A DNA stretch of 64,000 bases from Knoellia sp. S7-12 (lineage in GTDB: Bacteria > Actinomycetota > Actinomycetes > Actinomycetales > Dermatophilaceae), in NCBI RefSeq assembly GCF_040518285.1, contig NZ_CP155449.1, positions 1,240,001 through 1,304,000 of the forward strand, given 5' to 3'. This document shows, one piece after another, positions 1 to 64,000 of this stretch (positions within the stretch are counted from its first letter, which is position 1; every line of letters starts with the position of its first letter). Both the position numbers and the translations under genes were made by a program. The notes below the pieces were generated by a model that had not been told where the DNA came from, searched no databases, and was given only the letters and a program-made list of their open reading frames with translations.

Positions 1-1
1 A

Positions 2-157
2 CCACCCCCTCACCTCGAGGTCCGGGACGGCGGGTTTGTCCGGGGCGGCTATGCGCCAGCACCACTGTGGTGCAGCGGTTCCAACGACGTGGTGATCCTC
101 GAGATGGAGCAGATGGGTCGCACCGTCGAGTTGCGCGGCGAGCCCGACCTCGGTTGA
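2..157 (+). CDS. C-terminal fragment of an unidentified protein
   Basis: An open frame runs from the window edge to a TGA at 155-157 and encodes 51 residues; the N-terminus lies outside the window. Codons are strongly G/C-ending, as in the neighbours, and a bidirectional hairpin follows at once, which is why I treat it as a real gene end. The residues (ending GEPDLG) show no motif I recognise. It is convergent with the RIO-type kinase. Function unknown. Confidence 0.4.
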   Translation, partial: PPPHLEVRDGGFVRGGYAPAPLWCSGSNDVVILEMEQMGRTVELRGEPDLG

Positions 158-166
158 GACAACCTC

Positions 167-218
167 CGTTGCGTCTGCGTCAATGGTGGCCAGAACCACC
201 GAATCCGCAGACGCAACG
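167..218. terminator. Bidirectional terminator hairpin
   Basis: A perfect 13-bp inverted repeat (167-179 with 206-218) encloses a second stem (GGTGG 185-189 with CCACC 196-200). It lies between the ends of two convergent genes, so it probably terminates both. There is no long T-tract. Confidence 0.6.
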
Positions 219-224
219 ACGGCG

Positions 225-1076
225 TCACCAGCTGTTTCCCGCCGCCAGGGCAGCCGCATCCCCGAAGAGCAGATCTGCATCGACGTCGAGGCCGCGCCGT
301 GTGAACCAGTCGCACATCGTGCGGATGTCACGCTCGAGGAACTCGAACCCGTGTGGGTTGCCGACGACGTCCACGATCTGCGGCCAGTCGATGACGACGA
401 GGCGGTCCTCATGGACGAGGACGTTGTAGGGCGAGAGGTCGCCGTGTGCCCAACCCTCCTCGGCGAGCGTCAGCACCACACCACGGAACTCCTCGAACAG
501 CTGGCCCAGGAGTTTCGGCGACGGTTTGGTCTGGACAAGCCGTGGGGCCGCGGTGCGACCGTCGCCGATGAACTCCATGAGCATCTCGGCCTCGTTCAAC
601 TGCACGGGGTAGGGCACCGGGAGTCCGAGCTCCCAGAGTCGACCCAGTGCATCGAACTCGGCCGCCGCCCACTGGCCCGCGATCATCGCGCGCCCGAACT
701 CGGTGCGACGAGCCATCGCTCGCATCTCGCGGCTCTTGCGGACGCGACGGCCCTCGAGGTAGCCGCTGTCACGGTGGAAGAGCCGGTTCTCGCTTCCGCG
801 ATACCGCTTCGCAGCCAGGATGGACTGGGTGGGCGGTTCGGCAGATCCGTCGGGCACCCAACGGCGGAGGAGGTGGACATCGGCCTCTTTGCCGGTCTTG
901 AGGACGCCGAGGTCCTCCTCGACGGCGCCGAGGGCGGTGATGACCCAGTCGGGTCGGGGCGTGGGGCCGTGCATTGCGCCGTCCCAGGAGGACCAGCGCT
1001 CTCCCTCGGGCGGGGCGTCGGGGGAGCTGTCAGCGGCGAAGAGGGGTGATTCGGTGGAACTGTTGTGCAAAGACAT
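225..1076 (-). CDS. RIO1-family atypical serine kinase
   Basis: A 283-residue protein with the RIO kinase signature: the TGKEADV ATP loop (61-67), the AAK lysine near residue 90, the catalytic loop HGDLSPYN (211-218, catalytic D213) and the metal-binding VIDWPQ (D230). The conventional glycine-rich loop and the activation/substrate loops are missing, as is normal for RIO proteins. In archaea and eukaryotes RIO1 acts in small-subunit ribosome maturation; the role of bacterial RIO1-like kinases is not settled. A Pro/Ser-rich stretch of about 45 residues precedes the kinase fold. The ATG at 1076 has only a weak GGAG upstream, and a short frame with a consensus Shine-Dalgarno overlaps it, which may control translation. 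Confidence 0.88.
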   Translation of the reverse strand: MSLHNSSTESPLFAADSSPDAPPEGERWSSWDGAMHGPTPRPDWVITALGAVEEDLGVLKTGKEADVHLLRRWVPDGSAEPPTQSILAAKRYRGSENRLFHRDSGYLEGRRVRKSREMRAMARRTEFGRAMIAGQWAAAEFDALGRLWELGLPVPYPVQLNEAEMLMEFIGDGRTAAPRLVQTKPSPKLLGQLFEEFRGVVLTLAEEGWAHGDLSPYNVLVHEDRLVVIDWPQIVDVVGNPHGFEFLERDIRTMCDWFTRRGLDVDADLLFGDAAALAAGNSW

Positions 1077-1137
1077 GGTGGGACTCCGTGTGAAGAAGGT
1101 GCAGGGCGCGGGAACGGCCCAGGACAGTCGTGGACAT
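1030..1137 (-). CDS. Short upstream frame overlapping the RIO kinase start
   Basis: A 35-codon frame begins at ATG 1137-1135, six bases after a consensus AAGGAGG, and ends at TGA 1032-1030, about 45 nt inside the kinase gene in another frame. The peptide starts MSTTVLGRSRALHLLHTESH and ends in PLRR; no family is recognised. The strong ribosome site here against the weak one at the kinase ATG suggests a regulatory leader or coupling frame. Whether it is translated cannot be judged from one sequence. Confidence 0.4.
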   Translation of the reverse strand: MSTTVLGRSRALHLLHTESHHVFAQQFHRITPLRR

Positions 1138-1222
1138 GTCGTGCCTCCTTGGAGTCAAAGCAGGGCATGGGGTATGCCGTGCGGTTGACACTCAGCGTGG
1201 CACCCTGCCGCTCCCCGCGCCA

Positions 1223-1289
1223 CCGACTTTTTTTGCGCAATCCGTCGTCACTCGCTGCGCTCCCTCCGACGTCTTCTGCAAAAAGTCGG
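1223..1289. repeat. REP-like inverted repeat with oligo-T/oligo-A arms
   Basis: CCGACTTTTT (from 1223) is matched by AAAAAGTCGG (1280-1289). Between them a second short pair (CGTC near 1244, GACG near 1268) nests around a C/G-rich loop. It lies in the 560-bp gap between the divergent RIO kinase and acyl-CoA dehydrogenase genes. It could be a terminator-like stem or a small REP-type element. Confidence 0.45.
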
Positions 1290-1415
1290 CCTGAGGACGC
1301 TCCTGGAAACCCAGCCGACGCGACCGGCTCGGCGAGCGCGGGCCAGGCGATCCGACAGTCGCGCGCGGATCGTCACGCGCACAGGGTCGAAGCAGTCCAC
1401 TTGCGCGGACGACAT

Positions 1416-1500
1416 ACCGGCGGACTATCAGCCTGGGTCGGGCAGTGGCCCACTGAGCGTGAGTCGGCTCCCTACACCGATGAGGTGATAGTCCGCCGGT
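1416..1500. repeat. 15-bp perfect inverted repeat with 55-nt spacer
   Basis: ACCGGCGGACTATCA at 1416-1430 is exactly matched by its complement at 1486-1500. A smaller stem (CAGTGG/CCACTG, about 1443-1455) sits in the spacer. It ends 135 bp before the acyl-CoA dehydrogenase start. It may be a pair of regulator half-sites or the ends of a tiny mobile remnant; no flanking target duplication was seen. The rest of 1138-1635 shows no gene I can support. Confidence 0.5.
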
Positions 1501-1635
1501 CGACCGGCGAAATCCGGGCTGCCCCGCAGGAGTTGTGAGGTGGGGGGACTCACACAGTCAGGCGGTGGGCCGGGAGGTGAGCGGACGGCATACTCAAATG
1601 GTCTTCCACACCCACGACGAAGGTGGCTCACACGC

Positions 1636-2850
1636 ATGTCCCGGCTCCAGCGCACTGAAGGTCTCAGCGACGAGCAGAGCGAGCTCATCAAGCTCGTGCG
1701 GCAGTTCGTCGAGGAGCAGATCATCCCGGTCGCGCAGCAGCTCGAGCACGCGGACGAGTACCCCACCGAGATCGTCGAGGGCATGAAGGAGATGGGGATC
1801 TTCGGGCTGATGATCCCCGAGGAGTACGGCGGTCTCGGTGAGTCGCTGCTGACCTACGCGCTGTGCGTCGAGGAGATCGCGCGCGGCTGGATGTCGGTCT
1901 CCGGCATCATCAACACGCACTTCATCGTGGCCTACATGCTGTTGCAGCACGGCACCGAGGAGCAGAAGCAGCGCTACCTCCCGCGGATGGCGGCCGGCGA
2001 GGTCCGTGGCGCGTTCTCGATGTCCGAGCCGGGGCTGGGCTCCGACGTCGCGGCGATCAAGTCCAAGGCGATCGCCGGCGAGGGCGAGGGCGGCGACCAG
2101 AAGTGGACCGTCAACGCGCAGAAGATGTGGCTGACCAACGGTGGTTCGTCCAACCTCGTCGCGGTGCTCGTGAAGACCGATCTCGGTGAGTCCGACTCTC
2201 CTTACAAGAACATGACGACGTTCCTCGTCGAGAAGGAGCCCGGCTTCGGGCAGACCGCTCCCGGTGTCACGATCCCCGGCAAGATCGAAAAGATGGGCTA
2301 CAAGGGCGTCGACACAACCGAATTGGTCCTCGAGAACTACGAGACCACGTCCGCGCAGATCCTCGGTGGGGCGCCCGGCAAGGGTTTCTACCAGATGATG
2401 GATGGCGTCGAGGTCGGCCGCGTCAACGTGGCTGCCCGCGCCTGCGGCCTGGCCCGTCGCGCCTTCGAGCTCGGCATCACCTACGCACAACAGCGGGAGA
2501 CCTTCGGCAAGCAGATCGCGCAGCACCAGGCGATCATGTTCCGCCTCGCTGACATGGCGACCAAGGTCGAGGCCGGCCACCAGATGATGGTCAAGGCCGC
2601 TCGCCTCAAGGACTCGGGGCAGCGCAACGACCTCGAGGCCGGCATGGCCAAATATCTCGCCGCCGAGTACTGCGCCGACGTCGTCCAGCAGTCGTTCCGC
2701 ATTCACGGCGGCTACGGCTACTCCAAGGAGTACGAGATCGAGCGCCTCTACCGCGAGGCGCCGATGCTGCTCATCGGTGAGGGCACCGCCGAGATCCAGA
2801 AGATGATCATCGGCCGCCGGCTCCTGGAGGAGTACGCGCTCAAGCGCTGA
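1636..2850 (+). CDS. Acyl-CoA dehydrogenase
   Basis: A 404-residue FAD enzyme that oxidises acyl-CoA to the 2-enoyl-CoA and passes electrons to ETF. The FAD/substrate signature FSMSEPGLGSD lies near residues 122-132. The C-terminal GGYGYSKEYEIERLYREAP precedes IGEGTAEIQ, whose first Glu aligns with the usual catalytic base. Length is normal for the short/medium-chain family. I start at ATG 1636 because it opens the usual N-terminal helix (LSDEQSELIKLVRQF) and GAAGGTGG lies just upstream; the frame stays open back to 1540 without family similarity. Substrate chain length cannot be told. The gene stands alone, and its last 11 bp overlap the end of the convergent membrane-protein gene. Confidence 0.93.
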   Translation: MSRLQRTEGLSDEQSELIKLVRQFVEEQIIPVAQQLEHADEYPTEIVEGMKEMGIFGLMIPEEYGGLGESLLTYALCVEEIARGWMSVSGIINTHFIVAYMLLQHGTEEQKQRYLPRMAAGEVRGAFSMSEPGLGSDVAAIKSKAIAGEGEGGDQKWTVNAQKMWLTNGGSSNLVAVLVKTDLGESDSPYKNMTTFLVEKEPGFGQTAPGVTIPGKIEKMGYKGVDTTELVLENYETTSAQILGGAPGKGFYQMMDGVEVGRVNVAARACGLARRAFELGITYAQQRETFGKQIAQHQAIMFRLADMATKVEAGHQMMVKAARLKDSGQRNDLEAGMAKYLAAEYCADVVQQSFRIHGGYGYSKEYEIERLYREAPMLLIGEGTAEIQKMIIGRRLLEEYALKR

Positions 2851-3343
2851 GTTGTCGGCGGAGGTTCTGCCACAGCAGGTAGCAACCCGCCGAGAAGAAG
2901 ATCAGGGCAAACACCGGGGCCAGGTACACGAGTTGCTGGGTTCTCCGCGTTCCTTCGAGGATCGCTGGCTCCGCCCAGCGTGACCCGGCGACGGCGGTGC
3001 ACCCAGCCGCCGCCGCGACGAGGCAGAGCCCAGCCAGGAGCCCGCCAGGGATGACGTGTCCCCCCAGGGCTGCTGTGGGAACGCAGAGCGCTCCGACGGC
3101 AACGAGGAAAAGCGCTGCTCCCCACGCAAAGAGCGGAGTGTTCCCGACGATCGCGTACGGCAGGTGCAGCATGGCGAAGCCTGCGCACATGACCGACCCG
3201 AAAATGGCCGCGCGTCGGGACACCTTCCGTTCGCGCCGATCAAGCCACCAGCGAGAGCGGACTTCCTCCTTCGACCGGACGTGCCTCCCCATGGAGCGAT
3301 TGTGCTCGATCCGTCCGGCTCGGGCCTCCTTTTGCCGTCTCAC
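2840..3343 (-). CDS. Small four-helix membrane protein, paralogue of its upstream neighbour
   Basis: A 167-residue protein with a basic N-terminus (about 45 residues) and four predicted membrane helices starting near residues 45, 70, 99 and 137. No known family is recognised. The segment PTAALGGHVIPGG through APVFALIFFSAGCYLL matches the corresponding part of the upstream protein, so the two look like tandem duplicates. The GTG at 3343 overlaps the upstream TGA (GTGA), giving translational coupling. Its 3' end overlaps the acyl-CoA dehydrogenase gene by 11 bp. Confidence 0.7.
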   Translation of the reverse strand: MRRQKEARAGRIEHNRSMGRHVRSKEEVRSRWWLDRRERKVSRRAAIFGSVMCAGFAMLHLPYAIVGNTPLFAWGAALFLVAVGALCVPTAALGGHVIPGGLLAGLCLVAAAAGCTAVAGSRWAEPAILEGTRRTQQLVYLAPVFALIFFSAGCYLLWQNLRRQLSA

Positions 3344-3810
3344 GAGTCTTCGGCGTGCCGCGCTTCGTGGTCCGTCGGCTCGATCCTGCGAAAGCTCAAG
3401 CGCAGCAGATAGCCGCCCGCCGCCAGGAAGGCCAGAGCGAGGACGGGTGCTGTGCTGCGCATAATCTGGCCACGGCGGCCGTCGAAGATGAACGCGTTGG
3501 GCTCAAACCGTGCGGCAAACACCACAGCGGCGCCTGATGCGGCGAAGAGCAGCAGCCCCATCGCCAGGGTCCGGACTCCGGGGGGCCGGCGTCGGCCGAG
3601 CACAGCGGTCGGCAGGAAGACCACCGCCCCGCCGAGGAACATCAGGAACGCGCCGCTCTCCGCGATCGGGTCGTCGGAACTGAAGAGCGACGACGCTGAG
3701 ATCACGGCAGAGACCCCGCAGACGAGGACCGCCAGGATGGCGGTCCACTGCGGGACGCCCCATTCCCCGCTGCCGATCCACACGCCCTCGTGGCGCGTCC
3801 GCTTCCCCAT
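3340..3810 (-). CDS. Small four-helix membrane protein
   Basis: A 156-residue protein from the ATG at 3810 (MGKRTRHEGVW). The frame continues 29 codons further to 3897, but that would run into the divergent stress-protein gene, so I prefer the shorter form. Four hydrophobic helices are visible. The C-terminal half (FLPTAVLG to APVLALAFLAAGGYLL) resembles the downstream coupled protein. No catalytic motif is seen and function is unknown. Confidence 0.65.
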   Translation of the reverse strand: MGKRTRHEGVWIGSGEWGVPQWTAILAVLVCGVSAVISASSLFSSDDPIAESGAFLMFLGGAVVFLPTAVLGRRRPPGVRTLAMGLLLFAASGAAVVFAARFEPNAFIFDGRRGQIMRSTAPVLALAFLAAGGYLLRLSFRRIEPTDHEARHAEDS

Positions 3811-3889
3811 GTGGACATCATGCCGTTTTCGGGTATGCCGGTCGGTCACCTCCCAGCCACCGTCCAGTTCCGAGTGGGAGACTGAGCGC

Positions 3890-4474
3890 ATGAGCACCCA
3901 ACCGACGCGCGGCCTCGGGCCCGCGGCCGCTGCACGGATCTTGTCCCTCGAGTACCCGATGTCCCTCGGCGTCCATGAGACGTACGCCTCGGCACAGAAG
4001 GTCGTGGACTACCTGTCCGACCACGAGTTCCCAGTCGAGAACGTCCTCATTGTCGGCACTGACCTCAAGCAGCTGGAGCGTGTGACGGGTCGGCTGACCC
4101 GCAGTCGCATCCTTCTGGGCGGAGTGCTGTCCGGGGCCTGGCTCGGTCTCCTCATCGGGCTGATCTTCGCGCTGTTCGACACGAGTGGGTTCTCGTGGCC
4201 GTCGGTGGTCGCAACCGTGCTCTTCGGTGCCGTCTTCGGTGCCGTGTGGGCGCTCGTCGGCTACTCGGTCACCGGCGGTCAGCGTGACTTCACCTCCGTG
4301 ACCCAGGTCGTGGCGACGAAGTACGAAGTCCTCACCGAGCACAAGCACGCGGCCCGAGGTCGTGAGCTCATCGCGGAGATGGACCCGATGGCTGCGGCGC
4401 AGGCCGAGGCGCAGCGCGCCCAGGAGGCTGCTCGTCGTAACGCCGAGGCGCAGCGGCCGGCTTCCACGAACTGA
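3890..4474 (+). CDS. General stress protein 17M-like (YflT-type) membrane protein
   Basis: A 194-residue protein. Residues about 20-65 (LEYPMSLGVHETYASAQKVV and following) match the domain typical of Bacillus YflT/general stress protein 17M. Two membrane helices follow (about 75-97 and 103-125) with a glycine/alanine-rich hairpin between them. The tail is Ala/Gln/Arg-rich and probably coiled. ATG 3890 is chosen because GGGAG lies 10 nt upstream and the frame before it lacks family similarity. Divergent from the membrane-protein pair across about 80 bp. The family is stress-induced in Firmicutes; its biochemical role is unknown. Confidence 0.75.
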   Translation: MSTQPTRGLGPAAAARILSLEYPMSLGVHETYASAQKVVDYLSDHEFPVENVLIVGTDLKQLERVTGRLTRSRILLGGVLSGAWLGLLIGLIFALFDTSGFSWPSVVATVLFGAVFGAVWALVGYSVTGGQRDFTSVTQVVATKYEVLTEHKHAARGRELIAEMDPMAAAQAEAQRAQEAARRNAEAQRPASTN

Positions 4475-4498
4475 GGTGAGCGGGTGCCGGTCGAGGTC

Positions 4499-4504
4499 TA
4501 ACCT
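4499..4504 (+). promoter_or_regulatory. Leaderless -10 (TAACCT) for the PIG-L gene
   Basis: TAACCT lies 6 nt before ATG 4511 with no Shine-Dalgarno between. In actinobacteria this spacing places the transcript start at the start codon. Confidence 0.6.
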
Positions 4505-4510
4505 GACGGC

Positions 4511-5257
4511 ATGGTCGCGCCCTCGAACGCCCCGCTGGAACCGCTGATCGAGGACTTCTCCTCGGTCCTGTGCGTCGTCGCCCACCCCGACGACATCGAG
4601 TACGGCACGGCTGCGGCGGTGGCCCGCTGGACCGAGGCCGGCAAGACGGTCACCTATTTCCTGCTCACGCGCGGCGAGGCCGGGATCGACACGATGTCCC
4701 CGGCGGAGGCAGGTCCAGCACGTGAGGCCGAGGAGCGCGCGAGTGCGGCCGTGGTCGGAGTGACCGAGGTCGACTTCGGCGACCACAAAGACGGGAACGT
4801 CGAGTACTCCCTTGGCCTCCGTCGCGACATCGCCCGCGAGATCCGACGCAGGAAGCCCGAGTTCGTGATCACCGGTGACTACGGCAATCGATTCGTCGCC
4901 GGCATGCTCAACCAGGCCGACCACCGTGCCGTCGGGTTGGCGTGCGCCGATGCCGTCGCGGACGCCGGCAACCGCTGGATCTTTCCCGAACTCGTCGAGG
5001 AGGGTTTCGAGCCGTGGAACGTCGGGGTGCTCGCCTTCATGGGCACACCAACCCCGACCCACTACGTCGATGTCGGCGACAAGGTGGCCGTGGCGATCGC
5101 TTCGCTCGAGGAGCATGCGGCATACAACTCAGCCTTGCCGGACGACTTCCCGAAGCCAGACCAGCTCGTGCCGATGATCCTCGAGATGGGCGCACAGGCG
5201 GCACAGGCCGATGGCGTCACGCACGCCCTCGCCCTCGACGTCGTCAACCGCCGCTGA
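4511..5257 (+). CDS. PIG-L (LmbE-like) family deacetylase
   Basis: A 248-residue zinc hydrolase. The family motif AHPDD (24-28) supplies His25 and Asp28 for zinc and Asp27 as base; QADHRAVG contributes His138. Members remove N-acetyl groups from GlcNAc-type substrates. MshB and Mca of the mycothiol pathway belong here, but this protein is shorter and lacks clear MshB features, so the substrate is open. Length is normal. It is apparently transcribed without a leader and ends 12 bp before the convergent aminopeptidase gene. Confidence 0.85.
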   Translation: MVAPSNAPLEPLIEDFSSVLCVVAHPDDIEYGTAAAVARWTEAGKTVTYFLLTRGEAGIDTMSPAEAGPAREAEERASAAVVGVTEVDFGDHKDGNVEYSLGLRRDIAREIRRRKPEFVITGDYGNRFVAGMLNQADHRAVGLACADAVADAGNRWIFPELVEEGFEPWNVGVLAFMGTPTPTHYVDVGDKVAVAIASLEEHAAYNSALPDDFPKPDQLVPMILEMGAQAAQADGVTHALALDVVNRR

Positions 5258-5269
5258 ACGACCTGCGGG

Positions 5270-6763
5270 TCAGGCGTTCTCTTCGCGGACGTCCGCGATC
5301 CACGCCTCGACATCGGCGCTCGTGCGCGGCATCGCGGCCGACAGGTTCTCGTTGCCGTCGGCGGTGATGACGATGTCGTCCTCGATGCGCACACCGATGC
5401 CGCGGAACCGCTCGGGCACCTTGAGGTCGTCGGCCTTGAAGTAGAGGCCCGGCTCGACTGTGACCACCATGCCCGGCGCGAGCTCGGCGTCCATGTATTC
5501 GGTGCGCGTGGCCAAGGCGCAGTCATGCACATCGATGCCGAGGTGGTGCGAGGTGCCGTGCACCATCCAACGGCGGTGGTACTGACCGTGTTCGGTGTCG
5601 AGAGTGTCGTCGACGCTCACCCCGTCCGGCAGCAGCCCCCACGCATGCAGGTGCTCGGCGATGACCCGGATCGCGGCCGCGTGGATGTCTGAGAACTTCG
5701 CCCCGGGCTTGGCCGCAGCCATCCCGGCCTCCTGTGCGGCATACACGGCGTCGTAGATCTCGCGCTGTGCGTCCGTGAAGGTGCCGCTCACCGGGAGGGT
5801 GCGGGTGATGTCGGCGGTGTAGAGCGAGTCGACCTCGACGCCGGCGTCCAGCAGGACGAGGTCGCCCTCGGCGAGGTCGCCGGTGTTCTTGATCCAGTGC
5901 AGCGTGTTGGCGTGGTCGCCGGACGCGACGATCGAGTCGTAGCCGACCCCGTTGCCCTGGTGGCGGGCGTGCAGGCCGAAGACGCCCTCGATCCAGCGCT
6001 CACCTCGACCGAGTTCGACGGCTGTGGCGAGCTCGGCGATGACGGCCTCGAAGCCGACGTGCGTGCCAGCGACGGCCTCCCGCATCTGCTCGATCTCGAA
6101 CTCGTCCTTGGTGAGGCGGAGAACCGAGAGCGCGTGGGCGAGGGAGTCGTCGTGCTCGACGAGAGTCTCCTCGTTCGCTCCGTTCTCGACGCGGGAGGCG
6201 TCGAGCGTGCGTGTGAGGTCGCGGTCGGCGTCGCGGACGAGCCGGATGCTGATCTCGCCGGCATCCTTGGCCGCAGCGGCCTCGAACTCGTCGATGTGGC
6301 GGGCGGTCACGCCAAGCTCGAGCTCGATGTCGGCCAGGCTGGGGCGCGCACCCACCCAGAATTCGCCGTAGCGGGCGTCAGCGAAGAAGTCGTCGCTGTC
6401 GCGCTCACCGAGCGGGCGGAAGTAGAGGACAGCCTCGTGGCCGTCGTCGGTCGGCTCGAGCACGAGCACGGCGTCGGGCTCACGGTCGGCACCGAGCCCC
6501 GTGAGGTGCGCGAAGGCGCTGTGGGGGCGGAAGACGTAGTCGGTGTCGTTGCTGCGCACCTTGAGGCCGCCCGCGGGGACGATGAGTCGCTGCTTGGGGA
6601 AGGCGGCGCTCACGAGCGTGCGGCGAGCCGCGGCATACTCCGCCGAAGGCGCCTGACCCATCGACTGGGGTCGGCGATCGGCCCAGTCCTCACGGACGAA
6701 GCTGCGGAACTCCTCGGTCGTCGGGCGGGCACGGTTCTCGGCTTGCTTCTGCTCTTCGCTCAC
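5270..6763 (-). CDS. pepP: Aminopeptidase P family protein (Xaa-Pro aminopeptidase)
   Basis: A 497-residue M24B metallopeptidase that cleaves N-terminal residues before proline. The N-terminal creatinase-like domain is followed by the pita-bread fold with all five metal ligands: the Asp pair in LLDAGVEVDSLYTADITR, His in HGTSHHLGIDVHD, Glu in VVTVEPGLYF and Glu in GVRIEDDIVIT. The GTG at 6763 (VSEEQKQAENRARP) is chosen because similar Asn-Arg-Arg-Pro beginnings are typical. Only 6 bp separate it from the divergent DUF2332 start, so the 5' ends must share regulatory DNA inside each other's coding sequence. Confidence 0.9.
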   Translation of the reverse strand: MSEEQKQAENRARPTTEEFRSFVREDWADRRPQSMGQAPSAEYAAARRTLVSAAFPKQRLIVPAGGLKVRSNDTDYVFRPHSAFAHLTGLGADREPDAVLVLEPTDDGHEAVLYFRPLGERDSDDFFADARYGEFWVGARPSLADIELELGVTARHIDEFEAAAAKDAGEISIRLVRDADRDLTRTLDASRVENGANEETLVEHDDSLAHALSVLRLTKDEFEIEQMREAVAGTHVGFEAVIAELATAVELGRGERWIEGVFGLHARHQGNGVGYDSIVASGDHANTLHWIKNTGDLAEGDLVLLDAGVEVDSLYTADITRTLPVSGTFTDAQREIYDAVYAAQEAGMAAAKPGAKFSDIHAAAIRVIAEHLHAWGLLPDGVSVDDTLDTEHGQYHRRWMVHGTSHHLGIDVHDCALATRTEYMDAELAPGMVVTVEPGLYFKADDLKVPERFRGIGVRIEDDIVITADGNENLSAAMPRTSADVEAWIADVREENA

Positions 6764-6769
6764 CCGCCT

Positions 6770-7819
6770 ATGGTGGCACGCGTGAGTGCCTACGACGGAG
6801 CCACCTTGGGTGAGCGCATGGGGAGCCACTTCGGTGGGAGCACGGAGCATCTCTATGGCGTGCTCGTGCGTGACCTCGCGGCCGACTGGGAGCGGCGAGG
6901 GGTGGTGCGCGACATCCTCGCCGGGCGCGAGGACGCATCGCCGGGCGACATGGTGCAGCTGCGGTTGCTCGCGGGCATCCACCGGATCGTCCTGCGTGGG
7001 GATGCGCCCGAACTCGCGACGTTCTATCCGTCCGTGGGTGGAACAGCCGACCGATATGCCGTGTGGCCAACTCTCGCCTCCGTCCTTCGTGAGCACGTGG
7101 CCGAGTTGCGAGCCGCGCTCGATGTCGCACCCCAGACCAACGAGGTGGGACGCTCTGTCGCGCTGCTCGCCGGCTTGTCAGAAGCGGTGCGACGCAGAGG
7201 AATTCGTCAGGTGCGTTTGCTCGAGCCCGGTGCGTCTGCGGGTCTGAACCTTCTTGTCGACCGGTTCCGCTTTGAGGGTGACGGCTGGTCCGCCGGGCCT
7301 CGCGATGCGCCTCTCGTGCTGACGGGCTGTGCCGCACCGGGATTCGCGCCAGAGCACTTCGAGGTTGTCGAGCGGCGGGGCTGCGACCTCGAGCCGTTCG
7401 ATGCCGCGACTGCGCAAGGCGAGGCGCATCTGCGCTCGTTCATCTGGCCGCACATGCCCGAACGCGACGGTCGGCTCGTCGCCGCCCTGGCGACCTTGCG
7501 CGAGCATCCGGTGGTCATCGACCGGGCTCCTGCGGCGGAATGGGTTCGCGACCAGCTCGCAAGCACGGCGCCCGACGGTGTGCTCACGGTCGTGTGGCAC
7601 TCGATCACCCGTCAGTACTGGCCAACAGCCGAGTACGTCGCGATGCTCTCCGCGATCGACGACGCCAGGTCGCGAATGCCGCTGGTCCGGGTGGCCCTCG
7701 AGGATCCGCACCCGCTGCCGGCCGCTGGCACCTGGCGACCGCAGATCGAGGTCGATGACGACGTCATCGGTCACTGCACCCACCACGGCCCACCCCTGGA
7801 CCTGTCGCTCGCCACCTGA
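6770..7819 (+). CDS. DUF2332 family protein
   Basis: A 349-residue protein of the DUF2332 family, common in actinobacteria and of unknown function. Characteristic stretches are LYGVLVRDLAADW near the start, LEPGASAGLNLLVDRF (a Rossmann/methyltransferase-like glycine loop) near residues 152-167 and TVVWHSITRQYW toward the end. ATG 6770 gives the longest form clear of the divergent gene; the ATG 19 codons later (MGSHFGG) is a plausible alternative because neither start has a good ribosome site. Confidence 0.75.
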   Translation: MVARVSAYDGATLGERMGSHFGGSTEHLYGVLVRDLAADWERRGVVRDILAGREDASPGDMVQLRLLAGIHRIVLRGDAPELATFYPSVGGTADRYAVWPTLASVLREHVAELRAALDVAPQTNEVGRSVALLAGLSEAVRRRGIRQVRLLEPGASAGLNLLVDRFRFEGDGWSAGPRDAPLVLTGCAAPGFAPEHFEVVERRGCDLEPFDAATAQGEAHLRSFIWPHMPERDGRLVAALATLREHPVVIDRAPAAEWVRDQLASTAPDGVLTVVWHSITRQYWPTAEYVAMLSAIDDARSRMPLVRVALEDPHPLPAAGTWRPQIEVDDDVIGHCTHHGPPLDLSLAT

Positions 7820-7952
7820 CCGAGTTCCTGCGTGAACCAGGACGTCAAAGCGCCTCTTCGGACCGAAGCGGCTCGAGAGTGGACACTCGTGCCGGCGGGA
7901 AAGCGTCACACGACGCACCATGTGTGGCGGTCCTGCCCCTACTCTTGCAAGC

Positions 7953-8864
7953 ATGCCTGGCTCGTCGTCGGTTGCACGACGCACATTCGTCAGCTCCACG
8001 CTCGGGTTCGTGGGAGCTGGGTTTCTGGTGGGCGAGCCTCCGCGCACTGACCGTGCTGTGGCTGCCCCGGCTACCACGGGTGCCAGGGTTGCCCCCGCTC
8101 CGACTGTGACTGCGACGCGTTCGGGCAAGGTGACCAGAGTTGATCGGGTCGCACTCACGGCGCGCCTCGATGCGTATCGCACCACTCGTGGCGGAACCAT
8201 GGGTCTCGTGGTGCACGACCTGCGCGTCGGGCGAGCATTCTCGTGGCGGGCGTTCACCAACGAGTCGCTCAGCACGATCAAGGTGGTCATCCTGATCGCC
8301 TGCCTCAAGAAGTGTCAGGACACGGGCACACAGCTGAGCACGACCCGCCGCGCCCAGGCTGCTCGGATGATTCAGTCGAGCGACAACGCCGCCACCGACT
8401 CCCTCCTTGCCTGGGTCGGCACACCTGCCGTCCAACGCGCGGCAGGTCTGCTCGGGATGACCAACACCGTGGTTCGCGGTGGCTCCGCTGGTGGGTGGTG
8501 GGGCTACAGCACCACGACGGCGGCCGATCTCGTGATCGTCCTCAACGCGCTCGCCTCGGGAACGACGGTGATCGACGCGGGCAACCGCGCCTACATCCGC
8601 TCCCTCATGGCCGGGGTGGTGACGTCGCAGAGGTGGGGTGTGTCCGACCCTCCGCTCCCTGCCAGTCTCAACACCGAGACCAAGAATGGTTGGGGCCCAT
8701 TGACCGGTGGCTACCGCCTCAACTCGATGGGGCGCGTGACCGGAGCGGGACGCGACTACACGATGGCCATTCTCACGCGCAGCCCTCAGGGCTTCACTTA
8801 TGGCAAGACGACGGTCAACGGGCTCTCCACGATCGTGTATCAGGCGCTCACTCGACCCCTCTGA
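7953..8864 (+). CDS. Exported beta-lactamase-fold serine hydrolase
   Basis: A 303-residue protein with a twin-arginine-like signal (VARRTFVSSTLGFVGAGFLV, residues 7-26). The mature part has the active-site triad of the penicillin-recognising fold: S107-T-I-K110 (SxxK), S143-D-N145 and K244-N-G246 in the place of KTG. This points to the class A beta-lactamase-like superfamily. The N in the third motif and a missing Omega-loop Glu signature make a true beta-lactamase uncertain; a cell-wall or esterase activity is possible. ATG 7953 is chosen to put the signal peptide at the start. Monocistronic. Confidence 0.75.
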   Translation: MPGSSSVARRTFVSSTLGFVGAGFLVGEPPRTDRAVAAPATTGARVAPAPTVTATRSGKVTRVDRVALTARLDAYRTTRGGTMGLVVHDLRVGRAFSWRAFTNESLSTIKVVILIACLKKCQDTGTQLSTTRRAQAARMIQSSDNAATDSLLAWVGTPAVQRAAGLLGMTNTVVRGGSAGGWWGYSTTTAADLVIVLNALASGTTVIDAGNRAYIRSLMAGVVTSQRWGVSDPPLPASLNTETKNGWGPLTGGYRLNSMGRVTGAGRDYTMAILTRSPQGFTYGKTTVNGLSTIVYQALTRPL

Positions 8865-8964
8865 CCACTTCCTGGGTGCTGGCATCTGGTGTGACCAGAT
8901 GCTGTGAGGGATCGCACGCGGGATATGTGCTGTGTCGCGGCGAAGGTCAGGCAAGGATGGCGCC

Positions 8965-9519
8965 ATGCAATTCGGACGCAGCTATGAAGAGTTCGAGGTC
9001 GGAGCGACCTACAAGCACTGGCCCGGGAAGACGGTCACCGAGTTCGACGACCACATGTTCTGCCTGTTGACCATGAACCACCACCCGCTGCACCTCGACA
9101 CAAACTACGCGTCCGAGACCACGCAGTTCGGCAAGAACGTCGTGGTCGGCAACTACGTCTATTCGATCCTGCTCGGCATGAGCGTCCCGGACATCTCCGG
9201 CAAGGCGATCGCGAACCTCGAGATCGAGTCTCTGCGCCACGTCGCACCGACGTTCCACGGCGACACCCTCTATGGCGAGACCAAGGTTCTCGACAAGTGC
9301 GAGTCCACCTCCAAGGACGACCGTGGCGTCGTCTATGTCGAGACCATCGGCTACAACCAGGACGGCAAGGTCGTCTGCATCTTCCGGCGCAAGGTCATGG
9401 TCCCCAAGGACAACTACCTCGAGTCCCGTGGCGGCGAGCAGCCGGGGCGTCCGGTGCCTCAGCCGGACAAGAACTGGGCCGGTCCTGACGCGGTCGAGGA
9501 GAAGCCCGCCGAGGGCTGA
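8965..9519 (+). CDS. MaoC family dehydratase
   Basis: A 184-residue hot-dog-fold hydratase acting on enoyl-CoA-type substrates. The hydratase motif with the catalytic Asp/His pair is in MNHHPLHLDTNYA (near residues 37-50), followed by the glycine turn VVVGNYVYSILLG. Length and the DDHMFCLLTMNHHPLH sequence resemble the mesaconyl-CoA hydratase-like branch. ATG 8965 follows AAGGATGG by a few bases. A hairpin terminator made of a paired GGCATACCC word ends the unit. The exact CoA substrate is unknown. Confidence 0.85.
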   Translation: MQFGRSYEEFEVGATYKHWPGKTVTEFDDHMFCLLTMNHHPLHLDTNYASETTQFGKNVVVGNYVYSILLGMSVPDISGKAIANLEIESLRHVAPTFHGDTLYGETKVLDKCESTSKDDRGVVYVETIGYNQDGKVVCIFRRKVMVPKDNYLESRGGEQPGRPVPQPDKNWAGPDAVEEKPAEG

Positions 9520-9540
9520 GTCTCCCTCTCTCGCAGCGCA

Positions 9541-9581
9541 AGCGGACGGCATACCCCAAAGGATTGGGTATGCCACCCGCT
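9541..9581 (+). terminator. Terminator hairpin with paired GGCATACCC words
   Basis: AGCGGACGGCATACCC (9541-9556) pairs with GGGTATGCCACCCGCT (9566-9581), 14 of 16 positions, with a 9-nt loop. It follows the MaoC gene, and both arms carry the genome's recurrent 7-mer. Confidence 0.65.
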
Positions 9582-9627
9582 CTATTTCAGTGGCCCGGTC
9601 ACCTTCGTGAGTGCAAGGGTGACTGGC

Positions 9628-10032
9628 ATGACTTCACGGATCTCGCACACGACGGTCGACTCACACGACGCGCACGCCCAATCCCACTGGTGGAGTGAGG
9701 TGCTCGGCTGGTCGCAGGACCCAAAGGATCCGAACCTGCCGGGTCACGAGGAATGCATGATCTTCAGCCCGGATGGGCGCCAGCGGGTGCTGTTCATCGA
9801 GGTGCCCGAAGGCAAGACGACCAAGAACCGGCTCCACCTCGACCTCACCCCGACCGACCGCACCCGTGACGAAGAGGTCGAGCGCCTCCTCGCGCACGGG
9901 GCGACGATGCATCAGGACCTGCGCAAGCCCGATGGTGGCTGGGCGACGCTGCTCGATCCCGAGGGCAACGAGTTCTGCATCCTGCGCAGTGAGTCCGAAC
10001 GACCGGACAACTACGCCCACCTCGTCGTGTGA
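9628..10032 (+). CDS. VOC (glyoxalase/bleomycin-resistance fold) protein
   Basis: A 134-residue single VOC domain with two beta-alpha-beta-beta-beta halves. The second half carries LLDPEGNEFCILR, the usual metal-ligand strand (Glu in GNEF). The first half begins ISHTTVDSHDAHAQSHWWSE. ATG 9628 has AAGGGTG upstream; a GTG at 9607 is possible. The family covers lyases, dioxygenases and drug-binding proteins, so no substrate is assigned. Confidence 0.8.
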   Translation: MTSRISHTTVDSHDAHAQSHWWSEVLGWSQDPKDPNLPGHEECMIFSPDGRQRVLFIEVPEGKTTKNRLHLDLTPTDRTRDEEVERLLAHGATMHQDLRKPDGGWATLLDPEGNEFCILRSESERPDNYAHLVV

Positions 10033-10050
10033 CTCACCCTCAGTGAGGTC

Positions 10051-11058
10051 TCACTTCACTTCGTCGGTATGCCGGGTGCCCGCCGCATCGGTCCAGTTCA
10101 CCGATGCGACCGCCGGGAATGCGCTTGAGCCGGGAGCCTCGGCCGTTGCTGATGCGACAACGCCGGCCTGGCCCAGGGCGACAACTGTGGCGGCGGCCAC
10201 GGTGCCGTTCTTCCATGTGAAGGAGGGATCGCGAGCGCCCACTGGAAGGACTGCCGTGGCACGCACGCTCCACGTGCCCTTGTCGTCCTGATCGCCGGTG
10301 ACCACAGGGCCGGCCGCCGACAAGGGGCGCAGGGAGCTGGTGCCCTCACTGCCGAAAATGCCCAACTGGCCTTGGGTCCGATCGACGAAGGCCACATCAG
10401 TTGAGCCGGGAATCCGTCCCGACGGGATGACCACACCTGCGCCGTCACGCACAGTCGCCGTGTCATCGCGCCAGTACGTCGTGACGTAGCCGTTGATGTC
10501 ATGGAAGTCCTCGTAGTCGATCGCCACGGCCTGGTAGTCGGTGCCCGGGATCGGCTGGCTGTCCATGGTCGAGCCATCTTGACCCCACACGCCGTGGGTG
10601 AGGAAGGCCGTCGCGTTGGCGGGAGCGGTGCCGACGATGACCCCGTCGCCCATGTCCCTCGGTGTGGATCCCGCGTCCTTGGGGAAGAACCAGACGGCGT
10701 TGGGGACAGGCTCCGTCGCTCCGAAGAACTTGAAACGTCCGTTCACGAGTGAGGAGAACGTGATGCTGGTCGATCCGCCCATATCAGAGGTGCCCACAGC
10801 AAACCGTCCGTCGAAGAGCTCGGCTGACGTGCGGATCGACGGTGATGGGTTGGCGGGGAGAGCGTCGTTGTCGACTCCGGTGCCCAATGCGCCGAACGCG
10901 ATCGCAGCGATTCCGACGACGCCAACCAGACCAGCTGCGGTGCGGCGCAGGGTCCGGCGGCGCAGACGCCGCCGTCCACCGGCATGCACGGCGTGTTCGT
11001 CGACGGACATCGACGGGTTCGGGGGAGTGGCCAGGAGTTCCAGGATCGGGTCAGACAT
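10051..11058 (-). CDS. Membrane protein partner of the ECF sigma factor (putative anti-sigma)
   Basis: A 335-residue protein with a cytoplasmic N-terminus of about 40 residues (MSDPILELLATPPNPSMSVD and an Arg-rich patch), one membrane helix (about 41-60) and a large Ser/Thr/Gly-rich external domain without a recognised fold. Its ATG overlaps the sigma gene end (ATGTCTGA), so the two are coupled. Position and topology suggest an anti-sigma or sensor role, but there is no classical HxxxCxxC zinc anti-sigma motif; this is inference. Confidence 0.6.
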   Translation of the reverse strand: MSDPILELLATPPNPSMSVDEHAVHAGGRRRLRRRTLRRTAAGLVGVVGIAAIAFGALGTGVDNDALPANPSPSIRTSAELFDGRFAVGTSDMGGSTSITFSSLVNGRFKFFGATEPVPNAVWFFPKDAGSTPRDMGDGVIVGTAPANATAFLTHGVWGQDGSTMDSQPIPGTDYQAVAIDYEDFHDINGYVTTYWRDDTATVRDGAGVVIPSGRIPGSTDVAFVDRTQGQLGIFGSEGTSSLRPLSAAGPVVTGDQDDKGTWSVRATAVLPVGARDPSFTWKNGTVAAATVVALGQAGVVASATAEAPGSSAFPAVASVNWTDAAGTRHTDEVK

Positions 11059-11560
11059 GACGGTCTCCTTCGGTGGCGAGAACGCTGCGCAGGCGGGCGA
11101 GGCCGCGCGAGGTCGAGGACTTGACCGTCCCCGTGCTGATGTTGAGGGCGTCGGCGACGTCTCGTTCGGAGAGATCGACGTGGTGACGCAGGACGACGCA
11201 CTGCCGTTCGCGCACGGGCAACTGGGCCAGGGCTGCTGTCAGCTGGTCGGCGAGGGCGACGTTCTCAGATCGATCTGGTCGGCCGTGGTCGGGGATTTCC
11301 GCCGTTGTTGTCTCGCGCCACCGTCGGCGGTGAGAGTCGGTGTGGAGGTTGAGGAGGATGCGGCGGGCGTAGTTGTGGATTCCACCTGGCTCGATCCGTG
11401 GCCAGGCGACATAGACGCGTTCGAGGGTCTCCTGCACGAGGTCCTCGGCGGTCGACGCACCACCGGTGAGCAGCCACGCCAACTTCAATAGCCGTGGGGA
11501 GCTGGTCCGCATGAACTCGTCGAACGACCCGTCATCGCGTCTGATCACGACATCCCCCAT
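11051..11560 (-). CDS. ECF RNA polymerase sigma factor (SigE-family type)
   Basis: A 169-residue sigma-70-like factor with only regions 2 and 4. Region 2 includes LLKLAWLLTGGASTAEDLVQ, and region 4 includes LPVRERQCVVLRHHVDLSER and the helix-turn-helix DVADALNISTGTVKSSTSRG. ATG 11560 is used; ATG 11572 and GTG 11551 are alternatives, the last having GGGGGAT just upstream. The sequence is closest to the actinobacterial SigE/SigM-like group. It is the first gene of a two-gene unit with the membrane partner, divergent from the PHP gene. Confidence 0.85.
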   Translation of the reverse strand: MGDVVIRRDDGSFDEFMRTSSPRLLKLAWLLTGGASTAEDLVQETLERVYVAWPRIEPGGIHNYARRILLNLHTDSHRRRWRETTTAEIPDHGRPDRSENVALADQLTAALAQLPVRERQCVVLRHHVDLSERDVADALNISTGTVKSSTSRGLARLRSVLATEGDRHV

Positions 11561-11671
11561 TTCCCAACCCATCGAACCGGACGCCCTTGATACGGATGAC
11601 ACCCGGCAAAGGTTGTCATGTCGCGAAGCGGGGTCGGCGAGGTCGGCAAGGTCGGCGCGGTCACGCACGCT

Positions 11672-11677
11672 TAGGCT
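11672..11677 (+). promoter_or_regulatory. Leaderless -10 (TAGGCT) for the PHP gene
   Basis: TAGGCT ends 6 nt before GTG 11684 with no ribosome site between. Confidence 0.6.
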
Positions 11678-11683
11678 CGTAGC

Positions 11684-12529
11684 GTGAAGATCGACCTGCA
11701 CGCGCACTCGACCGCGAGCGACGGGACCGAGAGTCCCGCCGAGCTCGTGGCGGCGGCCAAGGCCGCGGGTCTGACAACGCTCGCCATCACCGATCACGAC
11801 ACGACAGCGGGCTGGGTCGAGGCGGTTGGGGCCGCGATCCGAGAAGGCATCGAGCTCGTGCGCGGCATCGAGATCTCGTGCAGTCGCAACTACCGCAGCA
11901 TCCACCTGCTGGGCTACCTGCCCGACCCGGACGACCCGCGGCTGGCCATCGAGCTGGCCCGCGCTCGCGACAGCCGCGTGAATCGCATGGATCGCATGGT
12001 TCAGCGCATGGCCGATGACGGCATACCCGTGACGGTTGAGGAGGTGCGCGCCCAGCTGGCGCCGGGGGCCACACTCGGCCGCCCGCACCTGGCTGACGCG
12101 CTGGTGGCCAGCGGCGTCGTTCCCACTCGGGACGAGGCGTTCCGTGACCTCCTGCACGACGGCAGCAAGTACTACGTCGGTCACTACGCCCCCGACCCCG
12201 TCGTGGCGATCGAGCTCGTGCGCGCAGCCGGGGGAGTGCCGGTGCTCGCCCACCCCTTCGCCATGCGCACTGGGACGATCTCGGACGGCATGGTCGAGGA
12301 GCTGGCTGACGCTGGGCTGGCCGGCCTCGAGGCCCACCACCGCGACCACGAGCCAGCAGACGTCGCGCGCGCCGTCCACCTCGCCCAACGTCATGGCCTC
12401 GTCGTCACCGGCAGCAGCGACTACCACGGGACGGGCAAGCTCAACCGGCTCGGCGAGTTCACGACCGACCCCCGTGAATGGTCCCGTATCGTCGAGCAAT
12501 CCCACGGCGTGAAGGTGATCAAGCCATGA
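11684..12529 (+). CDS. PHP-domain phosphoesterase (nucleoside bisphosphatase/RNase AM-like)
   Basis: A 281-residue PHP protein. Metal ligands are visible in order: DLHAHSTASDG (4-14), ITDHDT (36-41), GIEIS, the HL pair of RPHLADAL, LAHPF and GSSDYHG near the C-terminus. This pattern matches the YciV/TrpH group, which hydrolyses 3',5'-nucleotide bisphosphates and the 5' ends of short RNAs. GTG 11684 is the only start that keeps the first motif at the N-terminus. Its TGA overlaps the purU ATG (ATGA), so the two are co-translated. Confidence 0.85.
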   Translation: MKIDLHAHSTASDGTESPAELVAAAKAAGLTTLAITDHDTTAGWVEAVGAAIREGIELVRGIEISCSRNYRSIHLLGYLPDPDDPRLAIELARARDSRVNRMDRMVQRMADDGIPVTVEEVRAQLAPGATLGRPHLADALVASGVVPTRDEAFRDLLHDGSKYYVGHYAPDPVVAIELVRAAGGVPVLAHPFAMRTGTISDGMVEELADAGLAGLEAHHRDHEPADVARAVHLAQRHGLVVTGSSDYHGTGKLNRLGEFTTDPREWSRIVEQSHGVKVIKP

Positions 12530-13434
12530 TCGAAAATCATCGGACGACGCAGCCCGTTCGACCTGCTGCACCTGAGGACGAGGTCGGTGACCTCGTCCTC
12601 ACCCTGTCATGCCCCGACCGTCCCGGCATCGTCGCGGCCGTGACCCAGCGCCTCTTCGAGCACCACGGCAACATCGAGGAGAGTCAGCAGTTCTCCGACC
12701 ACAGGACGGGGCGCTACTTCATGCGTGTGCGGTTCGCGACGCCTCCGGACGGACTTGACCTCGAGCAATGGCGTGCCGAGATCGGTTCTGTGGCAACCGA
12801 ATTCGACATGACGTGGGAACTCAGACCGGCACTCACGGCATACCGGACGCTGGTGATGGTGAGCCGATTCGGCCATGTCCTCAACGACCTCCTCTTCCGC
12901 TGGAAGTCCGGACAGGTCAACGCCGACATCGTTGCCATCGTCAGCAACCACGCCGACCTCGAGCCGATGGCGCGCTCCTACGGCATCCCCTTCCACCACA
13001 TCCCGGTGACGCGCGAGACCAAGTCAGAGGCAGAGGCACAGCTGCGGGAGCTCGTCGCCGAACACGACGTCGAGCTCATCGCGCTCGCCCGCTACATGCA
13101 GGTGCTGAGCGACGACCTGTGCCGCGACCTCGGCGGCCGCGTCATCAACATCCACCACTCGTTCCTGCCGAGCTTCAAGGGCGCCAAGCCCTATCACCAG
13201 GCCTACGCGCGAGGAGTCAAGGTCATCGGGGCGACGGCGCACTACGTGACGGCCGATCTCGACGAGGGTCCGATCATCGAGCAGGACATCCACCGCGTGG
13301 ACCACCGGATGGGTGCCGAGGACCTTGTCTCCGCGGGTGAAGAGGTCGAGTCCCGTGTCTTTGCGCGTGCCGTGAAGTGGCACTGCGAGAGCCGGGTCAT
13401 CCTCAATGTGGACCGCACTGTCGTCTTCAGCTGA
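12526..13434 (+). CDS. purU: Formyltetrahydrofolate deformylase
   Basis: A 302-residue enzyme that hydrolyses 10-formyl-THF to formate and THF, balancing one-carbon pools and feeding formate to PurT-type purine synthesis. The N-terminal ACT domain (about 20-95, SCPDRPGIVAAVTQRLFEHHGNIEES split across it) is the Met/Gly-sensing part. The C-terminal formyltransferase fold has the Asn-His pair of NIHHSFLPSFKGA and the Asp of TADLDEGPIIEQD. ATG 12526 overlaps the PHP stop by 4 bp. Confidence 0.95.
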   Translation: MIENHRTTQPVRPAAPEDEVGDLVLTLSCPDRPGIVAAVTQRLFEHHGNIEESQQFSDHRTGRYFMRVRFATPPDGLDLEQWRAEIGSVATEFDMTWELRPALTAYRTLVMVSRFGHVLNDLLFRWKSGQVNADIVAIVSNHADLEPMARSYGIPFHHIPVTRETKSEAEAQLRELVAEHDVELIALARYMQVLSDDLCRDLGGRVINIHHSFLPSFKGAKPYHQAYARGVKVIGATAHYVTADLDEGPIIEQDIHRVDHRMGAEDLVSAGEEVESRVFARAVKWHCESRVILNVDRTVVFS

Positions 13435-13482
13435 GGCCCTCGTGCCTGTGGATGGATGCGTTCTGGTGTCGGCCCGGTTGGT

Positions 13483-13488
13483 TAGGTT
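13483..13488 (+). promoter_or_regulatory. Leaderless -10 (TAGGTT) for the RecB-like gene
   Basis: TAGGTT ends 6 nt before GTG 13495. Confidence 0.6.
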
Positions 13489-13494
13489 GGTCCG

Positions 13495-14388
13495 GTGACC
13501 GAGGTGAGTGCCGGGCGACCGGTCCAGAGCGAGTTCGCGGGCATGCCGCCGAAGCTGTATGCCGCGAGCCCCTCCCGCCTGCTCGCCCACGTGGACTGCC
13601 CGCGCCGTTATCGGATGCAGTACCTCGACAGGCCGCGGCCCGAGCAACGACCCCAGCGGGCGCACACGTCGTTCGGTCTTGCGGTTCACAGCGCCCTGCG
13701 CGACTGGTGGGACCTGCCGCGAGACCGTCGGACCGCATCCGCCGGGCGCGAGGTGGTCCGCACGTCGTGGATCGACGTCGGCTTCCGCGACCCAGAGCAG
13801 TCGGTGCTGTGGCGCAAGCGTGCGCAGGAGCATGTCGTTGCCTACCTCAGTGGAGTCGATCCTGATGATCCACCGCGGGGCATCGAACGCACGGTCTCGT
13901 TCGTGAGCGGGGCGCTGCGGGTCACAGGGCGCATCGACCGCCTCGACGACCGTGACGGCGAGCTCGTCGTCATCGACTACAAGACGAGCCAGAAGCCGCT
14001 CGGGGCCGACGACGCACGCACGTCACTGCCCATGGCCCTGTATGCCGCGGCCGTCTGGAAGATGTTCCGTCGCCCATGCCTTCGGGTCGAGCTTCACCAC
14101 GTCCCGACCGGCGAGGTCATCTCGCACACCCACACACCCGAGTCGTTGACCCGCAAGGTCGACGAAGCGAAGTCGATCGCCCGCGACGCGCAGCGTGCCG
14201 ACAAGGACTTCGCGGAGCGCGGCGTCGAATCGCCGCTGTTCCCACCAGTCGTGGGGCCGATCTGCACGTGGTGCGACTTCCGCGCCCACTGCCCCGAGGG
14301 CCAGGCCGCCGGACCGGAGAAGTCAGGGTGGGCGGCCCTTGAAGCGGCCGAGGCGTCCCACGTGCCACGGCCCGTCGAGGCCGACTGA
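13495..14388 (+). CDS. RecB-family PD-(D/E)XK exonuclease
   Basis: A 297-residue stand-alone nuclease. The catalytic core is GRIDRLDD followed by LVVIDYKTSQKP (Asp-x-Lys). Cys35 in DCPRRY and the C-terminal CTWCDFRAHC form the four-cysteine arrangement of an iron-sulfur-stapled nuclease, as in AddB and Cas4-type proteins. The QYLD helix before it and HTSFGLAVHSAL (the conserved His) complete the family pattern. It probably degrades or trims single-stranded DNA ends. GTG start, apparently leaderless. Confidence 0.85.
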   Translation: MTEVSAGRPVQSEFAGMPPKLYAASPSRLLAHVDCPRRYRMQYLDRPRPEQRPQRAHTSFGLAVHSALRDWWDLPRDRRTASAGREVVRTSWIDVGFRDPEQSVLWRKRAQEHVVAYLSGVDPDDPPRGIERTVSFVSGALRVTGRIDRLDDRDGELVVIDYKTSQKPLGADDARTSLPMALYAAAVWKMFRRPCLRVELHHVPTGEVISHTHTPESLTRKVDEAKSIARDAQRADKDFAERGVESPLFPPVVGPICTWCDFRAHCPEGQAAGPEKSGWAALEAAEASHVPRPVEAD

Positions 14389-14453
14389 GTCAGTCGCGTT
14401 CTGGGTGCCAGCGGGTCGTGCGCAGGTCGGTCCCCAGTGCAAGGGTGGGTGCC

Positions 14454-14891
14454 ATGGAGCAGCGAGTTTCGTTCATCACCCTGGCCGTCCTGGACCTGGC
14501 CGCGTCGCACCGGTTCTATGCCGATGGGCTGGGCTGGTCGCCCGAGTTCTATGACCCGGACGAGGTGCTGATGTTTCGGGCCGGGCCACTCACCGTCCTC
14601 TCGCTGTGGGACCGAGCGCACTTCGAGGCCGAGGTCGGTGCGCCAGCCCAAGCAGGTCCGGGCGTCGTCCCGATGACATTGAGCCACAACGTTCGTGAGC
14701 GGGCAGAGGTCGACGCCGTGCTCGCCGACGCTCGCGCAGCCGGATCCCCTGATGTGTCCGAAGGCGTCGAACGCGAGTGGGGCGGCTACACCGGCTACTT
14801 CGCAGACCCCGACGGTTTCCGGTGGGAGATCGCCTGGAACCCCGGGCCGGTCGGCCAACTCGTCCTCCCACGAGTGGGCGACGCCACCTGA
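14454..14891 (+). CDS. VOC family protein
   Basis: A 145-residue glyoxalase-fold protein starting MEQRVSFITLAVLDLAASHR. FYADGLGW is the classical first-half signature, and GYFADPDGFRWEIAWNP holds the metal-ligand Glu of the second half. ATG 14454 follows AAGGGTGGGT. The substrate cannot be told. It is not closely similar to the VOC protein at 9.6 kb. Confidence 0.82.
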   Translation: MEQRVSFITLAVLDLAASHRFYADGLGWSPEFYDPDEVLMFRAGPLTVLSLWDRAHFEAEVGAPAQAGPGVVPMTLSHNVRERAEVDAVLADARAAGSPDVSEGVEREWGGYTGYFADPDGFRWEIAWNPGPVGQLVLPRVGDAT

Positions 14892-14969
14892 CGGGAGCGC
14901 ACGCGAAGCCGCACGGCCTGCGAGACTGGAGCGGACGGCATACCCACTCTTGTTGCAAGGACTTCCCCT

Positions 14970-15752
14970 GTGCCCCCACGCCAGCGCTCCTCCGGTGCCA
15001 CGATCATCGCCGTCGCCAACCAGAAGGGCGGCGTCGCCAAGACGACGTCGGTTGCCTCATTGGGCGCCGCGTTCGCTGAGCTCGGCAAGCGCGTGCTGCT
15101 CGTTGACCTCGACGCCCAGGCCTGCCTGACCTTCAGCCTCGGCGTCGACCCGGACGCGGTTGAGGAGTCGGTCCACCACGTGCTTCTCGGCCAGGCCGAC
15201 CTCGCTGACGTCATCGCCACCTGTGAGGACGGTGTCGACCTCGTCCCCAGCTCGATCGACCTCGCCGGCACGGAGGCTGTCCTCCTCGGGCGCCCGGCCC
15301 GCGAGTACGTCCTCCAGGGTGCGCTTCAGAAGGTGCGCAAGGACTATGACGTGATCCTGCTCGACTGCTCGCCGAGTCTCGGAGTGCTGACGCTGAATGC
15401 ACTCACCGCAGCGCAAGGGCTCATCATCCCGATGCCGTGCGAGATGCTCAGCCACCGAGGCGTTGGCCAGTTGCTCGACACGGTCGCCGACGTCAAGAAG
15501 TACCTCAACAAGAAGCTCAAGGTCATCGGTATCCTCCCGACCCTGTTCGACGGGCGCAGCAATCACGCGCAGGAAGTCCTCTCCGACGTGGGCGAGCGCT
15601 ACGGGCTGCCGGTCCTCTCGCCGCCGATCCCGCGCACGGTCCGCTTCGCAGAGGCACCGGCCGTTGGTCGCTCGATCCTCGCGACGTCGCGCTCGTCCAA
15701 GGGTGCGCGCGCCTACCGCGACGTCGCGAAGTCACTCGTCCCGATCCTGTAG
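14970..15752 (+). CDS. ParA/Soj-type ATPase
   Basis: A 260-residue deviant Walker ATPase. KGGVAKTT (19-26) is the Walker A motif; the usual lysine pair is present as K19 and K24. LLVDLDAQ (about 43-50) is A', and ILLDCSPSLGVLTLNAL is Walker B. There is no ParB partner or parS site nearby, so it is an orphan ParA rather than the chromosome-segregation pair. The homologous gene sits beside rhlE in mycobacteria (Rv3213c). GTG start with AAGGA upstream. Confidence 0.85.
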   Translation: MPPRQRSSGATIIAVANQKGGVAKTTSVASLGAAFAELGKRVLLVDLDAQACLTFSLGVDPDAVEESVHHVLLGQADLADVIATCEDGVDLVPSSIDLAGTEAVLLGRPAREYVLQGALQKVRKDYDVILLDCSPSLGVLTLNALTAAQGLIIPMPCEMLSHRGVGQLLDTVADVKKYLNKKLKVIGILPTLFDGRSNHAQEVLSDVGERYGLPVLSPPIPRTVRFAEAPAVGRSILATSRSSKGARAYRDVAKSLVPIL

Positions 15753-15807
15753 CCCGCAGGCCTTCCGGTCCGCGTGGGCGTGGTTTCAGGGGAGGGGATC
15801 ACGGGGT

Positions 15808-15813
15808 TACGGT
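15808..15813 (+). promoter_or_regulatory. Leaderless -10 (TACGGT) for the alcohol dehydrogenase
   Basis: TACGGT ends 6 nt before ATG 15820. Confidence 0.5.
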
Positions 15814-15819
15814 GGATTC

Positions 15820-16884
15820 ATGCCCACCACGACTTCCGCACTGTCCGTCCCGTCCGCCGGCGCTCCCTTCGAAGCCGTCGAGATCGAGCGCCGCGACCTG
15901 CGTGATGACGACGTCCGTATCGACGTCGCCTTCGCCGGGATCTGCCACAGCGACATCCACACCGTCCGCGACGAATGGGGCCCGGCGCACTACCCGATCA
16001 TCACCGGACACGAGGTTGCCGGCACCGTCAGCGCCGTCGGCAGCGCCGTCACCAAGCACAAGGTCGGCGACCGCGTCGGCGTCGGCTGCCTCGTCGACTC
16101 CTGCGCCGAGTGCGAGAACTGCAAGAACAGCCAGGAGCAGTTCTGCACCAAGGGATCGGTCGGCACCTACAACGCCCAGAACTACGACGGCGAGTGGGCC
16201 GCAGGTGGCTACAGCCAGCAGATCGTCGTCACCGAGCGCATGGTCGTCCGGATCCCCGAAGGCCTCGAACTCGACGAGGCTGCGCCGCTGCTGTGTGCCG
16301 GCATCACGACCTACTCCCCGCTCAAGCGTTGGGGCTCCGGCACCGGACGCAAGGTCGCGGTCGTGGGTGTCGGCGGCCTCGGCCACATGGGCGTCAAGAT
16401 CGCCAAGGCCATGGGCGCAGAGGTCTCGACCCTGTCCCGCTCCTCGGCCAAGGCCGAGGACGCCAAGGGGCTCGGCTCCAGCAACCACATCGCGACGAGC
16501 GACACTGACGCGATGAAGGCGGCCCGCGGGAGCTTCGACCTCATCCTCAACACGGTGAGCGCCGACCTCGACATGGAGACCTACCTCAAGCTCCTGCGCC
16601 CCAACGGCGCCCTGGTCAATGTGGGAATCCCGGAAAGCCCCTACTCGGTGGGTGCGTTCAACCTCATCGGCGGCAACAAGGTGCTGACCGGGAGCAACAT
16701 CGGTGGGATCGCCGAGACCCAGGAGATGCTCGACTTCTGCGCCGAGCACGGCATCGGCGCGACGATCGAGACGATCGACGCGAGCGACACGGCGACGGTC
16801 GATGCGGCATACGAGCGCGTGGTTGCCGGGGACGTCCGCTACCGCGTCGTGATCGACACGAGCACGATCAGCCCCTCCGCCTGA
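15820..16884 (+). CDS. Zinc-dependent NAD(P) alcohol dehydrogenase (cinnamyl-alcohol type)
   Basis: A 354-residue MDR-family dehydrogenase. Catalytic zinc ligands are Cys42 (AGICHSDIH) and His64/Glu65 (GHEVAG); structural zinc uses Cys95, 98, 101 and 109. The Rossmann loop GVGGLG (183-188) binds the cofactor. The pattern matches the AdhC/YahK/CAD branch, which usually reduces aldehydes with NADPH. It sits between the ParA gene and the DEAD-box helicase, a place where mycobacteria lack it, so it may be a later insertion. A strong hairpin ends the unit. Confidence 0.92.
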   Translation: MPTTTSALSVPSAGAPFEAVEIERRDLRDDDVRIDVAFAGICHSDIHTVRDEWGPAHYPIITGHEVAGTVSAVGSAVTKHKVGDRVGVGCLVDSCAECENCKNSQEQFCTKGSVGTYNAQNYDGEWAAGGYSQQIVVTERMVVRIPEGLELDEAAPLLCAGITTYSPLKRWGSGTGRKVAVVGVGGLGHMGVKIAKAMGAEVSTLSRSSAKAEDAKGLGSSNHIATSDTDAMKAARGSFDLILNTVSADLDMETYLKLLRPNGALVNVGIPESPYSVGAFNLIGGNKVLTGSNIGGIAETQEMLDFCAEHGIGATIETIDASDTATVDAAYERVVAGDVRYRVVIDTSTISPSA

Positions 16885-16894
16885 CCGTCAGGTG

Positions 16895-16931
16895 ATGAGG
16901 GCCCTTCCCGCAGTGCGGGAAGGGCCCTCAT
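16895..16931 (+). terminator. Intrinsic terminator of the alcohol dehydrogenase
   Basis: An 18-bp perfect inverted repeat (16895-16912 with 16914-16931), G/C-rich, with a minimal loop, 10 bp after the stop. Confidence 0.75.
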
Positions 16932-16997
16932 GCGTTCGGTATGCCGTGTGCTCGGCCGCCGCGTCATCTCCGCGAGGCTGGCGCCACCTGCGCAAAG

Positions 16998-17037
16998 CCT
17001 GACCGCCCGCACTCCCATGGGAACGCGGGCGGTCAGG
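16998..17037 (-). terminator. Terminator of the DEAD-box helicase gene
   Basis: CCTGACCGCCCGC (16998-17010) pairs with 17025-17037 over 13 bp with a 14-nt loop, just past the helicase stop. Confidence 0.65.
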
Positions 17038-17065
17038 TCGAGCGTGGTTCGTGGCGGAGCCAGGC

Positions 17066-18667
17066 TCAGTCGGTCGCGGGGGCGGCATTGCCGCCGCGGG
17101 TGCGGCGACGGCTGCGGTTGCGTCGCGGCTCGGTCGAACCCTCAGCTGGGGCATCAGCGGATGCGCGAGGCGCCTCGGTGCGAGGACGATCGCCATCGCG
17201 TCCGCCTCGACCGCCGTCACGCGAGCCACCGTCACGGCCGCCGCGACCACCGTCACGGGAGCCGCCACCGGATGGGCGACGACCACCGGACTTGCCGGTC
17301 TCGCCCAGGTCCTCGAGCTTCTCTGCGCCGAGACCTGCACGCGTCTGCTGCGCCTTGGCCAGGCGGCCCTTGGATCCGAGCGGGATGTCCATCTGCGCAT
17401 AGAAGTGGTCCGACGAGGAGTAGGTCTCCTCGGGGTCCGGGATCCCGAGATCGAGGGCCTTGTTGATCATCGTCCAGCGGTGCAGATCGTCCCAGTCGAC
17501 GAACGTCACGGCAATGCCGGTCTGTCCTGCACGGCCGGTGCGACCGATGCGGTGGACGTAGGTCTTCTCGTCTTCGGGGCACTGGTAGTTGATGACGTGC
17601 GTGACGTTCTCGACGTCGATGCCTCGGGCCGCGACATCGGTGGCGACGAGGACGTCGACCTTGCCCGAGCGGAAGGCACGCAGCGCCTGCTCACGAGCGC
17701 CCTGACCGAGGTCACCATGGATGGCAGCGGCCGCGAAGCCACGCTCGGCCAGGTCGTCGGCGACCTTGGCGGCGGTGCGCTTGGTGCGGCTGAAGACGAT
17801 GGTGAGGCCGCGCCCGTTGGCCTGGAGCATGCGGGCCAGCATCTCGACCTTGTCCATCGCGTGGGCGCGGTAGACGTGCTGGGTGATGGCCTTGACGGTC
17901 TGCGAGGTGTCGCCCTCACCCTCCTGCATGGCGCGGATGTGTGTCGGCTGCGTCATGTAGCGACGCGCCAGCGCGACGACCGCACCCGGCATCGTGGCTG
18001 AGAAGAGCATGGTCTGGCGGCCCGGTGACGTCATCGCGAGCAGCTTCTCGACGTCGGGGAGGAAGCCGAGGTCGAGCATCTCGTCGGCCTCGTCGAGGAC
18101 GACGGTCTTGGCGTGCGACAGGTCGAGGTGGCCCTGCTTGGCAAGGTCGATGAGGCGACCCGGGGTGCCGACGACGACCTCGACACCCTTGGTCAGGGCG
18201 TCGATCTGCGGCTCGTAGGCGCGACCGCCATAGACGGTGAGGACGCGGATGCCACGAGCCTTGCCGGCCCGCTCGAGGTCGGCGGACACCTGGACGGCGA
18301 GCTCACGGGTCGGGGCAACGGCAAGCGCCTGGGGCTTGCCCTTGTGGGTGAAGCCCTCCCACTTGTCGTCACCGCGAGCAATGACCTTGTTGAGGAGGGG
18401 GATGCCGAACCCGAGCGTCTTGCCCGTGCCGGTCTTGGCCTGACCGATGATGTCGTGGCCCCCGAGAGCGACGGGCAGGGTCATGGCCTGGATCGGGAAC
18501 GGCGTCGTGATGCCGTGGGCAGCAAGGGCAGAGACGATGTCAGGGTGGATGGCGAAGTCCGAGAACAACTGGACGTCGGCGGTGGCCTGCTTCGTGGCCT
18601 CGATGGCTGCGTCGTCGGGGATGGCCTCGGCGGTCAGGTCGGCAGGGATGGTTGATGCGTCTGTCAT
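17066..18667 (-). CDS. rhlE: DEAD-box ATP-dependent RNA helicase
   Basis: A 533-residue helicase with the full motif set: the Q motif (Gln60 in FPIQ), AKTGTGKT (77-84), PTREL, DEAD (192-195), SAT (223-225), ARGIDV and HRIGRTGR (372-379). The last 80 residues are disordered Gly/Arg/Asp repeats (GGSRDGGRGGRDGG type) followed by a basic patch, typical of RNA-binding tails of cold-shock/ribosome-assembly helicases. Its neighbours match the M. tuberculosis rhlE (Rv3211) locus. A long structured 5' leader precedes the ATG at 18667. Confidence 0.9.
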   Translation of the reverse strand: MTDASTIPADLTAEAIPDDAAIEATKQATADVQLFSDFAIHPDIVSALAAHGITTPFPIQAMTLPVALGGHDIIGQAKTGTGKTLGFGIPLLNKVIARGDDKWEGFTHKGKPQALAVAPTRELAVQVSADLERAGKARGIRVLTVYGGRAYEPQIDALTKGVEVVVGTPGRLIDLAKQGHLDLSHAKTVVLDEADEMLDLGFLPDVEKLLAMTSPGRQTMLFSATMPGAVVALARRYMTQPTHIRAMQEGEGDTSQTVKAITQHVYRAHAMDKVEMLARMLQANGRGLTIVFSRTKRTAAKVADDLAERGFAAAAIHGDLGQGAREQALRAFRSGKVDVLVATDVAARGIDVENVTHVINYQCPEDEKTYVHRIGRTGRAGQTGIAVTFVDWDDLHRWTMINKALDLGIPDPEETYSSSDHFYAQMDIPLGSKGRLAKAQQTRAGLGAEKLEDLGETGKSGGRRPSGGGSRDGGRGGRDGGSRDGGRGGRDGDRPRTEAPRASADAPAEGSTEPRRNRSRRRTRGGNAAPATD

Positions 18668-18740
18668 GGGAACTCTCTGATCGGCGGCGTCACGCGCGTG
18701 AGGTCATCGCCGCTGTGGCGGGCCGATCGGAGTTCTTCGG
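18668..18740 (-). promoter_or_regulatory. Structured 5' leader of the helicase
   Basis: GATCGGC (from 18679) pairs with GCCGATC (18722-18728) around the perfect 12-bp palindrome TCACGCGCGTGA (18690-18701), placing a large stem just before the Shine-Dalgarno area. Cold-shock helicases often have such leaders; the function here is inferred. Confidence 0.4.
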
Positions 18741-18853
18741 GTGGGGCTCCCGTTGGCGGGACCCTCACAGAGGTGTTCGTCGTGCCGACCGGGCACCGTG
18801 GACTTCCTCAGCCTACCGCGCTGTATCCCGGCCGGCCGTCGGGCCCGGGTCGC

Positions 18854-18859
18854 TAGGCT
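18854..18859 (+). promoter_or_regulatory. Leaderless -10 (TAGGCT) for the MiaE-like gene
   Basis: TAGGCT ends 7 nt before ATG 18867. Confidence 0.55.
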
Positions 18860-18866
18860 GCGCAAC

Positions 18867-19544
18867 ATGGAGACGAACGGAGCGACGGGACTGGACGATC
18901 CGGCATACAGGGCCGCGGTCGTTGACCTGCTGGGGGTCCTGGCCTACGGCGAACTGACGGCCTGCATCCGGATGGCGACGGACTCGGACCTCGCACCGTC
19001 CCTGCGGATCAAGGCGCAGATGGCGGGTTTTGCCGCGGCTGAGTACCGCCAGTACGAACTGCTCGTCGACCGACTCACTGCTCTCGGCGTCGACGCCGAG
19101 ACGGCCATGCAGCCGTTCGTGACGCCGTTCACGGGCTTCCACGACCGGACACGCCCCAAGAGCTGGGTCGAGGGGCTCATCAAGGCCTACGTCGGTGACG
19201 GCATCGCCAAGGACTTCTATCGCGAGATGGCCTCGTTCGTCGACGACGAGACACGGGCCGTCATGGACCGCGCCCTCGACGACGCCGGTGCGGGCGACTT
19301 CATCGTCTCCGTCGTCCGCGACGCGATCCAGACCGACCGGACGGCCACGGGCAAGCTCAGTCTGTGGGGTCGCCGACTGCTCGGGGAGGCGCTCAGCCAG
19401 GGGCAGTCCGTCGCGGTGGAGCGGGAGGCACTGACGGGCCTGCTCGTCGGTGGAGGCGCGGACCTCACCGCCATCGGCCAGATGTTCACCCGCCTGACCG
19501 ACCGGCACAGCCAGCGCATGTCGCGCCTCGGCCTCTCCGCCTGA
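18867..19544 (+). CDS. Ferritin-like fold (MiaE-like) protein
   Basis: A 225-residue helical protein of the group annotated tRNA-hydroxylase-like/ferritin-like and found beside the DEAD-box helicase in actinobacteria (Rv3210c in M. tuberculosis). E and H ligand candidates are in AAEYRQYELLVDRL (about residues 55-70) and MASFVDDETRAVM. If the MiaE assignment holds, it would be a di-iron hydroxylase of modified tRNA, but the exact substrate in actinobacteria is not established. The start METNGATG is supported by a leaderless -10. It is divergent from the helicase. Confidence 0.7.
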   Translation: METNGATGLDDPAYRAAVVDLLGVLAYGELTACIRMATDSDLAPSLRIKAQMAGFAAAEYRQYELLVDRLTALGVDAETAMQPFVTPFTGFHDRTRPKSWVEGLIKAYVGDGIAKDFYREMASFVDDETRAVMDRALDDAGAGDFIVSVVRDAIQTDRTATGKLSLWGRRLLGEALSQGQSVAVEREALTGLLVGGGADLTAIGQMFTRLTDRHSQRMSRLGLSA

Positions 19545-19591
19545 CCGTCCGCTCCCGGCTCGCCGCCCCACACCTGGTTCAGGCATGGGGG

Positions 19592-19625
19592 AAGGCCCCG
19601 ATCCTCAGATGAGGATCGGGGCCTT
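19592..19625. terminator. Bidirectional terminator
   Basis: AAGGCCCCGATCCTC (19592-19606) pairs perfectly with 19611-19625 over 15 bp with a 4-nt loop, between the convergent MiaE-like and GlsB-like genes. Confidence 0.75.
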
Positions 19626-19648
19626 CGCCGTGTTGCTGTCAGGCGCTG

Positions 19649-19921
19649 TCAGCGAACCTGCTTCTTGTCGGTCACTGCGCCGTAACCCACGATGAGGGCG
19701 GCGGCGACGATGACGCCGATGATGAGGGCGATCCAGTCGATCCCGCCGGTGTCACTCTTGTTGAGCAGGCCTGTCCAGACCCAGCTGCCGATGAGTGCAC
19801 CGAGGATGCCGAGGATAACCGTCACCACGGTGGAGATGTTCTGCTTTCCGGGGAGGACCAGACGAGCCAAGGCTCCGATGATCGCTCCGAGAATCACGGT
19901 CACAATGATGGTGGTGATCAC
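19649..19921 (-). CDS. GlsB/YeaQ/YmgE family stress membrane protein
   Basis: A 90-residue protein with three hydrophobic helices and the glycine-zipper pattern ILGAIIGALARLVLPGK typical of the family formerly called transglycosylase-associated proteins. It is linked to envelope stress in other bacteria; the biochemical role is unknown. The GTG at 19921 has AAAGGA six bases upstream, which fixes the start over the longer open frame. Confidence 0.85.
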   Translation of the reverse strand: MITTIIVTVILGAIIGALARLVLPGKQNISTVVTVILGILGALIGSWVWTGLLNKSDTGGIDWIALIIGVIVAAALIVGYGAVTDKKQVR

Positions 19922-20115
19922 GGGCAGTCCTTTCTTGGCCCTTGCGGGCCGAATGTCGTCACCCAGTTGGTGACTTCGACATATCGAGCCTATGCCACAT
20001 TTGGCGTCCAAAGTGCACAGCGCGTGGCCCAGTCTGCAGAGGTGCTGATTTGCATCCCGGCAGGTCAGGGCATGTTTTGCGGATGTGCGGGGGCGGCAAC
20101 CGGGTTGTGACGCCC

Positions 20116-20340
20116 TCAGATCTGACCGAAGCCGACCTTGCTCTTCTCGGACTCGCCGACCAGGACCCAACCGAGGGCGCGGCCGGGGATGAGGAGTTCG
20201 CGGCCCTTGGTGTCGGTGAGGCGCAAAATGCCTCCCTCCGCCAGCGCGGCGTCGATGGCCTTGGACACCTCGGCGGGTGAGGAGTCGGTCTCGAGTGCGA
20301 TCTCGCGTGCGACGTTCTGCACGCCGATGTTGACCTCCAC
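20116..20340 (-). CDS. DUF3107 family protein
   Basis: A 74-residue small protein, MEVNIGVQNVAREIALETDS at its start, matching the actinobacterial DUF3107 family. The N-terminal beta strand and amphipathic helix (SPAEVSKAIDAAL) are conserved features. GTG 20340 has AAAGGTG upstream. Function is unknown; it is adjacent to the TetR regulator as in M. tuberculosis (Rv3208A beside Rv3208). Confidence 0.85.
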   Translation of the reverse strand: MEVNIGVQNVAREIALETDSSPAEVSKAIDAALAEGGILRLTDTKGRELLIPGRALGWVLVGESEKSKVGFGQI

Positions 20341-20402
20341 GGTCGGTCACCTTTCGTTCGTGATGGCCGCTCGGCAGGAGCCGAGGACCTCTTCACGAGA
20401 GG

Positions 20403-21044
20403 CTAACCGTGCACCGCCTCGGATCGTTCCCCGCCCGCTATCGGCAGGGATCCGATGCCGCGCCACATGAGCGCGGTGACGAGGCCGCTGGCTTCGTCCC
20501 TGTCGAGTCCGGACTCGGCCGCCAGCCAGTGCCGAGCGGTGATCTGGGACATGCCAGCGAGCCCGGTGGCCAGAAGCATGGCGTGCTCGTCGGGGATTCC
20601 GGCATCGTGCACGATGACGTCGGCGATGGCCTCGGCGCAGGCGAGCTCGAGACTGTCGAGTCGGGCGCGGACCTGCGGAACACCGGTGAGGTCGGACTCG
20701 AAGATCATTCGGAATGCGGCACCCTCGCGGGACACGAAGTCGAAGTAGGCACTGATCGTCGCGCGGACACGATCCTGGTTGTCCTCGGCGGGCTCCTGCA
20801 TGGCTTCACGGACGAGGCGCTCGAGGGTGTGGCAGTGCTCGTCGAGGAGAGCGAGATAGAGCTCGAGCTTGCCCGGGAAGTGCTGATAGAGCACCGGCTT
20901 GGACACTCCTGCGTGCTCAGCGATGTCATCCATCGCGGCCGCGTGGTAGCCCCGCTCGACGAACACGGACTGTGCCGCCTCGAGCAACTGGGCCCTGCGC
21001 TCGGATCGTGGCATGCGCTGTCCGCGGTGAGTGCTGGTGTCCAT
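20403..21044 (-). CDS. TetR-family transcriptional regulator
   Basis: A 213-residue regulator. The helix-turn-helix is in the first 60 residues (RRAQLLEAAQSVFVERGYHA, then MDDIAEHAGVSKPVLYQHFP). The C-terminal ligand-binding part is helical and typical in length. It matches the Rv3208-type regulator next to DUF3107. ATG 21044 has AGGA six bases upstream; ATG 21068 is an alternative. It is divergent from moeZ, which may be its target, but no operator was located. Confidence 0.85.
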   Translation of the reverse strand: MDTSTHRGQRMPRSERRAQLLEAAQSVFVERGYHAAAMDDIAEHAGVSKPVLYQHFPGKLELYLALLDEHCHTLERLVREAMQEPAEDNQDRVRATISAYFDFVSREGAAFRMIFESDLTGVPQVRARLDSLELACAEAIADVIVHDAGIPDEHAMLLATGLAGMSQITARHWLAAESGLDRDEASGLVTALMWRGIGSLPIAGGERSEAVHG

Positions 21045-21125
21045 GGGAGTCCTGTCTGCGCTACTCATTCAGTGTGGTGCGGGTCATCGTACGGAACGTG
21101 GGAGTCGGGTGGGGGCGCACGGACG

Positions 21126-21131
21126 TATCGT
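21126..21131 (+). promoter_or_regulatory. Leaderless -10 (TATCGT) for moeZ
   Basis: TATCGT ends 6 nt before GTG 21138. Confidence 0.5.
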
Positions 21132-21137
21132 GGCCGG

Positions 21138-22370
21138 GTGGACGCCGTGGACAGGACAAGCGGGCGTATGCCGCTCGCACCCGTCGGGGGCGAGCTCTCG
21201 CCTTCCGAGCGGACGCGCTTTGCGCGCCACGTGATCCTTCCGGGCATCGGTGACACGGGGCAGCGCCGACTCCGGGCGGCACGAGTTCTCGTCGTCGGTG
21301 CCGGTGGTCTGGGGTCGCCGATCCTGCTCTACCTCGCCGCCGCGGGAGTCGGACATCTGACGGTCGTCGACGACGACGTGGTCGAGTCGACCAATCTGCA
21401 GCGCCAGGTCGTTCACGGTGTGACCGACGTCGGTCGGCCCAAGGTCGAGTCGGCCGTGGCAGCGCTGCAAGACCTGGCACCGGACGTGGTGGTCTCGCCA
21501 GTGGGCGAGCGCCTCACCGCCGCCAACGTCCTCGATCTCGTCGCCGACCATGACGTCGTCGTGGACGGTGCGGACAATTTCCCGACCCGCTACCTCGTCG
21601 GCGACGCGTCCGCCCGCCTCGGAGTCCCGCACGTGTGGGGGTCGGTCTATCAGCACGATGCGCAGACCAGCGTCTGGTGGGCCGGAGAAGGGCCGTGCTA
21701 TCGCTGTGTCTTCCCCAACCCTCCGCCGCCCGGCGCCGTGCCGTCGTGCTCGACTGGCGGGGTGCTCGGTGCCAGTTGTGGCGCGGTCGGGTCGGTGATG
21801 GCCGAGGAGGTGGTGAAGCTCCTCATCGGGGTGGGTGAACCCCTTGTCGGACGCCTGCTGCTGCACGATGCCTGGCGTCAGGAGTGGAGCACCCTCCCCG
21901 TCGCTGCCGACCCCGACTGCGTCGTGTGTGGTGTCGGGGCGGACCCCTATCGTCCCCTGGGGATCGAAGGAGAGACGTCGACCGGAGCAGACTCGCTCGA
22001 CGAATCCTCCACTGTTGCAGCGCAATCCGCATTGCCATCGATCTCTGCCGCTGCTCTGGCCCTGCGGTTGCGCGACCGTGCTGAGGGTGCCGACGGCTTC
22101 GTCCTCGTCGATGTCCGCGAGCCGGGCGAGCGTGAGGTCGTGACCATTCCTGGTGCCGTGCCCCTCCCGCTCGCGCAGGTGCGCGCAGACAACGGTGACG
22201 CGATCGCGCAGCTCGCAGACGGCATACCGGCGCTGGTGTATTGCAAGTCGGGAGCGCGCTCTGCCGAGGCTGTCCGTCTCCTGCGTGGGCGAGGTGTCGA
22301 CGCATTCGATGTCTCCGGCGGAGTACTGGCCTGGGTGAACGATGTCGATCCGAGCCTGCCCACCTACTGA
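21138..22370 (+). CDS. moeZ: MoeZ-type adenylyltransferase/sulfurtransferase
   Basis: A 410-residue two-domain protein. The N-terminal ThiF/MoeB E1-like domain has the ATP loop GAGGLGSP (about 51-58), DGADNFPTRYL, and zinc cysteines in CYRC and CVVC. The C-terminal rhodanese domain carries the persulfide Cys in VYCKSGARSAE. It adenylates and thiocarboxylates ubiquitin-like sulfur carriers (MoaD, ThiS, CysO types). No carrier gene is adjacent, but moaE lies 20 kb away. GTG 21138 is supported by the leaderless -10; a later in-frame ATG (MPLAPVGG) is possible. Confidence 0.93.
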   Translation: MDAVDRTSGRMPLAPVGGELSPSERTRFARHVILPGIGDTGQRRLRAARVLVVGAGGLGSPILLYLAAAGVGHLTVVDDDVVESTNLQRQVVHGVTDVGRPKVESAVAALQDLAPDVVVSPVGERLTAANVLDLVADHDVVVDGADNFPTRYLVGDASARLGVPHVWGSVYQHDAQTSVWWAGEGPCYRCVFPNPPPPGAVPSCSTGGVLGASCGAVGSVMAEEVVKLLIGVGEPLVGRLLLHDAWRQEWSTLPVAADPDCVVCGVGADPYRPLGIEGETSTGADSLDESSTVAAQSALPSISAAALALRLRDRAEGADGFVLVDVREPGEREVVTIPGAVPLPLAQVRADNGDAIAQLADGIPALVYCKSGARSAEAVRLLRGRGVDAFDVSGGVLAWVNDVDPSLPTY

Positions 22371-22421
22371 CGGACGTCGGCGGCAGAGACCGATGTCGGA
22401 CGGTCGTGATGGGATCGGCAC

Positions 22422-25400
22422 GTGTTGACCCTTCGACGTGCCGCGACGACCGAGACCGCTGTGCCGGTCCTCGATGCCGTGCAGCAGTCGGTCGTCGACT
22501 GGCGGGGGACTGGCGTGTTGCGCGTGCTCGGCGCCCCGGGGACGGGCAAGTCGACGGTCGCCGTGGAGGTGGTGGCCGCGCACGTGGCCGACGGCGTCCG
22601 CCCCGACCAGTGCCTGCTCCTCGCCTCCTCGCGACGAAGTGCCGCGCGACTGCGCGATCAGGTGACTGCGCGCGTGGGCGGCACCTCGACCGAGCCGCTT
22701 GCGCGCACGTTCCCGTCGTTCGGTTTTGGGGTGTTGCGGGCTTCGGCAGCGCTCGTGGGCGACGCTCCACCACGGCTGCTCAGCGGGCCCGAGCAGGACG
22801 TCGTGCTCCGAGAGCTTCTCGCCGGCCACGCGTCCGGCGAGAGCATTGGCCCTCGCTGGCCCGAGCGGGTCCGTCTGGCGCTGCCGACCCGAGCGTTCCG
22901 CGCCGAGCTGCGCGACCTTCTCATGCGTGCAGTCGAGCTCGGACTCGACCCGGACGAGCTGCTCCAGCTGGGCATCCTCCACGGTCGCGACGAGTGGGTG
23001 GCGGGGGCTGAGCTGCTTCGTGAATACGACGAGGTGACCGCGCTGCTGACTCCCGGCGCGTTCGACCCGGCGTGGATCCTCGGCGCGGCCGCGAGCGCCC
23101 TCGCCGGCGATGAGGATCTTGCCGACTCACTCACCTCGTCCCTGCGGCTCGTCGTGGTCGACGACGCCCAGGAGATGACGCCCGCTGCGCTGCGGCTGCT
23201 CGAGGTCCTGCGACGCGTGGCCCCCACTGCCGGCACGGTCCTCCTCGGCGACCCGGACAGCGCCACCCAGACGTTCCGTGGGGGTGACCCGACGCTGCTG
23301 GCCCGGGAGTGGGCCGTCCTCGGCGACGGGCCGACCGTCGTCCTGCCACGCAGCCACCGGCTGCCCGAGCGGCTGCGCGCCGTGACGAACGCCGTGGCCG
23401 GACACATCGGGGTGCTCGGTGACGCGACCCATCGCAAGGCCGAAGCGGCTGGCGACGGCGGGTCGGCCGAGGTGCACCTGCTGAGGTCCGCGAGCCAGGA
23501 GGCGGGGTTCATCGCCTCACGCCTGCGGGCGGCCCACCTGCTCGACGACGTGCCGTGGTCCGACATGGCGGTCATCGTGCGTGGACAGTCGCGCAGTGCG
23601 GCGTTGCGGCGTGCTCTGCAGTCCTCGGGGGTGCCGGTCAGTGCCGCCGAGGCCGAGCTTCCGGTGCGCGACGAACCTGCGGTCAGGCCGCTGCTCACGC
23701 TCCTCCAGGTCGTCAGCGACCTCGCGCTCGAGCGGACCGAGGAGGTGCCCGTGGAGGTGGCGCTCGACGTGCTCGTCTCGCCTCTTGGGGCCGCGGATCC
23801 GGTGGAGCTGCGACGGCTGCGTCGGGCCCTTCGGCGCGACGAGCTCGACGCCGGCGGATCGCGCACCAGCGACGAACTCATCGCCGAGGTGCTGCTGCGC
23901 CCCGCTGTTCACGACCGGCTGGGTCTCGAGGGCCGCTCGGTGCAGCGCATCGGACGGATGATCCGGGCCGGGGTCGAGGCATGCAGTGCCGTCGACGGCG
24001 GCTGGGGCCCGGGCGTTTCGGCCGAGGGCATCCTCTGGGCGATGTGGGACGCCTCCCGGCTGGCGAGCCAGTGGCGCGAGACGGCGCTGGGCGGTGGAGC
24101 GGCGGGTGCCCGCGCCGATCGTGACCTCGATGCTGTGCTGGCTGTGCTCCGCGCCGCCGCGACCTACGGCGAACGTCTGCCGGGTTCCTCGCCCGAGGCC
24201 TTCCTCCATCACATCCTCGGCCAGGACGTGCCCGGTGACACGCTCGCGGCGCGTGCCCCGGCCGGCGAGGCGGTCTCGCTCCTCACGCCGCAGTCGGCCG
24301 CGGGACGTCAATGGCCCCTGGTTGTGGTCGCCGGTGTGCAGGAGGGCAGCTGGCCCGACCTTCGACTGCGCGGCTCACTCCTCGGTTCCCAGGACCTCGT
24401 CGACGTGGTGCGTGGCCGCGAGGGAGGCCACCGGGCCGCCCTCGCCGCAGTGCGGCATGACGAGACCCGACTCTTCCACGTCGCGGTGTCACGGGCGACC
24501 CGTTCTCTGCTTGTCACTGCGGTGCGCAGTGAGGACGAACAGCCTTCTCCCTACCTCGATGTCGTCGACCCCCTGCCCGATGACGCCGACCGTCGTGAGC
24601 CGAGCGACTGGGCTCGACCCGTGACGCTTCCCGCGCTGGTCGGTGCCCTGCGGCGCGATGTCGTGTCCAGTGATGCCCGCCGTCGGGGTGGTGCCATCAC
24701 TGGGCTGGCCCGGCTCGCTCGCGCTGGCGTCCCCGGTGCTGATCCTGCCTCGTGGTGGGTGTTGCACGCACTGTCCGACGAGCGACCTCGCCGCGGGCCG
24801 GATGACACGGTGCGGGTCGGGCCGTCGGCGATCGACGGGTTCACCTCGTGCCAGCTCAAGTGGGCGCTCACCAAGGTCGGTGGTGATGGCCCGATGATCG
24901 GCCAACGAGACATCGGCACGCTCATCCACGAGATCGCAGCCGAGGGTGACTCCGATGCCGCCACGATGCGGGCCACCCTTGACGAACGCTGGCCCCGACT
25001 CGGGCTGCCCCAGGGGTGGGCGACCGACCTCAAGCGCCGACAGGCAGAGGGGATGGTGGACCGGCTGGCGCGCTTCTTCAACGAGAACACGGCCGCCGGC
25101 TGGGGACGCCTCGCGGCCGAGTCGCGGATGAAGGTTGAGCTCGGACGGATCGTGCTGAGTGGCACGGTCGACCGCCTCGATGTCGGACCCTCCGGCGACG
25201 TGCGGGTCATCGACTACAAGACCGGCTCCAGCAAGCCGAAGGCCTCGGACGTCCCGCGCCACGGGCAGCTCGGTGCCTACCAGCTGGCAGTCGTCTCTGG
25301 CGGTTTCGAGGATCTCGAAGTCCCCGAGACGTCGTCGGGCGCAGCCCTGCTCCACGTCGGCAAGGCGGCGGGCAAGGCCACGACGATCCAGGTCCAGCCG

Positions 25401-25565
25401 CCACTGGCGCAGGACGACGACCCGGAGTGGGCGCAACGGCTCGTCGTCGACACCGGTGAACTGATGGGTGGCGCGACATTCGTCGCAACCCCGAGTGACG
25501 AGCTGTGCCGCACCTGTCCGGTGCGCAGCTCCTGCCCGGCCCAACCAGAGGGGAGGGCCCTATGA
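22422..25565 (+). CDS. adnA: AdnA, helicase-nuclease subunit of AdnAB
   Basis: A 1047-residue UvrD-like motor fused to a C-terminal PD-(D/E)XK nuclease. Walker A is GAPGTGKS (37-44), but Walker B reads VVDDAQE (D247-E251) instead of the active DEFQD type, matching the less active motor of mycobacterial AdnA. The nuclease has VIDYKTG (D931, K933), and Cys810 with C1029, C1032 and C1038 could hold an iron-sulfur staple. AdnAB resects double-strand breaks in place of RecBCD/AddAB. It is co-translated with adnB (ATGA overlap). GTG 22422 has a weak -10-like TGGGAT upstream. Confidence 0.9.
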   Translation: MLTLRRAATTETAVPVLDAVQQSVVDWRGTGVLRVLGAPGTGKSTVAVEVVAAHVADGVRPDQCLLLASSRRSAARLRDQVTARVGGTSTEPLARTFPSFGFGVLRASAALVGDAPPRLLSGPEQDVVLRELLAGHASGESIGPRWPERVRLALPTRAFRAELRDLLMRAVELGLDPDELLQLGILHGRDEWVAGAELLREYDEVTALLTPGAFDPAWILGAAASALAGDEDLADSLTSSLRLVVVDDAQEMTPAALRLLEVLRRVAPTAGTVLLGDPDSATQTFRGGDPTLLAREWAVLGDGPTVVLPRSHRLPERLRAVTNAVAGHIGVLGDATHRKAEAAGDGGSAEVHLLRSASQEAGFIASRLRAAHLLDDVPWSDMAVIVRGQSRSAALRRALQSSGVPVSAAEAELPVRDEPAVRPLLTLLQVVSDLALERTEEVPVEVALDVLVSPLGAADPVELRRLRRALRRDELDAGGSRTSDELIAEVLLRPAVHDRLGLEGRSVQRIGRMIRAGVEACSAVDGGWGPGVSAEGILWAMWDASRLASQWRETALGGGAAGARADRDLDAVLAVLRAAATYGERLPGSSPEAFLHHILGQDVPGDTLAARAPAGEAVSLLTPQSAAGRQWPLVVVAGVQEGSWPDLRLRGSLLGSQDLVDVVRGREGGHRAALAAVRHDETRLFHVAVSRATRSLLVTAVRSEDEQPSPYLDVVDPLPDDADRREPSDWARPVTLPALVGALRRDVVSSDARRRGGAITGLARLARAGVPGADPASWWVLHALSDERPRRGPDDTVRVGPSAIDGFTSCQLKWALTKVGGDGPMIGQRDIGTLIHEIAAEGDSDAATMRATLDERWPRLGLPQGWATDLKRRQAEGMVDRLARFFNENTAAGWGRLAAESRMKVELGRIVLSGTVDRLDVGPSGDVRVIDYKTGSSKPKASDVPRHGQLGAYQLAVVSGGFEDLEVPETSSGAALLHVGKAAGKATTIQVQPPLAQDDDPEWAQRLVVDTGELMGGATFVATPSDELCRTCPVRSSCPAQPEGRAL

Positions 25566-28500
25566 GCACCACGAGCACCTCGGATGCGCCGGCAGGCGCG
25601 GTTGCAGGTGTGCGGTGGTCGGCTGCGGCCGTCGCCGAAGCCATCGGCCTGCCGCACCGCCCCACCCCCGAACAGACCGCGGTCATCGAGGCACCACTAC
25701 GTCCTCTCCTCGTCATCGCGGGCGCGGGCTCGGGCAAGACCGAGACGATGGCCGCGAGGGTCGTGTGGCTCGTGGCCAACGGGTTTGTCGAGCCCGAGGA
25801 CGTGCTCGGCCTCACCTTCACCCGCAAGGCAGCCACCGAGCTCTCCGACCGCATCGGCAACCGCCTCGCCCAGCTGCGCCGTGTCGGGCTATGGACCCCC
25901 CAGGAGGTCGACGGCGCACCGTCGCTCGGGGCAGCCGTGAGCGTGTCGACCTACCACTCGTATGCCGGTCGGCTCGTGCGCGAGCACGGTCTCCGCCTTG
26001 GCTACGAGGCAGACACGCGACTGCTCTCCGAGGCCGCCGCCTGGCAGACAGCGCACGAGGCCGTCGCGCGCTATGACGGGCCCATGGACGAGGTCGACAA
26101 GGCCGAGTCCACCGTCACCGCGGCCGTCGTGGACCTCGCTGGCGAGATGGCGGAGCACCTCCAAACACCGGCAACCGTTGCAGCGCACTTGGATCGAGTC
26201 ATCGATCACCTTGAGCAGCTCGAGCGAGGAGACACCAAGAAGCGGGTCAACCCCCTGGCCGCCGAACTCACGAACCTGCGACTTCGACGAGCTGTGCTGC
26301 CCATCGTCGACCGCTACGCCCAGCTCAAGCGCAGTCGTGACGCGATGGACTTCGCCGACCAGATGGCGCTCGCAGCACGCCTTTCGATGACCTTCGACGA
26401 CATCGGTGCGATCGAGCGTGCCCGGCACCGCGTCGTGCTGCTCGACGAGTTCCAGGACACGTCCGAGGCGCAGCTGGCGCTGCTCAAGGCGCTCTATGTC
26501 GCACCGGGCGAGACGTCGGCCGTCACCGCAGTCGGTGACCCGCACCAGTCGATCTACGGGTGGCGTGGGGCGAGCGCGACGACCCTCACCCGGTTCGCGG
26601 TGGAGTTCGGCGACCCCGAGCCTGCGCGCAAGCTCGACCTGTCGACGAGCTGGCGCAACGACAGCGCGATCCTCGACGTGGCCAACCACCTGGCGCGGCC
26701 GCTGCGCGCGGCATCGCGAGTTCCCGTCGAGCCACTGTCGTCACGCCCTGGTGCAGGTGGCGGGTCCGTCGAGGTCGCCCGACTGCTCACAGCCGCTGAC
26801 GAGGCTGACCACATCGCCCTCTGGCTCGCCGCGCACCGTTCACGAGGGGCCGTGAGTGCTGCGGTGCTCTGCCGCAAGCGAGCCGAGTTCGCCACGGTGA
26901 CAGCGGCACTGGAGGAACACGGCATACCCCACGAGGTGGTTGGCCTGGGCGGCCTGCTCCTCACACCAGAGGTCGAGGACGTTGTCGCGCTGCTCCATGT
27001 CGTGCAGGACCCCGCGCGTGGTGACCACCTCATCCGGTTGCTCTCGGGTCCGATGATGCGACTCGGGATTGCCGACCTCGATGCCCTTGCGGCATGGTCG
27101 CGGGTGCAGCAACGCCAACGCGGGGGTGCGGTGGCCCGTCACGAGCGGGACCTCGCTCCCGATGCCGCCGACGCACCGAGCATCATCGAGGCGCTCGACG
27201 CCCTCCCTCCTCGAGGGTGGGTCGGCGACGAGGGAGAGCGGCTCGGCGACGTTGCCCGCGACCGGCTGGCCGGTCTTGCGGCCACCGTGCGGCGGATGCG
27301 CGGGCTCACCTTTCTCCCCCTGGCCGACCTCGTCCTCGAGGCCGAGAAGGCGCTCGGCCTCGACATCGAGGTCTTGTCGCGGCCCGAATACACCCCGGCC
27401 GCGGCGCGGGCGCACCTCGATGCCTTCGGTGATGTGGCCGCCCAGTTCTCGCAGAGCGCTGACCGGGCGACCCTCGGCGGGTTCCTCGACTGGATCAAGG
27501 CGGCCATCGACGAGGAGCGCGGTCTCGATCGTGGCTACGCAGACGCGACGTCGGACGCCGTTCAGGTCATGACGATCCACGCCGCCAAGGGCCTCGAGTG
27601 GGACGTCGTCGCCGTGCCGGCGCTGGTCGAGAGCACCTTCCCCGCCCACAACCTCCATTCGCCGAGCTTCAAGAATGGGGAGTGGCGCATCTCCGCGCCC
27701 AAGGACAAGGGTTGGCTGGCCGGCCTGCAGGACGGTGGGCTGCCCTACGAACTGCGCGGCGACCGTGACGGTCTGCCTGAGTTCGGCTGGCAGAGCGCGA
27801 TCGGGTGGGACGAACTCGCCACTCGGCTCGAGGAGTTTGCCGTCGCCGGGGGCGAGCACGCGATCGCCGAGGAGCGTCGGCTCGCCTACGTCGCCTCCAC
27901 CCGCGCCCGCCACGCCTTGCTGCTCACGGCCAGCGTGTGGAGTCGGCCCAAGACACCGCGCGTGACCTCACGCTTCCTCGACGAGGTGATGGCCCTCTCC
28001 GCCACCGAAGGCGGCTCGTCGCGGGCCCGCGTCGGTGTGTGGACAGATCTGCCCGAGCCGCCCGACGACGGGTCCTCCGTCGTCAAGCCCGGCACGGAGG
28101 ATGGGCACGAGTTCGCCTGGCCGGTCGACCACCTGGGTCACCGTCGCGTGCGAGCGGATGCGGCTGCCCGTGCGGTGACTGAGGCTGTCACCGTCGCGCC
28201 GGGCACAGGTGGGGCCGCCGATGCCGGCCCGTGGGCACGTGAGCTGGAGGTCCTGCTCGCCGAACGCGCGTCGCGGCAGGCGCGCCACGACGATGTCGTC
28301 GAGTTGCCCTCCCACCTGTCGACGTCGTCCCTCGTCTCCTTCGCGAGCGACCCCGAGCGATTCGCTGCAGAGCTGCGGCGGCCCATGCCGTCGGCGCCCG
28401 CCGGGGCGGCCCGCCGGGGCACGGCTTTCCACGCCTGGGTGGAGGAGCACTACGCGCGCGCCGCGATCGTCGATCTTTTCGATCTCCCGGGCAGCGCCGA

Positions 28501-28900
28501 CGACGACCCCATGGGCGACGAAGAGCTGCCAGCCATGCGCGAGCGATTCCTCGCGAGCCCGTGGGCCGCTCGAGAGCCGGTCGAGATCGAGACGGCGCTC
28601 GAGACCGTGGTCGATGGTGTCGCCATCCGTGGCCGCATCGATGCCGTGTTCGCCGACGTCGAGGGCGCAGAGTGGGTCATCGTCGACTGGAAGACCGGAC
28701 GCCGCCCCTCCGGAGAAGTCGCGCGGATGCGCGCACTGCAACTCGCGGCATACCGGATTGCGTGGGCGCGACTACGCGGCATTGACCCGGAGCGGGTGAG
28801 TGGAGCGTTCTACTACGCCGGCACGGGTGAGACGGTCTGGCCAGATCTGGCGGACGAGGTGGAGATCAGCGACCTTCTCGCGGGAGTTCCCCGGGCGTGA
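25562..28900 (+). CDS. adnB: AdnB, helicase-nuclease subunit of AdnAB
   Basis: A 1112-residue SF1A motor plus RecB-type nuclease. The motor motifs look active: AGAGSGKT (53-60), TFTRKAA, DEFQD (295-299), GDPHQSIYGWRG and the C-terminal VMTIHAAKGLEW and VASTRAR. The nuclease centre is VDWKTG (D1042, K1044), preceded by GTAFHAWVEEHY. In mycobacteria AdnB is the lead translocase, pairing with AdnA. ATG 25562 overlaps the adnA stop and has GGGGAGGG upstream. The last 35 bp overlap the end of the convergent phosphotransferase gene. Confidence 0.93.
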   Translation: MSTTSTSDAPAGAVAGVRWSAAAVAEAIGLPHRPTPEQTAVIEAPLRPLLVIAGAGSGKTETMAARVVWLVANGFVEPEDVLGLTFTRKAATELSDRIGNRLAQLRRVGLWTPQEVDGAPSLGAAVSVSTYHSYAGRLVREHGLRLGYEADTRLLSEAAAWQTAHEAVARYDGPMDEVDKAESTVTAAVVDLAGEMAEHLQTPATVAAHLDRVIDHLEQLERGDTKKRVNPLAAELTNLRLRRAVLPIVDRYAQLKRSRDAMDFADQMALAARLSMTFDDIGAIERARHRVVLLDEFQDTSEAQLALLKALYVAPGETSAVTAVGDPHQSIYGWRGASATTLTRFAVEFGDPEPARKLDLSTSWRNDSAILDVANHLARPLRAASRVPVEPLSSRPGAGGGSVEVARLLTAADEADHIALWLAAHRSRGAVSAAVLCRKRAEFATVTAALEEHGIPHEVVGLGGLLLTPEVEDVVALLHVVQDPARGDHLIRLLSGPMMRLGIADLDALAAWSRVQQRQRGGAVARHERDLAPDAADAPSIIEALDALPPRGWVGDEGERLGDVARDRLAGLAATVRRMRGLTFLPLADLVLEAEKALGLDIEVLSRPEYTPAAARAHLDAFGDVAAQFSQSADRATLGGFLDWIKAAIDEERGLDRGYADATSDAVQVMTIHAAKGLEWDVVAVPALVESTFPAHNLHSPSFKNGEWRISAPKDKGWLAGLQDGGLPYELRGDRDGLPEFGWQSAIGWDELATRLEEFAVAGGEHAIAEERRLAYVASTRARHALLLTASVWSRPKTPRVTSRFLDEVMALSATEGGSSRARVGVWTDLPEPPDDGSSVVKPGTEDGHEFAWPVDHLGHRRVRADAAARAVTEAVTVAPGTGGAADAGPWARELEVLLAERASRQARHDDVVELPSHLSTSSLVSFASDPERFAAELRRPMPSAPAGAARRGTAFHAWVEEHYARAAIVDLFDLPGSADDDPMGDEELPAMRERFLASPWAAREPVEIETALETVVDGVAIRGRIDAVFADVEGAEWVIVDWKTGRRPSGEVARMRALQLAAYRIAWARLRGIDPERVSGAFYYAGTGETVWPDLADEVEISDLLAGVPRA

Positions 28901-30422
28901 GCCCGGCCTCCGGAGCGTCTTGCGCCTTCGGGACGTCTTGGTCGTCCCGTGTGGGCTCGGTCTCCGAGTCTGGACGCGATGCCAACCCGGGGATGGGCCG
29001 AGTGATCGACAGGTCCTCGTCGTCGTCCTTGTCGTCGCCGTCCTCGTCCTCGTCCTCGGGCACGACGTCTGGTCGCGGCTGGGCCTCGTCCTCAAGCTCG
29101 ACTGCCGTGGCTGAGGTGGCTGAGGTGGCGCCGAAGGTCCGAGGCGTCCAGGCGACCTCGTCGTCGTGCGACGCATCCTCGATGACCGAGTCGCGATCGT
29201 CGGCGTGCTCGTCCTCCTCCTGGTAGGTCTCGTCAGCCACAACCGATTCCGTGGAGTCGTCGTAGTCGAGGTCGAGCCCGAGGGCGGAGTTTCTGAGGGG
29301 CTCTGCGGGCTCGGTCGTCTCTGCTGGCTCAGTCGTCTCGGCGACCTCGGTCTCCTTTGTGACCTGCCCTGGCGTCGGCTCGAACGCGACGTCCTCATCC
29401 TCGTCCTCGTCTTCCGCGACCGCAGGCGGGGGTGTGGCCCGACCTCTCAGAGCAACGGGCGTGAGGGAGGTGCGGCGATAGTCGTCGGCCGGGTCGTCGG
29501 CGTGCACGTCCTCGTCGAGTCGGCGCAGGCGGCTCGACAGACCCTCGACGGCCTCCTCGTCTCCCCGTGAGTCGGCGCGCATGAGTTGCGCCAGGACGCT
29601 CAGCTCTGCGGCGAGCCGAGCTCGGACCAGCAGGTTGGGGTCGGGCCGCTCCACCCGAGCGTGCGCGTAGGCCTCGAGGACGGTTTCGAGAGCGGCCGAA
29701 TCCGCTTCCTCGACGAGAGCCGCGAAGTCATCGGCTGGATCAGCGACCTTGGCGTCCTCCCAGCCGGTGATGCCGCGAATGCGACCGGTGGATGCGTCGG
29801 AGTCGTCCTCGAACACCGCGAGCACCTGGTCGCCCGTGAGGTCGCCATGGATGGGCGTCGGAGCGAACCGCCACAGTGCCACGTCCTCGAGGGCCTGCTC
29901 CCAGCGCGCCAGCAGAGCCGTCGGCACCCGCCCGGACTCGGCTGCGCGATCCAGCTGGGCAAGCCGACGCGTGCGATAGGCATCCGCGTCGTAGGTCGGC
30001 ATTCCGGCCTCGTCGAACAGGCGGGTGTCGGTGTTGTGCAGGGCGGCCAGGGCGCGTCCCAACTCGGCAGCAGGACCAGCGCCGGCGGGGAGGGTGTCGA
30101 AGTCGAGATTGTGGCCGGGAAGGTAGGGATAGACCATCGCCCGACCGCCACCCTTGAGTTCGACGAAGCCGCGCGGAGCCGGCACCGTGAAGGGCAGGCG
30201 TCGGGCCAACATCTGCAGCAAGGTCACCGTCAGGTCCATGCGCGCCGCCGCCAACTCACTGCGCGGCGCCCGAACCACCCATCGGCGATGCTCGGTGTCC
30301 TGGACGAAGGCGACGTCGTAGTCCTGTTCCGGCACGCTCGGCAGAGCCTCGACGCTCACCGGGTCCAGACCCGGCACGCCGGCGCTCGCGACGGCCGCAA
30401 GGAAGGTCGGGGTGCGTTCCAC
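28866..30422 (-). CDS. Phosphotransferase-like (APH fold) protein with acidic tail
   Basis: A 518-residue protein. Residues 1-300 resemble aminoglycoside/macrolide phosphotransferases: MVYPYLPG hinge (97-104), HGDLTGDQ catalytic loop (192-199) and the GITGWEDAKVADPADDFA segment (217-234). In that last segment the usual metal Asp (as in LIDW) aligns with Gly220, so activity is uncertain. Residues 330-518 are a disordered Asp/Glu-rich tail, unusual for the family. GTG 30422 is placed by a leaderless -10 (TACGGT) on the same strand. No resistance role is implied. Confidence 0.7.
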   Translation of the reverse strand: MERTPTFLAAVASAGVPGLDPVSVEALPSVPEQDYDVAFVQDTEHRRWVVRAPRSELAAARMDLTVTLLQMLARRLPFTVPAPRGFVELKGGGRAMVYPYLPGHNLDFDTLPAGAGPAAELGRALAALHNTDTRLFDEAGMPTYDADAYRTRRLAQLDRAAESGRVPTALLARWEQALEDVALWRFAPTPIHGDLTGDQVLAVFEDDSDASTGRIRGITGWEDAKVADPADDFAALVEEADSAALETVLEAYAHARVERPDPNLLVRARLAAELSVLAQLMRADSRGDEEAVEGLSSRLRRLDEDVHADDPADDYRRTSLTPVALRGRATPPPAVAEDEDEDEDVAFEPTPGQVTKETEVAETTEPAETTEPAEPLRNSALGLDLDYDDSTESVVADETYQEEDEHADDRDSVIEDASHDDEVAWTPRTFGATSATSATAVELEDEAQPRPDVVPEDEDEDGDDKDDDEDLSITRPIPGLASRPDSETEPTRDDQDVPKAQDAPEAGLTPGELPREGR

Positions 30423-30428
30423 TCGTTC

Positions 30429-30434
30429 ACCGTA
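30429..30434 (-). promoter_or_regulatory. Leaderless -10 (TACGGT) for the phosphotransferase-like gene
   Basis: On the minus strand TACGGT ends 6 nt before GTG 30422. It overlaps a GTATGCC word. Together with the TAGGGT at 30450 it gives two divergent leaderless promoters within 39 bp. Confidence 0.55.
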
Positions 30435-30449
30435 TGCCGTGAGGGCCCT

Positions 30450-30455
30450 TAGGGT
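30450..30455 (+). promoter_or_regulatory. Leaderless -10 (TAGGGT) for nudC
   Basis: TAGGGT ends 6 nt before GTG 30462. Confidence 0.6.
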
Positions 30456-30461
30456 GGGTAC

Positions 30462-31406
30462 GTGGCGCGTGCAGCAGCGAGTCTTCCCTCCCTTGCCCTC
30501 TCCCGTGGTGGTCTCGACCGCCACAGCGAACTCCGTACCGAACCCGGACTTCTCGACGTCCTGCTCGATGATCCGGCCACCCGGGTGCTCGAGCTCGTCG
30601 GCGGTCGTGCCGAGGTCGAGGAGGGGGAGCAGGCCGAGGTGGCCCTGCGTTATCGCGCGCCGACCGCCAGCGATCGCGACCAGTTCGTGGCCTACCTCGG
30701 CCACGACGCACCCAGGGGTGGCACGGCATACCTCGTGTCTGTTGCCCCGGAGACGACCGCCACGGCCGACGATCCCCGGCGGCGCGGACTGCGCGCGGTC
30801 GGCGCGAGCCTCGGTGATCTCGATGCCGGAGTGCTCACGACGGCGACGGGCTTGGCGAACTGGCACGCGCGTCACGGCTTCTGCCCGCGGTGCGGATCAC
30901 CCACGGAGCCGGCGCACTCGGGGTGGATCCGGGTGTGTCCGAACGACGAGAGCGAGCACTACCCCCGCACCGATCCGGCCGTGATCATGTCAGTCATCGA
31001 CAACCAGGACCGGCTGCTCCTCGCCCGCGGGGTCGGGTTCGCCGCGCAGGGTATGTCGGTGTTGGCTGGCTTCGTCGAGCCGGGCGAGAGCCTGTCGAGC
31101 GCCGTGGCGCGTGAGGTGCACGAGGAGGTCGGGGTCACGGTGAGTGACGTCGCCTACCTGGGTGACCAGCCGTGGCCCTTTCCGTCATCGTTGATGATCG
31201 GTTTCACGGCGCGGGCAGTGACGACGGACCTCACCCTGCAGGAGAGCGAGATCGAGGCGGCCCGCTGGTTCGACCGCGACGAGTTCACCCGGGCTGTCGC
31301 TGACGGATCGTTGCTCATCTCCAGCCGGATCTCGATCGCCCGCCGGCTCATCGAGCACTGGTACGGCGGCGAGATCGACGTGGCCGACACGCCGGCCCGC
31401 AGCTGA
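30462..31406 (+). CDS. nudC: NAD(+) diphosphatase
   Basis: A 314-residue Nudix hydrolase that splits NADH to NMNH and AMP and can remove NAD caps from RNA. The zinc-ribbon shows Cys141, 144 and 159; the fourth ligand position is not Cys. The Nudix box GFVEPGESLSSAVAREVHEE (203-222) is complete, and DQPWPFPSS (235-243) is the NudC-specific SQPWPFPxS signature. GTG start after a leaderless -10. It ends directly against the convergent mycoredoxin gene with no gap. Confidence 0.93.
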   Translation: MARAAASLPSLALSRGGLDRHSELRTEPGLLDVLLDDPATRVLELVGGRAEVEEGEQAEVALRYRAPTASDRDQFVAYLGHDAPRGGTAYLVSVAPETTATADDPRRRGLRAVGASLGDLDAGVLTTATGLANWHARHGFCPRCGSPTEPAHSGWIRVCPNDESEHYPRTDPAVIMSVIDNQDRLLLARGVGFAAQGMSVLAGFVEPGESLSSAVAREVHEEVGVTVSDVAYLGDQPWPFPSSLMIGFTARAVTTDLTLQESEIEAARWFDRDEFTRAVADGSLLISSRISIARRLIEHWYGGEIDVADTPARS

Positions 31407-31667
31407 TCAGCTGGCGAGGCGCTGCTTGACCTCGGCCAGCGACGGGTTCGTCGCGGCGGTGCCGTCCGGGAAGACCACGGTGGGCACCGTCTGGTTGCCG
31501 CCGTTGACCTGCATCACGTAGACCGCGGCATCGTCGTCGCGCTCGATGTCGACGACGTCGACGGTGATGCCCTCGCGGTCGAGCTGCGACTTGAGGCGCC
31601 GGCAGTAGCCGCACCACGTGGTCGAGTACATCGTCACGCTTCCGGCGACGGGGTTCTTGGTGCTCAT
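31407..31667 (-). CDS. mrx1: Mycoredoxin (glutaredoxin-like)
   Basis: An 86-residue thioredoxin-fold protein with the mycoredoxin active site CGYC (19-22) in STTWCGYCRRLKSQLD and the cis-proline TVPTVVF. In actinobacteria it reduces mixed disulfides of proteins with mycothiol. AGGAG precedes ATG 31667. As in M. tuberculosis (Rv3198A), it sits between nudC and uvrD2. Confidence 0.93.
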   Translation of the reverse strand: MSTKNPVAGSVTMYSTTWCGYCRRLKSQLDREGITVDVVDIERDDDAAVYVMQVNGGNQTVPTVVFPDGTAATNPSLAEVKQRLAS

Positions 31668-31712
31668 GGCGCTCCTGTGGACAGCCGAGGGTGGATGGTC
31701 GGACCTGCCACC

Positions 31713-31718
31713 TAGGAT
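31713..31718 (+). promoter_or_regulatory. Leaderless -10 (TAGGAT) for uvrD2
   Basis: TAGGAT ends 7 nt before ATG 31726. Confidence 0.55.
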
Positions 31719-31725
31719 CGCACCG

Positions 31726-33921
31726 ATGCCCATCCTGCCCTCACACCCCTCTGCTGACGCGATCCTCGACGGTCTCGACCCGGAGCAGCGAGAGGTGGCC
31801 GCCAACCCGTCCGGCCCGATGGTCGTGCTCGCGGGCGCCGGCACCGGCAAGACGCGTGCCATCACCCACCGCATTGCGTATGCCGTGCTGTCCGGTGCGC
31901 AGCAGCCGCAGCGCACGCTCGCTGTCACCTTCACGGCGCGGGCCGCGGGTGAGATGCGGACGCGGTTGCGTGACCTCGGTGTGGGTGGCGTCCAGGCTCG
32001 GACCTTCCACGCGGCGGCCCTGCGGCAGCTGCACTACTTCTGGCCACAGGCCATCGGTGGGGCGGCTCCCGAGGTCATGCCGCACAAGGCTGGCGCCGTC
32101 GCTGAGGCGGCGGGTCGGTTGCGAATGCGCTTCGACCGCACCGGTATTCGCGACCTCTCGGCAGAGGTCGAGTGGGCCAAGGTGAGCATGCTGACGTCCG
32201 AGACCTATGCCGCGGCCGCCCGGACGGCCGGACGTGAGGCGCCGGGTCTGGACCTCACCGCGATGGCCCGAGTCCTGGCGTCCTACGAAGAGGTCAAGGC
32301 CGAGCGCGGTGTCATCGACTTCGAGGACGTCCTGCTCGTCCTCGTCGGGATCCTTGAGGAGAACGACTCGGTGGCGCGCGCCGTGCGCGAGCAATATCGC
32401 AGCTTCGTCGTCGACGAGTACCAGGACGTCAACGCCCTCCAGCAGCGTCTGCTCGACCTGTGGCTCGCCGACCGTCAGGACATCTGTGTCGTGGGCGACC
32501 CGGCACAGACCATCTACTCGTTCACGGGTGCCTCTCCGGTCCACCTGCTCGGCTTCCGGGCCCGCCATCCCAAGGCGCAGCAGGTCGAGCTGGTGCGCAA
32601 CTACCGTTCCACGCCCGAGATCGTCGGCCTCGCCAACCTTGTGCTGCGTTCGCCCAGCGGGGGTCGGCGCAGCGGCTCGGTCGTCCTCGAGGCCCAGCGT
32701 GAGGCTGGCCCGGCTCCGAGCCTCGTCAGTCACCCCGACGACCCGAGTGAGGCTGCTGCGGTCGCCGCCCAGATCAGTGACCTCATCGGCGGGGGTGCAG
32801 CGCCCGCAGACATCGCGGTGCTCTTCCGGACCAATGGTCAGTCCGAGAACGTCGAGTCGGCTCTCGCTGACCGCGGCATTCCCTATCTCGTCCGCGGTGG
32901 CGAGCGCTTCTTCCAGCGCAAGGAAGTGCGCGAGGCCATCGTCCTCATGCGTGGGGCGGCGCGCTCGGACGACGGGTCGGTGCCCTTGCCCGACCTCGTG
33001 CGCGACGTCCTGCTCGGCGCCGGGTGGTCGCGTCAGGCACCCAACGCTGGGGGAGCCGCACGCGAGCGGTGGGAGTCATTGGCCTCCCTGGCCGCGCTGG
33101 CCGACGACCTCACAGCAGCCGATGGTGAGGCGAGGATGCCAGCGTTCGTCCGGGAGCTCGACGAGCGCATGGCCTCGCAGCACGCGCCGTCGGTCCAGGG
33201 CGTCACTCTTGCGTCCCTCCACGCGGCCAAGGGCCTCGAGTGGGGGACGGTGTTCCTCATCGGTGCCTCCGACGGCTATCTGCCCATCTCGATGGCGGAC
33301 ACACCCGAGGCGATCGAGGAGGAGCGGCGGCTGCTCTATGTCGGTGTGACCCGTGCTCGCGATCGTCTCATCGTGTCGTGGTCGGGGGCCCGCACGCCGG
33401 GTGCGCGTGCCACCCGGCGCCCGTCGCGCTTCCTCGACGGCACGGCGAGCATTCTCGGCGAAGGGGCACGCTCGCAACCCAAGCGTGGATCACGGGTCGG
33501 CACGAGCGGCGGAGCCGGTGGGAAGACACCCAAGGCCCCACGGCGCAGCGTCTGTCGCACGTGCGGTGCCGACCTGTCGACGGCGGGGGAGCGCACAGTG
33601 GGCCGCTGCTCGACCTGTCCGGCCACCTATGACGAGGTCATGTTCGAACGCCTGCGTGAATGGCGGCTGGCCACGGCGCGCACAGCGAGCGTGCCGGCGT
33701 TCGTCGTCTTCACCGATGCCACCCTCACGGCCATCGCGGAGCAGACGCCATCCGACCTGGCGAGCCTCTCAGCGATCAGTGGCGTGGGTCAGCGCAAGCT
33801 CGACCTGTATGCCAGTCAGGTGCTGGCCGTCCTCGGCGGCGAATCCCCCGAGTCCGTGGTCCAATCCGCAACAAATTTTCAGAGCGAATCCGGTTCTGCT
33901 GCAACGGAATCCGGCGCCTGA
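31726..33921 (+). CDS. uvrD2: UvrD2-type SF1 DNA helicase
   Basis: A 731-residue helicase: AGAGTGKT (36-43), VTFTARAA, VDEYQDV (about residue 227), GDPAQTIYSFTGA, LASLHAAKGLEW and VGVTRAR. A tetracysteine zinc motif (CRTCGADL ... CSTC) and a C-terminal HRDC domain ending in ISGVGQRKLDLY mark the UvrD2 subtype, which is essential in mycobacteria and acts in repair and unwinding. The final 20 residues are Ser/Glu-rich and unlike the rest in codon use. It precedes the whiB7 leader, as in mycobacteria. Confidence 0.93.
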   Translation: MPILPSHPSADAILDGLDPEQREVAANPSGPMVVLAGAGTGKTRAITHRIAYAVLSGAQQPQRTLAVTFTARAAGEMRTRLRDLGVGGVQARTFHAAALRQLHYFWPQAIGGAAPEVMPHKAGAVAEAAGRLRMRFDRTGIRDLSAEVEWAKVSMLTSETYAAAARTAGREAPGLDLTAMARVLASYEEVKAERGVIDFEDVLLVLVGILEENDSVARAVREQYRSFVVDEYQDVNALQQRLLDLWLADRQDICVVGDPAQTIYSFTGASPVHLLGFRARHPKAQQVELVRNYRSTPEIVGLANLVLRSPSGGRRSGSVVLEAQREAGPAPSLVSHPDDPSEAAAVAAQISDLIGGGAAPADIAVLFRTNGQSENVESALADRGIPYLVRGGERFFQRKEVREAIVLMRGAARSDDGSVPLPDLVRDVLLGAGWSRQAPNAGGAARERWESLASLAALADDLTAADGEARMPAFVRELDERMASQHAPSVQGVTLASLHAAKGLEWGTVFLIGASDGYLPISMADTPEAIEEERRLLYVGVTRARDRLIVSWSGARTPGARATRRPSRFLDGTASILGEGARSQPKRGSRVGTSGGAGGKTPKAPRRSVCRTCGADLSTAGERTVGRCSTCPATYDEVMFERLREWRLATARTASVPAFVVFTDATLTAIAEQTPSDLASLSAISGVGQRKLDLYASQVLAVLGGESPESVVQSATNFQSESGSAATESGA

Positions 33922-33955
33922 GGCATGCACTCGCGAAATCAACCCATTAATTGCG

Positions 33956-33985
33956 TTGCACCCCGTCGTGGCGGTCCCCTAACCT
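33956..33985 (+). promoter_or_regulatory. Probable whiB7-locus promoter with AT-rich upstream box
   Basis: TTGCAC (33956-33961) and TAACCT (33980-33985) are spaced 18 nt. An AT-rich run ATTAATT (33946-33952) lies just upstream of the -35, the layout of WhiB7-autoregulated promoters. The start point falls about 60 nt before the 76-codon frame. Confidence 0.6.
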
Positions 33986-34049
33986 GATCTGACACAGCAC
34001 GGCAGCCGCCGTGCCACGACGTCACCAGACAGTGAGGAGGGTTGGCCGC

Positions 34050-34280
34050 ATGGACATCATCAAGAGCAACGCGACGGATTACACCGTCCCGTTCCGCACG
34101 CGTGAGAGCCAGGGCGCACTGCCGACCCTCGCACCGATCTACGTTCCGGTCCAGGGGATCAGTGTGCCCGCTGCCGGCATGGCGAATTCCGCCGTCTTCG
34201 GCGCTGGATTCCGCGCCAATGCTGCCTCTGACCTCACCACGGGTGACCGCTCCGCCTCCTTCTTGGCGTCGCCGCTGTAG
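34050..34280 (+). CDS. 76-codon reading frame in the whiB7 leader
   Basis: A 76-residue frame with GAGGAGGG eight bases before ATG 34050. The sequence (MDIIKSNATDYTVPFRTRES at its start) matches no family I know. It ends 20 nt before a strong intrinsic terminator and 148 nt before whiB7. WhiB7/WblC genes of actinobacteria are known to have an upstream frame whose translation controls a leader terminator, so I read this as that regulatory frame, unusually long; an independent small protein is also possible. Confidence 0.55.
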   Translation: MDIIKSNATDYTVPFRTRESQGALPTLAPIYVPVQGISVPAAGMANSAVFGAGFRANAASDLTTGDRSASFLASPL

Positions 34281-34300
34281 ACCACAGCAGCGATTGGCCA

Positions 34301-34338
34301 AAAGGCCGCGGAACCCACCCGGGATCCGCGGCCTTTTT
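34301..34338 (+). terminator. Intrinsic terminator/attenuator before whiB7
   Basis: AAAGGCCGCGGA (34301-34312) pairs perfectly with 34325-34336 and runs into a T-tract (34334-34338). It lies between the leader frame and whiB7, where a conditional terminator would be expected. Confidence 0.8.
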
Positions 34339-34428
34339 CGTTTGTCCGTCGATCCACAGACATCACAAATACCAACCGATCGAAGTACACGAACCCGCCC
34401 CGACCGGGCGGAGAAGGAGGTGACTCTC

Positions 34429-34716
34429 ATGCAGCTGACTGACCTCATCGACGCACAGGAGTGCACTGCCGAACTCGGTGACGCCGTGCCCTGTCGTGAG
34501 AACGACTCTGAGATCTGGTTCGCCGACACCCCTGCCGGTGTCGAGTTCGCCAAGACCCTCTGCGGGACCTGCCCGATCAAGATCGCCTGCCTTGCGGGTG
34601 CCATCGATCGACAGGAGCCGTGGGGTGTCTGGGGTGGCGAGCTCTTCGAGCAGGGCGTCGTGATTCCCCGCAAGCGGCCCCGTGGCCGCCCGCGCAAGGA
34701 CACCGTCGCGGCATGA
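34429..34716 (+). CDS. whiB7: WhiB7-type transcriptional regulator
   Basis: A 95-residue WhiB protein. Four cysteines (C12, C22, and the pair in CGTCPIKIAC) hold the 4Fe-4S cluster; GVWGGE is the WhiB turn, and the C-terminal AT-hook KRPRGRPRK is diagnostic of WhiB7. It binds the primary sigma factor and activates intrinsic antibiotic-resistance genes, including its own. AAGGAGG lies eight bases before ATG 34429. Upstream sit a promoter with an AT-rich box, a leader frame and a terminator. Synteny with uvrD2 and the AarF-like gene supports the call. Confidence 0.93.
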   Translation: MQLTDLIDAQECTAELGDAVPCRENDSEIWFADTPAGVEFAKTLCGTCPIKIACLAGAIDRQEPWGVWGGELFEQGVVIPRKRPRGRPRKDTVAA

Positions 34717-34810
34717 CCAACTCAGTGGCTGACCCAACGAACGACCTGTCGAGCGATCCGTCGATCGACACGTGAGCACATGACCACACATCTGGATCCT
34801 TGGAGGAACC

Positions 34811-34942
34811 ATGTATCGCAGGCGAATGCAACAGGTTCGTCGCATCCTGCACGAGCGGAACGCGCACGAAGCGCAACGCCGTGCACAGGCGCACGTCGAG
34901 CGAGAACGAATGCTCGCCGAGGTCCGCATGATCGTGCGATGA
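34811..34942 (+). CDS. Small arginine-rich protein (43 aa)
   Basis: ATG 34811 follows GGAGG by five bases. The 43-residue product (MYRRRMQQVRRILHERNAHE at its start) is almost all helix-forming with 11 Arg and several Glu, pI very high. No family is recognised. A second short frame (MTDRFGAAPERW, 29 codons, 34939-35028) overlaps its stop as ATGA. It lies just downstream of whiB7, possibly cotranscribed. Confidence 0.45.
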   Translation: MYRRRMQQVRRILHERNAHEAQRRAQAHVERERMLAEVRMIVR

Positions 34943-35117
34943 CCGATCGATTCGGTGCCGCTCCCGAACGCTGGGGGCGGCGCCGTTTCATGTCCGGAGC
35001 TGGTTATGCCGTCCCTTCCATTCCGTGAGACGCCCCAGTTTCCGGGTGGACCCGGCCCTGGGGCCGTGGTTCGCTCTTCCCATGTCGTCGACCGCAGCCG
35101 CCCGGAATTCCCCGGTC
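34943..35117. other. Gap between the small protein and the cysteine leader
   Basis: Apart from the 29-codon frame noted with the small protein, I see no gene or clear promoter here; it must hold the promoter for the cysteine dioxygenase unit, but no convincing -10/-35 pair was found. Confidence 0.3.
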
Positions 35118-35156
35118 ATGCCCGCTGCCGTCATGTGCTGTCGCTGTTCCTGCTGA
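35118..35156 (+). CDS. Cysteine-rich leader peptide of the cysteine dioxygenase operon
   Basis: ATG 35118 opens MPAAVMCCRCSC and the inner ATG 35133 opens MCCRCSC, both ending at TGA 35154-35156. Four cysteines in seven codons is far from chance in a non-coding gap. Poly-cysteine leader frames are known cysteine-responsive attenuators of sulfur operons in mycobacteria. No Shine-Dalgarno is visible, so it may be leaderless. A 6-bp hairpin (35171-35176 with 35185-35190) lies between its stop and the operon. Confidence 0.6.
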   Translation: MPAAVMCCRCSC

Positions 35157-35227
35157 CCTCGCACAGCCTCGGTCGCCCCAAGCTGCGACCTCCACAGACG
35201 ACACCCCTTAAGAGACTTCTATGACCC

Positions 35228-35719
35228 TTGCACGTTCGGCGTCGGCCCTTCCCGGCGTCAACACTTTCACCCCGGTCCCAGCTTCTGCGCGTGGCGCGGC
35301 TCTTCGCCGCCGACCCGGACCTTCCTGACCTGCTCCCGGTTCGCGCCGAGGATCCGGGGGGCCGGCGCTGGCACCAGCTCGCCGAGACCCACCATCTGCA
35401 GCTCTGGCTCATCGAATGGCCACCCGGCGCGAGCACCGGCTTTCACGACCACGCTGGATCGCGGGGCGCGTTCACGACGGTGCGGGGAGAGCTCACCGAG
35501 CGACAGGTCGTCCAGAAGGCCCTGCACACGCGGGTGCTGCCTGCGGGCGAGGGTCGGGCGTTCGGTGCCAACCACCTTCATGACGTCGTCAACAACGGCA
35601 CCGAAGCCGCTCTGAGCGTCCACGCCTACTCGCCGCGACTCGACCAGATGACGCACTACGACCTCGTCGAGGGTGTCCTCGTCCCGGCTGGCGTCGAGCA
35701 GCGAGGTGAGAACTGGTGA
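35228..35719 (+). CDS. Cysteine dioxygenase family protein, 5' end apparently frameshifted
   Basis: A cupin-fold iron dioxygenase that oxidises cysteine to its sulfinic acid. The metal His pair is in FHDHAGSRGAFTTV, and the third ligand is in NHLHDVVNNG, followed by the conserved HAYSPRL. The open frame begins at a TTG (35228), with GTG 35288 as an alternative. A neighbouring frame from ATG 35221 reads MTLARSASALPGVNTFTP, after which SQLLRVARLFAAD continues in this frame: one extra G near 35275 seems to split the natural N-terminus. The stop overlaps the rhodanese GTG (GTGA). Confidence 0.8.
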   Translation: MHVRRRPFPASTLSPRSQLLRVARLFAADPDLPDLLPVRAEDPGGRRWHQLAETHHLQLWLIEWPPGASTGFHDHAGSRGAFTTVRGELTERQVVQKALHTRVLPAGEGRAFGANHLHDVVNNGTEAALSVHAYSPRLDQMTHYDLVEGVLVPAGVEQRGENW

Positions 35720-36129
35720 GCGGCAACGGAATTGAGGAGTTGCTTGCACAGGCTCGCTCGCGTCTCGATCGGTTGTCTGCGCGCGATGCCTGGCGTGAGG
35801 TGCGCTCCGGTGCAGCGTGGCTCGTCGACATCCGTCCGGCGGCACAGCGCGCCGACGAGGGCGAGGTCGCTCCCGGTCTCGCGCCTCGCGTGATCGAGCG
35901 AAACGTTCTGGAGTGGCGCTTCGACCCGCGACAGGACGCCGTGCTTCCGGGTGTCGACTTCGACACTCGCGTCATCGTCATGTGTCAGGAGGGCTACACG
36001 TCGAGCCTTGCTGCTGATGCGTTGCGCTCACTCGGGTTGTCACACGCAACCGACCTCGTCGGTGGGTTCGCGGCGTGGCGAGGTGAGGGTCTGCCCATCG
36101 GCCGTCCAGCCCGCCAGCTGGGGTCGTAG
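35716..36129 (+). CDS. Rhodanese-domain sulfurtransferase
   Basis: A 137-residue single rhodanese domain: VDIRPAAQRADEGEVA is the first conserved motif, and the active-site loop VMCQEGYTSS holds the persulfide Cys. It is translationally coupled to cysteine dioxygenase, so it probably deals with sulfane sulfur arising from cysteine breakdown. GTG start in the GTGA overlap. Confidence 0.88.
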   Translation: MSGNGIEELLAQARSRLDRLSARDAWREVRSGAAWLVDIRPAAQRADEGEVAPGLAPRVIERNVLEWRFDPRQDAVLPGVDFDTRVIVMCQEGYTSSLAADALRSLGLSHATDLVGGFAAWRGEGLPIGRPARQLGS

Positions 36130-36197
36130 GCAGACCCCTCGGTTCTTGCACCGCGCGACCCTTGGGGCGCTGTCGGGTCGTGCGGCAGGATGGACGC

Positions 36198-36776
36198 ATG
36201 GCCAACCAGATCCGTATCGCCCAGGACGAGGTTGCCGACGAGGTGCTGTCCAACGACTCGTTCGCCCTGCTCACGGGCATGCTGCTCGATCAACAATTCC
36301 CCATGGAGCGAGCCTTCGCCGGACCGGCCAAGGTGCTCGAGCGCTTCGGCACCCTTGATCCGGCTGCCCTCGCGGCGGCCGAACCGGAGTCCTTCGCTGA
36401 CCTGTGCTCGACTCCGCCGGCCGTCCACCGCTACGGGCGCTCGATGGCCGGCCGCATCCAGGCGCTCGCGACCGTCGTGCGTGACGACTACGACGGCGAC
36501 GCGAGCCGCATCTGGGCCGACGCGACGACCGGCGACGAGCTCTTCAGGCGGGTCAAGAAGCTCCCCGGCTTCGGCGACCAGAAGGCCAGGATCTTTGTCG
36601 CGCTGCTGGCCAAGCAACTCGGTGTGCGCCCTGAGGGCTGGGACAAGGCTGCCGGCGCCTACTCGGAGGAGGGCAGCTTCCGCTCCGTGGCCGATGTCGT
36701 CGATGCCGACTCGCTACAGAAGGTGCGCGACTTCAAGAAGGCGACCAAGGCGGCGGCCAAGGCCGGCAAGGACTGA
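36198..36776 (+). CDS. HhH-GPD-type base-excision DNA repair protein
   Basis: A 192-residue glycosylase-like protein. The helix-hairpin-helix LPGFGDQKARIFVALLAKQL (about 131-150) is the DNA-binding turn; the N-terminal LLTGMLLDQQFPMERAF is the family helix. The catalytic Asp of the GPD loop is not obvious. A -10-like CAGGAT lies 6 nt before ATG 36198. It probably excises damaged bases; the lesion is unknown. Confidence 0.82.
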   Translation: MANQIRIAQDEVADEVLSNDSFALLTGMLLDQQFPMERAFAGPAKVLERFGTLDPAALAAAEPESFADLCSTPPAVHRYGRSMAGRIQALATVVRDDYDGDASRIWADATTGDELFRRVKKLPGFGDQKARIFVALLAKQLGVRPEGWDKAAGAYSEEGSFRSVADVVDADSLQKVRDFKKATKAAAKAGKD

Positions 36777-36798
36777 GCCGCACGGCGCGACGCAGCCA

Positions 36799-36830
36799 CA
36801 CGGCATGCCCAAGAGAACGGCACATGCCGT
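36799..36830. terminator. Inverted repeat between convergent genes
   Basis: ACGGCATG (36800-36807) pairs with CATGCCGT (36823-36830) between the HhH-GPD and AarF-like stops; a variant of the recurrent GGCATAC word. Confidence 0.45.
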
Positions 36831-36834
36831 TCGC

Positions 36835-38169
36835 TCAGTTCGGTGGCGGGACGGCGTCCTCGTCGATCCCGGGCACGTGGGCGAAAACGAGGTCGCGCAT
36901 CGGCACGGTGCCACCGATCTGGCAGAGCACGCCGATGCTGCCCAGCCACACCCGGTGGATGAGCAGGTAGTCGGGTGGCAGGTTGAACTTCAGCCCGACG
37001 AGGAACCGCTCACGGCGTGGGTCCTGGATCGTTGCCGAGACCGAGCGCAACCAGCTGCGGCTGAACGTGAAGTTTGCGTGCTGGAACGGTTCCACGAACG
37101 TGCGCAAGTAGTTCAGAAGGGCAGCATCGGAGACCTCGACACCGGGACGGATGAAGCCTGCGCGCCGCAGCGTGGCACCCAGGGCTGCTTCGTCTGCGGC
37201 GAGGATGTGCGTGATGATCTCGCCCATGTCCGCTGGCATGCCGTGGGGCAGCCGGTTCACCGCGCCGAAGTCGAGGACGCCCAGCCGCCCGTCAGACGTG
37301 ATCCGGAAGTTGCCCGGGTGCGGGTCGGCATGGAGGAGGCTGGCCCGGTTGGGGCCCCGCAGCAGGAACTCGAGGTAGAGGCCGGCTGCCTGGTCGCGCT
37401 CGGCGGGTGTGCCGTCGGCGATGACCTGGGACAGCGGACGCCCCTGCACCCACTCGGAGACGATGACCTGGTCGGAGTGGGCGAGCACGTCGGGGACGAA
37501 GACGTCGTCATCGTCGCGGAACGCCTTGGCAAAGACCTTCTGGTGCGTCGCCTCAAGGTCGTAGTCGAGCTCCTCGCTCATCCGGTCGCGCACCTCGTCG
37601 AGGATCGGGCCCATGGCGATGCCCGGGATCCACGCCCCAGCGAGGCGGGCAACGCGCGACAGTTGCGTGATGTCGGACAGGAGGGCTGCCCCGGCTCCGG
37701 GGTACTGCACCTTGACTGCCACCTCGCGCCCGTCGCGCCACACGGCACGGTGGACTTGGCCAATGGAGGCCGCTGCGACGGGGAGGTCTTCGAATGATTG
37801 GAACTTGGCGGTGCGCCATCGGGGTCCGAGCTGCTCAGCAAGGATCGCGTGCACCCGCTCGACCGCCATGGGCGGCGCGGCTTCCTGGAGCTTGGTCAAG
37901 GTGGCCCGATAAGGGCCCGCGAGCTCCTCGGGCATCGCGGCCTCCATGACCGAGAGGGCCTGCCCGAACTTCATGGCGCCGCCCTTGAGTTCGCCGAGGA
38001 CGGCGAAGAGCTGCTCGGCGGTGCGGGTCTGGAGTTCGGCGGCAATGACCTCGGCGGGCGCCCCTCCCACTCGCCGCCCGAGGCCCACCGCCGCGCGGCC
38101 AGCGTGGCCGAGGGGCAGGCCCACGAGCTTGGCAGTGCGTGTCAGAGATCGTCGGGGGATGTCGCTCAC
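36835..38169 (-). CDS. AarF/ABC1/UbiB-family kinase-like protein
   Basis: A 444-residue ABC1 atypical kinase. The family-specific KGGAMKFGQALSVMEAAMPEE (about 60-82, the KxGQ motif) is followed by AAASIGQVHRA, VAVKVQYPG (ATP lysine), EELDYDLEA, HADPHPGNF (catalytic Asp) and LDFGAV. It corresponds to Rv3197 beside whiB7, a protein linked to macrolide resistance. UbiB homologues handle quinone lipids; actinobacterial function is less certain. Its GTG overlaps the stop of the upstream gene (GTGA), forming a coupled pair. Confidence 0.9.
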   Translation of the reverse strand: MSDIPRRSLTRTAKLVGLPLGHAGRAAVGLGRRVGGAPAEVIAAELQTRTAEQLFAVLGELKGGAMKFGQALSVMEAAMPEELAGPYRATLTKLQEAAPPMAVERVHAILAEQLGPRWRTAKFQSFEDLPVAAASIGQVHRAVWRDGREVAVKVQYPGAGAALLSDITQLSRVARLAGAWIPGIAMGPILDEVRDRMSEELDYDLEATHQKVFAKAFRDDDDVFVPDVLAHSDQVIVSEWVQGRPLSQVIADGTPAERDQAAGLYLEFLLRGPNRASLLHADPHPGNFRITSDGRLGVLDFGAVNRLPHGMPADMGEIITHILAADEAALGATLRRAGFIRPGVEVSDAALLNYLRTFVEPFQHANFTFSRSWLRSVSATIQDPRRERFLVGLKFNLPPDYLLIHRVWLGSIGVLCQIGGTVPMRDLVFAHVPGIDEDAVPPPN

Positions 38170-38777
38170 CCGACCATTGTGTCCTGACTGCCTTGGGGCC
38201 ATGCCCCGGATCCCGAGGCAGAGCAGGTGGCGCACATCGGGTGTCGGCCCCAGTGTCGGTGGGTGACGCTCGGCCCCTCGACCTCGAGCTCGGTCGAGAC
38301 GCCGCTGAGACGGGTCGCCCCGGCGACGGCCGCGAGGATGACGCTCGCCGTCACGGCAGCCGTGAGGACACCGAGGCCACCGGAAGGCAGAGCCACGGAG
38401 TCGAGGGTGAATCGGCCGAGGGGAAGGGCTCCCACGGCATCGAGGTCGTGGGCGGTGAGGGCGTGGCAGCGCCAGCAGGCTCCCGACCCGGGGACGATGA
38501 GTGGCCCCACCACAGCGCTGGCTCCGTCGCACGTCACGGGCAGGTGGATGACGCCGTGGCGATGCCATGGAGCGGTCGCCTCGACGGTGACGGTCCGGTG
38601 GCCGACCAGGATGACGGCGGCCGGACGTTCACGCGGGCTGAGCCCGACGAGGGCCTCGGCGGCATCAGCTGCGAACGGACCGCCGTGCACCCGCGCTGCG
38701 CCAGCCAGGCGCAGCTGACGGCAGATCTCGTCCGGAAGGCCACCACGACCGTCCACGACGATTGCCGGCTGGACCAT
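38166..38777 (-). CDS. ThiF-like/cyclodehydratase-domain protein
   Basis: A 203-residue protein resembling the small cyclodehydratase-like (TOMM precursor-binding/ThiF-like) proteins common beside the AarF-like gene in actinobacteria. Zinc-type cysteine pairs are CWRC (near residue 111) and CATC near the C-terminus, separated by a hydrophobic Rossmann-like stretch. It has no ATP loop of an E1 enzyme, and no bacteriocin precursor or modifying gene is near. GGGAGG precedes ATG 38777. It could be a scaffold for the kinase-like partner; this is inference. Confidence 0.6.
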   Translation of the reverse strand: MVQPAIVVDGRGGLPDEICRQLRLAGAARVHGGPFAADAAEALVGLSPRERPAAVILVGHRTVTVEATAPWHRHGVIHLPVTCDGASAVVGPLIVPGSGACWRCHALTAHDLDAVGALPLGRFTLDSVALPSGGLGVLTAAVTASVILAAVAGATRLSGVSTELEVEGPSVTHRHWGRHPMCATCSASGSGAWPQGSQDTMVG

Positions 38778-38866
38778 GGATGCCTCCCGAGAATGTGTGG
38801 TCTGGACAATCTGGCACACGGCGGGCAACGGCCCGTTTCGTCATCCACAGGCCGGGGCAAAGCAGC

Positions 38867-38890
38867 GGCCCCCGGCGAGCACCGGGGGCC
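38867..38890 (-). terminator. Terminator of the DUF5679 gene
   Basis: GGCCCCCGG (38867-38875) pairs with CCGGGGGCC (38882-38890), 9 bp, 24 nt past the stop. Confidence 0.6.
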
Positions 38891-38913
38891 GTTGGAACGA
38901 GAAGGCGGGGCGG

Positions 38914-39075
38914 TCAGGCCTTGCCGAGGATGCGGTTGAGGTTGGTGCCGCAGACGGGGCACTTGCCCTTGGCCATGCGTCGGCCGTTGTCGGAGACGAC
39001 GACGTTGCCTTCGGCTTCGCGCTTCTCCTTGCACTTCACGCAGTAGAACTCGCCCTTGTAGGTCTCGTCAGCCAT
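38914..39075 (-). CDS. Small zinc-ribbon protein, DUF5679 type
   Basis: A 53-residue protein with two CxxC pairs: YCVKC (12-15) and CPVC (39-42), a rubredoxin/zinc-ribbon knuckle arrangement typical of DUF5679. ATG 39075 has AAGGAG six bases upstream. It is too short for many gene finders. Function unknown; possibly a ribosome- or nucleic-acid-associated ribbon. Confidence 0.85.
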   Translation of the reverse strand: MADETYKGEFYCVKCKEKREAEGNVVVSDNGRRMAKGKCPVCGTNLNRILGKA

Positions 39076-39336
39076 TGCAACTCCTTGGTCGTGGTGCCGC
39101 TGTGAGCGGCGAGGACTCTTTCACCCTAGACCGACTGAGCACGAATTCGTGCTGTGCCACGCTCAGCCGCGGCGCGTGGCACAGCAGCCTTCATGCCGCG
39201 AATCTGCCCCATTGTTCACACTGGTCACCTGAGTCTCAGTAGTCACCCTGGCGTCGCGCGGCGGGTCGCACGAAGGATTGCGCGGTCGCGGCCGACACCC
39301 ACGCGGGGGCTCTCGGACAATGTCGGCGCTCTGGCC

Positions 39337-39342
39337 TAACGT
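39337..39342 (+). promoter_or_regulatory. Leaderless -10 (TAACGT) for the YgjP-like gene
   Basis: TAACGT ends 7 nt before GTG 39350. Confidence 0.5.
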
Positions 39343-39349
39343 GGAAGGC

Positions 39350-39910
39350 GTGAGCACCGAGGACGTTGAGGTCCGGCGCAGCGCGCGACGTCGACGCACA
39401 GTCAGCGCCCGTCGCGAGAACGGTCGTGTCGTCGTGCTCATCCCCGCGTCCATGTCTCGCGCCGACGAGCGGGTCTGGGTGGCCCGCATGCTCGACAAGC
39501 TCAAGGCCGGTGAGCGGCGTCGGCGTCCGAGCGACAAGGACCTCATGGCGCGTGCCACCGATCTCTCCGGGCGCTACCTCGGTGGGCACGCACGACCGCG
39601 AAGCATCCGTTGGGTCTCCAACCAGCGTTCGCGCTGGGGCAGCTGCACGCCCGCCGACGGCTCGATCCGGCTGTCCGACCGGTTGCAGGACATGCCGAAC
39701 TACGTCGTCGACTACGTCATCCTCCATGAGCTCGCGCATCTGCTCGTGGCTGGGCACAACCGTGACTTCTGGACCCTGCTGCGGTCCTATCCCAAGCTCG
39801 AGCGCGCGCGGGGTTTCCTCGACGGGGTGGCGCTCGCCAAGGGGATCGACATCGCTGATGACGCCGACGAGGACCTGGGCGTGGAGGACGCCGAGGGCGC
39901 CTCCGCCTGA
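39350..39910 (+). CDS. YgjP-like zinc metallopeptidase (DUF45/M48)
   Basis: A 186-residue protein with the zincin motif HELAHLLVAGH (HExxH plus third His) near residues 128-138, preceded by SRWGSCTPADGSIRLSDRL, the family's SRWGSC signature. The first part (RRSARRRRTVSARR) is the basic beta-rich region usual for YgjP. Substrate unknown. The C-terminus is Asp/Glu-rich. GTG start, probably leaderless. Confidence 0.88.
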   Translation: MSTEDVEVRRSARRRRTVSARRENGRVVVLIPASMSRADERVWVARMLDKLKAGERRRRPSDKDLMARATDLSGRYLGGHARPRSIRWVSNQRSRWGSCTPADGSIRLSDRLQDMPNYVVDYVILHELAHLLVAGHNRDFWTLLRSYPKLERARGFLDGVALAKGIDIADDADEDLGVEDAEGASA

Positions 39911-39912
39911 GC

Positions 39913-39957
39913 CAGTTCAGCGTCGCTCAGTTCAGCGTCGCTCAGTTCAGCGTCATT
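39913..39957. repeat. Three tandem 15-bp repeats
   Basis: CAGTTCAGCGTCGCT occurs three times in a row (39913-39927, 39928-39942, 39943-39957, the last with two changes) in the gap between two convergent gene ends. Confidence 0.8.
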
Positions 39958-39961
39958 CAGA

Positions 39962-40567
39962 TCAGTGGTGCAGTGCCTGTCGAGCTGCGTCGACGAGCGC
40001 GGTGAGTTCGGTGCGCGTGCCCTCGGGCAGGGCGTCGGCCGGCCACCACGCGACATCGAGGGACTCCTCACTGGTCGCCGGACGGACAGCCGGGTCGACG
40101 ACGGCGGCGTAGCGCACGTCGAGGTGCTCACGGCATCGACCGAAGTCACCGTGCAGCCGGTGCTGGTTGAGCTGCACGATGGTGGGTTCCGGCGTGACAG
40201 AAGGGATCCCGGACTCTTCACGACCCTCGCGTATCGCGGCGGCATACAGGCTCGTGTCGTCGACCTCGAGGTGACCGCCGAACTGGAACCACTGCTTCGC
40301 CCGGCGGTGGTGCGTCAGCAACACCTGTCCGCCGTCGGGGCTGATGACGAGACAGCTGGCGGTGAGGTGGGCCGGCGGCCCGGCCTTCGCGACGCCGTCC
40401 GGGTGCCGCTGGAGATGATCGAGGTATGCCGCCCGCAACCGTTCCTGTGACGCGTCCGGTGCGCTCCACCCGGCCAAGGTCGTGGTCGCCTCGGCGTGCA
40501 GGTGCGCAAAGGCGTGCGCGACCGCAGCGTCGGCGGTGTCGGTGTCAGTGCCGGTCCGCTCGGTCAC
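39962..40567 (-). CDS. Nudix hydrolase
   Basis: A 201-residue Nudix protein. The box is FGGHLEVDDTSLYAAAIREG followed by REESGI, with an ordinary GxxxxxExxE pattern slightly altered at the start. LTASCLVISPDGGQVLLTHH is the entry strand. The N-terminal 60 residues are helical. Substrate unknown. GTG 40567 overlaps the upstream stop (GTGA), so it is coupled to the zincin-like gene. Confidence 0.82.
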   Translation of the reverse strand: MTERTGTDTDTADAAVAHAFAHLHAEATTTLAGWSAPDASQERLRAAYLDHLQRHPDGVAKAGPPAHLTASCLVISPDGGQVLLTHHRRAKQWFQFGGHLEVDDTSLYAAAIREGREESGIPSVTPEPTIVQLNQHRLHGDFGRCREHLDVRYAAVVDPAVRPATSEESLDVAWWPADALPEGTRTELTALVDAARQALHH

Positions 40568-42084
40568 GGGGCGGGCGGTCGATCCGCCGCAGGGCCTGAC
40601 TCGCCGGGCGAGCCACCGGAGGCATCCGGGCCCCCGGAGGTGTGAGGGCCGCCGGAGGTGCCTGAGTCGCCCGAACTGTCCGAGTCGCCCGAGTCGGCGC
40701 GCAGCAGCGCATCCAGCTCGGCATCGAACGAGTCGGCTCCTGCGGCTACGGCGTTCTGGCGCTCGACGTAGCCCAACGGGTCGTCGAGGTCCGCGGAGGC
40801 GGGGGCGACATCGGGGTGGGCCCACGCCGCGTCGCGCGCCTCGGCGCCACCCGAGGCCTCGAGTGCCGCGAAGAGGTTGGCGGCATCACGCAGGCGGCGC
40901 GGACGCAGCTCGAGCCCGACCAGGGCGGAGAACGTCTTCTCGGCTGGCCCGCCGCTGGCGCGACGACGGCGGACGGCTTCGCCCAGGGCGTCAGCCTGGG
41001 GGAGGTGCGACTTCACGGCGGCCGCGGTGACGACGTCGATCCAGCCCTCGATGAGGGCCAGGAGGGTCTCGAGGCGCGTCAATGCGGCCTTCTGTGCGTC
41101 GGACTGCTGCGGGGCAAACAGCCTTCCCGCGAGCGCCTGCTGCATCGCTTCGGGATCGGTCGGGTCGATGGAGCGCAGACCTTCCTCGATGGCCTCCGTG
41201 TCGATGGTCGTGTCGCGGGCATAGTCACGCACTGCTGAGAGCAGCTGCGGTGCGAGCCAGGGAACGGCGTGGAAGAGACGCGTCCGGGCGCTTTCACGCA
41301 CGGCGAGCAGGAGTCGGGCCTGGGGCTCGTCGATCTCAAGGCCCTGCGCGAAGGCAGTGATGGCCTGGGGCATCAGGATGACATCGGGGGCGGGGACGAG
41401 AGGAAGGGAGACCTCACCACCGGTGAGGATCTCGCCGGCGAGCGCGCCCACCGCCTGGCCGAGCTGGACCGAGAACATCGAGCCCTGCATGCGCTTCAGC
41501 ATCGGGCCCATCTGGCTCATCACTTCTGCCGGATTGGTCCCAGGGGGGACCATACCTTCGGGCAACCCGCCCTCGCCCAGATCGCCAAGCTGTTTGGTGA
41601 GGGCGTTGCCCATCGCGTCACTGACGCCGACGGCGATTGGGTCGACGAGCTCGCACCAGACGGGAAGGGTCGCCTCGACCCACTCGGCGCGGCTCCATGC
41701 GCGACCGGTGAGACCGGAGTGATCGAGGTCGGTGACAGCGTCAAGCCAGAGATTGGCGACGTCGACGGCCTGTCGTGCCTCCGCCGATGCAGCGGCGGAG
41801 ACGGTTGGATCGCCCTCTGCCGCAACGGTCTTGCGGGCGATGTCCGTGGCGACGGTGGCATCGACCGCTCCGGACTCGTCGGCTCCGGCAAACATCGCCT
41901 GCACCTGTCCGGCCACCATCTGCAACATCTCTGGGTCGACCTTGTCCAGACCCATGCCGCGCATCATCTCGACCATCTGGGGGTCGAGCTCACGACCGCC
42001 GGTGAGCCCTCTGAGAACCTGCTCGAGTTCCGGCGGAAGGCCCGTGTCCTCGGGCTCGTCGGGGAGGTCTTGCGAATCGGTCAC
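40564..42084 (-). CDS. Zincin-like protein (DUF2342 family)
   Basis: A 506-residue protein of the actinobacterial family annotated as zinc-dependent metalloprotease/hydrolase (Rv3195-like). Conserved stretches are MQGSMFSVQLGQAVGALAGE, FHAVPWLAPQLLSAVRDYAR and LETLLALIEGWIDVVTAAA. I see no HExxH in it, so the protease label rests on family assignment only. Low-complexity Ser/Gly/Pro tail of about 45 residues. GTG 42084 has AGGAG seven bases upstream. Divergent from moaE. Confidence 0.75.
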   Translation of the reverse strand: MTDSQDLPDEPEDTGLPPELEQVLRGLTGGRELDPQMVEMMRGMGLDKVDPEMLQMVAGQVQAMFAGADESGAVDATVATDIARKTVAAEGDPTVSAAASAEARQAVDVANLWLDAVTDLDHSGLTGRAWSRAEWVEATLPVWCELVDPIAVGVSDAMGNALTKQLGDLGEGGLPEGMVPPGTNPAEVMSQMGPMLKRMQGSMFSVQLGQAVGALAGEILTGGEVSLPLVPAPDVILMPQAITAFAQGLEIDEPQARLLLAVRESARTRLFHAVPWLAPQLLSAVRDYARDTTIDTEAIEEGLRSIDPTDPEAMQQALAGRLFAPQQSDAQKAALTRLETLLALIEGWIDVVTAAAVKSHLPQADALGEAVRRRRASGGPAEKTFSALVGLELRPRRLRDAANLFAALEASGGAEARDAAWAHPDVAPASADLDDPLGYVERQNAVAAGADSFDAELDALLRADSGDSDSSGDSGTSGGPHTSGGPDASGGSPGESGPAADRPPAP

Positions 42085-42172
42085 TGCTGGGCTCCTGTGG
42101 CGACGGTGAGAAGATGTGGTCTCATCAATACCCAACCACGGATGACCCGGGGATAGTTCCGAGGAGGAACGT

Positions 42173-42628
42173 GTGGAGCACGACGTGACGGGTGAGAGCT
42201 CGACGGCCGGCACGGTGTCCCTGGCGCAGATCCGCGAGGAGCCCCTCTCGGTCGACGAGGTCCTGTCGGCGGTCCAGGACCCCTCCTGCGGAGGCATCAC
42301 CGTGTTTGTCGGTGTCGTCCGCGACCATGACCGGGGTCAGGACGTCGCCTCGCTCGACTACTCCGTCCACCCCACCGCCCAGGCCCGCCTGACCGAGGTC
42401 GCCGGAGTCGTTGCGGCGAGATCTGGTGCCGTGCACCTGGCGGCCCTGCACCGCAGTGGGCATCTCGAGGTCGGTGACATGGCCGTTGTCGTGGCTGCCG
42501 CCGCGCCGCATCGTGACGCTGCCTTCGCGGCCTGCCGTGACCTCATCGACACGCTCAAGGCGGAGGTCCCGATCTGGAAGCATCAGCATCTCGGTGCCGG
42601 TGGCACCGAATGGGTGGGTATGCCGTGA
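42173..42628 (+). CDS. moaE: Molybdopterin synthase catalytic subunit
   Basis: A 151-residue MoaE: it inserts sulfur from MoaD-thiocarboxylate into precursor Z. GGITVFVGVVRDHDRG is the N-terminal signature; VPIWKHQHLGAGGTEWVG (about 131-148) contains the active-site Lys and the C-terminal binding strand. AGGAGG precedes GTG 42173. No moaD or other moa gene is adjacent. Its stop overlaps the next gene's GTG (GTGA). Confidence 0.93.
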   Translation: MEHDVTGESSTAGTVSLAQIREEPLSVDEVLSAVQDPSCGGITVFVGVVRDHDRGQDVASLDYSVHPTAQARLTEVAGVVAARSGAVHLAALHRSGHLEVGDMAVVVAAAAPHRDAAFAACRDLIDTLKAEVPIWKHQHLGAGGTEWVGMP

Positions 42629-43761
42629 GCTCGTCCGATCCTTCCGCTCCCGTGAGTGGGGCGGCGGAGTCTGCCGTGTCCGATCGTGGGTCGGCCAACC
42701 CGAACCTGTATGCCGTGAGCCGCCGGAGTTCCGGTCTTCTCACCGCACTTTTCGTCGCCATCGTTGTGGCTGCTGGGCTTTCGTTCGTTCCGCTGCCCTA
42801 TGTCGTCCTGCAGCCAGGTCCGATCACCAACACGCTCGGCGAGCTCGACGGCAAGCCGATCATCCAGGTCAAGGGCGCCACGGCATACCCCGCCAAGGGT
42901 GCCCTCGACTTCACGACCGTGCGCGTCGTGGGAGGTCCGGGCGTGCGCGTCGACGTCTTCGACGTCGGGCTGGCTGCGCTGCGTGACGACCAAGAGATCT
43001 TCAAGCGTGAGGAGATCTATCCCGAGGCGACGAGCCGCGAGGAGATCCAGCAGGAGAATGCCGCCGAGATGGTCGACTCGCAAGAGGTCGCGGCGGCGAT
43101 CGCCTTGCGCGAGACCGGACGCACCGTGCCCGAGCGGGTCATCGTGTCGCAGGTTCCCGAGGGCTCACCGGCCAAGGGAGTCCTCGAGGCTGGCGACGAG
43201 TTCGTGTCCGTGGCGGGTGCGCCGACTACTGATGCGGCGGCCGTGCAGGCGGCGGTGCGCGCGCAGAAAGCCGGCAGCAACGTGGCCATCGTCGTCAAGC
43301 GCAAGGGCGCCGAGAAGTCGTTGTCCGTTCCGACTCGCGAGAATCAGGGCGCAACGATCATCGGCGTCCTGCTGGGTCGCGACTACGACCTTCCCGTCGA
43401 CGTCACCATCACTGCCGGGGGAGTCGGGGGCCCTTCTGCGGGAACGATGTTCACGCTCGCGGTCTATGACGTCCTCACCCCCGGAGACCTCACTGGGGGC
43501 AAGAGCATCGCTGGCACCGGGACGATGGAACCCGATGAGTCCGTCGGACCGATCGGTGGCATCCGACAGAAGCTCCACGGGGCCCGTGACGGGGGAGCCG
43601 ACTATTTCCTGGCGCCTGCCGACAACTGTGCCGAGGTCATCGGGCACATCCCCGAAGGGCTGACTGTCCTTCGGATCGGCAACTTCGACGACGCGCTCGG
43701 GGCGGTCAGGGCCATCGCCGCAGACAAGGCCGACACCGTGCCCACCTGTTCAGCCAGCTGA
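42625..43761 (+). CDS. PDZ/Lon-type membrane serine protease
   Basis: A 378-residue protein with one N-terminal membrane helix (about 35-57), a PDZ domain (about 180-240, SQVPEGSPAKGVLEAGDEF) and a C-terminal Lon-like protease domain. The catalytic Ser is in GGVGGPSAGTMF; the Lys partner is in GGIRQKLHGAR. It corresponds to Rv3194c, next to UPF0182. GTG 42625 is in the GTGA overlap with moaE; GTG 42610 also fits the frame. Confidence 0.88.
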   Translation: MSSSDPSAPVSGAAESAVSDRGSANPNLYAVSRRSSGLLTALFVAIVVAAGLSFVPLPYVVLQPGPITNTLGELDGKPIIQVKGATAYPAKGALDFTTVRVVGGPGVRVDVFDVGLAALRDDQEIFKREEIYPEATSREEIQQENAAEMVDSQEVAAAIALRETGRTVPERVIVSQVPEGSPAKGVLEAGDEFVSVAGAPTTDAAAVQAAVRAQKAGSNVAIVVKRKGAEKSLSVPTRENQGATIIGVLLGRDYDLPVDVTITAGGVGGPSAGTMFTLAVYDVLTPGDLTGGKSIAGTGTMEPDESVGPIGGIRQKLHGARDGGADYFLAPADNCAEVIGHIPEGLTVLRIGNFDDALGAVRAIAADKADTVPTCSAS

Positions 43762-43842
43762 CCGACCCGTTGCCCCGGTGGTGCGGGTAGTCAGCGCCGA
43801 TGAGCGGTGCAGGTCGGCGCGCGAAGGGCACTAAGTCGGTGT

Positions 43843-44379
43843 TCAGTCGGTGAACGTTGCGCGCAGGGCGGCCACGAGCCCAGGAGCGATGTCGGAACCC
43901 GTCGCAACCCGGTCGTCGCGGTCGTGATCACGTTGCCGGAGCAGGCAGATGCTGCGGCCGTCGCGCGTTGCTGCGGCGAGAAGGCGGACGTCACGGCGGT
44001 CGGGATGCTCGGCCAAGGCCGCCACCGCGGCCTCACGATCGGTGGGAAGGCCCCGCTCCGCATCCGGCGGGACGACAAGTCGCTCGACGACGATCGCGCA
44101 CCCTTCGACGGTCTCGGGCCACGCGATCTGGCCGAGCAGCGACTCGATCGACTCGTTCGTGGGGAGGTCCTCCTGCTCGATTGCCGTGAGGGCCCCGTGC
44201 ACCTGGTCAGACACTGTCAGCCCGGTTGCGAGGTGCGGTTCACGTTTGAGGAGGTCGGCGGTCGGGACGAGTGCGAACAGGCGCGGCGGCTGGTCCCAGC
44301 CGGATGACGCGACATGGCGTTCGGTGTCGAGAGCGGCAAGGGAAAGGGGGTCGGTCACAGGCTGAGAGGCGGAGGTCAC
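43843..44379 (-). CDS. PPA1309 family protein
   Basis: A 178-residue soluble protein matching the PPA1309 family of actinobacteria, usually between the PDZ/Lon protease and UPF0182 genes. HVASSGWDQPPRLFALVPT is the conserved N-terminal signature and YRDVRLLAAATRDGRSICLLR-like beta strands follow. Function unknown. GTG 44379 is chosen; the -10-like CACGAT lies 6 nt before it. Confidence 0.8.
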   Translation of the reverse strand: MTSASQPVTDPLSLAALDTERHVASSGWDQPPRLFALVPTADLLKREPHLATGLTVSDQVHGALTAIEQEDLPTNESIESLLGQIAWPETVEGCAIVVERLVVPPDAERGLPTDREAAVAALAEHPDRRDVRLLAAATRDGRSICLLRQRDHDRDDRVATGSDIAPGLVAALRATFTD

Positions 44380-44469
44380 GAACCCATCGTGCCGCACTCA
44401 TGTTCGCGGGATAGGTTGGCCTCCAGCCCGGGCCCGCCTGGGGAGGCACGGACGTGGAGTCAGCAAAAA

Positions 44470-47400
44470 GTGAGCCGGTCAGAGTGGTTCGACGGGATCA
44501 ACCCCGACGACGCAGACAAGGGGCCCGGTTCGTCCGGGCCTGGCGGTCCGGGGCGGCCATCTCGCCCTGAAGGTCCGGCAGCTGGTGGGTCTGGGCTTGG
44601 CGGTCGGGTTCGCCCTCACCCCTCGGGGACACCTCCCAAGCGTGGGCCGCTCAGCACGACGCTCGCCATCCTCGCGGGGCTCGTGATCCTTGCTCTGCTG
44701 ATTTCTGGGATCCTCACCGACCTCTGGTGGTTTGACTCCGTCGGTTTCCGCGACGTCTTCATGACCCAGCTCGGCACCCGCGTCTTCCTCTTCATGGCAG
44801 CCTTCATCCTCACGGCCGGTGCGGTCGCCGCAAGCCTTGTCACGGCATACCGGACGCGTCCACTGCGCATTGCGCCCTCGCCCTCTGCGCAGGTCCTCGA
44901 CCAGTACCGCCAGGTCCTCGACCCGCTGCGGCGCCTCGCGACGGTCGTCGTCCCGTCGGTTCTCGGCCTGCTCGCCGGTGCTGCGGCGATGGGCGCCTGG
45001 CGCACGTTCCTGTTGTGGCGCAACGCTGTTCCATTCGGGACCAAGGACAAGCAGTTCGGTCTCGACGTCGGATTCTTCGTCTTCACGCTGCCGTGGCTGA
45101 GCTTCCTCGTCAGTTTCTTCACCGTGATCCTGCTTCTGGCCCTCATCGCGGCAGCGTTCACCCACTACGTCTATGGCGGCCTCCAACTGCCCGGTCGCGG
45201 CACCACGACGCGCGCCGCGTTCATCCAGATCGCCACTATTGCCTCGCTGCTCGCCCTTGTGCGGGCCGCGGCCTATTGGCTGGACCGCTACAGCCTCACA
45301 ACCCACGAGTCCAGGCTGATCACCGGCATCACCTACACCGACGCCAACGCGGTCCTGCCCATCAAGGCGATCCTCGCTGTCGCCACCGTGATGTGTGCCG
45401 GCTTCTTCATCGCCGCGATCTGGACCCGGAGCTGGCGCCTGCCGCTCATCGGCGTCGGCCTCCTCACCGTCCTCTCGATCGTCGCCGGCGGTCTCTACCC
45501 GGCGGCCGTGCAGTCCCTCAAGGTGCGACCGTCCGAGAAGTCGCTCGAGGCCCAATACATCCAGCGCAACATCGACGCCACCCGCGCCGCGTTCGCCATT
45601 GACGGCATCGAGAAGACGCCCTATGCCGCCACCACCGACGCCGCGCCCGGGCAGTTGCGTGAGGACGCCGAGACGATCCCGGGGATCCGGCTCGTCGACC
45701 CCAACGTGGTCTCGCCGACGTTCCGCCAGTTCGAGGGTCTGCGCCCCTACTACGCGATGCCCGACATCCTCGACGTCGACCGCTACGCGCTGGACGGCAA
45801 GAAGAGTGACTCGATCGTGGCCGTTCGTGAACTCAACCTCGGAGGCGTCCCCGCGAACCAGCGCAACTGGCTCAACGACCACACCGTCTACACCCACGGC
45901 TTCGGGTTCATCGGCGCCTACGGCAACAGGCGCACGAGCGAAGGTGACCCCCAGTTCTTCTCCCGCGGGTTCTCCACCAAGGGCCCATTGGGGATGGACT
46001 ACGAGCCCCGAATCTACTTCGGTGAGCAGTCCCCCTCCTACTCGATCGTGGGCGCCCCCGAGGGTGCCAAGCCGCGCGAATTCGACTACCCCGACGACGG
46101 GGGAGAGGGAGGTCAGGCCAACAACACCTTTGACGGCAAGGGCGGAGTCGCGATCGGTTCGTTCATCCGCAAGATCGCGTATGCCGTGAAGTACCGCGAG
46201 CCGAAGTTCCTCCTGTCGGACGCCGTGAACAGCGACTCGCGCATCCTCGATCACCGGCAGCCGCGCGAGCGTGTCGAGCGGGTGGCTCCCTGGCTCACCA
46301 TCGACGGCAACTCCTACCCGGCCGTCATCGACGGGCGGGTCAAGTGGATCGTCGACGGTTACACGACCTCCCAGCGCTACCCCAACAGCAAACTCACCGA
46401 CCTGACCGAGGCGACGTCCGACTCGGTCAGCACCACCTCGCGAACCGTCGTCACGGGCGCAGGTCAGGTCAACTACATCCGCAACTCGGTGAAGGCCACC
46501 GTCGACGCGGCGGACGGTTCGGTCAAGCTCTATGGCTGGGACACCAGCGACCCCATCCTCAAGGCGTGGAGCAAGGCCTTCCCCGGCGCTGTGTCGCCTC
46601 TCTCGGAGATGTCTTCGCAACTCATGTCGCACGTTCGCTACCCGCAGGACCTCTTCAAGGTCCAACGCCAGTTGCTGGCGAGCTATCACGTGACCGACGC
46701 GGACTCGTTCTATGGCGGTGGCGACTTCTGGCAGATTCCCAAGGACCCGACCCACACCACCGCCACGCAGGATCTGCCGGTCTACTACCAGTCGCTGGCC
46801 ATGCCGGACCAGACTGCGCCAGCATTCTCGCTCACGACGACCTTCATTCCTTCGGGCTCGGGTCGCGAGATCCTGCGCGGCTTCCTGGCCGTGGACTCTG
46901 ACGCCGGGACGACGGCGGGCAAACCCGCGGGAACCTATGGGTCGATGCGTCTGCTCGAGCTGCCACGCAACTCCGCCGTTGACGGACCGGGGCAGGTGCA
47001 GAACCAGATCGAGGTCTCGACTGCTCGGTCCCAGAGCCCGTCAGAGCCTCTCAACCTCAGTCAGTTCATCGCACAGAACCGACAGGCGGGCAAGCAGCTG
47101 ACCTACGGCAATCTGCTCACCCTGCCCGTGGGTGAGGGCCTGCTCTACGTGCAGCCGATGTATGTCCAGGCATCTCGTGAGGCTGGCTCGTTCCCGCAGA
47201 ACAAGGCGACTGTCGCGGTCTTCGGCAAGCGAATCGCCTGGGGCGAAACCCTCGACCAAGCTCTTGATGGCCTCTTCGGAGGCAACTCCGGAGCAGATGC
47301 CGGTGACGGCGGATCCACCCCGGGCACGACTCCGCCTCCGACAGGCGGTGGAACGCCGCCGACGACAACGCCCAGCGCGCAGCTCGCCGAGATCATCAGC

Positions 47401-47589
47401 GACATCGAGGCGGCCAACGCGGCAGGTCAGGCGGCTCTCAAGAAGGGTGACTTCGCGGCCTACGGCGTCGCCCAGAAGGAGCTGCAGGACGCCATCGCGC
47501 GCGCTGCGGCTCTGAGCCCTCAGCTCACGACAGCGCCCGCACCAAGTGGTTCCGCGTCGCCGACAGCGACGCCAAGCCCTTCTCCCTGA
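44470..47589 (+). CDS. UPF0182 family large membrane protein
   Basis: A 1039-residue protein. After a Gly/Pro/Arg-rich start come about seven membrane helices (first near residues 58-80, last near 330), then a large external domain of about 600 residues and a Pro/Thr-rich tail with a helical stretch. It matches UPF0182 (Rv3193c) throughout, including TDLWWFDSVGFRDVF and LEAQYIQRNIDATRAAF. Function unknown; essential or growth-affecting in some actinobacteria. GTG 44470 is the best start but has only a distant GGAG. Confidence 0.88.
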   Translation: MSRSEWFDGINPDDADKGPGSSGPGGPGRPSRPEGPAAGGSGLGGRVRPHPSGTPPKRGPLSTTLAILAGLVILALLISGILTDLWWFDSVGFRDVFMTQLGTRVFLFMAAFILTAGAVAASLVTAYRTRPLRIAPSPSAQVLDQYRQVLDPLRRLATVVVPSVLGLLAGAAAMGAWRTFLLWRNAVPFGTKDKQFGLDVGFFVFTLPWLSFLVSFFTVILLLALIAAAFTHYVYGGLQLPGRGTTTRAAFIQIATIASLLALVRAAAYWLDRYSLTTHESRLITGITYTDANAVLPIKAILAVATVMCAGFFIAAIWTRSWRLPLIGVGLLTVLSIVAGGLYPAAVQSLKVRPSEKSLEAQYIQRNIDATRAAFAIDGIEKTPYAATTDAAPGQLREDAETIPGIRLVDPNVVSPTFRQFEGLRPYYAMPDILDVDRYALDGKKSDSIVAVRELNLGGVPANQRNWLNDHTVYTHGFGFIGAYGNRRTSEGDPQFFSRGFSTKGPLGMDYEPRIYFGEQSPSYSIVGAPEGAKPREFDYPDDGGEGGQANNTFDGKGGVAIGSFIRKIAYAVKYREPKFLLSDAVNSDSRILDHRQPRERVERVAPWLTIDGNSYPAVIDGRVKWIVDGYTTSQRYPNSKLTDLTEATSDSVSTTSRTVVTGAGQVNYIRNSVKATVDAADGSVKLYGWDTSDPILKAWSKAFPGAVSPLSEMSSQLMSHVRYPQDLFKVQRQLLASYHVTDADSFYGGGDFWQIPKDPTHTTATQDLPVYYQSLAMPDQTAPAFSLTTTFIPSGSGREILRGFLAVDSDAGTTAGKPAGTYGSMRLLELPRNSAVDGPGQVQNQIEVSTARSQSPSEPLNLSQFIAQNRQAGKQLTYGNLLTLPVGEGLLYVQPMYVQASREAGSFPQNKATVAVFGKRIAWGETLDQALDGLFGGNSGADAGDGGSTPGTTPPPTGGGTPPTTTPSAQLAEIISDIEAANAAGQAALKKGDFAAYGVAQKELQDAIARAAALSPQLTTAPAPSGSASPTATPSPSP

Positions 47590-47660
47590 CCGGATTTGGC
47601 GCACGGGCCACCGTCCCGTAACCTAGGGGATACCGAGAGGCCGCAAGGTCACTCACCCGA

Positions 47661-47734
47661 CGCGGGGTGGAGCAGCTCGGTAGCTCGCCGGGCTCATAAC
47701 CCGGAGGTCGCAGGTTCAAATCCTGCCCCCGCTA
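47661..47734 (+). tRNA. Initiator tRNA-fMet (CAT)
   Basis: A 74-nt cloverleaf with anticodon CAT at 47695-47697 and T arm GCAGG/TTCAAAT/CCTGC. Two initiator hallmarks are present: an unpaired first acceptor position (C1 opposite T72) and three consecutive G-C pairs (GGG/CCC) at the base of the anticodon stem. CCA is not encoded. Confidence 0.95.
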
Positions 47735-47740
47735 CGAAAC

Positions 47741-47774
47741 TTCAGGCCCGGAATCCACGGATTCCGGGCCTGAA
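47741..47774 (+). terminator. Terminator of the tRNA gene
   Basis: TTCAGGCCCGGAATCC (47741-47756) pairs perfectly with 47759-47774 over 16 bp with a 2-nt loop. Confidence 0.8.
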
Positions 47775-47866
47775 GCCGTTTCAAGGCGTGGTCGACCTTC
47801 TCATCGGGTCGGGTCCGATGCGCTGATCACCCGTGGCAACCACGAGGTGTGAGGTCCGATAGAATC

Positions 47867-47879
47867 GGAGGCGCTACCA
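47867..47879 (+). promoter_or_regulatory. TAGAAT -10 within a small palindrome upstream of ndh
   Basis: CCGATAGAATCGG carries a consensus -10 TAGAAT inside a 5-bp inverted repeat, about 120 bp before ndh. No convincing -35 was identified. Confidence 0.35.
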
Positions 47880-47995
47880 GAGCAAACCTTGGTCGCAGAT
47901 CACACCACAACGGCGTGTCGTCACTTCGACGACTCGCCGTTTCTTGCATCTAGCACCTGCGTGGCAGCACGCGGTGGTCTCCCGGGAGGCACAGC

Positions 47996-49411
47996 ATGGC
48001 CCCGCATCGCGTCGTCGTCATCGGCTCCGGCTTTGGCGGCCTGTTCGGAACCCAAGCGCTGAAGCGTCGTGACGACGTCGAGATCACTCTCGTGGCCAAG
48101 ACGACCCACCACCTTTTCCAGCCGCTGCTCTACCAAGTCGCGACCGGCATCCTGTCCGAGGGTGGGATCTCCCCGAGCACCCGCGAGATTCTCGCCAAGC
48201 AGAAGAACGCACGCGTCATCCTCGGCACCGTCGTCAGGATCGACCTTGCGGCCAAGACAGTGACCAGCGAGGTTCTCGGCCGCGAGACCGTGACGCCGTT
48301 CGACACCCTGCTCGTCGCAGCAGGTGCCGGGCAGTCCTACTTTGGCAACGACCAGTTCGCTGAGTACGCCCCCGGCATGAAGAGCATCGACGACGCCCTT
48401 GAGCTGCGTGGCCGCATCTTCGGTGCTTTCGAGTGGGCCGAGCTCGCGACCGCCCCAGCCGAACGCGATCGATACCTCACCTTCGTTGTCGTCGGTGCTG
48501 GACCCACGGGCGTCGAGATGGCCGGTCAGATCGCCGAGCTCGCCCACCGCACCCTCAAGAGAGACTTCCGGGCGATCGACACGCGTCAGGCGCGGATCGT
48601 GCTGCTCGATGCCGCCCCCCAGGTCCTGCCGTCGTTCGGCGACCGCCTCGGTGGCGCCGCCAAGAACCGCCTCGCCAAGATGGGTGTCGAGGTCGAGCTC
48701 GGCACCAAGGTCGTCGGAGTCGACTCGACGGGCATTGACATCGAGAAGTCCGACGGGACCCACGCACGCATCGAGGCCGCGACGAAGGTGTGGGCCGCCG
48801 GCGTCCAGGCCTCTGAGCTCGGCGCCATGCTCGCTGACCAGTCCGATGCCGAGCTCGACCGCGCGGGACGCGTCAAGATCAATCCCGACCTCACCCTGCC
48901 GGGCCGTCCCGATGTCTACGTCGTTGGTGACATGGCCTCGCTCGACAACCTGCCGGGTGTCGCGCAGGTTGCCATTCAGGGTGCTCGCTACGCAGCCAAG
49001 CACCTCAAGGCGCGTCTCGACGCCAAGCCGGCACCGGAGCCGTTCTCGTACTTCGACAAGGGCTCGATGGCAACCATCTCGCGCTTCAGCGCTGTCGCGA
49101 GTGTCGGCAAGTTGCGCTTCTCCGGGTTCCTCGCCTGGGTCCTGTGGCTCGGGATCCACATCGTCTATCTCATCGGGTTCAAGCAGCGGATCACCACGCT
49201 GCTGCACTGGATGGTGAGCTTCATCGGCCGCGGCCGCTCGGAGCGCACCGTGACCGCGCAGCAGATCCTCGCCCGCAACATCATCGCCAAGATGTCTCCA
49301 GAGGACCTGCCCAAGCTCCCGGTGGTCGAGTCCGACCACGTCCAACCTGACGACGTCGAGCCGGCCAATCAGGGCGTGCCGGACGAAGCCGAGGCCGAGC
49401 GCGCGAGCTGA
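47996..49411 (+). CDS. ndh: Type II NADH dehydrogenase
   Basis: A 471-residue single-subunit NADH:quinone oxidoreductase. The FAD loop GSGFGGLFG (10-18) and the NAD loop VVGAGPTGVEMAGQ (about 165-178) are in order, then GDMASL and a C-terminal amphipathic/hydrophobic region (FLAWVLWLGIHIVYLIGF) that anchors it to the membrane. It feeds electrons to menaquinone without pumping protons. GGGAGG precedes ATG 47996. Confidence 0.93.
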   Translation: MAPHRVVVIGSGFGGLFGTQALKRRDDVEITLVAKTTHHLFQPLLYQVATGILSEGGISPSTREILAKQKNARVILGTVVRIDLAAKTVTSEVLGRETVTPFDTLLVAAGAGQSYFGNDQFAEYAPGMKSIDDALELRGRIFGAFEWAELATAPAERDRYLTFVVVGAGPTGVEMAGQIAELAHRTLKRDFRAIDTRQARIVLLDAAPQVLPSFGDRLGGAAKNRLAKMGVEVELGTKVVGVDSTGIDIEKSDGTHARIEAATKVWAAGVQASELGAMLADQSDAELDRAGRVKINPDLTLPGRPDVYVVGDMASLDNLPGVAQVAIQGARYAAKHLKARLDAKPAPEPFSYFDKGSMATISRFSAVASVGKLRFSGFLAWVLWLGIHIVYLIGFKQRITTLLHWMVSFIGRGRSERTVTAQQILARNIIAKMSPEDLPKLPVVESDHVQPDDVEPANQGVPDEAEAERAS

Positions 49412-49457
49412 CCGGACGGCATACCGGCGGGGCACCGCTCCCTTCGGGCGTGCCACG

Positions 49458-49463
49458 TAGGGT
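49458..49463 (+). promoter_or_regulatory. Leaderless -10 (TAGGGT) for the M16 operon
   Basis: TAGGGT ends 6 nt before ATG 49470. Confidence 0.6.
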
Positions 49464-49469
49464 GGCGTC

Positions 49470-50756
49470 ATGCCGCTTGACTACCCGGTCCACGAGCGCA
49501 CGCTGCCCAACGGTTTGCGTGTCGTCGTCTCCCCGGATCCCAGCGTTCCCAACGTCACCGTCAACATCTGGGTGGGAGTGGGCTCGCGCCACGAAGCCAC
49601 CGGACGCACCGGTTTCGCGCACCTCTTCGAGCATCTCATGTTCCAAGGTTCACGCGATGTCGCGAGCGGCGAGCACTTCGAGGCGCTGATGGCGCAGGGC
49701 GGGCGCCTGAACGCCACGACGTGGTTCGACCGGACCAACTACTTCGAGACCGTGCCCAAGGGTGCCCTCGAGCTCGCGCTGTGGCTCGAGGCCGACCGAC
49801 ACGGCCACCTCCTCGATGCCGTGAACCAGGCGAACCTCGACAACCAGCGGGACGTGGTCAAGGAGGAGAAGCGCCAGCGCTACGACAACCAGCCCTACGG
49901 CAACGCCCTCATCGACGTCTATGCCGCGGTCTTCCCAGAAGGCCACCCCTATCACCATTCGACGATCGGCTCCATGGAGGATCTCGACGCCGCGAGCGTC
50001 GAGGACGTCCACGCGTTCTTCCGGAGGCACTACGCGCCGGACAACACCGTGTTGACCTTGTGTGGTGATGTCACCCCTGACGACGGATTCGCCCTCGTGG
50101 AGCGCTATTTCGGCTCGATCGAGCCCAGCCTCCAATCGCGACGGGGACCGGTCGAAGCTCTCCCGCCGCTCACTGACCCGGTGCGGGTGGAGCGTCGCGA
50201 GGACGTACCCAACGACCGGCTGCACGTCGCCTTCAGACTGCCGGTCGACGAGACCGAGGAGTTCAATGCAGCCAGCCTCGCCCTCGACGCTCTGGGCGGG
50301 CTCGCCTCGTCGCGTCTGGTGCGACGGCTCGTGCGCAAGGAGCAGACGGCTCTGGGTGCTCACGCGACGGCATGGGGCTTCGTGGACGGGGTCTCGCTCG
50401 GCTTCATCGTCGTCGACATCGCGGGCGAGGCCGACACCGACGACGTGGAGGCCGCCCTGCTCGAGGAGCTCGAGCGGTTCGCCGTTGAGGGACCGACGGT
50501 GGCCGAGATGGAAGCCGCACTGGCGCAGGCCGAACGCGGCTGGCTCTCCATGCTGGCAAGCCAGGAGGAGCGTGCCGACGCCATCTCCCACTACACGTTG
50601 CTCCACGGCGATCCCCAGCTCGTCAACACCCACCTCGATCGCCTGCGCGCAGTCACCCCCGAGCAGGTGCGGGCTGCGGCCGCGAAGTGGTTGTGCCCCG
50701 AGAGCCGTGTAGTCGTCGCCTATCGCGCCGACGTCGAGAACGAAGAGGTCGCATGA
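49470..50756 (+). CDS. M16 zinc metallopeptidase, catalytic subunit
   Basis: A 428-residue pitrilysin-family peptidase. The inverted zinc motif HLFEH (51-55) gives both His ligands and the catalytic Glu54, with the distal Glu in VVKEEKRQRYDN near residue 132. Two M16 repeats are present. It is followed, with an ATGA overlap, by a second M16 protein lacking the motif, the usual heterodimer. Likely digests small peptides or signal peptides. Confidence 0.93.
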   Translation: MPLDYPVHERTLPNGLRVVVSPDPSVPNVTVNIWVGVGSRHEATGRTGFAHLFEHLMFQGSRDVASGEHFEALMAQGGRLNATTWFDRTNYFETVPKGALELALWLEADRHGHLLDAVNQANLDNQRDVVKEEKRQRYDNQPYGNALIDVYAAVFPEGHPYHHSTIGSMEDLDAASVEDVHAFFRRHYAPDNTVLTLCGDVTPDDGFALVERYFGSIEPSLQSRRGPVEALPPLTDPVRVERREDVPNDRLHVAFRLPVDETEEFNAASLALDALGGLASSRLVRRLVRKEQTALGAHATAWGFVDGVSLGFIVVDIAGEADTDDVEAALLEELERFAVEGPTVAEMEAALAQAERGWLSMLASQEERADAISHYTLLHGDPQLVNTHLDRLRAVTPEQVRAAAAKWLCPESRVVVAYRADVENEEVA

Positions 50757-52111
50757 GCATCGAGTCGGTCCCCAGGCCCGAGGTCGCCCCTCCCGAGGCA
50801 TGGGCCTTCCCCCTGCCCGACGAGTCGGTGACGGACAACGGCATACGACTTCTTTCGTATGCCGTTCCGGGCCAGTACGTCATCTCCCTGCGTCTCGTCG
50901 TGCCGCTGTCCCTGGCCGACGAGCCTGCTGATCGAGAAGGCGTGGCCGCGATGACCGCGCGACTGCTTGACGAGGGCACGTCGCGTCACTCCAGCGACGA
51001 GTTCGCTGAGCTGATGGAACGCACCGGGATGGTGCTCGGTGCATCGGTCACGGATGGTGCCCTGACCGTCGATGTCGATGTGCCGCAACGGTTCCTGTCC
51101 GTTGCCCTCGACCTGCTGCGTCAGGCGCTGGCCGAGCCGATCTTCCCCGAGGCCGAGGTGCGGCGCATCCTGCGCAGCCGTCTCGCAGAGATCGAGCAGG
51201 AGCGGGCCTCGGCCCCGCACCGAGGAGCGCGGGAACTCACTGCAAACCTGTGGGCGCCCACAGAGCGTGCCTCGCGACCCACGGCTGGGACACCGGATTC
51301 CATTGCAGCCATGGGCCGTGCCGACGTCGTGGACTTCCACCGGGCCCACGTGGGGCCACTGGGAGCGACCCTCGTCATCGCCGGTGACCTAGCCGACGTG
51401 GATGTCGCACAGGTCGTCTCCGCGGGCCTGGGTGCGTGGGTCAGCCCAGATCACGTCCCAGCCACGCCGGCACGTCCCCCGGCGGCCGCCGGGGGAGCGA
51501 CCCGTGTCGTCCTCGTCGATCGTCCCGGCTCGGTCCAGACCGAGCTGTCCGTGGCCGTCCCCGGTCCCGACCGTTCGGTGGAGACCGGTTGGGATCCCTA
51601 CCCTGTGCTCTCGTTCATCGTCGGTGGTTCACCGAGCGCACGCGTCGACGCCGTGCTCCGGGAGGACAAGGGCTACACCTATGGCATCCGGGCCAGCTTC
51701 CGACCACGTGCTCGCGGCGGGTCGTTCATCACGGCTGGCTCCGTGCGTGCAGATGCCACCGTCGATGCGTTGCGGCTGCTCGTGGAGATCCTTGGTGAGG
51801 CCCGAACAGGTTTCTCCCAGAAGGAGATTCGTGCTGGCGTTGACTACGTTGTGCAGACCGCCCCCGGGCGCTACGCCACAGCTGATGCGGTGGCTGACGA
51901 GGCCTCGGCGCTCGCAATCGAAGGTCTCCCACTCGACTTCCAGACGACGACGCTCACTCGCATGGGCGAGCTCGACAACGAACGCCTGACCACGGCATAC
52001 AGCGATGTCGTCACGGGGGAGTGGCTCATCATCGTCGTCGGTGATGCGTCGACGCTGCGTGAGGGAATCGAGGGTCTGGAACTCGGTCCGGTGAAGGTCG
52101 TCCCCAACTGA
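50753..52111 (+). CDS. M16 peptidase-like protein, non-catalytic subunit
   Basis: A 452-residue M16 fold in which the HxxEH site is absent (the region reads MTARLLDEGTSRHSSDEF). The second-domain signature DKGYTYGIRASFRPR with the conserved Arg/Tyr pair that binds substrate is kept. It probably completes the chamber with the catalytic partner encoded just upstream. Its start contains an 11-bp hairpin built from the recurrent GGCATAC word. Confidence 0.9.
   Translation: MSIESVPRPEVAPPEAWAFPLPDESVTDNGIRLLSYAVPGQYVISLRLVVPLSLADEPADREGVAAMTARLLDEGTSRHSSDEFAELMERTGMVLGASVTDGALTVDVDVPQRFLSVALDLLRQALAEPIFPEAEVRRILRSRLAEIEQERASAPHRGARELTANLWAPTERASRPTAGTPDSIAAMGRADVVDFHRAHVGPLGATLVIAGDLADVDVAQVVSAGLGAWVSPDHVPATPARPPAAAGGATRVVLVDRPGSVQTELSVAVPGPDRSVETGWDPYPVLSFIVGGSPSARVDAVLREDKGYTYGIRASFRPRARGGSFITAGSVRADATVDALRLLVEILGEARTGFSQKEIRAGVDYVVQTAPGRYATADAVADEASALAIEGLPLDFQTTTLTRMGELDNERLTTAYSDVVTGEWLIIVVGDASTLREGIEGLELGPVKVVPN
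50838..50865. repeat. Intragenic 11-bp hairpin of paired GGCATAC words
   Basis: ACGGCATACGA (50838-50848) pairs perfectly with 50855-50865 with a 6-nt loop, inside the second M16 gene. The left arm uses the rare codon ATA, the right arm TAT. Confidence 0.7.
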
Positions 52112-52140
52112 TCCGCGTCCCCGACACAGTCAGATGCGTG

Positions 52141-52932
52141 TCACAGACCGATGCGCGCAAGGACCTCGTCGTGAAGCAGGCCGTTGGTCGCCACGGCGTT
52201 GCCGCCGAACGGCCCGTCTTCACCGCGCAGTGAGGTGAAGCGGCCGCCGGCTTCTGTGACGATCGGCGCGAGGGCCACCATGTCGTGCAGGTTGAGCTCA
52301 GGCTCGGCCGCGATGTCGACGGCGCCCTCGGCCAGCAGCATGTAGGACCAGAAGTCACCGTAGGCACGCTCCCGCCAGCAGTCGCGGGCCAGCTCGAGGA
52401 AGGCCTCCTGACGACCCACGGCTTCCCAAGACGAAGCCGAACTGTAGGACAGTGACGCGTCAGCGACTTCGGCGACCTTCGAGACCGAGAGGCGCTTGGC
52501 GGACGTCAGGCTGCGGCCCGCCCAGGCGCCGCTGCCGATCGCTGCCCACCAACGGCGGTTCAGGGCAGGTGCGGCCACGAGACCGAGCACCGGCTTGCCG
52601 TCGTCGATGAGGCCGATGAGCGTGGCCCAGACCGGAACCCCGCGCACGAAGTTGTGGGTTCCGTCGATGGGGTCGATGACCCATTGACGCGGCCCGTGGC
52701 CGGTCGTCTCCATCTCCTCGCCGATGACGGCGTCGCGTGGACGGGTGCGCTTGAGCTGCGATCGGACGAGCTCCTCAGCACTCCGGTCGGCATCGCTCAC
52801 GAGGGTGAGGTCCGGCTTGGACTCGACGTGCAGATTCTCAGCGCGGAAGCGAGAGACCGTCACTCGCTCCACCGCGTCTGCGAGGACATGGGCAAGTCGG
52901 AGGTCGTCGTCGTAGGTCGGCACGTCCGTCAC
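52141..52932 (-). CDS. hisN: Inositol-monophosphatase-fold phosphatase, probably histidinol-phosphatase
   Basis: A 263-residue lithium-sensitive-type phosphatase. Metal ligands are in GEE (71-73) and DPIDGTHNF (87-95), and the third site is in NLHDMVALAPIVTEAGG. Strongest similarity is to actinobacterial HisN, which performs the penultimate step of histidine biosynthesis; inositol-1-phosphatase is the alternative. GTG 52932 has AAGGGG six bases upstream. It stands alone, convergent with the M16 operon. Confidence 0.82.
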   Translation of the reverse strand: MTDVPTYDDDLRLAHVLADAVERVTVSRFRAENLHVESKPDLTLVSDADRSAEELVRSQLKRTRPRDAVIGEEMETTGHGPRQWVIDPIDGTHNFVRGVPVWATLIGLIDDGKPVLGLVAAPALNRRWWAAIGSGAWAGRSLTSAKRLSVSKVAEVADASLSYSSASSWEAVGRQEAFLELARDCWRERAYGDFWSYMLLAEGAVDIAAEPELNLHDMVALAPIVTEAGGRFTSLRGEDGPFGGNAVATNGLLHDEVLARIGL

Positions 52933-53117
52933 CGTAGCCCCTTGCAACGGTCACAATCGGGTCTCGGGTCGGTCACGCCCCTCCCGCCCGTCGCAGTTGT
53001 GGTCTTACATGGGGACCGCATGTCCTTCCCGGGCATGTGGGCGCCACCCGACCGGGACCGGCGCTCATTTGATGTCGTTCACTTTCCCTGGGCGGCTTTA
53101 CACGTAGGAGGACGTCC

Positions 53118-54758
53118 ATGCGAGGAACCACTCGCACGGTGGCCGTTGCCGGCATCTCGGCGGCAGCCCTGCTTCTCGCAGGCTGTGGCGGCGGCAGTGA
53201 AGACAATGCTGACACTCCAACCAAGACCGGCGGCGACATCTCCGTTGAGGGCTGCAGCCCACAGAACCCGTTGATCCCGAGCAACACCTCGGAGACCTGT
53301 GGCGGAAACGTCCTGGACCTCATCACGGCCAAGCTCGTGTCGTACGCGACCAAGGACGCCAAGCCGGAGATGGACATCGCCGAGTCGATCACGACTTCGG
53401 ACAACCAAAACTTCGAGGTCAAGCTCAAGAAGGGCTACAAGTTCCACGACGGCACCGAGGTGAAGTCCAAGAACTTCGTCGACGCCTGGAACTACGCGGC
53501 CTACTTCCCCAACGGCCAGGGTGCTTCGTACTTCTTCACGCCGTTTGCGGGTTATGCGGACCTCCAGTCCGTCGACCCGGACGAAGATGGCCCCCAGAAG
53601 GCTCCCGAGCCCAAGGCCAAGACGATGTCTGGCCTCAAGGTCGTCGACGACTACACCTTCACCATCGCGACGTCCGAGAAGGTCTCAAACCTTCCGGTTC
53701 GCCTGGGCTACACCGCGTTCTCGCCGCTGCCGGACTCCTTCTTCGCGGACCCGGAGGCCTACGGCAAGAAGCCGATCGGTGCCGGTCCCTACGAGTTCGT
53801 CTCGCTCACGCCGGACGTCGACATCAAGCTGAAGAAGTTCGCGGACTACGCGGGCAAGGACGCCGCCAAGCCCGACAACATCACCTTCAAGATCTACGCT
53901 GACGACGAGACCGCCTACAAGGACCTCATCGCCGGAACGATCGACGTGATGGAGCAGGTGCCGACCAGCGCCCTTATCGGCGAGCAGTGGAAGACCGACC
54001 TCCAGGACCGTGCGGCCACCAAGGCCGTTGCAGGCATCACGCACGTCGGCTTCACCAAGTCCGACCCGCGCCTGGCCAACGTCAAGGTGCGTCAGGCCAT
54101 CTCGATGGCTGTGAACCGTGAGGAGATCACCGACAAGATCTTCAACAAGGGTCGTGTCGCGGCCACCGGTTGGGTTCCGCCGGGCATCGACGGCTACGCC
54201 GCCGGCGCCTGTGGCGAGGCCTGCACGTTTGACGCGGCCAAGGCCAAGACGACTCTTGCTGAGGGTGGCGGTTTCACCGGCACGCTCGAGTTCGCCTACA
54301 ACAACGATGGTGGTCACAAGGAGTGGGTCGAGGCGACCTGCAACCAGATCAAGACCAACACCGGCATCAACTGCGTGCCCCGTCCGTTCGTCGACTTCTC
54401 GACGATGCTGAAGGAGCTCGAGTCGCGCAAGTTCAACGGAATGTTCCGTCTGGGCTGGCAGATGGACTACCCGTCCATCGAGAACTTCCTGGCCCCGCTC
54501 TATGGCACGGACGCCGACAGCAACTACCAGGACTACAGCAGCCCTGCGTTCGACAAGCTGCTCGGCGACGCTGCGGCTGACGGCGACCCCGCCTCCAGCA
54601 ACAGCAAGTACCAGGAGGCCGAGAAGCTCCTCGGAACCGACCTCCCGACCATGCCGATGTGGTACACCGCTCGTCAGACCGGTTGGTCCGACAAGGTGAA
54701 CACCGTCGAGGTGGACGCGTTCGGTGTTCCGGACTACGGAAACGTGACGCTGAAGTAA
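53118..54758 (+). CDS. Peptide/oligopeptide ABC transporter substrate-binding lipoprotein
   Basis: A 546-residue family-5 binding protein. The signal peptide ends in the lipobox LLAG-C23, so the mature protein is a lipoprotein on the outer face of the membrane. The fold shows the typical MAVNREEITDKIFNKG region and a C-terminal lobe (WTDYPSIENFL-like segment). Ligand is probably a peptide. TAGGAGG precedes ATG 53118. First gene of the transporter unit; a hairpin after it may raise its level over the permeases. Confidence 0.9.
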   Translation: MRGTTRTVAVAGISAAALLLAGCGGGSEDNADTPTKTGGDISVEGCSPQNPLIPSNTSETCGGNVLDLITAKLVSYATKDAKPEMDIAESITTSDNQNFEVKLKKGYKFHDGTEVKSKNFVDAWNYAAYFPNGQGASYFFTPFAGYADLQSVDPDEDGPQKAPEPKAKTMSGLKVVDDYTFTIATSEKVSNLPVRLGYTAFSPLPDSFFADPEAYGKKPIGAGPYEFVSLTPDVDIKLKKFADYAGKDAAKPDNITFKIYADDETAYKDLIAGTIDVMEQVPTSALIGEQWKTDLQDRAATKAVAGITHVGFTKSDPRLANVKVRQAISMAVNREEITDKIFNKGRVAATGWVPPGIDGYAAGACGEACTFDAAKAKTTLAEGGGFTGTLEFAYNNDGGHKEWVEATCNQIKTNTGINCVPRPFVDFSTMLKELESRKFNGMFRLGWQMDYPSIENFLAPLYGTDADSNYQDYSSPAFDKLLGDAAADGDPASSNSKYQEAEKLLGTDLPTMPMWYTARQTGWSDKVNTVEVDAFGVPDYGNVTLK

Positions 54759-54770
54759 GCGCTCCGTGCA

Positions 54771-54807
54771 CGATGGGGTGGGTGGCTCGTCCACACCCAC
54801 CCCATCG
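54771..54807 (+). terminator. Intra-operon hairpin after the binding-protein gene
   Basis: CGATGGGGTGGGTG (54771-54784) pairs perfectly with 54794-54807 over 14 bp. Such partial terminators let the binding protein be made in excess over the membrane genes. Confidence 0.6.
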
Positions 54808-54931
54808 TGATGTCCGTTACTGCTCCACCGCCCGGAGAGGTATGGTCGAGCGGCCCCGGTGGTGGTCACACGACCGCGTGGGCTCGCTGACCTCGATCAG
54901 GTGGCGACTCACATAGTGAAGGAGGTGGCGT

Positions 54932-55861
54932 GTGGGCAAATACATTGTTCGCCGTCTGCTTTTGATGATTCCGGTGCTTTTGGGCACCACGTTCTTGATC
55001 TACGTTATGGTTTTCGCGCTTCCGGGTGACCCCACGGACAACAAGTGCGGAGAGCGCCCCTGCTCCCCGGCATACATCGCGGCCTTCCGTGACAAGTACA
55101 ACCTCGACGACCCCCTGCCGATCCAGTACTTCAAGTACATGGGCAACCTGTTGCAGGGTGACTTCGGCACCACCCAGCGTGATGTCCCCGTCATCGACGA
55201 CATCATCGCGCGCTACCCCACCACCTTGAAGCTGGCGCTCATGGCTCTGGTCATCCAGGTCGTCATCGGCATCCTCGCCGGTGTGCTCTCGGGTGTGCGC
55301 AAGGGCAAGTTCATCGACCAGGTCGTCCTCGTGAGCACCCTGTTCGTCATCTCCGTGCCGATCTTCGTCATCGGCAGTACCTCGCAGCTGGTTCTCGGCC
55401 TCCAGCTCGGCCTCTTCCCGATCTCGGTGCCAACGAGGGATGCCTCGCTCTTCGACTTCGTCCTGCCCGCCTTCGTGCTCGCGTCAGCCTCGGTCGCCTA
55501 CATCGCGCGACTGACGAGAACGAACCTCGTCGACAACCTGCGTGCCGACTACGTGCGCACGGCCAAGGCGAAGGGTCTGACGCGCGGACGGACTGTGGGT
55601 ATCCACACGCTGCGCAACTCGATGATCCCGGTCATCACCTTCATCGGCTATGACCTCGGTGCGTTGCTCGGCGGATCAATCGTGACCGAGAGGATCTTCA
55701 ACATCAACGGCGTCGGCGGCTACCTCTTCCGTGCGATCCCTGCCCAGGACGGCGTGGCGATCGTGGGAACTGTGACGATCGCGGTGCTCATCTATCTCCT
55801 CGTCAACCTGCTCGTCGATCTTCTCTACGGCGTGCTCGACCCCAGGATCAGCCATGAGTGA
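54932..55861 (+). CDS. Peptide ABC transporter permease (DppB/OppB-type)
   Basis: A 309-residue permease with six membrane helices starting with MGKYIVRRLLLMIPVLLGTT. The EAA-like coupling loop is RADYVRTAKAKGLTRGRTVG (about 208-227). AAGGAGGT precedes GTG 54932. Its end overlaps the next permease gene by 8 bp. Confidence 0.93.
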   Translation: MGKYIVRRLLLMIPVLLGTTFLIYVMVFALPGDPTDNKCGERPCSPAYIAAFRDKYNLDDPLPIQYFKYMGNLLQGDFGTTQRDVPVIDDIIARYPTTLKLALMALVIQVVIGILAGVLSGVRKGKFIDQVVLVSTLFVISVPIFVIGSTSQLVLGLQLGLFPISVPTRDASLFDFVLPAFVLASASVAYIARLTRTNLVDNLRADYVRTAKAKGLTRGRTVGIHTLRNSMIPVITFIGYDLGALLGGSIVTERIFNINGVGGYLFRAIPAQDGVAIVGTVTIAVLIYLLVNLLVDLLYGVLDPRISHE

Positions 55862-56774
55862 CCAGATCACCACGTCCCCGATGACTGTCGAGGCCGGTGA
55901 GGTCGAGGCGGGCGGCTCCCTGGCAAGCGACGCATGGAAGGCCCTGCGCCGCAACCCCGTCTTCTGGATCTCCGCAGCGCTCATCACCCTCTTCGTCGTG
56001 ATGTCGATCTTCCCGGGTTTGTTCACCAACAAGGATCCGGCAGCGGGCAACCTCGCGAACTCGCTCGAGCCGCCGGGCAACGGCGCGATCTTCGGATATG
56101 ACCGTCAGGGCTACGACATCTATGCTCGCACCGTCTATGGCGCGAGATCCTCGATCCTCGTGGGCTTCCTCGCGACCCTGTCGACGATGCTCGTCGGTGT
56201 GGCCGTAGGTGTGGTCTCCGGATACTTCGGTGGGTGGGTCGACATGTTCCTCTCGAGGATCACCGACATCTTCTTCGCCATCCCGTTGCTGCTGGGTGCG
56301 CTGCTCTTCCTGGCGACCTTCCCCAACGACTCGACGACGCCGTACCTCCTCATCGTGCTCAAGGTGGTTGGCGCGCTCGCCGTGCTGGGTTGGCCGTCCA
56401 ACGCACGACTGATGCGCTCGAGCGTGCTCCAGGTCAAGCCGCAGGAGTATGTCCAGGCGGCCCGTGCGCTGGGGGCCACCCCGTGGCGCATCATCCGGTC
56501 GCACATCATGCCCAACGCCTTCGCGCCAGTGCTCGTGGTCTCGTCGATCAACCTCGGCGTCTACATCTCGGTCGAGGCGACGCTGTCGTTCCTCGGCATC
56601 GGGCTCACGCCGCCGGCGATCTCGTGGGGCGTCTCGATCAGTGAGGCGCTGACCGCGATGCGCGCGGCGCCACACGCCCTGTTCTTCCCCAGCCTGTTCC
56701 TGAGCCTGGCGGTCCTGGCGTTCATCCTGCTCGGCGATGCCGTGCGCGATGCCTTCGATCCCAAGTCACGATGA
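55854..56774 (+). CDS. Peptide ABC transporter permease (DppC/OppC-type)
   Basis: A 306-residue permease with an N-terminal helix (NPVFWISAALITLFVVMSI) and a five-helix core; the coupling loop is YVQAARALGATPWRIIRSHI (about 200-219). DppC-type N-terminal domain is present. It overlaps both neighbours by a few bases. Confidence 0.93.
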   Translation: MSDQITTSPMTVEAGEVEAGGSLASDAWKALRRNPVFWISAALITLFVVMSIFPGLFTNKDPAAGNLANSLEPPGNGAIFGYDRQGYDIYARTVYGARSSILVGFLATLSTMLVGVAVGVVSGYFGGWVDMFLSRITDIFFAIPLLLGALLFLATFPNDSTTPYLLIVLKVVGALAVLGWPSNARLMRSSVLQVKPQEYVQAARALGATPWRIIRSHIMPNAFAPVLVVSSINLGVYISVEATLSFLGIGLTPPAISWGVSISEALTAMRAAPHALFFPSLFLSLAVLAFILLGDAVRDAFDPKSR

Positions 56775-56782
56775 GGAGCGAC

Positions 56783-57814
56783 ATGACCGCAGTTGTTCCA
56801 GCGCACAAGACCGACTCTGCATACAAGGCCGCGCCGGATGGCACGTTACTCGAGGTGGACGAGCTCTTCGTCGAGTTCCACACCCCCGGTGGCGCCGCCA
56901 AGGCGATCAACGGCGTCTCCTTCAACCTCCACCAGGGCGAGACCCTCGCCATCCTCGGTGAGTCCGGCTCCGGCAAGTCCGTCACGGCTCAGGCGATCAT
57001 GGGCATTCTCGACATGCCGCCGGCCGTCATCCCCTCAGGGGCGATCCGCTACTGCGGCCAGGACCTGTTGACGATGCCGGAGGAACAGCGTCGCCTGATC
57101 CGCGGTCCGGAGATCTCGATGATCTTCCAGGACGCACTGAGCGCCCTCAACCCGGTATTCCCGGTGGGCTGGCAGATCGGTGAGATGTTCCGCAAGCACC
57201 GTGGCATGAACAAGTCCGACGCCTACGCACAGGCCGTCCGCCTCATGGAGCGCGTGGCGATCCCGGCGGCCAAGGAGCGGGTCAAGCAGTATCCGCACCA
57301 GTTCTCGGGCGGCATGCGCCAGCGCATCATGATCGCGATGGCCATCTCGCTCGACCCGGCGGTCCTCATCGCCGACGAGCCGACCACGGCGCTGGACGTC
57401 ACCGTTCAGGCGCAGATCATGGCGCTGCTCGCAGAGCTCCAGGAGGAGCGCCAGATGGGGCTCATCCTGATCACTCACGACCTCGGTGTCGTTGCTGACG
57501 TGGCCGACCGTGCGGCGGTCATGTATGCCGGTCGGATCGTCGCCCAGGCGGAGATCGAAGACCTCTACGCGCACCCGGCGCACCCCTACACCCGCGGGTT
57601 GCTCGAGTCGATCCCGCGACTGGACCAGAAGGGTCAGACCTTGGCGGCCATCGGTGGGCTCCCACCCAACCTCATGCGCATCCCCCCGGGATGTGCCTTC
57701 AACCCGCGCTGTCGGATGGCCCAGGACATCTGCCGCACGGACGAGCCCGCACTGCGCACCGTGGGTCAGCAACAGTCCGCCTGCCACTTCGCCGAGGAGG
57801 TCCTCAATGGCTGA
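56783..57814 (+). CDS. Peptide ABC transporter ATP-binding protein (DppD/OppD-type)
   Basis: A 343-residue ATPase. Walker A GESGSGKS, signature FSGGMRQR, Walker B VLIADEPTTALD and the H-loop ITHD are in order. The C-terminal oligopeptide domain has the cysteine pattern GCAFNPRCRMAQDIC that can bind an iron-sulfur cluster. ATG 56783 has AGGAG just upstream; ATG 56771, overlapping the previous stop as ATGA, is the alternative. Confidence 0.92.
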   Translation: MTAVVPAHKTDSAYKAAPDGTLLEVDELFVEFHTPGGAAKAINGVSFNLHQGETLAILGESGSGKSVTAQAIMGILDMPPAVIPSGAIRYCGQDLLTMPEEQRRLIRGPEISMIFQDALSALNPVFPVGWQIGEMFRKHRGMNKSDAYAQAVRLMERVAIPAAKERVKQYPHQFSGGMRQRIMIAMAISLDPAVLIADEPTTALDVTVQAQIMALLAELQEERQMGLILITHDLGVVADVADRAAVMYAGRIVAQAEIEDLYAHPAHPYTRGLLESIPRLDQKGQTLAAIGGLPPNLMRIPPGCAFNPRCRMAQDICRTDEPALRTVGQQQSACHFAEEVLNG

Positions 57815-59039
57815 CGACATCATTCTCAAGGCCGACAACCTCGTCAAGCACTACCCCATCCGGGACGGCATCCTGCGGTCGACGGGCAAGCAGAACGTCA
57901 GGGCCGTCGACGGAGTCTCGTTCGAGCTGCGCCGTGGCGAGACCCTCGGAATCGTCGGTGAGTCCGGCTGTGGCAAGTCGACTCTGGGTCGCATGCTCAT
58001 GCGGCTCGAGGAGCCCACGGCGGGCACGTTGAACTTCGACGGTCACGACATGTACAGCTTGAACAACAAGGAGATGCGCGCGGTCCGCCGCGACATTCAG
58101 ATCGTCTTCCAGGACCCCTACACCTCCCTCAACCCGCGCAAGACGGTCGGCGACATCATCGGCGAGCCGTTCGACATCCACCAGGACGTCGTTCCCAAGG
58201 CGGGCCGCAAGAGGGCGGTCCAGGAGCTGCTCGAGCTCGTCGGACTCAACCCGGAGCACATCAGCCGCTACCCGCACCAGTTCTCCGGCGGTCAGCGTCA
58301 GCGCATCGGCATCGCCCGGGGCATCGCCCTTCGCCCGAAGGTGCTCATCTGTGACGAGCCGGTGTCTGCTCTCGATGTCTCGGTGCAGGCCCAGGTCATC
58401 AACCTCATGGAGAAGTTGCAGAACGAACTTGGGCTGTCCTACATCTTCATCGCCCACGACCTCTCCGTCGTGCGTCACATCTCCGACCGGGTCGGCGTCA
58501 TGTATCTCGGCCGCATGGTCGAGCTCGGCACCGAGGAAGAGATCTATCAGCGGCCGACCCATCCCTACACGCAGGCCCTCCTGTCTGCGGTGCCCGTCCC
58601 CGATCCGACGATGCGTGGCAAGCGCGAGCAGATCGTCCTCACGGGTGATGTCCCGTCGCCGGCGAACCCACCGTCGGGCTGCCGCTTCCACACGCGGTGC
58701 TTCAAGGCACAGGACCGCTGCAAGGTCGACGATCCGGAGCTGATGGACCGCCCCGATGGTGTCGCCGCGCACAGGTCGGCGTGTCTGTTCGCGGAGCCGC
58801 GGGTCATCGTCGAAACAATTGACGTGACAGGGCTCCGGCCGGACTCTCGCTTTGCGAGCACGGATGTGGTGGACCATGCCTCCTTCGGGGCTGACGACAG
58901 CCTTGCACCGGCGGACGCGGCGACCATGGCCGAACGGTCGGACTCTCTCGGCGAGGGCGAGGGCCCTCTCGACCGGCCCCATGACATCTACCGGACCAGC
59001 GACGACGAACCGCGCGAAAAGCGCGATCCGAAGGTCTGA
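57807..59039 (+). CDS. Peptide ABC transporter ATP-binding protein (DppF/OppF-type)
   Basis: A 410-residue ATPase, about 75 longer than usual. Walker A GESGCGKS (about 52-59), [20 protein letters not shown] and IAHD are complete, with the C-terminal [15 protein letters not shown] cysteines. After residue 335 follows an acidic, disordered tail not typical of OppF. GGAGG precedes ATG 57807, which overlaps the dppD-type stop by 8 bp. Last gene of the transporter unit. Confidence 0.92.
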
Positions 59040-59059
59040 CCCGCTCACCCAAGCACGTT

Positions 59060-59092
59060 GTATGCCGTCCGCTCACCGAGCGGACGGCATAC
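59060..59092. terminator. Bidirectional terminator of paired GTATGCC words
   Basis: GTATGCCGTCCGCTC (59060-59074) pairs perfectly with 59078-59092 over 15 bp with a 3-nt loop, between the convergent transporter and rsgA genes. Confidence 0.75.
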
Positions 59093-59141
59093 CTGCGTCT
59101 GGCTCGGCTCGGCAGGGACAGCGGCGCGCGGGTCGAGGTTG

Positions 59142-60173
59142 TCAGTCGCCGGTCTGGGGGTGGCGGGTTCGCAGCAGCCGACGCAGCGACTCAAGGCGCG
59201 AGACGCCGGACGGCCCGGCGTGGCCGTCGGCAACCCACGCGTCGAGGGCGCATTCCTCCTCGTCGTGTGAGCAGCCCCGGGGACAGCCGTCGGTGCCGGC
59301 CTCGAGCTCGGGGAAGTGGGTGACAATGCGCTCAGGGTCGACGTGGGCCAGACCGAAGGAACGGATACCGGGGGTGTCGATGACCCAGCCGTCGCCGTCG
59401 GGCAGGCGCAGCGCCACCGCTGACGTCGACGTGTGCCGCCCGCGTCCGGTCACGTCGTTGACCATGCCGACTGCGCGGTAGGCGTTGGGGACGAGAGCGT
59501 TGACGAGGGTGGACTTGCCCACCCCCGAGTGCCCCACGAGCACGCTGACGTGTCCACGCAAGGCGTCCCGAACGGTTTCGAGCCCGTCAGTTCCATCGCT
59601 CTCGGTGGTTGCCGTGATGACGGCAGGAACCTCGAGAGGTGCGTAGTTCTCCAGGAAGGGAGCAGGGTCGGCGAGGTCGGCCTTCGTGAGCGCGAGCAGG
59701 GGCGACATCCCTGCGTCGTATGCCGCGACGAGGCACCGGTCGATGAGTCTGGGCCTGGGCTCGGGGTTGGCCAAGGCGCAGACGACGACGAGCTGGTCGG
59801 CGTTGGACACGATGACGCGCTCGACGGGGTCGGTGTCGTCAGCCGTGCGTCGCAGGAGGGTTCGCCGTTTCCCCACGCGCACGACGCGGGCCAGGGCGTC
59901 GGGGCTGCCCGACACGTCACCGACGAGGAAGACGTCGTCTCCGACGACGATGCCCTTGCGTCCGAGCTCACGCGCCCGCATGGCTGTCACCGTACGCTCG
60001 TTGTCGGATCCGGGCTCCATGAGAACCTGGTATCGGCCGCGGTCGACACCGATCGCCATGCCGGGGACGGCGTCGAGGTGGGCCGGGCGGTCCTTCGATC
60101 GAGGGCGACTTCCACGCTTGTTGGGCCGGACCTTGGCGTCCGATTCGTCGTAGTCGCTCGTGGATCGCGCCAT
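59142..60173 (-). CDS. rsgA: Ribosome small-subunit-dependent GTPase A
   Basis: A 343-residue circularly permuted GTPase that checks 30S maturation. OB fold first, then G4 TKAD (163-166), G1 GHSGVGKST (214-222), G3 DTPG (about 266) and the C-terminal zinc knuckle CPRGCSHDEEEC. Its ATG overlaps the aroA stop by one base (TGATG), so the two are coupled, as in mycobacteria. Confidence 0.95.
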   Translation of the reverse strand: MARSTSDYDESDAKVRPNKRGSRPRSKDRPAHLDAVPGMAIGVDRGRYQVLMEPGSDNERTVTAMRARELGRKGIVVGDDVFLVGDVSGSPDALARVVRVGKRRTLLRRTADDTDPVERVIVSNADQLVVVCALANPEPRPRLIDRCLVAAYDAGMSPLLALTKADLADPAPFLENYAPLEVPAVITATTESDGTDGLETVRDALRGHVSVLVGHSGVGKSTLVNALVPNAYRAVGMVNDVTGRGRHTSTSAVALRLPDGDGWVIDTPGIRSFGLAHVDPERIVTHFPELEAGTDGCPRGCSHDEEECALDAWVADGHAGPSGVSRLESLRRLLRTRHPQTGD

Positions 60174-61471
60174 CAGGCAATGCGTCCTTGGGCCGCGGCC
60201 CGCCCGAGCATGCCTGCCCAGAGATCGGTGAACGTGGGCAGCGTCTTGGCCACGGTGCCGACGTCTTCGACGACGACACCGGGCACTGCCAGACCGATGA
60301 CGGCACCTGCCATCACCATGCGGTGGTCGGCATAGGTGTGGAAGGTCGTGGGGGAGAGGGGGCGTGGCCGGATGTGCAGGCCATCCTCGGTCTCGGTGAC
60401 CAGCGCGCCGAGCGCGCCGAGCTCGCGGGCGAGCGCGGCGAGGCGGTCGGTCTCGTGGCCACGGATGTGTGCGACCCCGCGGATGAGGGTGGGTCCTTCG
60501 GCGAGTGCGGCCAGGGCTGCGACGACCGGAGTGAGTTCGCTGGCATCGTGCAGGTCGACGTCGACACCGCTGAAGCCGTCGACCGCACTCACCGTGAGCC
60601 CGTCGCGCGCCAGGCTCACGTCGGCGCCCATCTCGTCGAGGATGTCGCGGATCTCGTCACCGGCCTGCGTCGTGTGCTGCGGCCAGCTGGCGATGCGCAC
60701 CCGACCACCCGTGACGAGGGCGGCGGCGAGGAAGGGCGCGGCATTGGAGAGATCGGGTTCGATCTGGACGTCGAGGGAGTTGAGCTGGCCCGGTTCGACC
60801 CGCCAGGTGTTGGCTTCGGTGTCGTCGACGTCGGCTCCAGCGTCGCGCAGCGCCTCGACCGTCATGTCGATGTGCGGCTGGCTGGGCACAGGCTTGCCCT
60901 CGTGGTGGATCGTCACGCCCGCGTCGTAGTGCGGAGCGGACAGCAGGAGTGCAGAGATGAACTGCGACGACGCCGAGGCATCGAGGGTCACGGCTCCACC
61001 GCGGACCGACCCCGTGCCGCGGACGATGAACGGCAGCGCGCCGCGCCCGTCGTCGTCGATGTCGACGCCGAGCGTTCGCAGGGCCGACAGTGCCGGGCCC
61101 ATGGGGCGGGTTCGGGCATGCGGGTCCCCGTCGAAGCGGACGGGGCCCTGCGCGAGGGCAGCAAGGGGAGGTACGAACCGCATGACGGTGCCCGCGAGGC
61201 CGCAGTCGACGGCCGCCTCGCCCATGGCGTCACTCGGTGTCACGAGCCAGTCCTCGCCGTCGACGTCGTCGACCTCGACCCCGAGGCTGCGCAGAGCGTC
61301 AGCCATGAGCAGGGTGTCCCGGGAGCGGAGCGGAGACCTCAACCGTGAGACCCCGCCCGCGCGCGCGGCCAGAACGAGGAAGCGGTTGGTCAGCGACTTG
61401 CTTCCGGGGAGGTCGATGGTGGCGTCGACCGGTCCGTCAGCGGCCGGGCTGGTCCAGTCAGGTGAGGGCAT
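60173..61471 (-). CDS. aroA: 3-phosphoshikimate 1-carboxyvinyltransferase (EPSP synthase)
   Basis: A 432-residue shikimate-pathway enzyme. PEP/S3P binding motifs: GSKSLTNR (23-30), [20 protein letters not shown], the Lys/Arg loop around [10 protein letters not shown] and the C-terminal YADHRMVMA. The order is that of class I enzymes. It follows the DoxX-like gene with a 14-bp overlap and precedes rsgA. Confidence 0.95.
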
Positions 61472-61997
61472 TCTTGGCCTGGGCCGCCTTCAGTCGTGCC
61501 TCGCGTCGAGCGGCTTTGGCAGCGTGCCGGGCCTCGCGCTTCGTCGTGCGAGCGGTGCGTTGCGCGCTCTCACCAGCGAGGTGGGCGCGATAGGACAGGC
61601 TGGGCTTGCCGTCGGTGTCGACCGCGGCGAGGAGCAGACCGCCGAGGAGGCCGAGGTTCTTGAGGAACTGGATCTTCTGCTGGGCCCGCGTCTGTGGGTC
61701 AGACTCCTCCCAGAACGGGTGTGCCGCCAGGGTCGTCGGCAACAGAGTGGCGGCGAGGACCGTGGACGCCAGGCGCGGGACGTGTCCCGTGGCGAGGAGC
61801 GCGCCACCGCCCACCATGGCCACACCGTTGGCGCGCACGAGAAGCTCGGGGTCGTCGGGCAGGCCGAGCCTCTTCGCCTGGTCGAGCACGGGGCCGGCGG
61901 CCTTGGCCTTGGCGCCCGGGTGCTTGAGCTGGTCGAGACCTCCCACGACGAACATGGCGGCGAGCATGGGACGGGCAACACGACGCACCAGAGACAT
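61458..61997 (-). CDS. DoxX-family membrane protein
   Basis: A 179-residue protein with four hydrophobic helices; [20 protein letters not shown] is the DoxX N-terminal signature. The C-terminal 45 residues are highly basic (Lys/Arg/Ala), possibly binding nucleic acid or lipid heads. AGGAGGA precedes ATG 61997. In some actinobacteria DoxX works with superoxide dismutase and sulfurtransferase; no such gene is near. Confidence 0.85.
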
Positions 61998-62122
61998 GCG
62001 TCCTCCTCAGGGTCGGAACGGATCGTGGACCTTCACCTACCGTAGTTGGTGAGGCCTGATCCGTGTCTGCGAGGGTCAGAGAGGGTGCCGATGCTGTCTG
62101 TGCCGTTGTCATTGCCAGTGCG

Positions 62123-62128
62123 TAGATT
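62123..62128 (+). promoter_or_regulatory. Leaderless -10 (TAGATT) for the SRAP gene
   Basis: TAGATT ends 7 nt before ATG 62136. Confidence 0.6.
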
Positions 62129-62135
62129 TGGTCAC

Positions 62136-62978
62136 ATGTGCGGGCGCTACGCGGCAACGGCCAACCCTGACGAGTTGACTCTTGAGTTCGAGGTCGACGA
62201 CGACCGCTTGACCGAGCCCACTCGCAGTGTCCTCGTCAACCCTCAGTCGCCTCCACCGGGCAGCCCTGACCACAACATGGCCCCGACCAAGCAAGCACCG
62301 GTCATCCTCACCCGATCTCCACGAGGCGACGCCGACGGGGCGCCGGCGCGCCAGCTCCGACTGCTCACCTGGGGGCTCGTCCCGAGCTGGTCCAAGGACC
62401 CGAAGTCCGGTGTGCGGATGATCAATGCTCGCGCCGAGTCGGTGCTGGTGAAGCCGGCCTACGCCAAGGCCGCAGCACGGCGGCGGTGTCTCGTCCCGGC
62501 GCGGGGTTGGTACGAGTGGCAGGTCTCGCCGACCGCCACCGATGCCAAGGGCAAGGCGCTCAAGCAGCCGTTCTTCACCTCGCGTGACAACGGTGCAAGT
62601 TGCGCGTTCGCCGGGCTCTACGAGTTCTGGCGCGATCCTGCCGTGGCCGGCAACGACGATCCCGCCGCATGGCTCACGACGTTCACGATCATCACGACCG
62701 AGGCCGAGCCGGGGCTTGACCGCATCCACGACCGCCAGCCCCTTGTCCTCGACCAGGACGACTGGCAGGCGTGGCTCGACCCCGAGCTCACCGACGTCGG
62801 CCACGTGGCCGCGCTGCTGCGGCCACGCGAGCCGGGACGCTTCACGGCATACCCCGTCTCTCGGGCCGTGAGCAGCAACCGGTCGAACGGGCCCCAGCTG
62901 CTTGACCCGCTCCCAGCATCCGAGCTCCACGGTGTCGTCGACCCCATGACCGGCGAAATCATCGGATCCCCGTTATGA
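62136..62978 (+). CDS. SRAP/HMCES family abasic-site shielding protein
   Basis: A 280-residue SOS-response-associated peptidase domain protein. The mature N-terminus begins with catalytic Cys2 (MCGRYAAT); the conserved Asn of NARAES, Glu of YEW in GWYEWQ and His of LDRIHDRQPLVL complete the site. The protein crosslinks to abasic sites in single-stranded DNA. It lies beside aroA/rsgA as Rv3226c does. Stop overlaps the next ATG. Confidence 0.92.
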   Translation: MCGRYAATANPDELTLEFEVDDDRLTEPTRSVLVNPQSPPPGSPDHNMAPTKQAPVILTRSPRGDADGAPARQLRLLTWGLVPSWSKDPKSGVRMINARAESVLVKPAYAKAAARRRCLVPARGWYEWQVSPTATDAKGKALKQPFFTSRDNGASCAFAGLYEFWRDPAVAGNDDPAAWLTTFTIITTEAEPGLDRIHDRQPLVLDQDDWQAWLDPELTDVGHVAALLRPREPGRFTAYPVSRAVSSNRSNGPQLLDPLPASELHGVVDPMTGEIIGSPL

Positions 62979-63607
62979 CCACGCGGCGGCTCGTCGAGGT
63001 CGACACTCCTCTGGGACCGGCGCACGCCCACGTGATGCGGCCGCCGCGCGCTCGCGGCACCGTGATCCTCACGCACGGCGCGAGTGGCCGCCTCGGCGGC
63101 GTCGACCTCACTGCTGTGCGCGATGGCCTCGTCGAGAGTGGCTGGGCAGTGGCCTTCGTGCAGCAGGCGTGGGGCGTTGCCGGACGGCGTATGCCGCCGC
63201 GTCCCGTCCCGCAGGACGAGGCCTGGCTCCCCGTGGTGCTGGCGTTGCGCAGCGGTCGTGGGCGGCTGCCCGGACCCTTGGTCCTGTCGGGCAAGAGCAA
63301 CGGTGCCCGCGTCAGCTGCCGCACGGCCGCCGAGCTCGGGGCAGACGCCGTGCTCTGTCTGTCGTTCCCGTTGCATCCGCCGGGCAAACCAGAGGTGTCG
63401 CGCGCCGACGAGCTGCGACTTCCCGTGGCCGCAGGTATCCCTCTCCACGTCATCCAAGGGGAGCGGGACCCGTTCGGAACCCCGGGTGAGGTGCGAGCAG
63501 AACTCGCGGACCCGGCATACGTCACCGCCGTCAAGGGTGAGCACACGATCAAGGTGACCGTTCCGCTCGTCGAGGCGGCGCGCGCCTTCCTCGAGACGGT
63601 CAGCTAG
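62975..63607 (+). CDS. Alpha/beta hydrolase (KANL3/Tex30-like)
   Basis: A 210-residue alpha/beta hydrolase. The nucleophile elbow is GKSNGA (Ser at about 110), Asp in GERDPFG and His in KGEHTIKV. THGASGR is the oxyanion region. The compact form and GKSNG elbow fit the Tex30/KANL3-like group. Substrate unknown. ATG 62975 overlaps the SRAP stop (ATGA). Confidence 0.85.
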   Translation: MTTRRLVEVDTPLGPAHAHVMRPPRARGTVILTHGASGRLGGVDLTAVRDGLVESGWAVAFVQQAWGVAGRRMPPRPVPQDEAWLPVVLALRSGRGRLPGPLVLSGKSNGARVSCRTAAELGADAVLCLSFPLHPPGKPEVSRADELRLPVAAGIPLHVIQGERDPFGTPGEVRAELADPAYVTAVKGEHTIKVTVPLVEAARAFLETVS

Positions 63608-63640
63608 GTGTACTGACCCGGCAGGTTAGCTAGGGGAGGC

Positions 63641-64000
63641 TCAGAGCGCGCCGCCCGCGGCTTCGGGGGCGGAGTTGTCCGTGGGCTCGGCCTGGGGCTC
63701 GCGGGCCAGGTGCTCCTCGATCTGGAACCAGTCCGCACCTGCGCGCTCGGTGATCGTGAGCAGGGTGTTCATCGATGAGACCTCCTCGACCTGCTCCTTG
63801 AGGAACCACAGCATGAACTGCTCACTGAGGACATCACCCTCGGCGCGGGCGGCGCGGAAGAGCGCCTCGCACTGCTCGGTGACGGCCTTCTCTTGCTGGA
63901 GCGCGAGAGCGATGGGCTCAGCCGGCCGCTCGAAGGCGTTGCGCACCGCGTCGACGCCGGGGATCTCGACTTCCCAGTCACGGTCCAGCATGTAGCGCAC
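63641..64000 (-). CDS. Ferritin, C-terminal part
   Basis: Truncated by the window edge: 119 residues of the C-terminal half of a 24-mer ferritin. FMLWFLKEQVEEVSSMNTLL carries a helix-D iron-site Glu; the end is Glu/Ala-rich. The start codon is beyond 64000. Stores iron as ferric mineral. Confidence 0.88.
   Translation of the reverse strand: MRYMLDRDWEVEIPGVDAVRNAFERPAEPIALALQQEKAVTEQCEALFRAARAEGDVLSEQFMLWFLKEQVEEVSSMNTLLTITERAGADWFQIEEHLAREPQAEPTDNSAPEAAGGAL

Follow-up and report, generated by a model that had tools for sequence, protein, structure and literature searches.

The sequence upstream of the thiol dioxygenase–rhodanese operon of Knoellia sp. S7-12 harbors a conserved, probably leaderless short ORF that ends in a run of cysteine codons, and RNA structure lies between this ORF and the operon. 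Mycobacterial cysteine attenuators, to which the initial annotation of this DNA had likened it, are built in the same way. A conserved ORF, promoter-like spacing, a conserved RNA fold, linkage to a dioxygenase gene and a resemblance of the encoded enzyme to ergothioneine dioxygenase all come directly out of the computations. The window, which is the whole stretch analyzed, comprises 64,000 nucleotides (positions 1240001–1304000 of a 4.16-Mb single-contig genome), and close relatives, all environmental actinobacteria, are found among Knoellia species and in "Janibacter" sp. HTCC2649. The features discussed below, in window coordinates, are as follows.

35026–35031, plus strand: TGAGAC box, perhaps an activator site or an additional promoter contact; 25 of 30 loci have a (G/A)AGAC word at about this distance.
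35047–35052, plus strand: −35-like element TGGACC; a T(T/G)G near −36 to −34 is conserved in the 30 loci.
35067–35075, plus strand: extended −10-like element (TG, one base, TTCGCT).
35082–35156, plus strand: poly-Cys short ORF MSSTAAARNSPVMPAAVMCCRCSC, 24 codons, predicted to be leaderless.
35083–35089, plus strand: P0 5′ arm in the start region of the short ORF (window fold, 30 of 30 loci and swap test).
35090–35132, plus strand: predicted P1 hairpin within the short ORF.
35134–35165, plus strand: predicted P2, the Cys-codon tract paired with sequence after the stop codon; relatives have an analogous pairing.
35171–35190, plus strand: P3 hairpin GGUCGC/GCGACC (minimum-free-energy fold and both-side changes).
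35197–35203, plus strand: predicted P0 3′ arm, 18 to 24 nt upstream of the ATG at 35221.
35211–35214, plus strand: weak Shine–Dalgarno-like AGAG of the dioxygenase gene; GGAG stands here in six of eight Knoellia sequences.
35221–35719, plus strand: thiol dioxygenase gene (PF05995), its frame broken near codon 20 here.
35716–36129, plus strand: rhodanese-like gene, the second gene of the operon.

The frame with the ending MCCRCSC-stop that the initial annotation had placed at 35118–35156 is present and stops at 35156. Its conserved start is the ATG at 35082, 36 nt farther upstream, and its end lies 64 nt (rather than the 65 nt given earlier) before the ATG at 35221. As an entire ORF, 35118–35156 is ruled out, with promoter spacing and RNA pairing indicating the start at 35082. 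Among the 830 short ORFs of the 64-kb window (7 to 60 codons, one counted per stop codon), this is the sole ORF with at least four Cys in the last seven codons, and 60 first-order Markov versions of the window contain a mean of 0.017 such Cys-ending ORFs, with a maximum of 1.

The frame had been proposed for a search in related genomes, and there it is conserved, in eight of eight Knoellia-clade loci and in a related form in 13 others. The dioxygenase gene is found in eight of nine Knoellia-clade genomes, and in all eight the poly-Cys ORF is found at the same place, followed after 60 to 91 nt by the dioxygenase; the ninth genome (G007) has neither the dioxygenase gene nor a match to a leader model. 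The Knoellia peptides (MSSTAAARNSPVMPAAVMCCRCSC, MSSTAAVRKFPVMPAAVMCCRCCC, MSSTAASRIAPVMPAAVMCCCCCR and others) harbor four to five Cys in the last eight codons. Related peptides, for example MSSTTAVMRMHMASMCCGVMRCCCCA, occupy the same place in 13 loci from other genera of the family (the 13-set) and harbor two to four, with just two in L034 and L030; in this set, L020 begins with GTG and L030 is read from an internal ATG. The tracts of the two lineages differ, being CCRC in one and RCCCCA in the other, and in each of them Cys stays in frame at the end. Length changes inside the ORF are of 3 or 6 nt (+6 in remsis and aerolata, +3 in L028, and +3 in L085, L089 and L092 of the sister class described below). 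The 30 nucleotides that run from the ATG of codon 13 through codon 22 do not vary among the eight Knoellia sequences save for one base in one species, an identity that, on sequence comparison, exceeds what coding alone would need. The choice of these 21 poly-Cys loci was based on protein neighbor and Cys content and took no account of fold. The element does not occur throughout: many dioxygenase loci of the family have other Cys-ending leaders or none that we could see, and L018, which adjoins the Knoellia genes in the protein tree, is without such an ORF. A genome-wide pattern search for Cys clusters returned 391 raw matches (189 + 202), fewer than the reversed control (509 + 526). The poly-Cys ORF matches no NCBIfam family at E values up to 1 (Ms5788A, Ms4527A and cis_reg_atten included) and no Pfam model.

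Upstream of the ORF, a gapless line-up of the 30 loci on the ORF start reveals that T−15, G−14, T−12 and T−7 are invariant in 30 of 30 and that C−8 is present in 29. Since the extended −10-like element ends 6 nt before the ATG, the RNA is predicted to start at or next to this codon, which would place the first base of the transcript at or near 35082. A scan of 34950–35350 with the E. coli sigma-70 consensus found no promoter, and TGGACC is not an E. coli consensus site. TGAGAC and TGGACC begin 21 nt apart, corresponding to two helical turns, and in many relatives the two are spaced similarly; 35026–35052 is possibly the binding site for an activator. No intrinsic terminator was found in the leader, and the one terminator-like site in 34950–35350, at 34953–34985, is upstream of the promoter.

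The leader RNA (35082–35223) folds as a four-way junction with a free energy of −49.6 kcal/mol versus a shuffle mean of −36.3 (z −4.1, 0 of 200 shuffles as low). The hairpin at 35171–35190, which had been put forward as an element that could expose or hide the operon start, does exist in the minimum-free-energy fold, but as one arm of this junction (P3) rather than as a lone switch. P0, the closing helix that joins the start region of the ORF to sequence upstream of the dioxygenase, is predicted in 30 of 30 loci, with 5.2 to 7.9 expected pairs of 8 versus shuffle means of 0.9 to 1.9, and with 0 to 5 of 60 shuffles per locus as high as the real value. Nine of these loci (the c2 set) were picked through R1, a covariance model built from the 13-set (eight loci), or through complementarity at the 5′ end (L074), and because of this, their P0 is not independent evidence. 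In most loci from other genera, the P0 3′ arm is the Shine–Dalgarno sequence CGGAGAC itself, while in Knoellia P0 lies upstream of the Shine–Dalgarno and not on it. Pairing is stronger between the two P0 arms of one locus than after swapping (mean −10.7 versus −9.6 kcal/mol, 0 of 5000 permutations), because the arms of Knoellia match one another but not the arms of others; those of the 13-set and of the sister class are interchangeable and pair as well swapped as with their own partners. The swap signal is thus one of two lineages, hence of few independent events.

Covariation in the 13-set supports the fold. In this set, 87.5% of cells pair, compared with 26 to 48% in slid controls; 11 pairs are changed on both sides versus a shuffle mean of 5.7 (a level reached by 1 of 500); and the covariation score, 0.147 versus 0.093, is reached by 0 of 500. 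The number of further pair types, 30 versus 27.2 (71 of 500), is the one of the five measures that is not unusual. Six of the both-side changes fall in the variable P3, three in P1, two in P0 and none in P2. Covariation is weaker in Knoellia (0.125 versus 0.098, 6 of 500), with three both-sided pairs, all in P3. One alignment (A7) is biased toward the model structure, to which it had been fitted, and another (A3) was scored with a structure derived from A3 itself.

A sister class of the element precedes the dioxygenase in 11 further loci (L081, L080, L085, L089, L092, L072, L037, L076, L086, L091 and L094; L086, L091 and L094 were found later and are outside the set of 30). The sister peptides end in WHxC plus one to two residues, mostly as WHxCR (for example WHVCRY and WHRCRV), and thus harbor one Cys in the tail. 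This class shares the RNA model match and has P0 on the Shine–Dalgarno of the dioxygenase, and no rhodanese gene was found adjoining its form of the dioxygenase. The third base of its Cys codon covaries with the pairing partner (UA in four and CG in four of eight). Because the sister class has the same fold with one Cys in its tail, the fold does not need the Cys tract, and a class with a WHxCR tail may sense something else. In all 13 loci of the 13-set (L019–L029, L034 and L030), a second, Cys-containing short ORF of the HxDL kind lies between the poly-Cys ORF and the dioxygenase gene, with its Shine–Dalgarno in or beside P0, such that here P0 locks this second ORF and not the dioxygenase itself. 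The second ORF is 60 to 78 codons long as read in 12 of the 13, and in L034 it ends before the dioxygenase gene. The L034 form matches NF042934, the NCBIfam family of Cys-containing actinobacterial putative leader peptides of the HxDL type (28.3 versus a cut-off of 27), while the L019 form and the poly-Cys ORF of the window do not; no second leader is seen between the poly-Cys ORF and the dioxygenase in Knoellia.

Other Cys-ending frames occur before the same gene. Short ORFs ending in RSCPACCQLR, SSCCRVR, RSCPARCQHL and RSCPACCQR are found in L060, L063, L065 and L066, from another family of the order, and are possibly of separate origin. In L077, L078, L083, L084, L073 and L075, the dioxygenase is preceded by short ORFs that carry pairs of Cys at the C-terminus (for example MQSITQRDLMRVSRPAARHCCLSA) and are unmatched by the RNA models.

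Besides R1, we used models R2, from eight sister-class loci, and R3, from Knoellia only. In 13 of 149 family genomes, R1 picks up a single forward copy; all 13 copies stand immediately ahead of the dioxygenase gene and belong to the building set of the model (20 candidates scored per genome). Within the filters, it finds no further copies in these 149 genomes, the single extra match being the reverse strand of one such leader. R1 finds no Knoellia copy at an E value of 0.01, and it scores 62743–62846 of the window above the leader itself (E 0.22 versus 0.29). R3 recovers its own single copy in eight of nine Knoellia genomes with no others, and it finds 11 loci of the 13-set, six at E ≤1.2e-4 (best 6e-7), with no off-target match above the E 0.05 level. 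R2 recovers 12 loci of the 13-set, with E ≤1.5e-4 for 11 and a value of 3e-11 for L019. On Knoellia, R2 detects three of eight leaders (E 0.0016 to 0.023), no better than the off-target stretch 33169–33274 of the window (E 0.0027). Over 396 genomes, R2 finds one, through the L019 leader at 5e-10; with seven candidates scored per genome, a missing match in the others carries little weight. These cross-matches between models of separate lineages are the independent part of the model evidence, and since both R3 and R2 find the 13-set, it links Knoellia and the sister class. We count the element in 32 of 70 sources (the window plus 69 loci). No Rfam match above the gathering score was found at eight related loci, and the window stretch has one subthreshold match, outside the element. 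A quick FastTree phylogeny of 70 dioxygenase proteins unites the 11 WHxCR loci and places the eight Knoellia loci in one clade (0.996); because these groups are separated by proteins without the element, it is either old, with losses, or has moved.

The downstream gene matches PF05995, cysteine dioxygenase type I, at 64.8 bits on genome DNA (cut-off 23), and a rhodanese gene follows it in 19 of the 21 poly-Cys loci. The initial annotation had taken this protein as the enzyme that destroys cysteine, a reading that does not stand up well: the nearest solved structure, ranking above any solved cysteine dioxygenase, is the ergothioneine dioxygenase of Thermocatellispora tengchongensis (8qfl and others), at only 24 to 27% identity, and a conserved His/Tyr is found as in that enzyme. 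The rhodanese neighbor is a difference from the T. tengchongensis system. We use the name ergothioneine dioxygenase-like for this structural resemblance; 26% identity would not fix the substrate. Given the resemblance, the control logic may be the reverse of the one proposed earlier, and sulfur salvage in cysteine shortage fits better than cysteine destruction. The ATG at 35221, proposed earlier as the operon start, is conserved in position among the Knoellia relatives, but in the window it does not open the whole dioxygenase gene: the frame stops after 35 codons, at 35328, and the body of the dioxygenase is in a different frame (ORF listed at 35228–35719). In seven relatives, a single gene runs uninterrupted from the corresponding ATG. 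The break, about 20 codons in and within 35221–35328, is either a real frameshift, from a recent mutation, or a sequencing error.

We propose, tentatively and at somewhat less than an even chance, that the leader is a cis-acting, ribosome-read cysteine sensor that turns the operon on in cysteine shortage. Transcription would start at or adjoining the ATG of the 24-codon ORF, whose Cys tract lies just before the stop, and the leader RNA would fold into the four-way junction, with P0 tying the first codons of the ORF to the ribosome-binding region of the next gene and P2, the second junction arm, carrying the Cys codons. With charged Cys-tRNA plentiful, ribosomes would clear the ORF, the junction would re-form, and translation of the operon would be disfavored. 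With Cys-tRNA scarce, ribosomes would stall within the Cys tract, the queue behind them would cover the 5′ end, P0 would not form, and the operon would be translated; cysteine shortage would thereby turn on sulfur salvage through an ergothioneine dioxygenase-like thiol dioxygenase and a rhodanese. The level of the enzyme would then probably be set by the rate at which cysteine is added to protein.

Folding simulations in which the bases covered by ribosomes (with an assumed footprint) were forbidden to pair bear on this proposal. With the 5′ end covered, as in a simulated queue, the Shine–Dalgarno is freed in 11 of the 13-set (mean unpaired probability 0.11 to 0.41) and in six of nine c2 loci (0.07 to 0.21). 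In Knoellia, including the window, it rises in only one of eight loci (mean 0.40 to 0.32), and the wider start region rises in five of eight (0.59 to 0.63). A single stalled ribosome without a queue gives no gain in the 13-set (0.11 to 0.09). Simple folding thus does not tell whether control in the window is positive or negative, and the favored sign, on in shortage, is drawn from the relatives and from reading the enzyme as one of salvage rather than from the window itself. We count against the sensor the Knoellia accessibilities and the place of P0 upstream of the Shine–Dalgarno there, the null result for a single stall, the lack of both-side changes in P2 in the 13-set and their restriction to P3 in Knoellia, the broken frame of the gene, the equality of swapped arms of the 13-set and the sister class, the lack of a consensus promoter, the sister class without a Cys tract and the 26% identity.

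The same parts could work with the opposite sign, such that high cysteine turns the operon on for disposal of the excess, in the manner of catabolic leaders like tnaC, and stalls at low cysteine would leave the C-rich stretch that follows the ORF open to Rho. The membership of the gene in PF05995, the leader without a terminator-like site and a Knoellia Shine–Dalgarno that is not clearly hidden speak for this arrangement, as does an earlier proposal of Rho for mycobacterial cys leaders (Seliverstov 2005, PMC1262725). We regard it as distinctly unlikely given an enzyme more like ergothioneine dioxygenase than cysteine dioxygenase and, in other genera, a P0 placed on the Shine–Dalgarno, which favors translational gating.

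A somewhat stronger, although still improbable, alternative is a structured leader and translation-coupling element through which expression would follow general translation or another ligand, with the Cys codons serving as RNA letters only, their UGC/UGU repeats being there for P2. In its favor, P2 includes the Cys tract as a paired strand, the third base of the sister-class Cys codon follows its partner, the sister class keeps the fold without the tract, the near-identity of the 30-nt Knoellia core is more than coding needs, and L034 and L030 have two Cys only in the last eight codons. Against this, either of the other two frames would give no Cys, yet the CCRC and RCCCCA lineages keep Cys in frame, and the neighbors are sulfur genes. 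Finally, short ORFs are common and the downstream gene of the window is broken, as expected if the frame were a chance one without function; for the element as a class, this is very unlikely in view of the conservation, promoter spacing, fold and shuffles.

Mycobacterial cysteine attenuators with leaderless poly-Cys short ORFs were reportedly described by Canestrari in 2020. Two hallmarks of those attenuators are found here, a short ORF that carries a tract of Cys codons ahead of a sulfur operon and its conservation in relatives. Cys-rich leader ORFs are seen by ribosome profiling before cysA2, Rv0485 and nirA in mycobacteria (Shell 2015, PMC4633059), and in M. smegmatis the genes downstream of small leaderless ORFs are regulated by these ORFs, whose Cys codons are contiguous (reviewed in PMC9031893, with the same work cited in PMC9094748 and PMC13236596). 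The mycobacterial ORFs are likewise short, with Cys codons at the end, and form the first cistron before sulfur-related or hypothetical genes. The present leader differs in the thiol dioxygenase downstream and in a four-way junction that ties its own start codons to the next ribosome-binding region. Cys-rich leader ORFs had been predicted before actinobacterial cys and cbs operons in 2005, and the mycobacterial leader regions are given there as being without conserved terminator hairpins (PMC1262725). The candidates of Mycobacterium, P. acnes and B. longum in that work have Cys runs near the stop and no intrinsic terminator, as here; a conserved junction is found in the present case (PMC1262725). 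The LEU element before leuA, as outlined in the same source, likewise has leader ORF bases that pair with the Shine–Dalgarno box; there the codon run pairs, and here the start-codon region does (PMC1262725). Among the matches listed in our literature searches, which covered few subscription papers, nothing was found on a poly-Cys leader before a dioxygenase gene.

In the papers considered here, known Cys leader ORFs precede cys, cbs, cysA2, nirA and hypothetical genes, and the leader described here precedes the gene of a sulfur-oxidizing enzyme. Its presence before a dioxygenase would mean either that control is reversed for cysteine disposal or that such "cysteine dioxygenases" serve in salvage when the cell is short of cysteine. 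P0 is an explicit, mutable lock that makes the mechanism directly testable, and the fold offers a rule for finding more leaderless leader ORFs. It is possible, if on the doubtful side, that the loci represent an as yet unnamed actinobacterial class of RNA regulator, seen in one family, in which a leaderless ORF uses its first codons to lock, by way of a four-way junction, the ribosome-binding site of the next gene, and stalling at Cys with queueing unlocks it, with control over an ergothioneine dioxygenase-like salvage enzyme, and with a WHxCR sister class and chains with second leaders as its variants.

A small basic ORF at 34811–34942 (MYRRRMQQVRRILHERNAHEAQRRAQAHVERERMLAEVRMIVR) lies farther upstream, downstream of a gene that is WhiB-like by eye. 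A stretch that resembles this ORF is found in L011, L014 and L015, in an overlapping frame.
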